Source: Spirochaetales bacterium
Lineage (GTDB): Bacteria > Spirochaetota > Spirochaetia > JAFGDJ01
DNA length: 45,609 bases
Reading direction: 5' to 3'
NCBI GenBank assembly: GCA_016932135.1
Contig: JAFGDJ010000108.1
Coordinates: forward strand, 1-45,609
Shown: piece after piece, positions 1 to 45,609 of the stretch
Layout of the letters: each line of letters starts with the position of its first letter
Numbering within the stretch: position 1 is the stretch's first letter
Made by a program: the position numbers and the translations under genes
Notes under the pieces: model-generated
The model's input: the letters and a program-made list of their open reading frames with translations, nothing else
The model's database searches: none
What the model was told of the DNA's origin: nothing

Positions 1-3
1 AAC

Positions 4-85
4 GGGGAGATTCCCGAGTGGTCAAAGGGGGCAGACTGTAAATCTGTTGGCTCAGCCTTCGAAGGTTCAAATCCTTCTCTCCCCA
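4..85 (+). tRNA. tRNA-Tyr (GUA)
   Basis: Class II tRNA with a long variable arm. The acceptor stem is GGGGAGA (4-10) paired with TCTCCCC (78-84), and A85 is the discriminator. The anticodon stem is 31-35/43-47 around loop CTGTAAA, with anticodon GTA at 38-40. The T arm is GAAGG (61-65)/CCTTC (73-77) around TTCAAAT. GUA plus a long variable arm is typical of bacterial tRNA-Tyr. The 3' CCA is not encoded, because the sequence continues as AAAA straight into a terminator, so a CCA-adding enzyme must complete it. Confidence 0.96.
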
Positions 86-118
86 AAAGGTCTTCCATGT
101 AGGTGGAAGACCTTTTTT
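86..118 (+). terminator. Rho-independent terminator of tRNA-Tyr
   Basis: Twelve-bp perfect stem, AAAGGTCTTCCA (86-97) with TGGAAGACCTTT (104-115), around a 6-nt loop and ending in a run of T (113-118). It begins one base after the tRNA discriminator, so the tRNA transcript ends here. Confidence 0.92.
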
Positions 119-138
119 GTGTTTTTTTTCTGAAAGTT

Positions 139-147
139 TGTTATATT
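139..147 (+). promoter_or_regulatory. Candidate extended -10 promoter for the 163-6799 gene run
   Basis: TGTTATATT matches the extended -10 form TGnTATAAT (5 of 6 in the hexamer). It lies between the tRNA terminator and the ATG at 163. No good -35 is visible, which fits an extended -10 promoter. The predicted start of transcription is about 154, giving a very short leader. Confidence 0.5.
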
Positions 148-162
148 ACCATAGAGAACCGA

Positions 163-621
163 ATGAACGATATATTCTACTCCCGAGGATTGAGATTTCA
201 GTGCCTTCGCTGTTCAAGATGCTGTAGATTTGAACCGGGTTTTGTGTATCTTTCCCAGGCGGATCTTGCAAGATTGGCCGCTTTTTTAGGAGTATCGGAA
301 AAAGATTTTACCGAACAATATTGCCGGACTGTTCAGGGTAAAAATGGCCCCAGGTTAAGTTTAAGGGAAAAAGCGAATTATGATTGCATATTCTGGAGCG
401 AATCGGGCTGTGAGGTCTATGAGGTCCGGCCGTTTCAATGTAAAAGCTATCCTTTCTGGGACAATTATCTTTCATCCCAGGAGGCATGGAACGCTCTGGA
501 AACTAGTTGTCCCGGGGTGAACAATGGTCGATTGTTTACCTATGAAGAGATTAAGCAGTGGAAGGATCTCAAGAAAGAAGAGATCTATTGTATCCCCTTG
601 AAAAAAGATGAGGAATCCTGA
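163..621 (+). CDS. YkgJ-type CxxCxxCC zinc/iron-chelating domain protein
   Basis: A small cytoplasmic protein of the YkgJ family (UPF0153), predicted to bind zinc or an iron-sulfur centre through clustered cysteines; its biochemical role is not established. The signature C14-x2-C17-x2-C20-C21 is near the N-terminus. A second cysteine set follows around residues 77-95 in a segment ending RPFQCKSYPFW, as is typical of the family. An open frame extends back to 103, but that would start inside the tRNA terminator, so ATG 163, just after the extended -10 promoter, is chosen. The next gene starts on the base after the stop codon, so the two are probably co-translated. Confidence 0.85.
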   Translation: MNDIFYSRGLRFQCLRCSRCCRFEPGFVYLSQADLARLAAFLGVSEKDFTEQYCRTVQGKNGPRLSLREKANYDCIFWSESGCEVYEVRPFQCKSYPFWDNYLSSQEAWNALETSCPGVNNGRLFTYEEIKQWKDLKKEEIYCIPLKKDEES

Positions 622-1569
622 ATGAAAATAAAGTTTTGGGGAGTTCGAGGATCGGTTCCAACACCTTTAACTCCAAGGCAACTGCAGAATAGAATATCGG
701 CGGTCATTGAGCGCATTCAACCTCACGATATCAGGAACCAGGACACCCGGGAAGCCTTTATGGCCCGGCTTCCCTCTTATTTGCTCGAAACCATCGGCGG
801 AAATACCACCTGCCTGGAAGTGTTCACCGAAAAGGGACAACAAATTATCATTGACGCCGGATCGGGGATTCGAGGATTAGGGCAAAGGATTGTTGAGAAA
901 CCCACGGAAGGCAAGGAATGTCATCTATTTTTCACCCATTTTCATTGGGATCATATTCAGGGGTTGCCCTTCTTTGATCCGGCCTTTCGAAAGGGGTATA
1001 CAATTCACCTGTACAGTCCCGTGGAAGGTTTTGAGGATATCCTGAGGCAGCAAATGCGGTTGCCGTATTTTCCCATTACCATGGACGTCATGCCGGCGAA
1101 CCTGGTTTTCCATCACCTGGGAGAAAAACCCCTTTCCTTGAACGGAATGGAGGTTTCCTGGAGAAAAATGAAACACCCCGGAGGATGCTACTCCTATAGA
1201 TTCCGTGAAAAGGACAAAATCTTCATCTTTTCCACGGATACGGAACTGACGGAAGACGATTTTATGAAGAACGACGAAAATACAGAGTATTTCAAAGACG
1301 CCGATATTCTGGCCATCGATTCCCAGTATACCCTGGGTGAAGCTATAGAGAAATTCGACTGGGGACATTCATCCTACAGCCTGGCGGTGGATTTCGCGTC
1401 TGAATGGGGGATCAGGAAACTCATTCTTTTTCATCATGAGCCTAAATATGAAGATAAAAAGATGTTTCAAATCCTGAAATCCGCAGGCTGGTATAAACGC
1501 CATCTGGGTCCTGATGCGGGAGACATGGATATCCTGCTGGCCCAGGAAGGGCTGGAACTAAAACTGTGA
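622..1569 (+). CDS. MBL-fold metallo-hydrolase (PhnP / class II phosphodiesterase-like)
   Basis: A soluble metallo-beta-lactamase-fold hydrolase. The N-terminal MKIKFWGVRGSVPTP, the later GGNTTCLEV, the IDAGSGIRGLG strand and the metal site H106-x-H108-x-D110-H111 followed by IQGLPFF place it with COG1235-type enzymes. These are often annotated as class II cyclic-nucleotide phosphodiesterase-like. Later metal ligands are plausible in MKHPGG, STDTE and FHHEP. The segment between GSVPTP and GGNT is about 45 residues, longer than I recall for most members. The substrate cannot be told from sequence; a phosphodiester (RNA or cyclic nucleotide) is inference. ATG 622 directly abuts the preceding stop codon. 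Confidence 0.85.
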   Translation: MKIKFWGVRGSVPTPLTPRQLQNRISAVIERIQPHDIRNQDTREAFMARLPSYLLETIGGNTTCLEVFTEKGQQIIIDAGSGIRGLGQRIVEKPTEGKECHLFFTHFHWDHIQGLPFFDPAFRKGYTIHLYSPVEGFEDILRQQMRLPYFPITMDVMPANLVFHHLGEKPLSLNGMEVSWRKMKHPGGCYSYRFREKDKIFIFSTDTELTEDDFMKNDENTEYFKDADILAIDSQYTLGEAIEKFDWGHSSYSLAVDFASEWGIRKLILFHHEPKYEDKKMFQILKSAGWYKRHLGPDAGDMDILLAQEGLELKL

Positions 1570-1766
1570 TGGACATGGAACAAAAGGAATTAGTGGCCCT
1601 CTATCTCTTCCTCGTCCGACATGAAGATCAGTTGGATGGGTTAGTTGAGGGGGTAAAAAAGAAGCTGGAGAAACAATTATATACTTTTATGTCTGTGGGA
1701 GATCTGCAAGATCTTCTTGAGCATGGGAAAAAAACCACCGGTGTGGAAATGGAGAGGAAGCTATGA
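1569..1766 (+). CDS. Small hypothetical protein
   Basis: A 65-residue, charged, probably helical cytoplasmic protein that I do not recognise. The ATG at 1569 overlaps the preceding TGA (TGATG), and its stop overlaps the next ATG (ATGA at 1763-1766), so it is translationally coupled on both sides. That is the main reason to believe it is real. A GTG at 1566 and an ATG at 1575 are alternative starts. Its position between an MBL hydrolase and an outer-membrane protein gives no clear function. Confidence 0.6.
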   Translation: MDMEQKELVALYLFLVRHEDQLDGLVEGVKKKLEKQLYTFMSVGDLQDLLEHGKKTTGVEMERKL

Positions 1767-4700
1767 AGAAGAGAACCTGTTTAGCCGTATTATTCGCTCT
1801 TGTTTTTCTCGGAGTGTTGGGAGCCGACGGCTCGGAGACCCTGAATGATCTCTTGTCCCCCGTTTTCCTTTCCGGTGGTCCAGCCGCGGTTTCTGAACAT
1901 ACTCCCTACGCGGATACGATAAACCCTGCCGCTTCGGCGGATAACCAGCTGGTAACCCTGGATCTGAGTTATTTGCTTCTCACCGGAGACAGGACTACCG
2001 AGGGATGGGGACATGCCGTCAGCCTGGGAGCTTCCTTTCCGGCGAAATTCGGTGTGATCTCCGGGTCGGGGCATTTTTTCCATTCTCCGGCTTTCTCCGA
2101 GGTTAACCTGGGAACCCAGGGGTCTGTGCACGTATCTTTCGCCAAGGACCTTTTCCCAAACTTTCATATAGGTACGGGACTGAACGCCTATTTCGGCAGC
2201 GGATGGGCCTTAGGAATGGACCTGGGGTTTCTTCACCTCCCCGGTGATGTTGGGGCATTCAAGAACCTGGCATGGGGGGCCGCGCTGACCAATCTAGGTT
2301 ACGCTTCGTTTACCGATGCCGCTACGACCGATTATCCGAAGATGTTCAGCCTTCAAGCCGGTGCCGGGGCGACCCTGATGAAGAAAGACCCCTTCCAGAT
2401 TGACGCCACGGTGGACGCTTTTTTCCCGGGATTCACCAATGCCAGGATTCATCTGGGGGGCAATATCATTTTCAAAGAGATGGTGAATCTCTCCTTTGCT
2501 TCCAGGATCGATCTGGCGGAGATGCTCCAGGGGGATTTTTCAGCTCTGGTGCCATCCTTCGGCATCGGTTTCACCCTGGGCTTGAAGGTACAGGAAGAAA
2601 AGGACTTTTTAGGCCTTGAAAAGCGCGGTTGGGGGAACAGTAACCTCACCATAAACACGGCGGCGGCGCCCCTGCAGAACGGGTTGTGGGCTTTCGGCGG
2701 CGGTGTTCATCTCCCCCTGGGTAATCTGGATAATAAGCCGCCGGTTATTTCCATAACCTATGAAGAGACAACCTACATATCTCCGAACCACGACGGTGTT
2801 CAGGATGAACTGGTGGTGCCTATCGATATAGACGACGACAGGTATGTCAAAGAATATAATTTTGTCGTGAAAAATGAAAATGATGAGGTAGTCCGAACCA
2901 TTGTCAACAAGGAAATAAGGGATGAAGATGTGCAATTTCGCACCATTATGGCAAGGCTCTCCTATGTAAAGACGGGAATACCGATCCCCGGGGAAATTCG
3001 ATGGGATGGATTTTCCGACGGCGGCGTGGTGGTCCCGGACGGCACCTACACATTTCAGCTTGATGCCACCGACGATAACGGAAACAAAGGTTACAGTGAA
3101 ACCTATACCGTGGTGGTGGACAATACACCTCCGGCGCTGGAGATAACTGTCCCCGAAGCGGAGGAACTGATTTTCTCTCCCAACGAAGACGGATCCAAGG
3201 ATACCTTACCGATTCAGCAAACCGGATCAGACGAAGATCTCTGGAAAGGAGAAATAAAGACCATGGACGGGAAAACCGTCATGGCCTGGCTTTGGGAAAA
3301 CACATCACCCCCGGCTTTCGATTGGAATGGAAGGGATCAGGAAGGTCAGTTGCTGCCCGACAGTGTGTATCAGTATCTCATTGAAGCCACTGATAGGGCC
3401 GGCAACAGAACAGCGGGAAAATTGACGAATATCATTATCAACACCCAGGAAACTCCCATATCAATCTATATCGATCATTCCTTTTTTGCTCCCGGTATGG
3501 AAGGAAGCAGGAATACGATGGTCTTTACGCCCCAGGTCCCCATAACCACCGGAGTGGAACAATGGAAACTGGAAATCCGAAATACTAATAACCAGGTTGT
3601 AAAGCATTTTACCGGTGAAAAAACCCTTCCGGAACAAATCACCTTTGACGGCAAGAACGACAACGGTTCATCCATCCAGGAAGGAAGATATCTCGGGGTA
3701 CTGGAAGTGCGTTACATAAACGGAAACAGACCTCGAAGTGAAACACCGGTTTTCACCGTAGACAAGACTCGTCCTAAGGCCGAGGTTACGGTAGATCAGC
3801 CGGCGGTGTTCTCTCCCGACGGCGATGGAAAGCGTGATACCATAACGATCTATCAGGACACCTCCACCGAAGGAACCTGGACTGGACTTTTTACCGATTC
3901 TAAGGGAACTACGGTACGACGTTACGTCTGGATTGATCGGGCAGACCCGGTGCTCGTCTGGGATGGTTATGACAGCCTGGGAGGTGTTGTGCCGGACGGT
4001 GATTATACCTACACCCTGGAAGCGGTGGACCGAGCTTTAAACCGCGGTTCCTCATCACCGGTTTCCTTAAGGATCGATACCGTTCCCACCCCTGTGGCGC
4101 TGCAGCATGAACTGGAAGCCTTTTCTCCTAACGGTGACAGTATTAAAGAACAGGTGGTCTTTACTCCAAGACTTGAAGTAACCGGGGGCATTCAGGAGTA
4201 TCGTTTTACCATTACCGAAGAAGGTGATGAGATTGTATGGACCACCGGTGGAAGATCCCGGGTTCCTGAGACAATACGGTGGGACGGGTTTAAAAATGAC
4301 GGCTCCAAGGCCTCCGACGGCATGTATAGGGCTGAAATACAGGTGGTTTATGAAAAGGGCGATACTTCAACAGCCAGGTCACGGCTTATCGAGTTGGATA
4401 CCCGTTATCCCGAGGCGGAAATAGCGGTAGATCTGCTGCTGTTCTCACCCGATGGGGACGGCAGGAAAGACGAGCTGGTGTTCAATCAGACCTCCAGCAA
4501 TGAAACCCTGTGGTCGTCGGAAATCCGCAGTGAGGATGGAACGGTGATCCGTCAATTATTCTGGAAAGGCGCTTTGGAGCCTTTTACCTGGGACGGTACT
4601 GATGAAGCGGGAAACCGCGTGAAAGACGGGGTTTACAGTTACCATGTGGCAGCGGCGGATAAGGCCGGTAACTCCATGAAGGAGTCGCTGGAAGGGATTG

Positions 4701-5761
4701 TCGTCGATACAAGGCCTACTACCATCTTTATTACCCTGGACGCGGAAGGCTTTACTCCCAACGGTGACGGAATACAGGAAGAGATCGCCTTTAATCTCCT
4801 GGTTAATGAAACCTCAGGAATCGCACGATGGACTTTAGAGATCCTGGATGATACAGGAAAGGCTGTTCGTCAGTTTACCGATAGTCGGCTCCCGAAAAAG
4901 ATTATTTGGAACGGAGAGAGGGAGGACGGCAGTATAAAAGACGGTTTCTACAAGACGCGCTTTTCTGTGGAGTACAATAAAGGGAACTTTCCCGTGTCGG
5001 AGACTCAAGCATTCATCCTCGATACATCGCCGCCTCGCCTGGCGGTGAATCCGGCTCCGGTTCCTTTCTCTCCGGATAATGACGGGGTGGACGACGAGCT
5101 TACAATTGAGCTGAAAGCCGATGACGCATCGGGAATCAGGGGATGGGAATTCACCATTCTTGACCGGGAGAGGCATCTCTTTCAGACTTTCCGGGGAGAA
5201 GGCTCCCCGGCGGCATCGATTATATGGGACGGCAAGGGAAAAGACGGTGACCTGGTTCTTTCTGCCGAAGATTACCTCTATATGTTCCAGGTAGTGGACA
5301 ATTTCGGCCTGAAATCCGAAGTACGGGGAGTGATTCCGGTGGATGTTCTGGTAGTGCGGGAAGGCAACAGGCTGAAAATACAGATAGCCAACATAACCTT
5401 CGCTCCCAACAGCCCGGAACTTGATGTCCGTGATCAGACTATTGTCGATAAGAATATCTATGTCATTGAACGGATATCCCAGATTCTGAAAAAATACGCC
5501 AGTTACAGAATAACTATTGAAGGGCACGCGGTGAATTTAAGCTGGGCTGATCCGGTTAAGAGTGAAAGGGAAGAACGGGAAGAACTCCTGGAGCTTTCAA
5601 AACTCAGAGCTCAGACCGTGAAGGACAGGCTGGTAGCATTAGGGGTGGAAGAAGGAAGAATCAGCGTTATCGGTATGGGAGGGACAAAACCCATTGTTCC
5701 TCATGGAGACCTGGATAACCGGTGGAAAAACAGAAGGGTTGAATTCATCCTGGAGAAGTAA
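1763..5761 (+). CDS. OmpA-family outer-membrane protein with eight FlgD-like FSPNGDG repeats
   Basis: A 1332-residue exported protein. Residues 1-20 are a signal peptide. Residues about 25-320 look like a glycine- and aromatic-rich beta-barrel domain of PorV/UPF0164 style. Eight repeats follow, each opening with an F-[ST]-P-[ND]-x-D-G-type motif at residues 339, 471, 575, 683, 787, 894, 997 and 1102, and each resembling FlgD Ig-like or gliding-associated modules with W-D-G and D-x-A-G-N turns. The C-terminal 130 residues are an OmpA-like peptidoglycan-binding domain ending in NRRVEFIL. It probably links the outer membrane to the cell wall. The OmpA domain lacks the usual GHTD aspartate (see findings). 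ATG overlaps the preceding stop; mltG follows 9 bases on. Confidence 0.85.
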   Translation: MKKRTCLAVLFALVFLGVLGADGSETLNDLLSPVFLSGGPAAVSEHTPYADTINPAASADNQLVTLDLSYLLLTGDRTTEGWGHAVSLGASFPAKFGVISGSGHFFHSPAFSEVNLGTQGSVHVSFAKDLFPNFHIGTGLNAYFGSGWALGMDLGFLHLPGDVGAFKNLAWGAALTNLGYASFTDAATTDYPKMFSLQAGAGATLMKKDPFQIDATVDAFFPGFTNARIHLGGNIIFKEMVNLSFASRIDLAEMLQGDFSALVPSFGIGFTLGLKVQEEKDFLGLEKRGWGNSNLTINTAAAPLQNGLWAFGGGVHLPLGNLDNKPPVISITYEETTYISPNHDGVQDELVVPIDIDDDRYVKEYNFVVKNENDEVVRTIVNKEIRDEDVQFRTIMARLSYVKTGIPIPGEIRWDGFSDGGVVVPDGTYTFQLDATDDNGNKGYSETYTVVVDNTPPALEITVPEAEELIFSPNEDGSKDTLPIQQTGSDEDLWKGEIKTMDGKTVMAWLWENTSPPAFDWNGRDQEGQLLPDSVYQYLIEATDRAGNRTAGKLTNIIINTQETPISIYIDHSFFAPGMEGSRNTMVFTPQVPITTGVEQWKLEIRNTNNQVVKHFTGEKTLPEQITFDGKNDNGSSIQEGRYLGVLEVRYINGNRPRSETPVFTVDKTRPKAEVTVDQPAVFSPDGDGKRDTITIYQDTSTEGTWTGLFTDSKGTTVRRYVWIDRADPVLVWDGYDSLGGVVPDGDYTYTLEAVDRALNRGSSSPVSLRIDTVPTPVALQHELEAFSPNGDSIKEQVVFTPRLEVTGGIQEYRFTITEEGDEIVWTTGGRSRVPETIRWDGFKNDGSKASDGMYRAEIQVVYEKGDTSTARSRLIELDTRYPEAEIAVDLLLFSPDGDGRKDELVFNQTSSNETLWSSEIRSEDGTVIRQLFWKGALEPFTWDGTDEAGNRVKDGVYSYHVAAADKAGNSMKESLEGIVVDTRPTTIFITLDAEGFTPNGDGIQEEIAFNLLVNETSGIARWTLEILDDTGKAVRQFTDSRLPKKIIWNGEREDGSIKDGFYKTRFSVEYNKGNFPVSETQAFILDTSPPRLAVNPAPVPFSPDNDGVDDELTIELKADDASGIRGWEFTILDRERHLFQTFRGEGSPAASIIWDGKGKDGDLVLSAEDYLYMFQVVDNFGLKSEVRGVIPVDVLVVREGNRLKIQIANITFAPNSPELDVRDQTIVDKNIYVIERISQILKKYASYRITIEGHAVNLSWADPVKSEREEREELLELSKLRAQTVKDRLVALGVEEGRISVIGMGGTKPIVPHGDLDNRWKNRRVEFILEK

Positions 5762-5770
5762 GGCGGCTGC

Positions 5771-6799
5771 ATGAAACGCGGACTGATCGTGATCCTCCTG
5801 GCCTTGGGAATTATCTTTCTCTTAGGCCTGGGAGGATTATTCTACGGCTATTATCTCAACACACCGTTGGAAGGCATGCCGGAGGAGGGGACTCTTTTCA
5901 CCGTTTCCAAAGGTCAGACCATGGCCGATGTGGCGGTTTCCTTGAAAGAACAGGGTCTTATTCGATCGGAATTTCTCTTTCGGCTGATCGGTAAAGTATA
6001 CGGTACCGGTGGAAAGTTGAAAGCGGGACTCTATCGTGTGGACTCCGGTTTGTCCACCATGGCAATCCATAATATTCTGGTTTCGGGAAATCAGATTCTC
6101 TTTAAAATTACAATTCCCGAAGGATGGACGGCCAGGATGGTGGCGGAACTGCTGGAAAAGAACGGCATAACCGACAGCGGTGATTTTCTCAAGGCCCTTT
6201 CCTCCGACGTGGTGAATCGTGTTCTGGGAATTCCCGATGTTTCGGCGGAGGGGTTTCTTTTTCCCGACACGTATTATTTCCCCCTGGATTATCCCGCGGA
6301 ACGGGTGCTGGAACACCTGGTGAAGACCTTTCAGGCGGTGCTGGAAGAAGTCTCCCCGGACTGGCAGTCCCTGGACGCCGAGACCTTGTATCACCGAGTC
6401 ATTCTGGCCTCTATTGTGGAACGGGAATACCGGGACCCGGAAGAAGCGGCCCTGATGGCGTCGGTCTTTTACAATAGGCTGGACCTGGGGATGACCCTGG
6501 GGTCCTGCGCCACGGTGGTATACGCCTTAACCGAAGAGATGGGTAGAAGCCACCCATCACGCCTTACTTATGCCGACCTGGAAGTTGAATCGGCATACAA
6601 TACCTACCGAAACCCGGGGCTTCCGCCCGGACCCATAGCGAATCCCGGGTATATTGCCCTGCAGGCGGCCTTTAACCCGGTGGAAAGCGACTATCTCTAT
6701 TTTGTTTTGCAGGATCCGGAAGCCGGGCGTCACTATTTCTCGAAAAATCTGGGGGAACACAATCAAGCTTACACCTTATATATCAAGAACACCAGGTGA
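5771..6799 (+). CDS. mltG: Endolytic murein transglycosylase MltG (YceG-like)
   Basis: An inner-membrane lytic transglycosylase that cleaves nascent peptidoglycan strands and helps set glycan length. Residues about 5-27 are a single membrane anchor. A LysM-like segment follows, then the YceG catalytic domain. The catalytic glutamate is expected at E217 in SIVEREY, followed by a VFYNRL segment and the conserved NPGLPPGPIANPG loop near residue 280. Length (342 aa) is normal for the family. It sits between an OmpA protein and dnaG; in many bacteria mltG instead neighbours tmk/holB, so pairing with dnaG is a local arrangement. Confidence 0.95.
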   Translation: MKRGLIVILLALGIIFLLGLGGLFYGYYLNTPLEGMPEEGTLFTVSKGQTMADVAVSLKEQGLIRSEFLFRLIGKVYGTGGKLKAGLYRVDSGLSTMAIHNILVSGNQILFKITIPEGWTARMVAELLEKNGITDSGDFLKALSSDVVNRVLGIPDVSAEGFLFPDTYYFPLDYPAERVLEHLVKTFQAVLEEVSPDWQSLDAETLYHRVILASIVEREYRDPEEAALMASVFYNRLDLGMTLGSCATVVYALTEEMGRSHPSRLTYADLEVESAYNTYRNPGLPPGPIANPGYIALQAAFNPVESDYLYFVLQDPEAGRHYFSKNLGEHNQAYTLYIKNTR

Positions 6800-6815
6800 A
6801 TGAGCTTCAGACAGT

Positions 6816-8585
6816 ATGACAATACCCGACGAAAAAATACAGGAAATACAGAACCGACTGGATATCCTTGACGTAGTAGGGGAGTATGTTCAACTGAAGA
6901 AGGCCGGCAACCGTTATATCGGCTTATGCCCTTTTCATCAGGAGAAAACGCCTTCTTTTTCCGTCAATCGGGAGAAGAACCTGTATTACTGTTTCGGTTG
7001 TCATAAGGGAGGAACGATCTTCTCTTTCATTATGGAGATGGAAAAGATATCTTTTCCCGAAGCCGTAAAGGCATTGGCAAAAAAAGCCGGAGTGGAGTTG
7101 GAAGAACGGAGCTTAGACCCGGCTGCCCAGGCCAAGGCCAGTTTGAGGGGATCTTTGCTGGATCTGTATCAGCGGGTGACCAACAGCTACCATTATATCT
7201 TATTGTCCCGGGATGAGGGGAAAAAAGCCAGGGAATATCTTTATAAACGAGGAATAAAGGACGAGACGATTACAGCCTTTACCTTGGGATATGCGCCGGA
7301 AGACCCGGAATGGCTCTACCGGTTTTTGCGGAAGAAAAGTTATTCCGATGATTTTTTAGAAAAATCGGGTCTTTTTACAAGAAAAAATAACCGTCGGGGG
7401 CTTTTTACCGGGAGGATAATATTTCCCATCACCGATGGAAAGGGAAATACTTTGGCCTTCGGCGGACGAATTATGGATAATGACGGGCCGAAGTATATTA
7501 ATTCTCCTGAAACATCTTTATATCGTAAAGGCCACTCTGTATACGGCCTTTCCCAGGCTTTGGAATCTCTTCGTAAAAAAGGCATTTTTATTCTTGTTGA
7601 AGGCTATCTGGATGTCCTGGCGATGCATCAAGGAGGTCTGACCGAAACCGTGGCACCTCTGGGAACGGCGGTGACGAAGGAACAACTCCTTTTTCTTCGT
7701 CGTTTTGCCGGATCCTGTCTCCTCGTCTTCGATGGGGACAGGGCGGGGTATCAGGCGGCCGTTCGAGCCGGCGGATTGTGTGAAAGTCTTCATATTCAAA
7801 GCGCGGTGATCGAACTTCCTGAAGGAAAGGATCCGGCGGATATTGTGGAAAAAGAAGGCCCGGAAGCGTTGCAAAATCTGATGAAATATCCTATAAATAC
7901 ATTTGAATATCTTGTGCGGAAATCGGTCGAACGATACAAAAACCAGGGAACGGCGGAAAAAACAGCTATTTTGGGGGAGCTGTTTCATTATATTCGCTCA
8001 GCCGATTCAGAGGTCAGGAAAGAGGAATATTTGAAATATCTCTCTGAAGAACTCGGAGTAAGTGTCGCCGGTCTTTCACGGGACTACGAGGAACAAGGAC
8101 AGAACGGGAGCAGGGAAGGAAGGATCCCTTTACAGGAAGCCAGAAATAAGGAGATTTCCGTCGACCTTTTTCTTCTTCTGGCAGCTACGGAACACAGACA
8201 ATTTTTCCCCTTTGTTCGAGCCCGGTTAAAAATTGATGATTTTCAAGATCCCCGAGGAAAAGAATTATTTGTCGCCTTGGAAGAATGTTACAGGCAAGGT
8301 GAAGGAAGCTTGGAGAAACTCCTGGAAAAAATTGGGACGAAGGAACTGAAAGATTTAATACTGGAAAAAATTGCGAAAGAAGAATTTAATGTAAATGTTG
8401 AAATGATAATACACGATGGAGTAGACAGGATAAAGGAGAAAAGTCTTTTAAGAAAACGGGAAGAAATTGAGCTTACGCTCAGGAAAAGCAGATCCAGAGG
8501 TGATCTGGATGAAGAGAGGAAACTAATTGCTGAAAAGGTTTTCCTGGATAAAGAACTTCTTAAATATAAAGGCCGAGAAGCATGA
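6816..8585 (+). CDS. dnaG: DNA primase DnaG
   Basis: Synthesises RNA primers at the replication fork and interacts with the DnaB helicase. The CHC2 zinc finger is C38-x2-H41 ... C59-x2-C62. The catalytic core and TOPRIM domain follow, with LVEGYLDV (TOPRIM glutamate) and LVFDGDRAG (DxD-type metal site). The C-terminal about 150 residues form the helicase-interacting region. Length of 589 aa is normal. The stop overlaps the rpoD start (ATGA), giving the classic dnaG-rpoD arrangement of the macromolecular synthesis operon, here without rpsU. No strong Shine-Dalgarno precedes the ATG. Confidence 0.97.
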
Positions 8586-10339
8586 TTGATCTGCAGGCAG
8601 ATCCGGCGGTTATGAAACTGCTGGAATACGCTAAGACGAAAAAAAGCATCAGTTACGATGAAGTAAATGATTTTCTACCCGATTCCATTGTCAATTCCGA
8701 AAAAATTGAGAAGGTAATCAGCCTGCTGGAGAAACACAATATCAGTCTGGAAGACGAAGAGCTTCAGACTGAGGAAGAAGCGGATGATTCCATAGACCAC
8801 GAGGCTGAACAAGCCGAGGAAGCAGCTCAAAGAAAAAAAAGAATTGTCTATAACGAGAAGGAGAGCTCCGTAGACGATCCTATTCGCCTGTATTTGCGGG
8901 AAATAGGTCGGGAGAATCTTCTGACGGCGGAACAGGAAGTCGAACTGTCCAAACAGATGGAAGACGGGGAAAATATTATTCGTAAAGTGATTACCGGTTC
9001 CGGTATGATTATTCCCGAGGTAGCATCGTTAATTCAGAAAACCTTCTCCCGCATCGATCCGAAGGAGTTGGAACTGACAAAAAAGGAGATCTCGGAACTC
9101 CTGGCGGAAAGAAGACGGTTGAACCAGGTATACCGGGAACAGTTAAAAGAGATTGCCCCCACAGTGAAGCAATATATGGATGCGAAGAGAAAAATCGCCT
9201 CCACCGGAGGTAATATTCTTGAGGATAACGACAGAAAGAAAAAAAGTAACGCCTTAATAAGAAAAGTAAGTAAGCTGGAGTTCCATCAGGAGGAAATTCT
9301 ATCTTTTTCCGAGAAGTTTCTTCAGGCGGAGAAAAAGATTCACAGGTACAGGAAAGAACTCAATAAGATTGAGCGTCGACTCAAGATAAACAGCATCAAG
9401 GAATTGCGTAACATGGGGCGTGGGTTGGCTGTTGCTTCGGAAAGAGGAAAAATAGAAACTGAGCTGAATATGCCCGCCGATGTCATTAAAGAAAAGATTC
9501 GACAAATCCAGATAGCCGATAAAAAGCTCCGGCATATGGAGTATGAATTTGAAGAAAGCATCGACGATATTCTGAAGAGAGCGGAAGAAATTTCCCACGG
9601 CAGAAGAATGATGAAAACCGCCAAGGATAAACTCATCCAGGCGAATCTCAGACTTGTGGTGAGCATAGCGAAGAAGTATACCAACCGGGGTCTGCATTTT
9701 TTCGACCTGGTGCAGGAAGGAAATATCGGGCTCATTAAGGCGGTCGAAAAATTCGAGTACCGGAAGGGCTATAAATTCAGCACCTATGCCACCTGGTGGA
9801 TCCGCCAGGCGATTACGCGATCCATCTCGGATCAGGCCAGGACGATACGGGTTCCGGTTCACATGATTGAACAGATAAACAAGGTGGTGAGAGAATCACG
9901 ACAGCTCATGCAGATCCTGGGAAGAGAACCTACGGATGAAGAAATAGCCGAAAGACTCGGATGGTCGGTCATACGGGTAAAATCGGTAAAGAACGTGGCG
10001 AGGGAACCGATCTCTCTGGAAACCCCCATTGGCGAGGAAGAAGATTCGCTTTTGGGAGATTTCATTGAAGACAAAGATATTGAAAATCCTGCCAGTCAAA
10101 CGGCATTTAAAATACTGCAGGAACAACTTCAGGACGTTTTATATACCCTGCCTCCCCGAGAGCAGGAAGTTCTGAAAATGCGTTTCGGTTTGGAGGATGG
10201 TTACTCTTTAACCCTGGAAGAAGTGGGATTATACTTCAATGTTACCAGAGAAAGAATAAGACAGATAGAAGCCAAGGCATTGAGACGACTCCGGCATCCG
10301 AAGCGAAGCAGGAGATTAAAGGATTACATAGACAATTGA
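8582..10339 (+). CDS. rpoD: RNA polymerase primary sigma factor RpoD (sigma-70)
   Basis: The housekeeping sigma factor. Visible parts are a short region 1.1 (residues 1-75); region 1.2 starting at [12 protein letters not shown]; a charged non-conserved insert (about 130-320); regions 2.1-2.4, with [28 protein letters not shown] and [13 protein letters not shown]; region 3; and the region 4 helix-turn-helix ending [20 protein letters not shown]. It is complete at 585 aa. ATG overlaps the dnaG stop by 4 bases. The promoters called elsewhere in this window fit a standard sigma-70 consensus. Confidence 0.98.
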
Positions 10340-10352
10340 GGAGACCAGGCAG

Positions 10353-11144
10353 ATGATGCAGGAAGTGTTCGATAAATTGAAAGATTTACAGGAAGTACTC
10401 TCAAGAAAATACGATATTGAGAAGGAAATTCAGGATATTCCGAAAAGTCTTGTCACGAAAACTGAATTGCTCAACCGAATGAAAAAGTCTTATATGGAAA
10501 AAGATTCCCGTATGGACGAAATGAAACAAAAGATTGTTGAGCTTAGGGGTAAACTCGCTGAAGCGGAGATGGAGCGGGAAAACTACGAAAAGCAGATGGA
10601 TGTGATAAAAACGCAGCGAGAATACGAGGCTCTGGATAAGGAAATCAAGGACGCCACGGAGAAGGAACAGCAATTACGCAAGGATATCATTAAAGAAGAG
10701 AAGGAACAGGAAGAACTGCAGCTCGCCCTGGAACGGGAAGAGCAGATGATAAAACAGCAAGAGGAAGATCTTGCCAGGGAACATGAGAAGATCAAGAACG
10801 AAAGTGAAGAAAAAGTAAAGGAACTCGAGTCGCTGAAAAAACAAGAAAGCGAAATCAATTACGACCTGGACGAGGAAATCCTTTTCAAATTTGAAAGGAT
10901 CATTCGCAGTAAATCCGGCTTAGGTATCGTTCCCATTAAAAATTCCGTGTGTACCGGGTGTCATATGATTCTTCCCTCGCAATTTGTGAACGAAGTGCGG
11001 TTGGGTCAAGAGATCCGGTTTTGTCCGTATTGCAGCAGAATCCTCTTTTTTGGCGGCGAGGAGGACGAAGACCTCTTCCTGGATGACGACAGTACCGGCA
11101 GCCTGGCAGATCTGGACGATCTGGATGAAGAGGAAGAAGATTAA
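10353..11144 (+). CDS. C4-type zinc-ribbon coiled-coil protein (CT398-like)
   Basis: Residues 1-185 are almost continuous, highly charged coiled coil. The C-terminal zinc ribbon has C200-x2-C203 and C224-x2-C227 and is followed by a strongly acidic tail. This is the PF02591-type family (Chlamydia CT398, Helicobacter HP0958/FlgZ), some members of which bind sigma-54 or flagellar mRNA. The exact role here is unknown. A Shine-Dalgarno-like GAGGAG lies upstream; ATG 10353 and ATG 10356 are adjacent candidates. It follows rpoD by 13 bases and is probably co-transcribed. Confidence 0.85.
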   Translation: MMQEVFDKLKDLQEVLSRKYDIEKEIQDIPKSLVTKTELLNRMKKSYMEKDSRMDEMKQKIVELRGKLAEAEMERENYEKQMDVIKTQREYEALDKEIKDATEKEQQLRKDIIKEEKEQEELQLALEREEQMIKQQEEDLAREHEKIKNESEEKVKELESLKKQESEINYDLDEEILFKFERIIRSKSGLGIVPIKNSVCTGCHMILPSQFVNEVRLGQEIRFCPYCSRILFFGGEEDEDLFLDDDSTGSLADLDDLDEEEED

Positions 11145-11172
11145 TTGAGAGAAAAAAGATACCGACAATAAT
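11145..11172 (+). promoter_or_regulatory. Sigma-70 promoter of rnpB
   Basis: The -35 TTGAGA (11145-11150) and -10 AATAAT (11167-11172) are separated by 16 bases; each hexamer matches 5 of 6 positions. The predicted start, about 6-8 bases on, coincides with the 5' side of RNase P helix P1 at 11177. The -35 starts on the base after the stop codon of the zinc-ribbon gene. Confidence 0.75.
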
Positions 11173-11176
11173 AGAG

Positions 11177-11549
11177 AGAGCAGGCCGGGTAATCGCTGTT
11201 TATAACAACAGAGGAAAGTCCGGGCTCCGTAGAATATGATGCCGGGTAACTCCCGGGCATTTCATTGTAATGATGAAATGACAGACAGTGCCACAGAAAA
11301 AATACCGTCGGATCGTCCAATCGATGATTGGCTGATCGGATAAGGGTGAAAAGGCGGGGTAAGAGCCCACCGCCGGGGTGGCGACATCCCGGGCAGGGTA
11401 AACCTCATCAGGAGCAAAACCAAGTATGCGGCGGGTTATTCGCCCTTGAGCCGCGGGTAGGTTGCAGGGAATTCGATTCGGCAACGAATCGGCGAAAGAT
11501 AGATGATTACCCTCGACAGAACCCGGCTTACAGGCCTGCTCTTTTTTTT
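11177..11549 (+). ncRNA. rnpB: RNase P RNA (bacterial type A-like) with its terminator
   Basis: Catalytic RNA of RNase P, which matures tRNA 5' ends. Helix P1 pairs AGAGCAGGCC (11177-11186) with GGCCTGCTCT (11533-11542). The universally conserved 5' core GAGGAAAGTCCGGGCTCC (from 11211) pairs with the 3' ACAGAACCCGGCTTAC. The internal GTAAGAGCCCACCG and GGTAAACC elements are also recognisable. P1 followed by the T run at 11542-11549 also serves as an intrinsic terminator. Short open frames across this region are artefacts. Confidence 0.96.
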
Positions 11550-11572
11550 ATAACACGAAAAACGGGGTTACT

Positions 11573-12526
11573 ATGATTATTCCGGAAAAAAGAGGTGGTT
11601 TTACTCGAAAGAGAAGAATAAAGCTGCCGCCGTTTATATATATTGTCCTGGCCCTGATCATTGTATCTGCAGGCCTTTTCTTTATTCTGCAGAAACAACA
11701 GCGGCCTGGATTAAACGGTGGCTTGGGCGGTTCAAAGGAAAGAGAACAAAGCATTCAAGAGTTGTGGGAACAACGGCAATATGAAGATATTAACGATCTT
11801 TGTGAGAGTGTGCTAGCTGAACAGCCGATGTATTATGAAGCCCTGGTTTTTAACGGTTTTTCATATTTCTATAGGGGAGCTGCCATGTTCTCCCTGGAAG
11901 AAAGAATTCCTCTCTTTGATAATGCAATTATCAATTTAAGAAAAGCACGGATGCATAAAAAGAAAGATCTCCTGGCAAAGATAGAATATATCCTTGGAAA
12001 GGCTTACTATCAAAAGGGAACCTATTACACCGATGTGGCTATTGAATCATTAGAACGTTCCATGGATTTGGGTTATACCGGCGAAGACACCTATGAGTAT
12101 CTGGCTCTCTCTTACTCGGATCTGGGAGATTTTCAAAAGAGTGCGGAGTATTACCAAAAAGCTATTGAGAAAAATCCTTCGGATACTCTGTTCATGGTAC
12201 TTGCACAAACCTATTATAAAATGGATGATATAGCCAAGGCGGAGGAGTATCTTCATTGGACTCTGAACCGAACAACGGATTTTACGATTGAGCAGAAAAG
12301 CAGATATCTGCTGGGAAGAATTTATCTGGATCAGGGTGAGTATCTCAAAGCAGAAGATCAATATAAAAGAATTTTGGAGAAAAACGGAAAAGCCTCCGAC
12401 GCCCATTATTACCTGGGGGTCATAAGTGAGGAGATGAAAGATACGACCATGGCCAGGTATCATTGGAGAAAGGCCTTGGAAATAGATCCGTACCATTACG
12501 GCGCTAGATTGAAGCTGTATAATTGA
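11573..12526 (+). CDS. Membrane-anchored TPR protein
   Basis: A 317-residue protein with a basic N-terminus, one membrane helix at about residues 19-42 and TPR repeats from about 55 to the end (for example the segment [34 protein letters not shown], quoted by position near 168-200). TPRs bind partner proteins. It directly precedes mreB (13 bases), so a role with the cell-shape machinery is a reasonable inference. The site GGGGTT upstream of the ATG is a weak Shine-Dalgarno. A TATAAC with a poorly spaced TTACAG overlaps the rnpB terminator and might be a promoter. Confidence 0.8.
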
Positions 12527-12539
12527 CAGGAGAAAAAGC

Positions 12540-13580
12540 ATGGGGCTCAAGAATTTCTTGGATACATTTTCATCAGATATAGGTATGGATCTCGGTACCT
12601 GCAACACCCTGGTGCATGTAAGGGGAAAAGGAATTGTCATTAGCGAACCCTCTGTTGTAGCCGTGGAGAGAGGTACCAAGAGGGTCGTTGCTGTCGGGGC
12701 TGAAGCGAAACGAATGTTGTGGAAAACGCCGGGGGATATCATTGCCATCAGACCCTTAAGGGACGGTGTCATTGCGGATTTGGAAACCACGGAAAAAATG
12801 TTGCGCTATTTCATTTCTAAAATTATGCCGAGGAAATTATTTGTTAAACCGAGAATGGTTATAGGAATACCCACTTGTATCACCGAGGTAGAACGCAGAG
12901 CGGTGGAAGAAAGTGCTTACAAGGCAGGGGCTCGGGAAGTGAAGGTCATTGAAGAATCCTTAGCTGCTGCAATAGGCGCAAATATTCCGATTTTCGAACC
13001 TGCCGGACATATGGTTTGTGACATCGGCGGGGGAACCACTGAAATATCCGTCATTTCTCTCGGAGGCATGGTGGTTACCAAGGCCATCAGGCTGGGAGGA
13101 GATGAGTTCGATGAAGCAATTATCAAACATGTACGGAGTGTTCATAACCTGATCATCGGTGAGCAAACGGCTGAGAATCTGAAAATTACCATTGGTAATG
13201 CTTCACCGGATAAAAAAATAGAAAAAATGGAGATAAAAGGCACCGATGCCATCACGGGTCTGCCCCGCAGACTGGAAATAGACTCAATTGAAGTGCGAGA
13301 AGCTCTGCAAGAACCGATCAACGCAGTGGTGGACGAAATAAAGCATACCTTGGGAGAGACTCCGCCGGAATTAGCCGCGGATATCGTGGAGCGGGGTATT
13401 GTTATGACAGGAGGCGGGTCGTTGTTAAAAGGTTTGCCCCGTCTCATATCGAGAGAAACGGGGGTTCCGGTTATTCTGGCTGAAAATCCCCTGTTGTGTG
13501 TTGCCAAAGGTGCCGGTATGTATTATGAACAGACGAGAGAAATGTCCAAGAGGAGTATCTACAACACCATTCATACGTAG
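12540..13580 (+). CDS. mreB: Rod-shape actin MreB
   Basis: An actin-like ATPase that forms membrane-associated filaments directing lateral wall synthesis. Phosphate-1 loop [13 protein letters not shown] lies near residue 14, phosphate-2 [17 protein letters not shown] near residue 160, and the adenosine motif [12 protein letters not shown] near residue 290. Length is 346 aa, as usual. A clear Shine-Dalgarno (AGGAG) sits 8 bases before the ATG. It is the first gene of mreB-mreC-mreD-PBP2-rodA, the complete elongasome core. Confidence 0.98.
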
Positions 13581-13592
13581 TAGAAACGAAGT
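13580..13592 (+). promoter_or_regulatory. Small hairpin in the mreB-mreC gap
   Basis: GAAAC (13580-13584) and GTTTC (13588-13592) form a 5-bp stem with a 3-base loop, ending 3 bases before the mreC ATG. There is no good Shine-Dalgarno in this 15-base gap. It could lower mreC translation relative to mreB; this is inference. Confidence 0.35.
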
Positions 13593-13595
13593 TTC

Positions 13596-14450
13596 ATGAT
13601 ACGTATCTCGTCCTTCATCAAAAAACATAAAAAATGGAGCCTCCTTTTCTCATTGCTTTTACTTTCGATCCTCTTGATGAGTTTCTCTACCCATACCGTG
13701 GTGTTAAAACCGAAGCAGTTTGGCTTTTCAGTAGTGTCGATTTTCCAATCCGGCGTATCCGCTGTGGGAAGTTTTATTTCCGATACGGTGAATTCCGTGG
13801 GGGAACTCCGTCAACTGAAGAGAGAGTACAATGATCTCCAAAGTAAAATGACCCAGTATCAGGAACTGGAAAGAGATTATCTTCAGATTTCAAAGGAGAA
13901 TGCCAAGTTGAGGGAACAACTCGGCTTTTCTCCTTCTCCCAGCTTTGAAAGAATTCCCGCGGAAATTATAGCAAAAGATCCGGGAAATGAGTTCAGCACC
14001 ATTGTTATCAATAAAGGAAGGCGGCACGGGATCCGCCGGGATATGACGGTTATTGCTTTCCAGGATGGTTTCCAAGGCTTAATAGGGAAGGTGATTGAAA
14101 CAGGAGCGGTGACATCCATCGTCAGACCTCTGTACGATGAATCTTCCTATGTGGCAGCCCGGTTGCAGGACACCGGCTATGAAGGTCTGATTCGCGGCCG
14201 GGGAAATCAAAATACCAATTTGATTATGGAGTACGTGAAGAAACGGGCAAAAGAAGAAATTCAATATGGAGACCTGGTAATCAGTTCCGGTATGCAGTCC
14301 ATGTATCCCAAGGGAATTTATATCGGCAGAGTAAGAGCAATGAACGCGAAAGAATGGGAATCCTCCCTGGAATTGGAGGTGGAACCGGTAATGGACTTTT
14401 CCAGGCTCGAATATGTCTATGTTTTGTTAGAGGGTGATTCGAGTGAATAG
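13596..14450 (+). CDS. mreC: Rod-shape determining protein MreC
   Basis: A bitopic membrane protein that links MreB to periplasmic PBP2 and activates it. A membrane helix lies at about residues 12-31. A coiled coil runs about 65-108 (LRQLKREYNDLQSKM onward). The two beta-domains typical of MreC follow, with IAKDPGNEFSTIVINKG and a GLIGKVIETG segment. Length of 284 aa is normal. The 3' end overlaps mreD by a few bases. Confidence 0.95.
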   Translation: MIRISSFIKKHKKWSLLFSLLLLSILLMSFSTHTVVLKPKQFGFSVVSIFQSGVSAVGSFISDTVNSVGELRQLKREYNDLQSKMTQYQELERDYLQISKENAKLREQLGFSPSPSFERIPAEIIAKDPGNEFSTIVINKGRRHGIRRDMTVIAFQDGFQGLIGKVIETGAVTSIVRPLYDESSYVAARLQDTGYEGLIRGRGNQNTNLIMEYVKKRAKEEIQYGDLVISSGMQSMYPKGIYIGRVRAMNAKEWESSLELEVEPVMDFSRLEYVYVLLEGDSSE

Positions 14451-14958
14451 ACGATCCTTTATTTTCCATACCCTGTTGCTCGCCGTGCTGATGGTTCTCC
14501 AGTCCACGTTCTTTCGACACCTTTCTCTGGGCGGCATTGCTCCGGATATTGTTTTTGTTCTCCTCATTTTTTCCTCGGTGTATCAGGGATCTTTCAAGGC
14601 AGAGGGAACGGGTTTTATCGTGGGAATTCTTTCCGACCTAATTAGCCTGGCGCCTCCGGGATTTAACGCCTTTATTTTCACTCTTTCGGCTTTTATCGCC
14701 GGACTCTTTAAGGGGACGGTGTTCTTCGATCCGGTACTTATGCCTGTTATCTTTGTCGGCGTTGGAACATTTTTTAAAAACATGCTTTCGTTTTTATTGA
14801 AATCGGTTTTCCTTGGAAACCAGGGAATGAGTTTTTTCGACAGAACCTTGTGGTTAGAAATGGGGATTCATATTATCCTTGCTCCTCTGTTGTTCGGATT
14901 ACTCAAGGCGTTTAAAATAATTCGTATGAATGAGCGAGAGACAGGATATGGAGGATAA
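14443..14958 (+). CDS. mreD: Rod-shape determining membrane protein MreD
   Basis: A polytopic membrane protein of the elongasome with about five hydrophobic helices; its sequence is weakly conserved, as usual for MreD. The call rests on size (about 171 aa), hydrophobicity, the GIAPDIVFVLLIF and GFNAFIFTL segments, and its place between mreC and PBP2. GTG 14443 is preferred because an AGAGGG lies 8 bases upstream; GTG 14434 in the same frame is the alternative. Its 3' end overlaps the PBP2 start. Confidence 0.9.
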   Translation: MNRRSFIFHTLLLAVLMVLQSTFFRHLSLGGIAPDIVFVLLIFSSVYQGSFKAEGTGFIVGILSDLISLAPPGFNAFIFTLSAFIAGLFKGTVFFDPVLMPVIFVGVGTFFKNMLSFLLKSVFLGNQGMSFFDRTLWLEMGIHIILAPLLFGLLKAFKIIRMNERETGYGG

Positions 14959-16822
14959 GGGGTTTTCAGCCAAGAGCAGCGCCGACCGACGAAAAAGATT
15001 TATCGCTTTGATTGTTCTTATCGCGGCTTCGTTCAGTGTGTACGCGGTGTATTTGTTCAGTCTGCAGATCGTCAACGGATTAGAATACCAGAGCAGGGCC
15101 ACACAGGTGGCCAGAAGAGTGGTTTCTATCCCCGCAGCCCGGGGTGAGATCTATGACCGGAATTACGATGTTCCTTTAGTTTTGAATATTCCCTCCTTTG
15201 CCGTGGACGTTATCCCTGCAGAAGTACCCCGAACGGAGCTGCCGATTCTTTTCACCCGCTTGGCGGAGATCCTCGAAATTTCCGAGGAATCCATTCACGA
15301 TAAAATACGGCCGGAACATTACCACCTCTATCAACCCATGGAGGTCCTTTCAGGGGTATCCTTCGGAACGATCACACGAATAGCCGAAAGAATAGAAGAA
15401 TTCCCCGGAGTTACCTGGCGAGATAAGCCTATTCGAAGTTATCTTGAGACAGGTTCTCTTTCCCATGTTCTGGGGTACGTAGGAAACATCACCAGCGAAG
15501 ACCTGCAAGTATTATACAATCAGGGGTATGAAAGGAATGCTCTCTTAGGAAGGATGGGTATTGAAAAACAATATGACCAGGTTCTGCGGGGAAAAGACGG
15601 CGTCAGTTTTAAAACAGTAGATGTGAAAGGAAGAAGCGTTTCCCAGGAAAGCGCCGAGGATATACCGCCGGAAACAGGTAAAAATCTTGTTTTGACCATC
15701 GACCGGCATATCCAGACTCTCTGTGAAAAAGCCCTGGGGGAGAGAATAGGGTCAGTCGTGGTACTGAAGCCGTCCACCGGTGAGGTTCTTGCTCTGGTTT
15801 CCTATCCTTACTATGATCCGAACATTTTCAATACCCGGGGTGAATATGAAACCTACAAAGAGCTTTCACTGGATTCTCGATTTCCCTTTCTCAATCGAGC
15901 GATTCAAGCTTCCTATCCTCCGGCATCATCCTTCAAGCTCATTATGACCACGGCGGTGTTGGAAGATGAAGTGTTTAACCCGGAAAAGAAAATCAACTGC
16001 GAAGGGCAGATACGATACGGGGACAGAACCTTCAGCTGTCACGTAAAACATGGCCATGGCCCGTTGAACCTGGGAGAAGCTCTGGCTCAGTCGTGCAATG
16101 TGTTTTTCTATACCATGGGCACAGAATATCTGGGGGTGGAACGAATTGTAGATTTCTCCCGGCGTTTTGGACTTGGACAAATAACAGGACTGGATCTTCC
16201 GGGAGAAAAAAAGGGCCTTGTGCCGTCGCCTCAATGGAAAGAAGAAGTGTATAACACCCATTGGCTTGGTGGAGACACGGTGAATATATCCATTGGGCAG
16301 GGGTATCTTTCGGTTACCCCGCTTCAAATGGCAAATGCAGTCGCCATGATTGTAAACGAAGGGGTAAATTACCGTCCTTTTCTGGTAAAAGAGGTAAGAG
16401 ACCCGGTAACCGGAGAAGTTCTGAAAGAGACCGAGCCCACGGTGCTGCATACAAGCAGTATACGTGAATCCACTTTTCAAAAAGTAAAGGAATACATGCG
16501 AGGGGTTATTACCGAAGGGACAGCCAGATATGTTATTCTCACCGATGCAGTGGAAGTGGCTGGTAAAACGGGAACCGGTGAGGCTGGGTTTGAAGAAAGT
16601 TGGAATTCCTGGTTTGTCGCTTACGCTCCTTACGACAGCAACGATCCCGATGAACAGATTGTGGTGGTTGTGCAGGTGGAACCGGTAAACCAATGGGAGT
16701 GGTGGGCGCCCAAAGCGGCGGATATGATTTTTCATGGGATTTTTACGGGGCAGACCTACGAAGAAGTGACGGAAGAGTTAAAAAATGTGTGGTACCTCCG
16801 GGAGTTGAGAGAGCGGGAATGA
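14930..16822 (+). CDS. mrdA: Penicillin-binding protein 2 (elongation transpeptidase)
   Basis: A class B PBP that cross-links peptidoglycan during rod elongation, working with RodA. A membrane helix lies at about residues 24-46. The dimerisation domain, with the conserved RGEIYDRN segment, follows. The transpeptidase domain has the active-site serine S333 in SSFK, the SCN motif near residue 389 and the KTGTGE box near 545. It is complete at 630 aa. ATG 14930 lacks a Shine-Dalgarno; ATG 14948 (preceded by ACAGG) is an in-frame alternative. The stop overlaps the rodA start (ATGA). Confidence 0.96.
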   Translation: MSERQDMEDKGFSAKSSADRRKRFIALIVLIAASFSVYAVYLFSLQIVNGLEYQSRATQVARRVVSIPAARGEIYDRNYDVPLVLNIPSFAVDVIPAEVPRTELPILFTRLAEILEISEESIHDKIRPEHYHLYQPMEVLSGVSFGTITRIAERIEEFPGVTWRDKPIRSYLETGSLSHVLGYVGNITSEDLQVLYNQGYERNALLGRMGIEKQYDQVLRGKDGVSFKTVDVKGRSVSQESAEDIPPETGKNLVLTIDRHIQTLCEKALGERIGSVVVLKPSTGEVLALVSYPYYDPNIFNTRGEYETYKELSLDSRFPFLNRAIQASYPPASSFKLIMTTAVLEDEVFNPEKKINCEGQIRYGDRTFSCHVKHGHGPLNLGEALAQSCNVFFYTMGTEYLGVERIVDFSRRFGLGQITGLDLPGEKKGLVPSPQWKEEVYNTHWLGGDTVNISIGQGYLSVTPLQMANAVAMIVNEGVNYRPFLVKEVRDPVTGEVLKETEPTVLHTSSIRESTFQKVKEYMRGVITEGTARYVILTDAVEVAGKTGTGEAGFEESWNSWFVAYAPYDSNDPDEQIVVVVQVEPVNQWEWWAPKAADMIFHGIFTGQTYEEVTEELKNVWYLRELRERE

Positions 16823-18129
16823 GAGAGAAATCACTTTTTAATATGGATATATATATTTTTCTCTCGGCTCTCGCTCTGATGGTTATTGGAATTCTCTTTA
16901 TTTATTCCAGCGGTGTTTCCTCGGAGGGAGTTGTCTTTTCCAACGAGTATATTAAACAGATTATCTGGGCGGTTACCGGCCTTGCTTTGCTGATAGGGTT
17001 TTCTTACATCGATTATAACCGACTAAGAGATTACTCCGTCTATATCTATGGAGGGTGTATCCTTCTTTTATTGATTACTCTTCTCTTTGGTCAAAGGGTA
17101 AACGGCGCAAAGGCCTGGCTGGGAATAGGTCAGTTGGGAATACAGCCTTCCGAATTCACGAAATTAGCTACGATTCTCTTTACCGCAGCCTTTGTGGACA
17201 AAAATAAAGGCGAGATCACCGGGGTTAAAATCATTCTTCAGTCTTTGATCATCATCCTTATACCGGTAGGGCTTATCCTCCTTCAGCCTGATATGGGGAC
17301 CGCCTTAGCCTACATTCCTGTTTATTTCTTTATTCTTTTTGCAGGGGGCGCGAAGGTACGCTACTTAAGCTTTTTCCTGGTAAGCGGACTTCTCATGATT
17401 CTGCTGGGGGTTCTCCCGGAAATAGAAAAAGAAATATTCCTGGAAAATCCGCCGCTATTGCTTCTCCTGACGGAAAAAACATTTTTTTCCTGGCTCCTGG
17501 GAGCCCTGGTCATCATTTCAGCCCTGGCCGTTGCCGGTTATATGGTATTTAAAAAAGGTTATTTCTACTGGCTTTCCTGGGCAGCCTTGGCAGGTTGTCT
17601 GGGTTTGTTGGGTTCCCGGGTTTTCAGGCATGTCTTGAAATCGTATCAGATCAAACGGTTTATCGTTTTCCTTGATCCCGGTATTGACCCGAAAGGGGCG
17701 GGCTGGAACGTGATCCAATCGGTAACGGCCGTAGGTTCCGGCGGCCTGACAGGCAAGGGCTTTTTACAGGGTACCCAGAGCCATTACAGGTTCCTTCCAC
17801 AGCAGAGCACAGACTTTATCTTTTCTATCCTGGCGGAAGAATGGGGATTTTTAGGGGGCCTTGTCGTCTTTACCCTTTTTCTGATCATCCTTATCAGAAG
17901 CATGAGTATTGTATACCAGGCGAAGGATAACTACGCTTATTTAGTCGGCGCAGGTATTACCGGTATGATCTTTTTTCATACCCTGGTGAATATCGGTATG
18001 GCCATGGGAATTATGCCTATCACGGGAATACCCCTGTTCTTTTTGTCCTACGGAGGTTCCTCTCTCTGGATGGTGGCGGTTTCCCTGGGAATTCTTCAGA
18101 ATATCTATGCCAGGCGGTTCAGCTATTGA
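16819..18129 (+). CDS. rodA: Peptidoglycan glycosyltransferase RodA
   Basis: A SEDS-family membrane glycosyltransferase that polymerises lipid II, partner of PBP2. Recognisable segments are QPSEFTKLATI, LQPDMGTALAYIPV, DPKGAGWNVIQS, GFLQGTQSHYRFLPQQSTDFIF and ITGIPLFFLSYGGSS. It is 436 aa, longer than the roughly 370 aa usual. The extra length is about 70 residues (201-275) with one or two additional hydrophobic helices before the YQIKRF segment. ATG 16819 overlaps the PBP2 stop; the open frame extends further upstream only inside PBP2. Confidence 0.95.
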   Translation: MREKSLFNMDIYIFLSALALMVIGILFIYSSGVSSEGVVFSNEYIKQIIWAVTGLALLIGFSYIDYNRLRDYSVYIYGGCILLLLITLLFGQRVNGAKAWLGIGQLGIQPSEFTKLATILFTAAFVDKNKGEITGVKIILQSLIIILIPVGLILLQPDMGTALAYIPVYFFILFAGGAKVRYLSFFLVSGLLMILLGVLPEIEKEIFLENPPLLLLLTEKTFFSWLLGALVIISALAVAGYMVFKKGYFYWLSWAALAGCLGLLGSRVFRHVLKSYQIKRFIVFLDPGIDPKGAGWNVIQSVTAVGSGGLTGKGFLQGTQSHYRFLPQQSTDFIFSILAEEWGFLGGLVVFTLFLIILIRSMSIVYQAKDNYAYLVGAGITGMIFFHTLVNIGMAMGIMPITGIPLFFLSYGGSSLWMVAVSLGILQNIYARRFSY

Positions 18130-20558
18130 ATAAGGATCTGCATCAACCACCTTATATGACATCTTTGGGAAATCGTATGTTATCGGTTCAGAAACCCGGC
18201 AGATATCTGGGGGGTGAATACGGCAGCGTGGTGAAGGAACATCCTTCCTACCGCGTCTGTGTCGGATACCCTGATCTATATGAAATAGGGATGTCTAACC
18301 TGGCGGTTCAGATAATCTATGGTGATATAAATTCTTTAGGAGCCGATATAGCCTGTGAGAGGGTGTTCGCTCCGGCTCCAGATTTTGAAGAACTTCTTAC
18401 ATCCCTCAACGTACCGCTTTTCAGTCTGGAAACCCATACCCCCTTGTGCGATTTCGATCTGCTGGCCTTTTCCATGGGGTACGAGTTGACCTTAACGAAT
18501 CTCTTTGCTTTGCTGCGGCTGGGCTATGTTCCTCCTGAGCGAAAAGACCGAGGCAACGATCATCCTGTTCTCATCGTCGGAGGGCCGGGGGCGACAAATC
18601 CCATTCCTTTAGGGCGGTTTGTAGACGCGGTGTATCTGGGGGAATGGGAAGACTTAGGAAGCTGTCTTGTCCAGGATCTCGCAGCTATGAAAAAGAGGGG
18701 AGCCTGTAGAGAGGATACCCTGGAAAAACTGTCTGAAACGCCGGGCATGTGGCTGCCGGAAAAGGAATCAGTGAAGGTAGACCGGCAGATATACAAAGAT
18801 TTCCCTAAAAGAAGGTACCGCGGATTTGTCGTTCCCAGCATACAGACGGCCCAGGATCACGGGGTTATCGAGATTATGCGGGGATGCCCTTCGGGATGCC
18901 GATTCTGTCACGCCGGGATGATCTATCGCCCCCAGCGGGAACGATCCATGGATATCGTTCTTGAAGAGGCCGATTATCTGATAAACCAGTTGGGATACCG
19001 AGAGGTCACTCTTTCTTCCCTGTCCACCGCCGATTACTCAAAGATTGGCGAGCTCATCGGGGAATTGAACCGACGGTACGCGTCCCGGGGTGTTTCTTTT
19101 TCGCTGCCCTCATTACGAATTAATACCTTTACCCTCAATCTGCTGGATGAAGTCTCCAGGGTCAGGAAAAGCGGTTTGACCTTCGCGGTGGAGACCCCCT
19201 TGCCGGCCTGGCAGAGAAGGATCAACAAGGATGTGAGGGAGGATCGGATTGTCGACATCATGCTGGAAGCAAAGAAAAAGGGCTGGCGCCACGGAAAGCT
19301 GTATTTTATGGTCGGTTTGCCGGTCGGACAGAAGGAGGAAGAGGCGCAGCATATTGTGGAGTTCTGTCGTGACCTGGCGAAACGAACCGGCATGAAGCTG
19401 AATGTCAATATCGGTACCTTTGTTCCCAAACCTCATACGCCCTTTCAGTGGAGCCCCCAGCTTACCCGGGAAGAATCCTACACCGTTCTATCGGGGATAA
19501 AACACGCCCTGGAGGGCAAGAATATCCGAGTGCATTATCATACGCCCCTGGTATCCTTTCTGGAAGGGGTCTTGTCGCGGGGGGAGGAAAGGGCCGGAGA
19601 CCTTTTTTTCAAAGCCTTTCAACAGGGTGCCCGGCTGGACTCCTGGGACGAATATCTCAAAAAAGCTGTCTGGGAAGAGGTCCTGGCAAAGGCAGACTGG
19701 GATGTGGAGAATGAGACCTGCCGGGAGAGGAAGAAAGATGAAGTTCTGCCCTGGCAGGATATTCATATCGGTGTTACTCCGGGGTACCTCAAAAGGGAGT
19801 ATGATAAATCCAGAGAAGAAAGTATCACCGGACCCTGCAGTGCCCCTTGTGACCATCCCTGCGGGGTTTGCCATGAAGGCATTCAGATTGAATCCACACC
19901 GGCGCTTTCACCTCAAGCCATGAAGGTACAGGAAGAAGAGATAGAGAGTTCACCGGTATACCGAAAAATGCTGTTCCTTTTTTCAAAACAGGGGAAAGCC
20001 GTGTATCTGTCACATATCAATATTATGACGGTTCTGGAAAGAGCTTTTCAGAGAGCCGGCATAACAATACGTTTTTCCGAGGGATTCAACCCCAAACCGC
20101 GAATGGAATTCGCGCAGCCTCTTTCTCTCGGAGTGGCTTCGGAAGAAGAAACCATGATGGTGGAATTGGATATTTCCCGGGGAACCGAAGATTTCGTAGG
20201 GCGTTTAAACCGAGTAATTCCTGCAGGGCTGTGGTTTTATGCCGGTATTCCCCTGGAATCCGATACTGTTCCTTCGCTTATGAAAACCTATTGGGGTTCC
20301 TTATATCGTGTTGAACCGGAAGATCCCGAAGACCGATTGAAGGCGGAGGATCTGCCGGAGTATATGCGGCTTCTGGAAGAACAGGATGAAGGCTTTCTGC
20401 TTCTGGCGGAAGAAGGATCGGGTAGGGGACCTTCCCCGGCTAAATACTTAAACCGTCAGGAAAGAAGATATTCCTTAACCCGGTTGCATCAATATGCCAA
20501 AGACCCGGGAGATTCGAGAGGGTTTACTGAGTATCCGAAGCTGTATCGGAGGTTTTAA
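18126..20558 (+). CDS. Fused B12-binding-like radical SAM protein (TIGR03960 + TIGR03936/DUF2344)
   Basis: An 810-residue radical SAM protein. The N-terminal about 200 residues are a B12-binding-like domain (VCVGYPDLYEIGMSN). The radical SAM core has the [4Fe-4S] motif C254-x3-C258-x2-C261 in RGCPSGCRFCHAG. A cysteine cluster (CSAPCDHPCGVC) lies near residue 570. The C-terminal about 210 residues (from KMLFLFSKQGKAVYLSHIN) match the DUF2344 partner, often a separate gene in other bacteria. The reaction is unknown. The TTG start at 18126 overlaps the rodA stop and has AGGCGG 8 bases upstream; ATG 18156 is the alternative. Its 3' end overlaps mazG by 35 bases. Confidence 0.85.
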   Translation: MNKDLHQPPYMTSLGNRMLSVQKPGRYLGGEYGSVVKEHPSYRVCVGYPDLYEIGMSNLAVQIIYGDINSLGADIACERVFAPAPDFEELLTSLNVPLFSLETHTPLCDFDLLAFSMGYELTLTNLFALLRLGYVPPERKDRGNDHPVLIVGGPGATNPIPLGRFVDAVYLGEWEDLGSCLVQDLAAMKKRGACREDTLEKLSETPGMWLPEKESVKVDRQIYKDFPKRRYRGFVVPSIQTAQDHGVIEIMRGCPSGCRFCHAGMIYRPQRERSMDIVLEEADYLINQLGYREVTLSSLSTADYSKIGELIGELNRRYASRGVSFSLPSLRINTFTLNLLDEVSRVRKSGLTFAVETPLPAWQRRINKDVREDRIVDIMLEAKKKGWRHGKLYFMVGLPVGQKEEEAQHIVEFCRDLAKRTGMKLNVNIGTFVPKPHTPFQWSPQLTREESYTVLSGIKHALEGKNIRVHYHTPLVSFLEGVLSRGEERAGDLFFKAFQQGARLDSWDEYLKKAVWEEVLAKADWDVENETCRERKKDEVLPWQDIHIGVTPGYLKREYDKSREESITGPCSAPCDHPCGVCHEGIQIESTPALSPQAMKVQEEEIESSPVYRKMLFLFSKQGKAVYLSHINIMTVLERAFQRAGITIRFSEGFNPKPRMEFAQPLSLGVASEEETMMVELDISRGTEDFVGRLNRVIPAGLWFYAGIPLESDTVPSLMKTYWGSLYRVEPEDPEDRLKAEDLPEYMRLLEEQDEGFLLLAEEGSGRGPSPAKYLNRQERRYSLTRLHQYAKDPGDSRGFTEYPKLYRRF

Positions 20559-21321
20559 GCTGTTTCGCTTCCTCCCAGAGGGTATTCATCAGGGCCGTAT
20601 GGGCTTTTCCGGGTTCTTTTCCTTGAGCTTCCATTTTTTTTTCGATATAAACAAAGCGTTGAAGGAATTTTTTATTTGTCCGGTTTAAAGCGAGAGACGG
20701 GTCAATATCGTTAAATCGGCAGGCATTGATAACGGAAAAAAGCAGGTCACCCAATTCATCTTCCAGGTCGTCTTTCGAAAGCTTGGCGGCTTCTTCACAC
20801 TCCAGGACTTCAGATTGTATCTTTTTTAATACACCATGAAGGGTATCCCAGTCAAACCCGTATTTGGCCGCTTTTTTTTGTATCTTATACGATCGTTCCA
20901 TGGGGTGTAATCCTTTCGGAATCGAACCCATGATAGAGCGAACTTCGGGGTTTTCCACGTGTCGTTTGATATGCTCCCAATTCTTTAAAACTTCCTTGGA
21001 ATCGGCGACTTCGATATCACCGAAGACATGAGGATGTCGGCGAATCAGTTTTTCATTTATTTCCTGCAGGACATCCCGAAGTGTAAAGGTTTCCTTTTCT
21101 TCATACATGTAGGTAAGCATGGTGACGAGCAGGTAGAGATCTCCCAGCTCTTCACGGATATGATCGAAATCGTTTTCTTCAATGGCGTCGATGCATTCCA
21201 GGGTTTCTTCCAACAGATTCCCTCGGATGCTTTGCGGATCCTGTTCACGGTCCCAGGGACAGCCGCCGGGGTCGCGTAATTTTTTTACAATATCGTATAA
21301 AGCCTGAAATGAATCGAGCAT
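20524..21321 (-). CDS. mazG: Nucleoside triphosphate pyrophosphohydrolase MazG
   Basis: Hydrolyses (d)NTPs to NMP and pyrophosphate, acting in nucleotide-pool sanitation and, in E. coli, in ppGpp-linked survival. The N-terminal signature LRDPGGCPWDREQ is diagnostic. EETLECIDAI with EELGDLYLLV forms the first metal-binding EExxE site. A second MazG-like module follows (ECEEAAKLSKDDLEDELGDLLFSVIN). Length of 265 aa is normal. AAGGAG lies 6-7 bases before the ATG. It converges on, and overlaps by 35 bases, the radical SAM gene. Confidence 0.96.
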   Translation of the reverse strand: MLDSFQALYDIVKKLRDPGGCPWDREQDPQSIRGNLLEETLECIDAIEENDFDHIREELGDLYLLVTMLTYMYEEKETFTLRDVLQEINEKLIRRHPHVFGDIEVADSKEVLKNWEHIKRHVENPEVRSIMGSIPKGLHPMERSYKIQKKAAKYGFDWDTLHGVLKKIQSEVLECEEAAKLSKDDLEDELGDLLFSVINACRFNDIDPSLALNRTNKKFLQRFVYIEKKMEAQGKEPGKAHTALMNTLWEEAKQLKTSDTASDTQ

Positions 21322-21378
21322 ATGAGAACTCCTTGTAACGTTAAAGAAAAAAGCATACAGGAAAAGACCGGAAAGAGC

Positions 21379-21473
21379 AAGGGGTAGTAAAGATGTTATA
21401 TAGTATACAATCTAAAGTAAAATATCAAGCAAGAAAAATATTGGCTGCCGGGAGCCGGTATTATTTACCCCTT
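21379..21473. repeat. Inverted repeat flanking the mazG promoter region
   Basis: AAGGGGTA (21379-21386) and TACCCCTT (21466-21473) are perfect inverted copies 79 bases apart. The candidate mazG promoter and a small GGCT/AGCC stem-loop (21441-21459) lie between them. The arms are only 8 bp, so chance is possible. The rest of the 228-base gap between mazG and the small membrane protein is AT-rich and shows no gene I can support. Confidence 0.3.
21400..21428 (-). promoter_or_regulatory. Candidate mazG promoter
   Basis: On the minus strand, TTGATA (21428-21423, 5 of 6 to the -35) is followed 17 bases later by TACTAT (21405-21400). An alternative -10, TATACT, lies at 15-base spacing. This would give mazG a leader of about 70 bases, separating it from the upstream cyclase-lipoprotein run. 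Confidence 0.4.
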
Positions 21474-21549
21474 ATAGTAGACAGAATATACATTATCGGA
21501 AGTAATATTGAGAAGCTGAAAAGCATGCGAGGAAGAACCTTCGTTTGTT

Positions 21550-21831
21550 TTAATTGGATTTATTCACCCGGGAAAACAACCAAAGGAGAAAGAAGGATGT
21601 AATCAGGGGCGGAAAAATATTCACGGAGTTATTGAGATTTCGCAAGTATTCAATAACATCATACAGTAAATATTCCAGCACGGCCCCTAGGAACGAACCG
21701 ACCAGGCCGACGATGAGAGCCCCCCAGAATTTACCGATGATGTTCTTTTTAAAGAACAGATAGAACAACAAAGCGGCGGCAAAACCGATGATAAAATAAA
21801 TCAAGCCGATATTGAAATAATAACTAAACAA
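21550..21831 (-). CDS. Small membrane protein, unknown function
   Basis: A 93-residue protein with about three hydrophobic helices (near residues 4-27, 37-60 and 70-87). The ALIVGLVGSFLGAVLEYLL helix is glycine-rich, loosely like GlsB/YeaQ transglycosylase-associated membrane proteins, but I do not claim that family. The start is TTG at 21831, supported by a strong GGGGGGAGGAC Shine-Dalgarno 5-7 bases upstream. It follows the lipoprotein gene by 17 bases, so the two are probably one transcript. Confidence 0.65.
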   Translation of the reverse strand: MFSYYFNIGLIYFIIGFAAALLFYLFFKKNIIGKFWGALIVGLVGSFLGAVLEYLLYDVIEYLRNLNNSVNIFPPLITSFFLLWLFSRVNKSN

Positions 21832-21848
21832 TAGTGTCCTCCCCCCTG

Positions 21849-22643
21849 TCAGTAACGAAAATGAAGCCGAATATAGCCGAGAGAAGCGGCATCTCCGAAA
21901 ACTTCACTCAAAGTAGCAGTATCGTAACCATAAGGAACAACGAAAAGAGCCATATTCAATTGGTCATCCTCGGAGCTATATATATCAGCCGGGAGATCAG
22001 TTTGTCCGGAAATAAAATCTTCGGGAGAAAAAGTAAGGGGAAATAATTCATCTGAAGGAGATTCCGGGTCAACCAATTCTCTTCTGTAAAGGAGAAAAGT
22101 TCTTTCATCCGGTTCATCGGTGGAAAGATACGCCATGGTGTTGTATAGATTTATTGTTTCGGAAAAATCTATATCAATATGGAAATCATCGTTCCTGGAG
22201 GATAAAGGGATCTCCAAACGGTTTTCGAAGACGTTATCAGAAAAAAGGTGTAAGGGGCGATAAACCACGGATGAGCTGTAAGGTTCTTTTTTCATGGTGC
22301 GAATTGTGGAGGATGAAAAGTCCTTATCGGCTCGGTCATCCAGATACGTTAAAGCATCGCTCCCTTCCGGAAGGGCTGAAAGACTGAAAAAACGATAAAA
22401 GAAATAATATCCTTCGAAGACAGTTGAAGCATTCTTCGTGTTGTGAGTAAAAAGGAACCTGGTGGAACCCAGGGTTGCCTGGGCGATGGTTATATCTTCC
22501 ACGGGGTACATATAAGGATATTCGGGAAGTCCGCAGGCGCCGAGGAGTATCAGGATGAAAAGATAAAGAAGGACTGCCCCCCTGCCCTTTTCCCGAAGAC
22601 TAATTGGACGAGACCTTGCTTGAATCGTCTTCGTCGAGGACAT
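21849..22643 (-). CDS. Probable lipoprotein, unknown function
   Basis: Exported protein with a basic n-region (REKGRGR-like), a hydrophobic stretch LLYLFILILLGAC and a lipobox LGAC, so Cys37 (from ATG 22643) would be lipidated. The rest is a beta-rich domain of about 230 residues that I do not recognise. The start is uncertain: ATG 22643 and ATG 22655 both lie inside the cyclase gene without a Shine-Dalgarno and make an unusually long signal. An ATT codon overlapping the cyclase TAG stop (ATTAG) would give a more normal signal length. Order and overlap imply co-expression with the cyclase. Confidence 0.7.
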   Translation of the reverse strand: MSSTKTIQARSRPISLREKGRGAVLLYLFILILLGACGLPEYPYMYPVEDITIAQATLGSTRFLFTHNTKNASTVFEGYYFFYRFFSLSALPEGSDALTYLDDRADKDFSSSTIRTMKKEPYSSSVVYRPLHLFSDNVFENRLEIPLSSRNDDFHIDIDFSETINLYNTMAYLSTDEPDERTFLLYRRELVDPESPSDELFPLTFSPEDFISGQTDLPADIYSSEDDQLNMALFVVPYGYDTATLSEVFGDAASLGYIRLHFRY

Positions 22644-25044
22644 CGATGAGTTCATAGATAAGCACCGGCTTGTTCTTTCCTTTTACGCGGATATTATCCA
22701 GCTCCCGGGCGAGGATTCGATCCTTCACAAGACCGTAGGTATATTCGCTGATGATAATGTTGGTACCGTATTGTTTGTTGGTACCTTCAAGACGAGCACC
22801 CAGGTTCACATGATCCCCGATAAGGGTATAATCCATCCGCTGCAGAGAACCCATGTTTCCCACGGTCATGATTCCTGAGTTCAGCCCGATACCGATATTA
22901 ATCCGCTTCTCTTCCGGCAGTTCTTCATTCAGGGCTTTCAGAGCTACCAACTGTTTCAATGATGCCTTGCAGGCTCGGTACGCGTGGTCTTCCTGCGGCA
23001 GGGGAGCTCCCCAGAAAGCCATAATGGCATCCCCTTCATATTTATCCAGAGTGCCTTCGGTTTCCAGGATAATATCCGTCATAGCCGTCAGGTAACGGTT
23101 GAGCAGAAGCACCAGTTCCTGCGGTGTCATGGTTTCGGAAAGAGTCGTAAACCCTCGAATATCCGAGAAGAACACCGTCAGGTTCTTATCCACCCCTCCC
23201 AGCTCAGGAGGAGAATCAAGAATCTGATCCACCACCCGGGGACTGACATAGGTACCAAACATGCTCCTGATACGCCGTTTGTCTTTTTCTTCCGTCATGG
23301 CACGGTACACCACGATGGAGAGAAAGGTGAAGACCACGGCAATTGCCGGGGTGGTAAAGTTAATAATCGATGCTTTCTGCTCAAATATAATGGTTGTGCT
23401 GAGAAACAATGCAAAAACCACAACTAAGGAAACCACGAAGGCCCAGACGGTGGATAATCTGGAGGTCAAGAAAGCGACCAACAAGACCAGGCCGATGAGA
23501 ATAAGAATATCAACCCAATAGGGAACGTTGACGAGAAATTTACTCATCAGAATGGTGTTCAGAGCGTTGGCATGGATCTCAACACCGTACATCAGTCCGT
23601 AGGGGGTTGATTTTTCATCCGCCGCGATACCCCGGGTAAAAGCCCCCATCATAACGATTTTATTGCCCACGGCCTTTGTTCTGGGCCAGGTGGAGGGATC
23701 TCCGCCGGGAGGCGAGGATGCGTAACCGGAATAAGACCGGACCGGAAAGGTCTGCCGGGCTCCCGGGTCGGCGAAGGAAGGAGGTCCCATGAAATTGATC
23801 AGCATGGTGCCCCGTTCGTCTATGGGGATTTTAATTTCATGAAGCACCTCGGTTACCGCCGGTTCCAGGAGGTCTCCCGCCTGAATACCCTTCTCTTCAT
23901 CCACGTCCTCTTCTCCGGCAAAGACCGCCGGCTTAATCACCAGTTCGTAGGGAACCCAGGTATCCGTTGCCATATCGTAATACTGGGGGTGTGGAATGTA
24001 GATGTATTCCCCCAGAACAACCTCTATGTCTTTCAGGGTTTTATTGAAGTATTCAAGAGCCAGGGACAGAGTAATGGAGGGAATAAAATGATCCTGGTAT
24101 TTCCGGATGACATGGTATTCTTCGTCCGGAGTGCCGTCTCCATCGGTATCTTCCGACCGCATGGGGGCCTTGGTTTCCATCTGATGCCGGAGCTCCGCAA
24201 TAACCTCTTCGGTATGGGGATATTCCACCGTATGATGGATGCCGTTTTTATCGATCCATTCAAACCGCTGAAAGGCTTCCCGGTCCAGGGGGGTTTCCGG
24301 GGTAAAATCATCCAAACGAAGGGTTTCCAGCAGAACGGAAGATTTGGCCACCAAGGCTTGACGGCGATAGGTACCGTCCACATCCTCACTGAAGTTAGCG
24401 TGACCGTAACCGTAGGTAGCCTGCCCATAGGGCTGCAGAGGGGGTTGCAGACCGTAATATCCCCTGACCTTGTCCCAGGGACCCAGGATATTTGTTATTT
24501 CGCCGAAGCCCTCGAAGAGCCTGTCGTGGCGCTGAAAATACTCATCGGCGTTTAAGGACGGAGGGGGAACCTCATCCAGAACGGTTTCCAGAAAAACCCT
24601 TCCGTTTTCTTCAATTGCTTCGATCAGAATGGCATCGTGGGTGGCGTCTTTATCCGGTTCGATGAAAAAGACGTCCAGGAATAATGCGCGTTCCCGTTCG
24701 TTGGTGTTCTGGATACGAGTAAATGACCGAATGAGATCGGCATGCCGCCATCTCGGAAAAGGCCATTTGCCGAAACGGTCCAAGGATTTAAAATCAATTC
24801 CCACTATGAGAATATCCGGAGAAATATTGGGATTCTGCTGTTCGATGCTGACCCCTTCCTGGATACTTTCCTTGAGGAATACGTTCTTGTAATTAAAGTG
24901 TACATCCAGCATGCGGGTTTCGAGGTTTTTCAATATGGAAGTCGTCTGGGAAACCAGGACGAAAGCGAGAATAATAAGAATACCGATGATGAAACCGAAA
25001 TATTTCGTTTCAAAGAATTTGGCTCTTTTTTTCCTTTTTTCCAT
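22600..25044 (-). CDS. CHASE2-domain class III adenylate cyclase
   Basis: An 814-residue membrane receptor cyclase making cyclic AMP from ATP. A membrane helix at about residues 14-35 is followed by a large periplasmic CHASE2 sensor domain (about 40-500), then three hydrophobic helices (about 505-585), then the catalytic domain. Metal aspartates are D628 (FFSDIRGFT) and D672 (KYEGDAIMAFWGAP). K668 fits ATP selectivity, and the N and R of DHVNLGARLE supply the transition-state pair. All catalytic residues are present, so it should be active. GGGAGA precedes the ATG. The signal sensed is unknown. Confidence 0.93.
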   Translation of the reverse strand: MEKRKKRAKFFETKYFGFIIGILIILAFVLVSQTTSILKNLETRMLDVHFNYKNVFLKESIQEGVSIEQQNPNISPDILIVGIDFKSLDRFGKWPFPRWRHADLIRSFTRIQNTNERERALFLDVFFIEPDKDATHDAILIEAIEENGRVFLETVLDEVPPPSLNADEYFQRHDRLFEGFGEITNILGPWDKVRGYYGLQPPLQPYGQATYGYGHANFSEDVDGTYRRQALVAKSSVLLETLRLDDFTPETPLDREAFQRFEWIDKNGIHHTVEYPHTEEVIAELRHQMETKAPMRSEDTDGDGTPDEEYHVIRKYQDHFIPSITLSLALEYFNKTLKDIEVVLGEYIYIPHPQYYDMATDTWVPYELVIKPAVFAGEEDVDEEKGIQAGDLLEPAVTEVLHEIKIPIDERGTMLINFMGPPSFADPGARQTFPVRSYSGYASSPPGGDPSTWPRTKAVGNKIVMMGAFTRGIAADEKSTPYGLMYGVEIHANALNTILMSKFLVNVPYWVDILILIGLVLLVAFLTSRLSTVWAFVVSLVVVFALFLSTTIIFEQKASIINFTTPAIAVVFTFLSIVVYRAMTEEKDKRRIRSMFGTYVSPRVVDQILDSPPELGGVDKNLTVFFSDIRGFTTLSETMTPQELVLLLNRYLTAMTDIILETEGTLDKYEGDAIMAFWGAPLPQEDHAYRACKASLKQLVALKALNEELPEEKRINIGIGLNSGIMTVGNMGSLQRMDYTLIGDHVNLGARLEGTNKQYGTNIIISEYTYGLVKDRILARELDNIRVKGKNKPVLIYELIDVLDEDDSSKVSSN

Positions 25045-25082
25045 ACCTTTGATCTCCCGCGGTTAGGATTTGTTGTAAAAAT

Positions 25083-25775
25083 CTATTCAACAGGTTCAAG
25101 TACGATTATACGGTCTTGGGCCAGTTTTGTCCAACTGCTTTCCGGGAATTTCCCCGACAGATCGCTGTATAAAGCCAGGGCTCCCTCCGGGTCTTCCAGT
25201 CTCTCTTTTAACCTGCCGGCGGTAAAGAAGGCGCGAGGCGCCTCGAGGCTCGCGGAATAAGAGCTTATAATACTTTCTGCAGCGGCTAAAGAAGCTTCCA
25301 GGTCTTGAAGGTTCTCATAAGCCGCTGAAGCCCCTGACAGGGCGACGGGAGCCAGGTAACTGGACGGATATTCCCTCGCCAGTTTCATATAATTCTCCGC
25401 CGCTTCGGCATAGGCTTTATCATTGAAATACAGCTCCGCCAGGGTGAACAGAGCCCGTTGAGCCGCAAAGGTCTTGGGATAATCCCCTGTGAGACTGCCC
25501 GCTTGGTCAATAATCTTCTGCTTCAGTTCCTCTTTTACCGTTTCATCGGATTCTCCCGCCCAGGATTCATAGGTTTCGAGGATGCTCTCGGCCAAGGCGG
25601 CGCCCTTTTCGGCTTGTGACTGGCGTATCGAAAGAATGACTCCGAGGGTAATAAGTCCGAGAACCAGGACAACCAGGAGAGTTATGAGAAAGACACGGTT
25701 TTTATAAATAAAGGCAGAAAAAGCTGTAAGAAGTTTTTCTTTATCCGACGCTTCATGCTGTTGAGATAATGCCAT
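25083..25775 (-). CDS. Membrane-anchored TPR protein (YfgM-like architecture)
   Basis: A 230-residue protein with a single membrane helix at residues 27-50 and a helical TPR-like domain behind it (AQRALFTLAELYFNDKAYAEAAENYMKLAREYP region near residue 110 and similar units after). The topology, a short cytoplasmic N-terminus followed by a TPR domain, resembles YfgM/TPR_21 proteins that work with periplasmic chaperones, but identity is not certain. GAAAGGGAG lies upstream of the ATG. It is 15 bases downstream of the sigma-54 regulator gene and 38 bases upstream of the cyclase. Confidence 0.75.
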   Translation of the reverse strand: MALSQQHEASDKEKLLTAFSAFIYKNRVFLITLLVVLVLGLITLGVILSIRQSQAEKGAALAESILETYESWAGESDETVKEELKQKIIDQAGSLTGDYPKTFAAQRALFTLAELYFNDKAYAEAAENYMKLAREYPSSYLAPVALSGASAAYENLQDLEASLAAAESIISSYSASLEAPRAFFTAGRLKERLEDPEGALALYSDLSGKFPESSWTKLAQDRIIVLEPVE

Positions 25776-25790
25776 TGGTGCTCCCTTTCG

Positions 25791-27305
25791 TTATTTGATG
25801 TCAAGTTCCTTGATTAGTCTGGATAGATATGTCCGCTGGATATCCAGGGCTTTGGCAGACTCGGTCTGCTTCCAGCCGTGTTTTTCCAGAACATTCATGA
25901 TGTAATGTTTCTTGAAGGTATGAATCGCTTCTCTCAGGTTCTTCCCGACATAAGCGTCTTCATGTTTCATCCCTGCGGTTTCGAGAATGAGATGCTGAGG
26001 ACGAATGTAATCGTCATCGGTGATTACCACGGCCCGTTCAATGACATTTTCCAGTTCCCGGACATTTCCTGGCCAGGAATAGGTCAGCAGGGCATCCAGA
26101 GCCTCGCTGGTAAACCCGTTGATCTGTTTTTTTGTTTCCTGGTTTATCCTTTTCAGGAAAAAATCCGCCAGTTCGGGAATATCCTCGGGGCGTTCCCGTA
26201 AGGGGGGAATATACAGCGGTAAGACATTCAACCGGTAGTACAGGTCTTTACGGAAGGTCCCGTTCTCGATGGCGCTTTCCAGGTCTTTGTTGGTAGCGGC
26301 GAGAATACGAACATCGACGCTTTGAGGTTCACTGGAACCGACCTTCTCAAAGACCTTCTGCTGAATCACCCGGAGAAGTTTCGCTTGAAGGTTTATCGGT
26401 ACATCGCCGATTTCATCCAAAAAGATCGTTCCTTTGTCCGCCAGTTCAAAACGGCCCCTTCTGTCCCGGGTCGCGTCGGTAAAAGCGCCTTTAACATGAC
26501 CGAAAAGCTCGCTTTCCAGCAGGTGTTCCGGCAAAGCGGCGCAGTTCACCCGGATAAAGGGACCCGAAACCCGGGGTCCGGCCAGGTGGATCCTTTCGGC
26601 AAAGAGTTCCTTACCCACGCCGCTTTCACCAAGAATAAGGACGGAGGAATCGGTCTTGGCGACCTTTTCGGCAAGAGCGAGTTTTTCAAGAATGGTTTCA
26701 CTCTTTCCGATGAAGGTGTGGAATCCCTTGGTCGTAGTCACCTGGTCCTGTAAAAGAGAAACTTGTTCTTTTACCCGCTGATAGGTCCTGGCGTTCTGAA
26801 TGGCGATAGCGGCCTGGGTAGCGAAGATTTCCAGCCACTGCCGGTCTTCTTCGGTATAGTTCCTTCCGTCGGTCTTGTTGATGAGTTCCAGGACTCCCAC
26901 GCACACTTCTTTTATCCGCATGGGAACAGCGATGATGGAGTTTGTTTTAAAGCCGATTTGTTTACTTATATCGGAGAAAAACCTTTCGTCTTTCTCCACG
27001 TCATTGACGATGAGGGATGTGTTATGGGCGGCAACCCAGCCGGCAATCCCCTCCCCCATGTTCAGGGAAAATTTTTGAACATCCGGACCTTTAGAGCCCA
27101 GGGATATTTCAAAATAAAGGCGGTTGTTTTCAGGGTTGACCAGGAGTAAGGAGGAAGCCTCCCCGTTGGTTAGAAGCTGGGCGGATTCAAGGATTCTTGT
27201 CAGGAGATTTTTAACGTCGGTGAAATTTGAATTAATGAGAGCGTTAATCTCAATGAGAGTATTAAAACGCTCCTCATCTATCCCGGATCTGAACTTGTAC
27301 GCCAT
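25791..27305 (-). CDS. Sigma-54-dependent regulator, GAF-AAA+-Fis HTH
   Basis: A bacterial enhancer-binding protein. The N-terminal GAF sensor domain (about residues 10-175) replaces a receiver domain, so a small ligand rather than phosphorylation should control it. The AAA+ domain has Walker A GESGVGKE (226-233), Walker B IFLDE (294-298) and sensor segments FRKDLYYRLNVLPLYIPPLRER and YSWPGNVRELENV. The C-terminal Fis-type helix-turn-helix covers residues about 460-500. The sigma-54 contact loop reads GAFTDA (273-278) instead of GAFTGA. The sigma-54 gene is not in this window. GGGGAT upstream of the ATG is a weak Shine-Dalgarno. Confidence 0.93.
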   Translation of the reverse strand: MAYKFRSGIDEERFNTLIEINALINSNFTDVKNLLTRILESAQLLTNGEASSLLLVNPENNRLYFEISLGSKGPDVQKFSLNMGEGIAGWVAAHNTSLIVNDVEKDERFFSDISKQIGFKTNSIIAVPMRIKEVCVGVLELINKTDGRNYTEEDRQWLEIFATQAAIAIQNARTYQRVKEQVSLLQDQVTTTKGFHTFIGKSETILEKLALAEKVAKTDSSVLILGESGVGKELFAERIHLAGPRVSGPFIRVNCAALPEHLLESELFGHVKGAFTDATRDRRGRFELADKGTIFLDEIGDVPINLQAKLLRVIQQKVFEKVGSSEPQSVDVRILAATNKDLESAIENGTFRKDLYYRLNVLPLYIPPLRERPEDIPELADFFLKRINQETKKQINGFTSEALDALLTYSWPGNVRELENVIERAVVITDDDYIRPQHLILETAGMKHEDAYVGKNLREAIHTFKKHYIMNVLEKHGWKQTESAKALDIQRTYLSRLIKELDIK

Positions 27306-27361
27306 AACAGGCTTATCCCCAACATTGATATATCTTAACAGGATTCACGGAAACAATTCCG

Positions 27362-29062
27362 TCAGTCCGAATCCTGCTCTTTCTGCTTTAGCATATCTCC
27401 GAGGGTTACAGTGGATGAATCGTCGTCATCATGGATATACTTGGACAGCTCACTTCGCTGAAGGTTCTTCTGATATTCCTTGATGGAAAAAGAAAGCTTC
27501 TGACCCTGGGCGTTTATATCCGTGAGGACAGCCTTGACTTTATCCCCCACATGGAAATCACCGGAAAAGTCTTCGGGGGCATCCACTCCGGGAGCGTAGA
27601 GATTGTATTTATTGATCAGGCCTTCAATATCGAAGTCCACCCGGATAAAGACACCGAAATCGGTGACATTGGTGATCTCGCCCTCAACGACGCTGCCCTT
27701 CGGATAGGTTTCTTCGAAGGCTTTCCAGGGGTCGTCGGAAAGCTGCTTAATACCGAGCCGGACTCTTCGATTTTCCTGATCGATGGCCAGAACCACCACT
27801 TCCACGTCTTCGTTGGCTTTCAGAATGCTCGAAGGATGTTTGATCCGGCGAGTCCAGGATATATCGTCCACGTGAAGGAACCCTTCGATCCCTTCTTCCA
27901 ATTCAATAAAAGCGCCGGCGTTGGTTAGTTTTCGTACCGGTTTTTTCAGACGTCGGCCAACGGGATACATTTCTTCAATGTTTTCCCAGGGATTCGGGTA
28001 GACCTGCTTCAAGCCGAGAGAGACCCTTCCCTTCTCCAGTTCATACGAAAGAATCATGGCTTCCACTTCATCGCCCACCGATAATAAATCCTTGGGATGT
28101 TTTACCCGTTTTACCCAGGAAAGCTCGGAAATATGGGCTAAGCCCTCAATACCCTCTTCAATTTCGATGAAGGCGCCGAAATCGGTCAGTTTTGTTACTT
28201 TACCGTGAACAATATCGTTGACATGATATTTCTGTTCAAAAAGCATCCAGGGATCGGGGGTAAAATGCTTCAAGGAAAGGTTTATCTTTTGTTCTTCCGG
28301 ATCAATTTTCACAATTTTCAGCCGGATTTTCTCTCCTCGTTTCACATAGTCCTTCGGCCGAACCACGTGGCCCCAGCTCATATCGTTGATATGGAGAAGT
28401 CCGTCGAACCCGCCTAAGTCGATAAAGGCGCCGAAGGAGGTAAAACTTTTGACAACCCCCTCAATTTCGTCACCCACCTGGGCGTTGGTGAAGAAATCTT
28501 CTTTTTTCCGGGAGATCTCCTGTTCCAGGTATCCCCGGCGGGAAAGAACAATCTTCAGTTTATTGTCGCTGTACATTCGGTCGAGAAGGAATTCGCCTTT
28601 CAGGCCTACGTAGGATTCCGGGTCTTCCACCCGGACAACATCGGTCTTGGAAAGAGGCAGAAAACCCCGGACATCAAAACCTAAGTCAACCTCAAACCCG
28701 CCTTTTATGCTTTTACAAATAGTACCGGCGACAGGAAGGTTTTCCTGATGGGCTTTTCTTAAGGTTTTCCAGAAGAGTCTCATATCGGCTTTTCGTTTCG
28801 ATACGATTACTTCACCGTGTTTTCCCTCTTTGCTTACCAGGATAACTGATACGGTGGTACCTTTAACGGGCTTTTCGTCGAATTCATTCAGGGGAATTTT
28901 CCCCTCGGATTTGTAGCCCACATCGATGAAGACATGTTCCGAGTTGATTTCGATGATTTCACCATCTATGAGTTGACCTTCTTCGAGTTCTTCGAGCGAC
29001 TTAAGGTATTCCTCCTGTAAGGTGGTCTGTTCATCGGTGGTAAGAGGTTTGTTTTCAGACAT
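27362..29062 (-). CDS. rpsA: 30S ribosomal protein S1
   Basis: Binds mRNA on the 30S subunit and aids initiation on structured or weak leaders. There are six S1/OB domains in 566 aa. The first two are divergent (starting near residues 28 and 110); the other four are canonical, with V...TDFGAFIEIEEGIEGLAHISELSW-type cores near residues 197, 282, 369 and 456. TAGGAG precedes the ATG by about 10 bases. It follows cmk by 14 bases, a conserved bacterial pairing. A 6-bp stem (27347-27362) overlaps its stop but has no T run, so termination there is doubtful. Confidence 0.97.
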   Translation of the reverse strand: MSENKPLTTDEQTTLQEEYLKSLEELEEGQLIDGEIIEINSEHVFIDVGYKSEGKIPLNEFDEKPVKGTTVSVILVSKEGKHGEVIVSKRKADMRLFWKTLRKAHQENLPVAGTICKSIKGGFEVDLGFDVRGFLPLSKTDVVRVEDPESYVGLKGEFLLDRMYSDNKLKIVLSRRGYLEQEISRKKEDFFTNAQVGDEIEGVVKSFTSFGAFIDLGGFDGLLHINDMSWGHVVRPKDYVKRGEKIRLKIVKIDPEEQKINLSLKHFTPDPWMLFEQKYHVNDIVHGKVTKLTDFGAFIEIEEGIEGLAHISELSWVKRVKHPKDLLSVGDEVEAMILSYELEKGRVSLGLKQVYPNPWENIEEMYPVGRRLKKPVRKLTNAGAFIELEEGIEGFLHVDDISWTRRIKHPSSILKANEDVEVVVLAIDQENRRVRLGIKQLSDDPWKAFEETYPKGSVVEGEITNVTDFGVFIRVDFDIEGLINKYNLYAPGVDAPEDFSGDFHVGDKVKAVLTDINAQGQKLSFSIKEYQKNLQRSELSKYIHDDDDSSTVTLGDMLKQKEQDSD

Positions 29063-29076
29063 TACTCAAAAAACTC

Positions 29077-29724
29077 CTAAGCGCAAGGTTCTATTTCTCG
29101 AATTTTATTCATTACTTTGTCACAAACTTCATCTATGGTCAAGAGTGAAGTATCTAAATACATAACGCCTTCAGATAATTTCAGCGAACCCACGGGCTTT
29201 GTTCGATCAATTTCATCCCTTTCTTTGATCCGTTCCTGGATTTCCTCCAGGGATAGGGAGCTGATTCCTTGATCGTAACGACGCTGAGCTCTCACTTCCA
29301 CTGATGCGTCGATAAAAACCCTCAGATCGGCCTCCGGGAAGACCACCGTGGTAATATCACGGCCCTCCACCACTACATTTCTCCCTGCGGCCAGGTTCTT
29401 CAAGTAACGATTCACCACATCCCGTACCGCCGGTATGGCGGAATGGGCCGCTACCCAGGCGTCCACACGGTCGGTGTGCAGCAGATCGTCCACCGCAGTG
29501 CCGTTTAGACATAACTTTCCGTCTATCACGGCCAGATCGACGGTTTTCGCGGTGGATATCACGGCGGAAGAATCCTTCGGATCGGTAGAAGAAGAAAGCA
29601 CCGCCAGGGTAACGGCACGGTAAAAATTCCCCGAATTGATATACTCGAAGCCAGCCCGTTGGGCAACCCGTCGAGCCACGCTGCTTTTTCCCGAGCCGGC
29701 AGGCCCGTCAATGGCAATGATCAT
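29077..29724 (-). CDS. cmk: Cytidylate kinase
   Basis: Phosphorylates CMP and dCMP using ATP in pyrimidine salvage. The P-loop GPAGSGKSS is at residues 7-15. YINSGNFYRAVT is the nucleotide-binding segment; GRDITTVVFPEA, DASVEVRAQRR and a DEIDRTKPVGSL lid segment follow. Length is 215 aa, as usual. ATG overlaps the rluB stop by 4 bases, and rpsA follows directly. Confidence 0.97.
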   Translation of the reverse strand: MIIAIDGPAGSGKSSVARRVAQRAGFEYINSGNFYRAVTLAVLSSSTDPKDSSAVISTAKTVDLAVIDGKLCLNGTAVDDLLHTDRVDAWVAAHSAIPAVRDVVNRYLKNLAAGRNVVVEGRDITTVVFPEADLRVFIDASVEVRAQRRYDQGISSLSLEEIQERIKERDEIDRTKPVGSLKLSEGVMYLDTSLLTIDEVCDKVMNKIREIEPCA

Positions 29725-30431
29725 ATCCCTGAGAGCCTTCGTATTTCGCTAGGTTTCAGATTTCGAAATTCTCCGGGTTTGAGAGTCCCCAGGTTGACCG
29801 GTCCTATTCTGATTCGATGGAGGCGTTTTATAGTAAGTTTTTCCCGAGCGAAGAGTTTCCTGATTTCTCTGTTTTTACCTTCCACCAGGACAAGCCTCAC
29901 CTTTCGGCCGGTTTTCAGTTCGTAGGCCGCGATGCGGTAGTGTATTCGGTCGATCATCACACCCTGGCGGCAGCGTTTAAGATATTCTTCCGGGATCGGC
30001 TGTTTTGTCTCCACCACATATTCTTTTTCAATTTTTGAAGAGGGATGGGAGACCTTTTTAGCGAAATCACCGTCGTTGGTCAACAAAATCAGCCCGGAAG
30101 AAAGGAAATCCAAACGTCCGACGGTGTAGAGTCTCACAGGTATGTGGGGAGACACCAGATCCACCGCCAGAGGCTTTCCGGAAGGGTCTTTGGAGGAACA
30201 AAGATATCCGGGAGGCTTATGCAGGGCCAGATATACCTGGGTTGATTCGGGAGAAACGGTCTTTCCGTCAAAGGCGACGACCTCACCGGTAACCCGAAAG
30301 GAAGGATCGGTTAACGGGATTCCTTCCACCGTTACCCTTCCTTCCCGGATATAGGTTTCGCAGGCCCTTCGGGACCCCACACCGCAAAGGGCCAGGTAAT
30401 GGTTGAGTCGTTTTGGTGCGTCAGGCTTCAT
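29721..30431 (-). CDS. rluB: 23S rRNA pseudouridine synthase (RluB/RsuA family)
   Basis: Isomerises a uridine in ribosomal RNA to pseudouridine. It has an N-terminal S4 RNA-binding domain (RLNHYLALCGVGSRRACETYIREGRVTV, residues about 8-35 by position). The RsuA/RluB catalytic core has the catalytic aspartate in VGRLDFLSSGLILLTNDG and the NREIRKLF segment. The start is taken at ATG 30431, inside the end of scpB, because GAGAGGG lies directly upstream and the S4 domain begins just after. The open frame back to 30464 adds no recognisable sequence. RluB versus RluE/RsuA specificity is inferred from the S4 domain and operon context. Confidence 0.9.
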   Translation of the reverse strand: MKPDAPKRLNHYLALCGVGSRRACETYIREGRVTVEGIPLTDPSFRVTGEVVAFDGKTVSPESTQVYLALHKPPGYLCSSKDPSGKPLAVDLVSPHIPVRLYTVGRLDFLSSGLILLTNDGDFAKKVSHPSSKIEKEYVVETKQPIPEEYLKRCRQGVMIDRIHYRIAAYELKTGRKVRLVLVEGKNREIRKLFAREKLTIKRLHRIRIGPVNLGTLKPGEFRNLKPSEIRRLSGI

Positions 30432-30966
30432 CGTCCCTCTCGAACCTGTCTCTATCGATGTCACTCAAGGAGGGCAGGTCTGCAATGCTGTTTAAACGAA
30501 AGAGGCGCAGGAACTCTTTCGTGGTTCCGTATTGAACCGGTTTTCCCGGAGCATCCTTTTTTCCCACTACTTTAATCAGATCTCGTTCGTTAAGTATTTT
30601 TATCATTCCGTCGGCCGCTACCCCGCGGATATTTTCTATTTCAGCCCGGGTAATGGGCTGGGAATAGGCGATAATCGAGAGGGTTTCCAGGGCCGCCCTG
30701 GAGAGGCGGTTGGCGTTTTTCTTGCCGTACCGATCTTTTAGAACACCCCAGGAGTCTTTTTTCGGCGATAACAGATATCCCCCTCCCAGGAGAATCAGTT
30801 CCAGCCCGTGGGCGGAAGAAAGATAGTGCTCCCGCAGGGTTTCCAGGGCTTTTTCGACTGTATCCTTGGAAAGTTCGGTGATCCGGCAGATTTCGCGGAT
30901 CTCCAGAGGGTCAGATTCAAGAAAGAGTACCACCTCCACCAAAGCTGCTTCCTGTGTAAGTTCCAT
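30421..30966 (-). CDS. scpB: Segregation and condensation protein ScpB
   Basis: A winged-helix subunit of the SMC-ScpAB condensin complex that bridges to ScpA. There are two winged-helix domains in 181 aa, with the conserved LSRAALETLSIIAYSQPITRAEIE region near residue 90 and RGVAADGMIKILNERDLI after it. It follows scpA by 3 bases and overlaps rluB by 11 bases. The scpA-scpB-rluB order is a widespread conserved cluster. Confidence 0.95.
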   Translation of the reverse strand: MELTQEAALVEVVLFLESDPLEIREICRITELSKDTVEKALETLREHYLSSAHGLELILLGGGYLLSPKKDSWGVLKDRYGKKNANRLSRAALETLSIIAYSQPITRAEIENIRGVAADGMIKILNERDLIKVVGKKDAPGKPVQYGTTKEFLRLFRLNSIADLPSLSDIDRDRFERDDEA

Positions 30967-30969
30967 AGA

Positions 30970-31707
30970 TCAGGCGCTCCTTTCTCTTCGCTTAATCCGG
31001 ATATCGCCGAAAAGTTTGTTTTGCATCAACACGATAAGCCGTGATTTTACCGCTTCCAGAAGGGCAAAAAAAGAACAGACGATTTCCATGATGGAACCGC
31101 TTTTACAGATAAGGTCATTGAAGGAGATTTCTTCCCGTTCTTCCAGGAGTTCCCGCAGAAGAGTAATTTTTTCGTTGATAGTCACTTCTTCATAGAGGTC
31201 TATAATACGTTCCGAGGACAGGGATGATACGATGCGGGAAAAGGTCTGCACCAGATCCCAGACATCGATCTGCTCCCACAGATCATCATCGTCGGGGAAC
31301 GGCAAGGTTCGCTGCTTTTTTGCCCGGCTGATATCCCACTCCGATTCTTTTTCCTTTTCCGCCATCAGATCGGTGTATTTCCTGAATTTTTGATACTCAA
31401 TGAGCTTATCCACCAATTCCTTTCGGGGATCTTCAAATTCTTCGTCGAAATCCACATCCACCGGTAAAAGCATGCGCGATTTGATGTACAGCAGGGTGGC
31501 TGCCATAAGGTGAAATTCGCTTAAATCTTCCAGGTCCAGGGTGGTCTGGTAGGCCAGGTAGGCTAAATACTGATCGGTGATCTCGGCAATGGGTATGTCG
31601 TAGATATTTACTTCCGCCTTCCGGATGAGAAAAAGAAGGAGATCCAGGGGGCCTTCGAACTCACCGAGTTTATATACCCCGCCGGGATGTGGCGTTTCAG
31701 CTTCCAT
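30970..31707 (-). CDS. scpA: Segregation and condensation protein ScpA
   Basis: The kleisin subunit of bacterial condensin, closing the SMC ring. The N-terminal FEGPLDLLLFLIRKAEVNIYDIPIAEIT segment (by position, residues 13-40) is diagnostic, followed by MAATLLYIKSRMLLP. The C-terminal winged-helix region ends in IEVCSFFALLEAVKSRLI-like sequence. Length of 245 aa is normal. It overlaps folK by 11 bases. Confidence 0.96.
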   Translation of the reverse strand: MEAETPHPGGVYKLGEFEGPLDLLLFLIRKAEVNIYDIPIAEITDQYLAYLAYQTTLDLEDLSEFHLMAATLLYIKSRMLLPVDVDFDEEFEDPRKELVDKLIEYQKFRKYTDLMAEKEKESEWDISRAKKQRTLPFPDDDDLWEQIDVWDLVQTFSRIVSSLSSERIIDLYEEVTINEKITLLRELLEEREEISFNDLICKSGSIMEIVCSFFALLEAVKSRLIVLMQNKLFGDIRIKRRERSA

Positions 31708-32188
31708 GAAATAACCTTATCTTCCTGTTTTCCCCCTGCTCAAGCAGGGTGTTCAAGTAGTCCTGATAGTGTATATTGGTTCCCGGTTCTTTACAATCCG
31801 GTGAAAGTTCCAGCAGCGGAAGAAGCACAAAGATTCTTTCCTTCATCAGGGGATGCGGGCAGGTCAGCCGGGGTGTATCGATCAGTCGGTCTCCGAAAAG
31901 GAGTACATCCACATCCAGAACCCGCGGTCCCCGGCGTATCACACCCCGGCGAACCCGGCCGGCCCGGTCTTCCAGATCCAGTACCGCCTTAAGGAAAGAA
32001 AAGGGTTCCATATCCGTGAACCCGTGAGCTACGGCATTGAGGAACCGGGCCTGATCGGTCACATACATGGGCTCTGATTCATACACTCGGGATACTTTCA
32101 GGTCGGTGAGGAGGCTTTGCAGTTCCTGAAAGGCGAACCGCAGGTAAGCCTCCCGGTCACCTATATTTGAACCTAAGCCGAGATACAC
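31697..32188 (-). CDS. folK: HPPK (2-amino-4-hydroxy-6-hydroxymethyldihydropteridine pyrophosphokinase)
   Basis: Transfers pyrophosphate from ATP to 6-hydroxymethyl-dihydropterin in folate synthesis. It has YLGLGSNIGDRE at the N-terminus, VSRVYESEPMY, then the signature RRGPRVLDVDVLLFG and CPHPLMKERIFVLLPL. Length is about 163 aa. The coordinates use GTG 32188, which starts only one residue before the first core strand and has no properly spaced Shine-Dalgarno. A CTG at 32215, overlapping the recA stop and 7 bases after GGAGGGG, is a better translation start on sequence grounds and would add 9 residues (see findings). Confidence 0.93.
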   Translation of the reverse strand: MYLGLGSNIGDREAYLRFAFQELQSLLTDLKVSRVYESEPMYVTDQARFLNAVAHGFTDMEPFSFLKAVLDLEDRAGRVRRGVIRRGPRVLDVDVLLFGDRLIDTPRLTCPHPLMKERIFVLLPLLELSPDCKEPGTNIHYQDYLNTLLEQGENRKIRLFHGS

Positions 32189-32211
32189 CCTTTCAGAAGG
32201 CTTTTGTGACT

Positions 32212-33342
32212 TCAGAAAAGGTCCCCTCCGTCAAGGGATTCTTCCGCCGCCGGAGCCGCGGCAACGGCGCTCTGAACAATCTTTTCGGGGGCGGGGGTTC
32301 TCTCTACCGGAGGAAACAGCACTGCCCTTACTTTTGATTCCATTTCCTGATAGACATCCGGGTTGTTTTCCAGAAAAAGCTTCGCGTTTTCCCTTCCCTG
32401 GCCTATCCTTTCTTCTCCATAGGAATACCAACTGCCGCTTTTTTCCACAATATTCGCCGCTACGGCGGCATCTAAGAGGCTGGCGGAAGCGGAGATCCCG
32501 GTGCCGAACATTATTTCCATCTCTACCTTTTTAAAGGGAGGAGCTACCTTGTTTTTGACAACCTTTACCCGTACCTTGTTCCCTATGGCGTCGTCGGCTC
32601 CCTTGGTGATGGTTTCGATTCTTCGAACTTCCAGCCGGACGGAGGAGTAAAACTTTAGGGCTTTACCGCCGGTGGTGGTTTCCGGGTTGCCGAACATCAC
32701 ACCGATTTTCATACGAATCTGATTGATGAAGATCAAACAGGTTCCCGATTTTGATATGGTACCGGTGAGCTTCCGAAGAGCCTGGCTCATCAAGCGAGCC
32801 TGAAGCCCCATGTGACTGTCCCCCATGTCCCCTTCGATCTCCGCCTGGGGGGTGAGAGCCGCCACGGAGTCCACCACAATAATGTCCACGGCTCCCGAGC
32901 GTACCAGGGACTCGGCTATTTCCAGGGCTTGTTCGCCCGTATCCGGCTGGGATACCCAGAGCTCATCCAGGTTGACCCCCAGATGGGATGCATAAGTCGG
33001 GTCCAGGGCGTGTTCCGCGTCTATAAAGGCGGCGATACCCTTTTTCTTCTGGGATTCGGCGATGGCGTGAAGGGCCAAGGTGGTCTTCCCCGAAGATTCG
33101 GGTCCGTAGATCTCTACAATCCTGCCTTTTGGGTAGCCGCCGATACCCAGGGCTGCATCCAGTTGTATCGAACCCGATGGAATGGCTTCGATTCCCGGGA
33201 GACCCAGGCCGGAGCCCAGCTTCATGATGGACCCTTTGCCGAACTGTTTTTCTATCTGGAGTTTAGCGGCCTCCAGGGCGCGGTTCTTTTCTTCCAGATT
33301 CTCCGTAGCCGGATTGGTAATTTTTTCTGTTCTTTTTGCCAT
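32212..33342 (-). CDS. recA: Recombinase RecA
   Basis: DNA-dependent ATPase for homologous recombination and, where LexA exists, SOS induction. Walker [10 protein letters not shown] is at residues 80-88, Walker [11 protein letters not shown], and loop segments [19 protein letters not shown] and [18 protein letters not shown] are typical. The acidic C-terminal tail ends ESLDGGDLF. Length of 376 aa is slightly long because of a 30-residue N-terminal lead and the tail. GGAGG precedes the ATG. No LexA-type box (Bacillus GAAC-N4-GTTC or E. coli CTG-N10-CAG) was recognised in its promoter. Confidence 0.98.
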
Positions 33343-33412
33343 AACATCCTCCGATTATGGATACGAGGCGTTTTAACGTCCTGCTTCAACAGTCCGGTTC
33401 TTTTCAGATCTA

Positions 33413-33441
33413 ATCATACCGAGGGTCTACGGGCCGGTCAA
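33413..33441 (-). promoter_or_regulatory. Sigma-70 promoter of the recA operon
   Basis: Reading the minus strand, -35 TTGACC (33441-33436) and -10 TATGAT (33418-33413) are exactly 17 bases apart, each matching the consensus at 5 of 6. The predicted start near 33406 gives a leader of about 64 bases. On the opposite strand, TTCAAC and TCTAAT with 18-base spacing may form an overlapping divergent promoter for the 33478 gene. Confidence 0.7.
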
Positions 33442-33456
33442 GCGGGATACCCTCGG
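33419..33456. repeat. 8-bp inverted repeat across the recA promoter
   Basis: CCGAGGGT (33419-33426) and ACCCTCGG (33449-33456) are perfect inverted copies 22 bases apart. One arm abuts the recA -10 and the other lies just upstream of the recA -35. In the plus-strand transcript the same sequence would be a hairpin ending one base before the AGGAGG of the 33478 gene. It could be an operator or a translation-control hairpin. Confidence 0.45.
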
Positions 33457-33477
33457 CAGGAGGTAAAGGAATACCCA

Positions 33478-34173
33478 GTGTCCGCCATCTTGGGAAGGAA
33501 ACCTAAAATTATTCTCTTTAGCTTGGTCCTGATGTATGGTAACGCCACAGGATTTCTCTATGGAGTGGGTGTGTTTACCGGCTTCATTTTAGAGTCCACC
33601 TCTGCGGACAATCCGGTTATCCTGGAGCTTCTGCTGGAATCGGACATGCAGGAAGCCCTGGATTACACCGGGGACTTAGGACGCCGGGAAGATGCCGATG
33701 TGGGAAGCATCTTGTCCGGCTTGCTGAAGAGTCATGAAGGCCGTGGGAGCACCAGGGTGGAAACGGTTCTGCTGTTTCTGTTGGAAGCCGTTTTTTTCCA
33801 CCCTTCGGGGAACAGAAAGATGGAGGCTCTGGGGTTGCCGGAAAACCGAAGAGCCTTGAAGGAACTGCAAGAAGCCTTACAAAATTTTTCAGATTCCGGG
33901 CTGAAGGGTACCCTCCTGATCTTGCTGCCGGATCATCCTGCGGGAGAAGATCTGAAGGTCCTTCTTCGTCAAGGGACCTATTACCTTACGGTCTGTGAAC
34001 AGCATCAGGGATTTTTCCCGGGTGATATGACCCGGGAGGTCAAAGCCTATATCGAAGCCGCCGGCCGGACCCCAACTCTTGCTCTCACCGGGCAGATTGC
34101 CGGGCTTCGCCGGATCTGCAGGGATAAAACCATTACTGCTCTGGCCGGTGAGTATCTTGGCAATCTCGAGTGA
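33478..34173 (+). CDS. Exported hypothetical protein
   Basis: A 231-residue protein that I do not recognise. The chosen GTG at 33478 gives a basic n-region (RKPK) followed by a hydrophobic IILFSLVLMYGNATGF, a plausible signal peptide. AAAGGA lies 7 bases upstream and AGGAGGT 13 bases upstream. The mature part is mostly helical with leucine-rich short units and could be a solenoid; no catalytic motif is visible. The same frame stays open far upstream opposite recA, but that extension (32812-33477) is antisense to recA and unlikely to be coding. It is divergent from recA and convergent with dtd. Confidence 0.65.
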   Translation: MSAILGRKPKIILFSLVLMYGNATGFLYGVGVFTGFILESTSADNPVILELLLESDMQEALDYTGDLGRREDADVGSILSGLLKSHEGRGSTRVETVLLFLLEAVFFHPSGNRKMEALGLPENRRALKELQEALQNFSDSGLKGTLLILLPDHPAGEDLKVLLRQGTYYLTVCEQHQGFFPGDMTREVKAYIEAAGRTPTLALTGQIAGLRRICRDKTITALAGEYLGNLE

Positions 34174-34218
34174 TCGACAGGTTCTCCCTCAACGTAAGAG
34201 CGTCCGGAGTAAGGCGTT

Positions 34219-34662
34219 TTACTTTACCGAATCCAGGATTAATGTCACCGGACCCGAGTTCACCAGGGTAACTTTCATTTTTGCAGCGAATCTCCCCTCT
34301 TCCACCTGAAGCCCCGAAGCTTTCACGGCGGCGAGAAAATTCCGGTAATACTCTTCCGCTTTCTCCGGGGAAGCGGCGCTGTTGTATGACGGGCGTCTTC
34401 CTTTCCGTGTGTCGGCGCAGAGGGTGAACTGGGAGACTACCAGGAGGGCCCCTGACACGTCCTGGACGGAAAGATTCATTTTTCCCTGAGAATCTTCGAA
34501 GATCCGCAGGTGCAGGACCTTGTCAACCATGTAATCCAGGTCGACTTGCCTGTCGGTTTCTTCAACTCCCAGGAAAACAAGCAATCCCTTCCCGATAGCG
34601 CCGATAGGAAGGGAATCCACGGTAACCGCAGCGGAATCGACTCTTTGCACCAGGGCTTTCAT
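34219..34662 (-). CDS. dtd: D-aminoacyl-tRNA deacylase
   Basis: Removes D-amino acids (and glycine mischarged on tRNA-Ala) from tRNA. The family hallmarks are SQFTL (residues about 78-82) and NSGPVT near the C-terminus (about 137-142), which form the cross-subunit active site. Length of 147 aa is typical. It is the last gene of the minus-strand run starting at rpe, only 1 base after the TPR membrane protein gene. Confidence 0.96.
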   Translation of the reverse strand: MKALVQRVDSAAVTVDSLPIGAIGKGLLVFLGVEETDRQVDLDYMVDKVLHLRIFEDSQGKMNLSVQDVSGALLVVSQFTLCADTRKGRRPSYNSAASPEKAEEYYRNFLAAVKASGLQVEEGRFAAKMKVTLVNSGPVTLILDSVK

Positions 34663-34663
34663 A

Positions 34664-35737
34664 TCAGGGCTCCAACTGATGAATCGAAAGGGCGGTTAAC
34701 AGGATCGAAGAACCGTCGCTCTGGATCCGTCCGAGAACCTCCAGGGGCAGATTTGCTCCGATATGAGCGGCAAAGGTGAGTTCTATCGGTACAATTCCTT
34801 CCAGTACCTGGTTTTCATGATAGCCCACGAGAAAATCAAATCGGATTTCCGCATCGGAAACCTTCAGGTTGCTTACCCTTCCCTTCCATACCACATACGT
34901 GCCGTTGTACAAATAAGGGTCTTTCATCACTTCGGCGTAGGAAAAGGAATCCTTTATCGTGGTAAAGGTGGGAGGAAGGACATAGGTTGAAAGAAGGCGA
35001 GCCTTTTCTTTTAAGCCCGGGGCGGCATTGGATCCGAGGATATAATTGATTTCCTTCATCACCAGATTATCTCTATGAGCGGTAAAGTAGGTTCCCATGC
35101 GTTGAAAACTGTCGGTAATTTCTTTTTCGGTGAGGATGTAGCGGTAGGTGCCGCTGTATTCGGTGAGGGTTTCATCTTCCTGCAGTTGGGTGGCTTCAAA
35201 ACCGGGCCTGCGGGAAGCGGTTCTTTCTTCAACAAATCGAAGAATGTAGGGGCCGCCGATGACCAAGGCGAGCAGCAACAGGACCACCGGTACTGCCCAG
35301 GGCAGTATCCGCGGAAGTCGTGCCGGCCGGGGGTAAAACTGTTTAAAAGCGGCGGATTCGGTGACGGAATAAACACCGTCGGGGTCCTGGTTTTTCTTGA
35401 GGAACTCCAGGCCTCGAAGGGCTTTCCTGTTCTTGGGGTTCAGGTCCAGCACCTGCAGCCAAAGGCGAAGAGCGTTTTCCTGATCACCACGCTTCAGGTA
35501 GAGAGCCCCCAAGGCGTTCAAGGTTTCCTGATCATCTTTTTTCAGATCTGAAGCCCGGGAGAGATAGGAAAAGGCTCCCCCCAGGTCTCCTATATGGATG
35601 CAGGAAACACCTAGATAAAAATAGAAACGAAAACTTTCACGGTAGCGAAAAACCTGAGGCTCTAAAAGACGAAGGATGTCGGAATATTTACCTTTCCCGT
35701 ATAGCCGCGAAGCCTGTTTTAGAGTGCCACCTTTCAT
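34664..35737 (-). CDS. TPR membrane protein with C-terminal periplasmic domain
   Basis: Residues 1-112 contain about three TPR units (for example ETLNALGALYLKRGDQENAL near 71-90). A single membrane helix follows at 145-167. The C-terminal 190 residues form a mixed domain, predicted extracytoplasmic, with a beta-rich end (VVWKGRVSNLKVSDAEIRF near 285), loosely OB-like. With no N-terminal signal, the TPR part should be cytoplasmic. It is 2 bases from dtd and overlaps the upstream gene by 4 bases. I do not recognise a family; the role is unknown. Confidence 0.7.
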   Translation of the reverse strand: MKGGTLKQASRLYGKGKYSDILRLLEPQVFRYRESFRFYFYLGVSCIHIGDLGGAFSYLSRASDLKKDDQETLNALGALYLKRGDQENALRLWLQVLDLNPKNRKALRGLEFLKKNQDPDGVYSVTESAAFKQFYPRPARLPRILPWAVPVVLLLLALVIGGPYILRFVEERTASRRPGFEATQLQEDETLTEYSGTYRYILTEKEITDSFQRMGTYFTAHRDNLVMKEINYILGSNAAPGLKEKARLLSTYVLPPTFTTIKDSFSYAEVMKDPYLYNGTYVVWKGRVSNLKVSDAEIRFDFLVGYHENQVLEGIVPIELTFAAHIGANLPLEVLGRIQSDGSSILLTALSIHQLEP

Positions 35738-36795
35738 TTACGCTCTTCGTGTGCTTTCTTCCTGTCTTCCATGGATACGACGATATTGGCCAGGGCGTCA
35801 ATCTGTTCCTGAGGAATATCCTTTCCCGAGGTAATCAGAACATCAATCCGTGAAAGAAGGTCCTTAATGGTTAGAAGATCGGTGCGGGCCGATTCCACGG
35901 GGTCGGAAGAACTCATTTCCGATATCACGGCTTTTGTATAGAGCTCCGACAATTCCTCTTCCGCTTTCTCGGCGAGGCTGAATCCTTTTTCGGTAAAATT
36001 GCCGAAGACCATATTGATAGTGCGGGTCTCTCCACTGGGAAGGCTTACCGGATTAAAATATATGCCTACGGCAGAATCGTTTACCGAATAGGGTAAAAGA
36101 TTGAAATTACGGGAACTGCGGGATTCAAAATTCCACGAGCTGTCGTTCAGGCGCTTCCAGTTGGCCATGATTACTCTGTCCGGTATGGTAACGCCGGGAG
36201 TTTTAAGCATGCACTGCAGGGCCAGGGGTGTTTTCGATTTCGGTGAGGAGACCCAATACTCGGGAAACGAACCGGAATAATCTGTTTCATTCTGGAAAGC
36301 CGATTGGGAAGACGTTGAAAAGTGGGTATTATCCGTTTCTCCCAGATAGGTGTCCAGCAGGTACCGTAACCCAAGGTTTATGGAATTTTCAGAGGTATTT
36401 TTCAGAGTAACGGTAATCCCGTAGCCGTCGGCCAGGGCCTGACCCGTTGAGGTGGCGAAGTAAATCTCTTTGCGGACCTCAAGAAAACCCGATTTCCAGA
36501 TAAAGGCGGCTCCGTTGGAAGTCTTCTCCAGGGTTTGGGTAAATTCAAAACTTTCTCCGAGGCGGTACACCTGATTGTCCACCAGGACACTGAACACCGA
36601 AGTGCGCGGATCGTCGTCAAAAAAGAACGCGGAGTAACGATTTCTTTGAACATCCGTCAGATAATAGGCGGAGAAACGGCCGGTGTTCTCATGCATAACC
36701 AGCTTCACCTTTCCCTGTTTCATTTCCAAGGCTGAAAGGGTGATTCCGCATGAAAGGAGGGTTACCAAAAGAAAGAGCCTAGATAGTCTGTTCAT
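35734..36795 (-). CDS. Periplasmic hypothetical protein
   Basis: A 353-residue protein with a clear signal peptide (MNRLSRLFLLVTLLSCGITLSALE). The mature part (about 25-270) is beta-rich, with a repeated F/Y-rich pattern and LGLRYLLDTYLGETD near residue 140. A short helical C-terminal segment rich in E and K follows. I do not recognise it; the sandwich-like pattern could be a carbohydrate- or protein-binding fold, which is only inference. Overlaps of 4 bases on both sides tie it to its two neighbours, so the three proteins probably work together. Confidence 0.7.
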   Translation of the reverse strand: MNRLSRLFLLVTLLSCGITLSALEMKQGKVKLVMHENTGRFSAYYLTDVQRNRYSAFFFDDDPRTSVFSVLVDNQVYRLGESFEFTQTLEKTSNGAAFIWKSGFLEVRKEIYFATSTGQALADGYGITVTLKNTSENSINLGLRYLLDTYLGETDNTHFSTSSQSAFQNETDYSGSFPEYWVSSPKSKTPLALQCMLKTPGVTIPDRVIMANWKRLNDSSWNFESRSSRNFNLLPYSVNDSAVGIYFNPVSLPSGETRTINMVFGNFTEKGFSLAEKAEEELSELYTKAVISEMSSSDPVESARTDLLTIKDLLSRIDVLITSGKDIPQEQIDALANIVVSMEDRKKAHEERK

Positions 36796-37817
36796 TCTTC
36801 GCCCTCCAGTTCGGCGGCCAGGTAGTTCAGGTAGTATTCCCTGATATCCAGCAAGCGGGCTTTCAGTTCCAGGAGTTGCTCTACCCCCGTGCCGGTGAGA
36901 GGTGTTCGTGAAACCTCCTCTTCCTTGGGAGGTTCTTGAACCACCACTACCTTTTCAACCGCTTCTGCCGCTGTCAGGGCATCCTGGGTTTGGGAGAGGT
37001 TTGATTTCAAGGTTTCCTGTTGTTCCTGCAGAGCCAGAATTTGATTCTTCAGTCTCGATATTTCCCGGTCCCGGGCATCCAAATCGGCCTTCAGGGTGGC
37101 GATGAGACCATCCTTATCCGCCGTGGCCGCGTCTGCCAGTCTTTGCTGATAGATATCCAGGGCTTGTTTATAGGTCCGCTCACGGGTCTGAAAATCCTCC
37201 AGCATTTTTATGTACTCTTCATGGCTCATCTTAATCATATCCAAAAGAACCTCTTCCCGTTCTTTCAGATCGATGAGGGAAACTCTGTATTGTGCGGCTT
37301 CAACCTTCACGGTGGTGGGGAACTTCTCCGGGATCAGGGAAAAGACTCTTCTGGCGTTTTCAAAAGAGCCCAGAGAGAAAAGGCTCTCGGCGATCCAATA
37401 GTAAGCGTTGGGTACCAGGCTATGATCGGGGTATTTTCCCAAAAAATCATACAGCACGCGAATAGCGTTCTCGTATTCCTTCTGAAGAAAAAGCAGTCGT
37501 CCTTTCTGATAATAGGCGTCCGGGTAAAGTCTGTGATCAGCATATTGAAGGAGGTAGAATTCCAGGGCTTTTTCCGCGTTGTCGTAATCTTCCAGGGCAA
37601 GATAACTCCGGGCAATCCAGTAATAAGCCTCTCCATGATACTCTTCCGTAGAAGGATCCAGGATGACATCGCGAAAGGATCGCAAGGCTTCCGAGAAATT
37701 GTTTGATCCGAAAAGGTTCAAACCCTTTTGAAAGGCGGAAGGGTTCTCCTGAGCATTGACGATTCCCGAAGCAAACAAAAGAAAGACGAGAATGACTTTA
37801 GAGACGGCTGATTTCAA
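36792..37817 (-). CDS. Exported TPR protein with coiled coil (BamD/CpoB-like)
   Basis: Signal peptide at residues 1-22. TPR-type repeats run about 28-180 with the BamD/YbgF-like AYYWIARSYLALEDYDNAEKAL and AYYQKGRLLFLQKEYENAI units. A coiled coil follows (about 195-285), then a short acidic tail. The domain order is the reverse of CpoB/YbgF (coiled coil then TPR), so it is not a simple orthologue. AAGGAGGAG is a strong Shine-Dalgarno upstream. It lies 42 bases after rpe and overlaps the next gene. Confidence 0.75.
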   Translation of the reverse strand: MKSAVSKVILVFLLFASGIVNAQENPSAFQKGLNLFGSNNFSEALRSFRDVILDPSTEEYHGEAYYWIARSYLALEDYDNAEKALEFYLLQYADHRLYPDAYYQKGRLLFLQKEYENAIRVLYDFLGKYPDHSLVPNAYYWIAESLFSLGSFENARRVFSLIPEKFPTTVKVEAAQYRVSLIDLKEREEVLLDMIKMSHEEYIKMLEDFQTRERTYKQALDIYQQRLADAATADKDGLIATLKADLDARDREISRLKNQILALQEQQETLKSNLSQTQDALTAAEAVEKVVVVQEPPKEEEVSRTPLTGTGVEQLLELKARLLDIREYYLNYLAAELEGEE

Positions 37818-37859
37818 CGTATTACTCCTCCTTTCATTTTCGTCCTTTCTCCGCGGTGA

Positions 37860-38531
37860 CTAAATTATTTTCTCCGCCAGGAGATACGGTACTTCTTCTG
37901 CAGGATTCGGCGCGTTGAAGAAAGCGCTTCCCGCTACCAGAATATCCACCCCCGCACGAAGCAGGTCCGCGGCATTACCGCGGTGAACACCCCCGTCCAC
38001 GGAAATACGATAGGAAAGTTTCTGTTCCCGTCGATAATCCGCCAGATAACGGATTTTCTCCAGGCTGCCGGGAATGAAAACCTGACCGCCGAAACCGGGA
38101 TTAACCGACATAACCAGAACCAGATCGACCAAGGGGAGTATTTCATGCAGCGTTTCCACCGGTGTGGAAGGCACAAAAGAAATTCCGGCGTAGACTCCCC
38201 TCTCTTTGATTCTTGAAAGAATTCGATGAACATGGATCAGCGATTCGTAATGAATCGTTACAGCATCAGAGCCGGCGTCGATATAAGAATCCAGAGAACT
38301 CTCAGGATTGGAAATCATCAGGTGGGCGTCAAGAAAGAGGCCGGTAATTTTTTTAATATCACGAATCATCTTCGGCCCGAAGGTGAGATTGGGCACAAAA
38401 TGACCGTCCATGATATCCAGATGCAACCAGGGACATCCCGAGTGTTCCACCAGCCTGACAGCAGAAGCCACATCGGTAAAATCGGCAGATAAAAGAGACG
38501 GGGCGCAGAGGGGAACCTTTTGATCTATCAT
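37860..38531 (-). CDS. rpe: Ribulose-phosphate 3-epimerase
   Basis: Interconverts ribulose 5-phosphate and xylulose 5-phosphate in the pentose phosphate pathway. It is a TIM barrel with APSLLSADF at strand 1, HLDIMDGHFVPNLTFGP (metal-binding His and Asp), DAHLMI, VNPGFGGQVF and ISVDGGVHRGNA. Length of 223 aa is normal. No Shine-Dalgarno is seen before the ATG; a weak promoter (ACGCAA/GTTGTA on the plus strand, 38567-38539) would put the transcript start almost at the ATG. Confidence 0.97.
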   Translation of the reverse strand: MIDQKVPLCAPSLLSADFTDVASAVRLVEHSGCPWLHLDIMDGHFVPNLTFGPKMIRDIKKITGLFLDAHLMISNPESSLDSYIDAGSDAVTIHYESLIHVHRILSRIKERGVYAGISFVPSTPVETLHEILPLVDLVLVMSVNPGFGGQVFIPGSLEKIRYLADYRREQKLSYRISVDGGVHRGNAADLLRAGVDILVAGSAFFNAPNPAEEVPYLLAEKII

Positions 38532-38588
38532 GTATATTGTTGTAACAAATTAGCGGGAAATACGCAACGTCTTCGGCAGCCCCGGCAA

Positions 38589-38616
38589 TTGACTAATACT
38601 TCACAGATGGTATAAT
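38589..38616 (+). promoter_or_regulatory. Strong sigma-70 promoter of the TPR-greA operon
   Basis: The -35 TTGACT (38589-38594) and a perfect -10 TATAAT (38611-38616) are 16 bases apart. The predicted start, about 38622-38624, is only 4-6 bases before the ATG at 38628, so the mRNA would be leaderless or nearly so. Confidence 0.8.
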
Positions 38617-38627
38617 ACAAACAATCG

Positions 38628-39584
38628 ATGAAAACAGGAGGGGTTTCGACGCACGGAAGTACATTGGAGTCTTTGCTGCATGAAGCCCATGAGTTTTTCA
38701 GTTCCGGAGCGTTTTCCCGGGCGAAGGTGGTGCTGGAAAAAGCACTGGGAATTGATTTTGAACATCCGGAGGTGCTTGCCTCCCTGAAATGCGCTCAATT
38801 CTGGGAAGACCGGCACAGTCGACTGGAAGGATACACGGACCCTTTTGACAAGGGCGAGTTTCTTCTGAAAGAATGGAAGGTCTTTTCCACGTTTCTATCC
38901 GCGGCAGGCTGCCCGGGGCAGGAGGGTTTGTTTCCTATCCGGCAATGGGTATTCAGTACCGCCCTGGAGCAGTATCTGAGACTGTTGGAGAGTCCGGATT
39001 CCGAAGATACTGAATTACTGTTCAAGGTCGGCCGCTGTTATAAAGGCTCCGGTGATTATCTACAGGCTCAGCGATTTCTGGAAACGGCAGGACAGAAAAG
39101 GAAAAAGGAACCGGCGATCCTCGCGGAATTGGCGGATTGTTACGCTCTTTTAAATGAAGTCCGAATATCAAAGGTATTTTTTCGTGAAGCCTTTTTTATC
39201 GATCCCCAGCTGGTGGAATTAGCCTTCCTGGAATCGGTAATGATGACCAGGCTCATGGATAGACTTCGGACCGACGGTTTGAAAGATCCTGAATTAACCG
39301 AATGGATTCCTGTTTACGCAACCCTCTACGGGGTGTTCAATGTCAAACGGGAATTGAAGCCTTTGGAATACGGTAAGCTGAAACAGGCTATTTTTAACCT
39401 GGAGGCTGATCTTGACGGGGGACGTTATGAGGACGGCAACTTTCTTGTTCCCCGCCTGATTAACAGGTATTTCTGGTTAATTGATCATTATGTCATGTCC
39501 GGAGAGAGCCGGGAAATGATCCAGGAAGTTCTGGAAAAGATAAAGAAGCTCGATGCATCTGTGTACGAGCATTACATACACTGA
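38628..39584 (+). CDS. TPR-like protein upstream of greA
   Basis: A 318-residue, mostly helical soluble protein with TPR-like units (LLFKVGRCYKGSGDYLQAQRFL near 125, AILAELADCYALLNEVRISKVFFREAFFIDP near 163). It has no signal peptide. ATG 38628 lies almost at the predicted transcription start. An AGGAGGGG follows inside the coding sequence (38636-38643), but no normal start codon sits at a suitable distance after it (the nearest is TTG 38664). It is 13 bases upstream of greA, so a role alongside that transcription factor is likely but unproven. Confidence 0.75.
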   Translation: MKTGGVSTHGSTLESLLHEAHEFFSSGAFSRAKVVLEKALGIDFEHPEVLASLKCAQFWEDRHSRLEGYTDPFDKGEFLLKEWKVFSTFLSAAGCPGQEGLFPIRQWVFSTALEQYLRLLESPDSEDTELLFKVGRCYKGSGDYLQAQRFLETAGQKRKKEPAILAELADCYALLNEVRISKVFFREAFFIDPQLVELAFLESVMMTRLMDRLRTDGLKDPELTEWIPVYATLYGVFNVKRELKPLEYGKLKQAIFNLEADLDGGRYEDGNFLVPRLINRYFWLIDHYVMSGESREMIQEVLEKIKKLDASVYEHYIH

Positions 39585-39597
39585 CAGGAGCAAATGA

Positions 39598-42273
39598 ATG
39601 GCGGATGTCACAAAGACGGTAAATGAACTGCTGAACGAAGAGAAATGGACCAGAGCCACGTTGAACAGTTATTCCATAAGTAACTTTAAGGATCTGGATG
39701 TCATTATTGATAGCACTATCAAAGAAAAAAAGCAGGAAGAGGTCAAAAAAGTCTGTGATGAGCATCTTCATCACACAAAGAACAGTATTATTGCTCTGTA
39801 TATCTCCGGGATTATCGCCCTGAGCAGACAGCTGGTGGATGATGCAAACCTTATAGTCCTGATTAATATTTTTTCAGACAATCATAAATGGAATATCGTA
39901 GAATTCCTCTGCCGCAGAATTTTAGAGTTCGGTGAAAATAAATTCGCCCTTCGTACGCTGGCGGAATGTTATGAGAATGAGAATGACGAAGAGAATAAAT
40001 ACAATGTCTGGGAACGCCTTATAAAAGTCGATTATGAGGAAGCCGATATCGTAAGACATCTGGCCGAACGAAAGGAAGCAGAAGAAGACCTTGAATTGGC
40101 GGTGGATTACTATAAAAAAGCCGTTTATCGGTATATTAACAAAAAGCTTTTTTCCAATGTAAAGGATATCTGGAATAAGCTCATAGAGTTTTGTCCCGAC
40201 GATATCGATTTTTTCTTTCATGTGGACAGGAAGGTCGAAAAAATTCTCGACGGTGAACGAGCTTCTCAGCTCCTGGAAGAATTATACACCTGGTACAAAA
40301 AAAATGAAGACTGGGAACGCAGCATTGAAATCCTGAAAAGAATGCTTACCTACGATCCCAAAAACGGCTGGGCCAGGAAAGAGATAGTTGATTGTTTCAG
40401 GGGTAAGTACGGATACCACAGCCAATTGGAAGAATATATCAAGCTTACCAACCTGAGTCAGAGTTGGAGAAATGTCCACGACGCCATCAGTGATTTTGAA
40501 AAACATATATCCTTTGACACGGGAAACTTTGTGTGTCACCGGTCCTGGGGAATAGGTCGGATCCGCAGTATTAAGGATGATGAAATAACCATTGATTTTT
40601 CGAAGAAGCGGGGCCACACCATGTCCTTGAAAATGGCGGTGAACGCACTCTCGATTCTGGACAAAGATCATATCTGGGTTCTCAAGGTAACAAACACCAA
40701 GGAAGATCTAAAGAAGCGGGTGAAAGAAGATATCAGCTGGACTCTTCAGACTATCATCAATAGCTATGACAACGCCGCCTCGTTGAAGCAGATTAAAGCT
40801 GAACTTGTTCCTTCTATTCTCAGCCCCGGTGAATGGACATCCTGGAGCACCATGGCGAGGAAGATCCTGAAAGACGATCCGATGTTCGGAAATCTTCCCG
40901 AAAAGGTGGATCTTTACCGGGTTCGAAGCAAGCCCATATCGGTGGACGAGAAAATCTATAATAAATTCAAGGCTGAAAAGGGTTTTTTCAGCCGGTATAA
41001 GACCCTGGAAGAGTTTTTAGAGGCTGCGGACCCCGAATCGGTCTATTTTAATGAAATGTTTTCTTACTTTACCGGTTTTCTCAAGGCCTATAACACGGTG
41101 AATGAACACACCCTGGCGGCGTATCTTATTGTTGAAAGGATTGTTTCCACCCTGCCGTTCTTGAGCCCCGGGTATTCAATTGATTTTCTCGATCTCATAC
41201 AAGAGGCGGAAGACCTGGAAACATCCTTCATAGGCATTGAAGATTCTGAACTCAGACAGGATTTCCTAAAAAGGATTCAAGCTCTGAAGGGCTGGGAAGA
41301 TATCTATATCCGTCTTTTTCCAAAAGCCCTGCATTCCTACATCATTTCGGAGCTGGAATCCAAGGGGTACGGAGATAAAGTTCGGGAGCTTTTTATTACA
41401 ATTCTGGATAATTACCGGGATATGCGGGAGGCTTATATCTGGCTTGCCAGGAATTATTCCGCCACGAAGCTGAAGGAGCTTTGCGGTATCACTCATGAAA
41501 AGATGCTCATCGGTTTGGTTCATCTTCTGGATATCACCTACCGGGAGATTGAGAATCGGCGTGAGGTAAGCCAGAATAGAAAGCTCAACCGGCAAATACA
41601 AAATTATTTATTTAAAGAAAAACGCCTGGAGGAATACATCCTTCAGACCGACGAAGAATCGGTCGTTCGGCTTTTCACTCTCCTGGAAGACGTTAAGGAA
41701 CTTGATCCGTCTATCCGTATTGAATTAAAGCATAAGATCAAAGAACGGTTCCCCGATTTTAAATTCTACGGCGAAGCTGAAACGGAACGGGTAAGCCGAG
41801 GTCTTCTGGTTACCTCCGCGGCCTACGACCGAAAGCAGAAGGAGCTGCAGTATATCCTGGATGTGGAAATTCCCGCCAATGCCAAGGAAATCGGGGCTGC
41901 CATTGAACTGGGAGACCTTTCGGAGAACGCGGAGTATAAAGCCGGTAAAGAGAAACAGGAAATGCTGAATCATAGCGTCGCGAAAATTAAAGACGAACTA
42001 GACAGAGCGCAAATTTTCAATCCCGCGGATGTTTCTGCGGCAAAGGTTTCTTTTGGTACCCGGGTTTCGCTGTTTAACAACCTCACCGAAGAGGTCGAGA
42101 CCTATACCATGCTGGGACCCTGGGAATCCGACCCCTCGAAAAGTGTTATTTCCTATCTTTCTCCCTTTGGCGGTGAATTACTGAATCATCAGGTAGGAGA
42201 AACCCTGGAATTTATTATTAATGATCGTAATTACCGTTATACCATAAACGAAATCGAAAAGGCCGATATGTAA
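39598..42273 (+). CDS. greA: Long transcription elongation factor GreA with TPR-like N-terminal extension
   Basis: GreA rescues backtracked RNA polymerase by stimulating transcript cleavage. Residues about 737-891 are a full-size GreA: a coiled coil with the acidic tip in GAAIELGDLSENAEYKAGKEKQ (near 770) and the C-terminal FKBP-like domain with LLNHQVGETLEF. The N-terminal about 735 residues are helical and TPR-like (1-300), followed by an SH3/Tudor-like motif GNFVCHRSWGIGRI at 309, and then more helices. Long GreA forms are known in spirochaetes and, from memory, chlamydiae. AGGAG precedes the ATG by 8 bases. Confidence 0.93.
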   Translation: MADVTKTVNELLNEEKWTRATLNSYSISNFKDLDVIIDSTIKEKKQEEVKKVCDEHLHHTKNSIIALYISGIIALSRQLVDDANLIVLINIFSDNHKWNIVEFLCRRILEFGENKFALRTLAECYENENDEENKYNVWERLIKVDYEEADIVRHLAERKEAEEDLELAVDYYKKAVYRYINKKLFSNVKDIWNKLIEFCPDDIDFFFHVDRKVEKILDGERASQLLEELYTWYKKNEDWERSIEILKRMLTYDPKNGWARKEIVDCFRGKYGYHSQLEEYIKLTNLSQSWRNVHDAISDFEKHISFDTGNFVCHRSWGIGRIRSIKDDEITIDFSKKRGHTMSLKMAVNALSILDKDHIWVLKVTNTKEDLKKRVKEDISWTLQTIINSYDNAASLKQIKAELVPSILSPGEWTSWSTMARKILKDDPMFGNLPEKVDLYRVRSKPISVDEKIYNKFKAEKGFFSRYKTLEEFLEAADPESVYFNEMFSYFTGFLKAYNTVNEHTLAAYLIVERIVSTLPFLSPGYSIDFLDLIQEAEDLETSFIGIEDSELRQDFLKRIQALKGWEDIYIRLFPKALHSYIISELESKGYGDKVRELFITILDNYRDMREAYIWLARNYSATKLKELCGITHEKMLIGLVHLLDITYREIENRREVSQNRKLNRQIQNYLFKEKRLEEYILQTDEESVVRLFTLLEDVKELDPSIRIELKHKIKERFPDFKFYGEAETERVSRGLLVTSAAYDRKQKELQYILDVEIPANAKEIGAAIELGDLSENAEYKAGKEKQEMLNHSVAKIKDELDRAQIFNPADVSAAKVSFGTRVSLFNNLTEEVETYTMLGPWESDPSKSVISYLSPFGGELLNHQVGETLEFIINDRNYRYTINEIEKADM

Positions 42274-42286
42274 AGCGGGGTGTATA

Positions 42287-43942
42287 ATGAAACAGGCGCC
42301 TATCTTCATCCTCCTTCTTCTTTTCCTCTTTTCATGGACTTCCTTTGCCGCAGATACCGACATGGTGGTACTGCTGGACACTTCTGTCAGTGTTTTGCCG
42401 ATCTACGAGGATCTGCAGCAACACTTGCTGCGAGGAATCCTGGAGAGCCAGATGCATTCGAGAGATCATTTTCACCTCATCAGTTTCGCTGACTTTCCGG
42501 AAATTGAAATCTCCAGGGAAATCCGGGAAGATAAACAAATTGAGGAAATTCTGGCCTATGCCGGCATCCTGCAGCCCATGGGACAATATACGGACTTACT
42601 GCTGGCCTTGATGTTTCTTCAGACCTATGTGGAAGATCTTTCTTTGGTAACCGAAAAAAATATTCTCATTCTCACCGATGGTGTTCATGACCCTCCTCCG
42701 GACAGCCCGTTTTACGGATTATCCGCCGAGATGGTGGAAAGCCGCATAGCGGAATTCTCCCGGGAGCTCCGAAAAAAGGGGTGGGAATTCCATGTTCTGG
42801 CCTTGAACGGGCAACGGGCCAGGCAGGATCTGCCGTCGCATCTGGACACCTTGACGAAGGAACTGGGGGTCCAACCGGCGCAATATACCGGTCAGGAGGG
42901 GGAAACCCTCTCGCACACCGCCCTGGGTGTTCCCCGGGTAACCTTTCCAGAAGAATTAGGCGAGGTAAAGTATTCCTTTCAGCTTCCCCTGCAGGTGAAA
43001 AATTTTTCCGGAGAAGAAATGGATCTCTCTATTCAAGGGGTCCTTTTTGAAGGGGTGAATATTCTACGCCGGGAAGTCCAGGTATCTCTGGGAGTGGATG
43101 AAGAAATAGACCTTTCCCTGAAGTTGCGGCTGCCGGAAACCCTGGAACCGGGGAGCCATCGCCTGGCTTTGACGTTGCTTGTCCCCGACGGAATGAATAT
43201 TGCCCCGTTGCAGGGAACAGTGAATATCACCTTACTGTCCGCCGGAAGAAACAGCCGCAATTGGAGGATTGTTCTGATTCTCACGGGGGTACTGGTGGTG
43301 CTGGGAGGGATATTCCTGGTAGCCCGGCGCCTGGGGGCAGGATTTTCCGGAGGCCCGACGGCTAAACCGGTATCCTATGGAAGAACCTCCTTCGCCGAAG
43401 ACTCCCTGGAGTCTGAGGAGACAAAAGCTTCAGAGGCTTTACAAGCCGCGGAACGTTACCCCGGCGGTACGAAAAAAGCCCCTGTTCCTGCGGGAAAGAA
43501 AGCCACCTATCCGGTACGCCCGGCGTCGAGAACCCTGTCGGCTCCACGGTCAAAATCAGGGGAGCGTCCTCTGGAGCTGTTGGTGACAGGGCAAAGCAGG
43601 CTGAACGGCCTCAGGAATATTCTGACTGTCCCTGAGGATTCAGGACGTTCCCTAGGGGGACGGGGTTCCGGCGATTTCATGATTTTTATTGCTCCCTTCC
43701 CGAAGGACATTGCCCGGATAGTGAAGAAGGGAGGGAGCTATTCTCTGGAAATTCTTGAACCCCGCTATTTCCCGGGGGAATCCGGTACCCTGTATGACTG
43801 CCTTAATAAAAATATTTCCCTGATAGCGGAGAACGGTGAAGAAATCAGCCTTTATTTCCGTGAGTGGATATCACCTCTGGAAAGGGTCAACCGGATTCTT
43901 CATCTGACCGATGAACCGGGGCTTCCCAATTTCGATTACTAG
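42287..43942 (+). CDS. VWA-domain membrane protein
   Basis: A 551-residue protein. It has a signal peptide (residues 1-21), then a von Willebrand A domain with a full MIDAS start D31-x-S33-x-S35 (LLDTSVS) and LTDGVHD near 130. A beta-rich segment runs about 210-320, a membrane helix about 327-347, and a C-terminal cytoplasmic part of about 200 residues has a basic low-complexity linker and a small beta domain. VWA domains bind protein ligands through a metal ion; the partner is unknown. GGGGTG lies upstream of the ATG. It may be co-transcribed with greA (13-base gap) and converges on the HEAT-repeat gene. Confidence 0.82.
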   Translation: MKQAPIFILLLLFLFSWTSFAADTDMVVLLDTSVSVLPIYEDLQQHLLRGILESQMHSRDHFHLISFADFPEIEISREIREDKQIEEILAYAGILQPMGQYTDLLLALMFLQTYVEDLSLVTEKNILILTDGVHDPPPDSPFYGLSAEMVESRIAEFSRELRKKGWEFHVLALNGQRARQDLPSHLDTLTKELGVQPAQYTGQEGETLSHTALGVPRVTFPEELGEVKYSFQLPLQVKNFSGEEMDLSIQGVLFEGVNILRREVQVSLGVDEEIDLSLKLRLPETLEPGSHRLALTLLVPDGMNIAPLQGTVNITLLSAGRNSRNWRIVLILTGVLVVLGGIFLVARRLGAGFSGGPTAKPVSYGRTSFAEDSLESEETKASEALQAAERYPGGTKKAPVPAGKKATYPVRPASRTLSAPRSKSGERPLELLVTGQSRLNGLRNILTVPEDSGRSLGGRGSGDFMIFIAPFPKDIARIVKKGGSYSLEILEPRYFPGESGTLYDCLNKNISLIAENGEEISLYFREWISPLERVNRILHLTDEPGLPNFDY

Positions 43943-43945
43943 GGG

Positions 43946-45313
43946 CTAGAAGGTTTCCAGCACTCCCAGGGCTTCCCGGCGAATTGAAGAGGGATTCCCC
44001 GGAGCGGACAGGTTCTCTAAGGATTCTTTGAAGCTTACAAAACGGTTCCGGCCGATTCCTCGAATTGCGTAGATCTTCATGGTGATCTCGGGATGGGCCA
44101 ACATTTTCGCAAAGATGGGTTCCAGATCTTTATGTTCATGCTGTGAGAGCTGTTTTCCCAGGGTATTCAGCAAGGGTGAATTCTTTTCTTCCCAGACCTC
44201 CTGTAAAATTTTCTCCAAAAGCTCAAGAGAGCCCGATGGTTCAAGTTTCAGCAGGATGGCTACGGCTTCCTGGCGCAGGGGAAGGGAGGCGGTTTTTTTC
44301 TCCAGGGTTGCTTCAATGAAATCCACGGCTTCGGGGGACGCTATTTCTCCCAGGGCTTGAAAGGCAGCCAGGCGTACGTTGGCCTCGGGGTCTTTCTCCG
44401 CTTTAAAGATGAGAATGGGAACGGCTTCCCGGCTTTTTCTTTCTCCCAGAGTCTCTGAGGCGCTGAGGCGGACCCGCCAGAAAGAATCCTTCAAGGCCTC
44501 CATCAACAGGCTTTCGACTTCCCTTCCCGGAAAAGTTTTCAAAGCGGCGGCGGCGTAGGATCGGAGGTAGGTATCATCGGAGGTTAAAGCCCGCTTTAAT
44601 ACAGGAAGACTCTTTTCATCACCTAAAACCCCCAGGGCCTGACAGGCTCTCCAGCGGAGGGATTTCTCCTCATCCTGGTCCGCCAGGATGTTTTCCAGCA
44701 TAACCCGGGCTTCCCGGGCTTTCAATTCGCCCAGGCTGGAGAGAATGATGCTTTGCAGGTTTACATCCGCATCCTCATCTTCGTAAAGTTCCATTAAAAA
44801 CTGGGTCGCTTCGTCATTTGCCGTTTTTCCTAAAGCGGTTACCGCTGCCCGTTGTACCAGGGGATCTTCATGACGGCTTAAGTCCATAAAGAGGCTCAGG
44901 GCTTCTTTATCCGACACCAGGGTCGATTTGGAAAGGTAGCTTAAGGAAGCGGATATCACATCGACAGGGTAGAGTTCGTCTTCATAGGGCTTCAGAAAGG
45001 TTAAGACGGTATCGGCGGCGTCCATATAGCTGATCTCTTCGAAATATCCCAGGACCGCCTGCCGTATCTTATGATTCAAGGTGGACAAAAAGAGTTCTTT
45101 GGCTTCCTCGACCAGGGAATCATTTTTGTCATTCTTGAGATCCTCCAAGACCGCGATTATCTGTGAATCGATACCGTAAAGGAGAATATCCCGGCGTTCC
45201 TGGGTGATGGACTGCAGGGCATCTTCTTCTTCTTCACTGTCTTCCGCTGCCAGGGGGAAGGAAAGGACCGCCAAAAGGACGGACAGCGAAAGAAAGATCA
45301 GGGTACCTTTCAT
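43946..45313 (-). CDS. Exported HEAT-repeat protein
   Basis: A 455-residue protein with a signal peptide (residues 1-22, ending FPLAAED), an acidic stretch (SEEEEDA), then HEAT/PBS-lyase-like repeats to the C-terminus. Examples are DPLVQRAAVTALGKTANDEA and DPEANVRLAAFQALGEIAS, roughly every 31-37 residues. These solenoids act as protein-binding scaffolds; periplasmic location is inferred from the signal peptide. CAGGAG precedes the ATG. Its start overlaps the stop of the upstream membrane protein (ATGA), and it ends 3 bases from the convergent VWA gene. Confidence 0.85.
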   Translation of the reverse strand: MKGTLIFLSLSVLLAVLSFPLAAEDSEEEEDALQSITQERRDILLYGIDSQIIAVLEDLKNDKNDSLVEEAKELFLSTLNHKIRQAVLGYFEEISYMDAADTVLTFLKPYEDELYPVDVISASLSYLSKSTLVSDKEALSLFMDLSRHEDPLVQRAAVTALGKTANDEATQFLMELYEDEDADVNLQSIILSSLGELKAREARVMLENILADQDEEKSLRWRACQALGVLGDEKSLPVLKRALTSDDTYLRSYAAAALKTFPGREVESLLMEALKDSFWRVRLSASETLGERKSREAVPILIFKAEKDPEANVRLAAFQALGEIASPEAVDFIEATLEKKTASLPLRQEAVAILLKLEPSGSLELLEKILQEVWEEKNSPLLNTLGKQLSQHEHKDLEPIFAKMLAHPEITMKIYAIRGIGRNRFVSFKESLENLSAPGNPSSIRREALGVLETF

Positions 45314-45609
45314 GGTTGTTTTCTCCTGCGGAGGGACGATAGAAGCACGGAAACCATTTCCACCTTTAACAGGCGGTACATGATGAGAACGACGGAAATA
45401 TCCACCAGAGCTAAAAGCAGGACCCGTAAAAGATTCTGAAAAGTACTACCCTGCTCCCACCAGGTGCCGGTATACCGGACAAACAAGGTATTGAAAAAAT
45501 ACACCGGAATCAGGGCGGCGACACTCTTTATCAGAGTTATCAAGAGCTTTTTTAAGGGCAGTGTTCCGGTGTTTCTTCTGGCTGAAAGGAGCAGAATGAG
45601 CAAACCCAC
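45310..45609 (-). CDS. murJ: C-terminal fragment of a polytopic membrane protein, probably MurJ
   Basis: The gene is cut by the right edge of the window; only the last 99 residues are visible. They contain about three hydrophobic helices and end in a basic RRRKQP tail. The pattern LLLLSARRNTGTLPLKKLL followed by two helices resembles the last helices of MurJ/MviN, the lipid II flippase, which would suit the wall-synthesis theme. Another MOP-family or unrelated membrane protein is possible. The GTG at the very edge is not taken as the start. Confidence 0.5.
   Translation of the reverse strand: MGLLILLLSARRNTGTLPLKKLLITLIKSVAALIPVYFFNTLFVRYTGTWWEQGSTFQNLLRVLLLALVDISVVLIMYRLLKVEMVSVLLSSLRRRKQP

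Follow-up and report, generated by a model that had tools for sequence, protein, structure and literature searches.

The locus considered here raises the question of what an OmpA-like domain holds when the residue that contacts the diamino acid of peptidoglycan is missing. In Acinetobacter baumannii OmpA, binding of diaminopimelate (DAP) requires D271 and R286 according to the available part of one report (PMC6572160), as the first-pass annotation of this DNA had stated, and according to the available part of another (PMC5104382) it is the Asp that contacts the DAP head amine. We analyzed a window of 45,609 nucleotides (the whole stretch of DNA under study) from a Spirochaetales bacterium. It encodes a protein whose C-terminal OmpA domain lacks this Asp, a change that had been proposed to reflect adaptation to ornithine-type peptidoglycan.

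The gene for this 1332-amino acid protein lies at positions 1763 to 5761 of the forward strand; the open reading frame, Pfam matches, and structure models outline a signal peptide, a predicted β-barrel, Ig-like repeats, and an OmpA domain. The hydrophobic N terminus, recognized in the sequence by eye (residues 1 to 21, positions 1763 to 1825), is a putative signal peptide. Residues 1 to 310 have no Pfam match. An AlphaFold2 model of residues 1 to 340 (mean pLDDT of 84.7, pTM of 0.79) predicts a 14-stranded barrel at residues 64 to 319 (1952 to 2719). Its best Foldseek matches were 8gl6_F and 6h3i_F of the type 9 translocon (E values of 5.5e-9 and 2.1e-8), a chain that we take to be PorV; porins and FadL followed as weaker matches. 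The resemblance in fold to PorV of type 9 secretion and to FadL is loose, with TM-scores to the two translocon chains of only 0.56 to 0.61, the best match giving 0.56 to 0.59, and rmsd values of 6 to 7.4. Just ahead of the barrel there is an NPA motif (residues 54 to 56), whose N54, P55, and A56 are invariant in 26 sequences; the FadL hatch also has an NPA motif (PMC8407342). The barrel is followed by FlgD/CHU_C/Big-type Ig-like repeats at residues 320 to 1190 (2720 to 5332; PF13860, 122.5 bits, and PF13585, 109.6 bits). The 109.6-bit match is to CHU_C, a type 9 secretion signal domain, and the top structural match of the barrel is a type 9 translocon chain. The predicted architecture suggests as the most likely role a tether in a single chain that would run from the outer membrane to the cell wall, with a PorV/FadL-like barrel, an Ig rod, and a C-terminal OmpA domain.

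A YceG/MltG-family gene (5771 to 6799, forward strand; PF02618, 272.8 bits) starts 9 bases downstream of the OmpA-protein gene and presumably encodes a murein lytic transglycosylase, a wall-cutting enzyme; dnaG and rpoD are the next genes in the window. In 35 of the 77 family loci with enough DNA, a YceG/MltG match lay no more than 1.2 kb downstream in the same orientation.

Base 5387 corresponds to residue 1209 of the protein, and PF00691 covers residues 1212 to 1324 (5396 to 5734) with 52.7 bits against the Pfam cut-off of 27.2. For the C-terminal 142 residues, AlphaFold2 (mean pLDDT of 92.7, pTM of 0.86) predicts the OmpA fold: all of the best 50 structural matches listed are OmpA-like, with Z scores from 13.2 to 16.2. 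The first-pass annotation had read the motifs exactly, with GHAV at residues 1254 to 1257 (5522 to 5533) and the Arg of LSKLRA (1278 to 1283) at 1282 (5606 to 5608). By family alignment, Val1257 occupies the site of the DAP-binding Asp, Arg1282 is the kept carboxylate-binding Arg, and Leu1275 (5585 to 5587) stands at the site of the canonical Asn, so that only the Arg is left of the three residues typical of DAP-binding OmpA domains. The loss of the Asn had not been mentioned. The canonical motif, TD(x)7NxxLSxxRA in the available part of PMC5104382, gives a spacing of 8 from Asp site to Asn site; since this spacing is 18 in the window protein, the excess of about 10 residues described earlier is correct. 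It had been described as a loop, while in the AlphaFold2 model the inserted stretch is predicted to be helical, a point likewise missing from the earlier description. Helix 74 to 102 of the model corresponds to residues 1264 to 1292 (5552 to 5638), and the extra residues would therefore extend the LSxxRA helix at its start.

The domain departs from the TAD(x)6E/QxxLSxxRA motif of Tp0624 domain 3 by GHAV and by Leu at the Asn site, while another protein of the window's genome, L003 (GHTADVGTPESQMELSIQRA), fits this motif. The best NCBIfam match, at residues 833 to 1330, is the 581-position Lsa66_OmpA model (NF053608; Lsa66/LIC10258 of Leptospira), which also combines an Ig-like part with an OmpA domain. 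The match reaches 343.9 bits against a curated cut-off of 700, and Leptospira is DAP-type in the available part of PMC3726837; what is available of PMC3130794 treats Lsa66 as an adhesin. MotB identity was rejected (30.5 bits against a cut-off of 300 for NF005195).

A domain search over 392 genomes of the phylum matched 263, and a scan of named genomes with the domain gave 80 loci, all from spirochaetes. A profile search of the collected loci recovered 105 distinct domains, 103 of which constitute the family of the window protein; the other two, a MotB (L001) and the Tp0624-like protein (L003), come from one genome. Asp is present in none of the 102 family members that cover its site (V 65, N 29, A 7, L 1; the 103rd does not cover it). 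The Asn site holds Leu in 101 of 103 and Asn in none, and the Arg of LSxxRA is kept in 103 of 103. The loss of Asp is a conserved family trait and not a peculiarity of the window protein. The inserted stretch is also constrained, with Glu1270 in 101 of 102 members and E, Q, N, or D at residue 1271 in all 102 (67, 28, 4, and 3, respectively); Asp-to-Asn spacings cluster at 13 and 18. By eye, no obvious coupling was seen between residues 1257 and 1271 (V-E 40, V-Q 22, N-E 19, N-Q 6). We rejected chance or sequencing error as the source of the Asp loss, since 102 relatives agree, as well as pseudogene decay, since the frame is open, the Arg is invariant, and the family is constrained. The window's genome has six PF00691 matches, and only MotB among them carries the Asp. 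Further Asp-less relatives in this genome are L005 (G000:C153), with the motif GHAVR, and L006 (G000:C72), with AHALN; L005 is a clear paralogue of the window protein (51% identity).

Wall type was estimated from MurE and DapF. The DNPR motif of MurE binds the second carboxylate of meso-DAP, without being the sole determinant, according to the available part of PMC3829189. In the class Spirochaetia, EDPR replaces DNPR in all 24 MurE sequences read, including that of the window's own genome (DEDPR). Outside Spirochaetia and the lineage f30 considered below, DNPR was read in 38 cases, PEDPR in 2, NDDT or NDDL in 4, and TDNPLG and DNSR in 1 each. The unusual motifs here include PEDPR (G001 and G046), NDDT/NDDL (G015, G053, G038, and G060), and TDNPLG (G074), at loci L315 to L321, L338 to L341, and L345. 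DapF was detected above the cut-off in 0 of 16 non-DNPR genomes versus 10 of 12 DNPR/DNQR genomes, the two misses being G009 and G018; matches below the cut-off occurred in G374 and G074. The window's own genome, which is 82% complete, had no DapF match. Absence of dapF is not proof of wall type, as a Treponema with the other DAP/lysine genes, but with dapF not among them, is described in the available part of PMC4176475. By description, Spirochaetales have L-ornithine and Leptospirales DAP (PMC3726837, as far as available), and L-ornithine is likewise given for Salinispira in the available part of PMC4511686. By analogy with its relatives and from its own MurE, the window's organism may be expected to have an ornithine-type wall. 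Two of the genomes, G056 and G076, we infer to be Treponema and Borrelia, respectively.

To compare OmpA domains across Spirochaetota, we tallied 238 of the 326 PF00691 matches in 50 genomes, grouped by lineage and MurE motif. The source sets contributed 6 of 6 matches (the window's own genome), 146 of 201, 30 of 62, 26 of 26, and 30 of 31. For the 201-match set, the best 150 were listed and four of them left out: L009, L010, and L020, all Asp-less members of the window family, and a second, equal-scoring stretch in G037. Within this set, 50 of the 83 Spirochaetia matches were read. The MurE motif was read in 23 of the 25 tally genomes of the non-DNPR clade; G027 and G067 (lineage f23) were placed by family. 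Domains were classed as MotB-type by an NWxLS segment and, in the final tally, a GH-D type motif, so that Asn is kept in this class by construction. An earlier tally whose MotB rule did not include Asp gave Asp in 14 of 14 and 23 of 23 MotB-type domains, and the Asp count is therefore not a product of the definition. In an NCBIfam control, MotB was the best match for all 10 MotB-type proteins tried, above the cut-off in 4 of them.

Among the matches listed, non-stator domains of the 16 Spirochaetia genomes have Asp in 0 of 42 (A 37, V 3, N 1, L 1), Asn in 0 of 42, and Arg in 42 of 42, while their MotB-type domains have Asp in 14 of 14. The other non-DNPR lineages gave the same picture, with Asp in 0 of 12 non-stator and 4 of 4 MotB-type domains in f23 (4 genomes) and in 0 of 18 (one Glu) and 5 of 5, respectively, in f36 and f49 (5 genomes), again among the matches listed. 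For the whole non-DNPR clade, the matches listed thus comprise 72 non-stator domains, none with Asp, none with Asn, and all with Arg, and 23 MotB-type domains, all with Asp. In contrast, in 18 DNPR-type genomes (one of them DNSR), 77 of 81 non-stator domains listed have Asp, 78 have Asn, and all 81 have Arg; Asp is present in 26 of 27 MotB-type domains listed. Four non-stator domains listed from DNPR-type genomes are thus also without Asp. Since MotB keeps Asp in non-DNPR genomes, the wall of these genomes does not in itself preclude an Asp. In the other Asp-less families the loops are near-canonical and lack the inserted helix stretch of the window family. A 175-aa open frame in one Spirochaetia genome (L165, G019) encodes an odd OmpA-like domain that carries GHSAK and, in the stretch read, lacks LSxxRA.

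How many times the change occurred was assessed on trees and orthologues. In a species tree built from an RpoB domain of 28 genomes (f30, f49, and G060 lie outside it), the 15 non-DNPR genomes are on one side of a branch with support of 95/91, and the DNPR genome G003 adjoins them. As the non-DNPR genomes form one branch, the association at the species level amounts to a single event. Orthologues of the window protein with Ig repeats and an OmpA domain occur in 10 DNPR-type genomes, where all 10 have Asp and all 10 have Asn, while the 19 orthologues in the non-DNPR clade have neither. GHTD is kept in the orthologue from the sister DNPR lineage, and the Ig region of the window protein matches L300 of that lineage (G003) in one stretch of more than 800 residues (398 bits). 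The N-terminal barrel of the window protein has no sequence match at an E value of 1 to those of the DNPR-type proteins.

Two further groups, of proteins of ~360 to 470 aa, have non-OmpA regions that match across the divide (E values of 2.7e-40 and 4.4e-30), with no match between the two groups at 1e-5. The 96 rows of the gene tree and the 48 loci of the N-terminal comparison, of which 47 were used, were hand-picked. The domain tree gave three changes of Asp state when the adjoining segment was included and four with 85 shared columns; with the segment included, the OmpA domains of the window family branch within their Asp-bearing orthologues. AU tests on the domain tree did not reject a single origin of the Asp-less domains (P values of 0.27 and 0.50). 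The count of three protein families therefore rests on whole-protein comparison, and domain replacement is possible. Overall, by comparison of sequences, the loss of Asp and Asn appears linked to non-DAP peptidoglycan as a correlation that holds across three protein families on one branch of the species tree.

One lineage does not follow this correlation in the expected way. The f30 set comprises 24 genomes of one genus, with a GC content of 27 to 30% in five loci, and is probably Brachyspira, a name that we infer. Brachyspira is described as ornithine-type in the available part of PMC3726837. In f30, however, MurE reads DNQR in 5 of 7 genomes and DNPR in the other 2, and DapF is present in 2 of 3 genomes tested. 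Of the 28 non-stator domains listed from 7 genomes, 17 keep Asp and all 28 keep Asn; Asp is also kept in the 7 MotB-type domains listed. Some f30 domains (loci L443 to L466) have AHTS or GNSS, with Asp changed to Ser and Asn kept. As judged from MurE, DapF, and OmpA sequences, the probable Brachyspira genomes thus look DAP-type, in conflict with the ornithine-type description of the order. The idea of an adaptation to the ornithine wall is therefore borne out as a correlation, between non-DNPR and DNPR genomes and between orthologues, and is weakened by MotB, which keeps Asp, and by the probable Brachyspira.

Similar pockets have been described before. The top PDB sequence match of the window domain (E value of 2.2e-10) is domain 3 of Tp0624 from Treponema pallidum (PDB 5JIR), which aligns with the window model over 125 residues (Z score of 15.1, rmsd of 2.7); both have lost the Asp and kept the Arg. 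Tp0624 differs by GHTAD with Ala at the Asp site, by Glu/Gln at the Asn site, by a short loop, and by domains D1 and D2 in front instead of a barrel and Ig repeats. The available part of PMC5104382 reports the Asp-to-Ala change in Tp0624 and 15 homologues, states that neither crystal soaking nor ITC showed binding of DAP, and speculates on an ornithine-type wall and D-glutamate. BpiP (BB_0167) of Borrelia burgdorferi (PDB 3OON) also matches the window model in OmpA fold (Z score of 15.4, rmsd of 2.0, 112 residues) and resembles it in having the Asp replaced, in an ornithine-type organism. According to the available part of PMC8092773, BpiP has Glu at the Asp site, E315A abolishes wall binding, relapsing-fever species have Ala there, and the protein binds the Borrelia wall and not that of E. 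coli or B. subtilis. It differs from the window protein by the Glu and by being a ~400-aa protein of another family; the N-terminal region of a Borrelia relative (L163) ties it to family A, one of the two groups of ~360- to 470-aa proteins. In Acinetobacter OmpA (3TD3/3TD4/3TD5) the fold is the same (Z score of 13.4 for 3td5_A) and Arg286 corresponds to Arg1282; unlike the window domain, it has D271, binds DAP, and has an 8-residue spacing. The ornithine idea is thus already in print for two other proteins, Tp0624 and BpiP (PMC5104382 and PMC8092773). We did not find the wider pattern (the whole non-stator set, Asn together with Asp, the exemption of MotB, and the tie to MurE and DapF) in the literature searched, which excluded most subscription papers.

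We give a slightly better than even chance to the explanation that the OmpA pocket was rebuilt in non-stator domains when meso-DAP-type MurE and DapF were lost, with an ornithine-type wall as the likely cause. The Asp, which would meet the DAP amine, and the neighboring Asn would have gone (here to Val and Leu) and the Arg for the carboxylate would have stayed, while in the window family the helix behind the pocket would have been lengthened by an acidic turn. The change would have reached non-stator OmpA domains of at least three protein families on one branch, that of the ancestor of the class Spirochaetia and two further lineages. Ornithine has an amine at the place in question and no second carboxylate. 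Ornithine-type stems would thus lack the zwitterionic DAP head that Asp and Arg clamp together, and selection for Asp and Asn would likely be lifted: an acid that is useful only if amine and carboxylate share one carbon would be released. The pocket probably would still grip the stem through the Arg and another carboxylate, and MotB presumably kept Asp and Asn because its grip depends on something else. Several observations count against this preferred explanation. Loss of the acid with the Arg kept is the reverse of what is expected for an amine-only ligand; since BpiP needs its Glu, an acid is useful in at least one species, and E315A, which creates the common Ala state, lost wall binding in the available part of that report; the near-invariant Glu1270 means that the window family may bring its own acid; among the matches listed, 17 of the 28 non-stator domains of f30 keep Asp and all 28 keep Asn; and four non-stator domains listed from DNPR-type genomes are without Asp. 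The single event on the species tree and the single domain origin that the domain tree allows weigh on the same side.

The BpiP mutant also bears on the view that Asp-less domains no longer bind peptidoglycan and that the fold is kept for another partner, such as another protein or dimerization. The lack of DAP binding by Tp0624 in soaked crystals and ITC (PMC5104382), the loss of wall binding in the Ala state of BpiP (PMC8092773), both as given in the available parts of these reports, and the replacement of both ligand-contacting polar residues in the window protein all point in this direction. We nevertheless consider it unlikely, as all 103 family members and all 72 non-stator domains listed from the clade retain the Arg, the domain stays terminal on a barrel-plus-Ig chain in three families, and, in the available parts of the same reports, BpiP binds its own wall and Tp0624 was assayed with DAP and not with ornithine-type muropeptides. 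An acid from the inserted helix, Glu1270 or Glu/Gln1271, might instead replace the Asp, so that the pocket would go on binding an amine, in this case the one of ornithine. Residue 1270 is Glu in 101 of 102 members and 1271 is always E, Q, N, or D; by helix arithmetic, 1271 would lie on the face of Arg1282 (eleven residues, ~20 degrees), and BpiP has a Glu at the Asp site itself in the available part of PMC8092773. This seems rather improbable to us, because the insert is peculiar to the window family while other Asp-less families have near-canonical loops, and because 1271 is Gln in 28 of 102.

History without function would also leave a single branch on the species tree: an Asp-less domain that arose once, which the domain tree does not reject, could have spread by duplication and domain replacement, the coincidence with wall chemistry being due to chance. 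This is very unlikely in our view, since relatives with Asp occur across the divide for each of three families that differ in their N-terminal regions, the OmpA domains of the window family branch within their Asp-bearing orthologues when the adjoining segment is included in the tree, MotB, which has its own constraint, is untouched, and the residues at the Asp site are varied (A, V, N, T, and others). A fuller version of the preferred explanation, to which we give somewhat less than an even chance, is that an ancestral loss of DAP re-coded the whole non-stator OmpA set together, with Asp and Asn out and Arg kept in at least three unrelated families, the tether adding its own helical acidic extension and MotB being spared since its target is a different part of the wall.

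Overall, the loss of Asp is real, conserved, and part of a larger pattern that was partly anticipated in print. Should the pattern hold, the diamino acid of the wall could be told from the two polar residues of the OmpA pocket: Asp and Asn would form a readable code for a DAP wall, and sequences would allow a guess at the wall chemistry of spirochaetes that are uncultured. From the exemption of MotB it would follow that stators act independently of the third stem residue. The family offers a natural experiment, one protein with and without Asp across a change of wall chemistry and MotB as an internal control in the same genomes, so that it becomes testable what OmpA domains and MotB actually hold.
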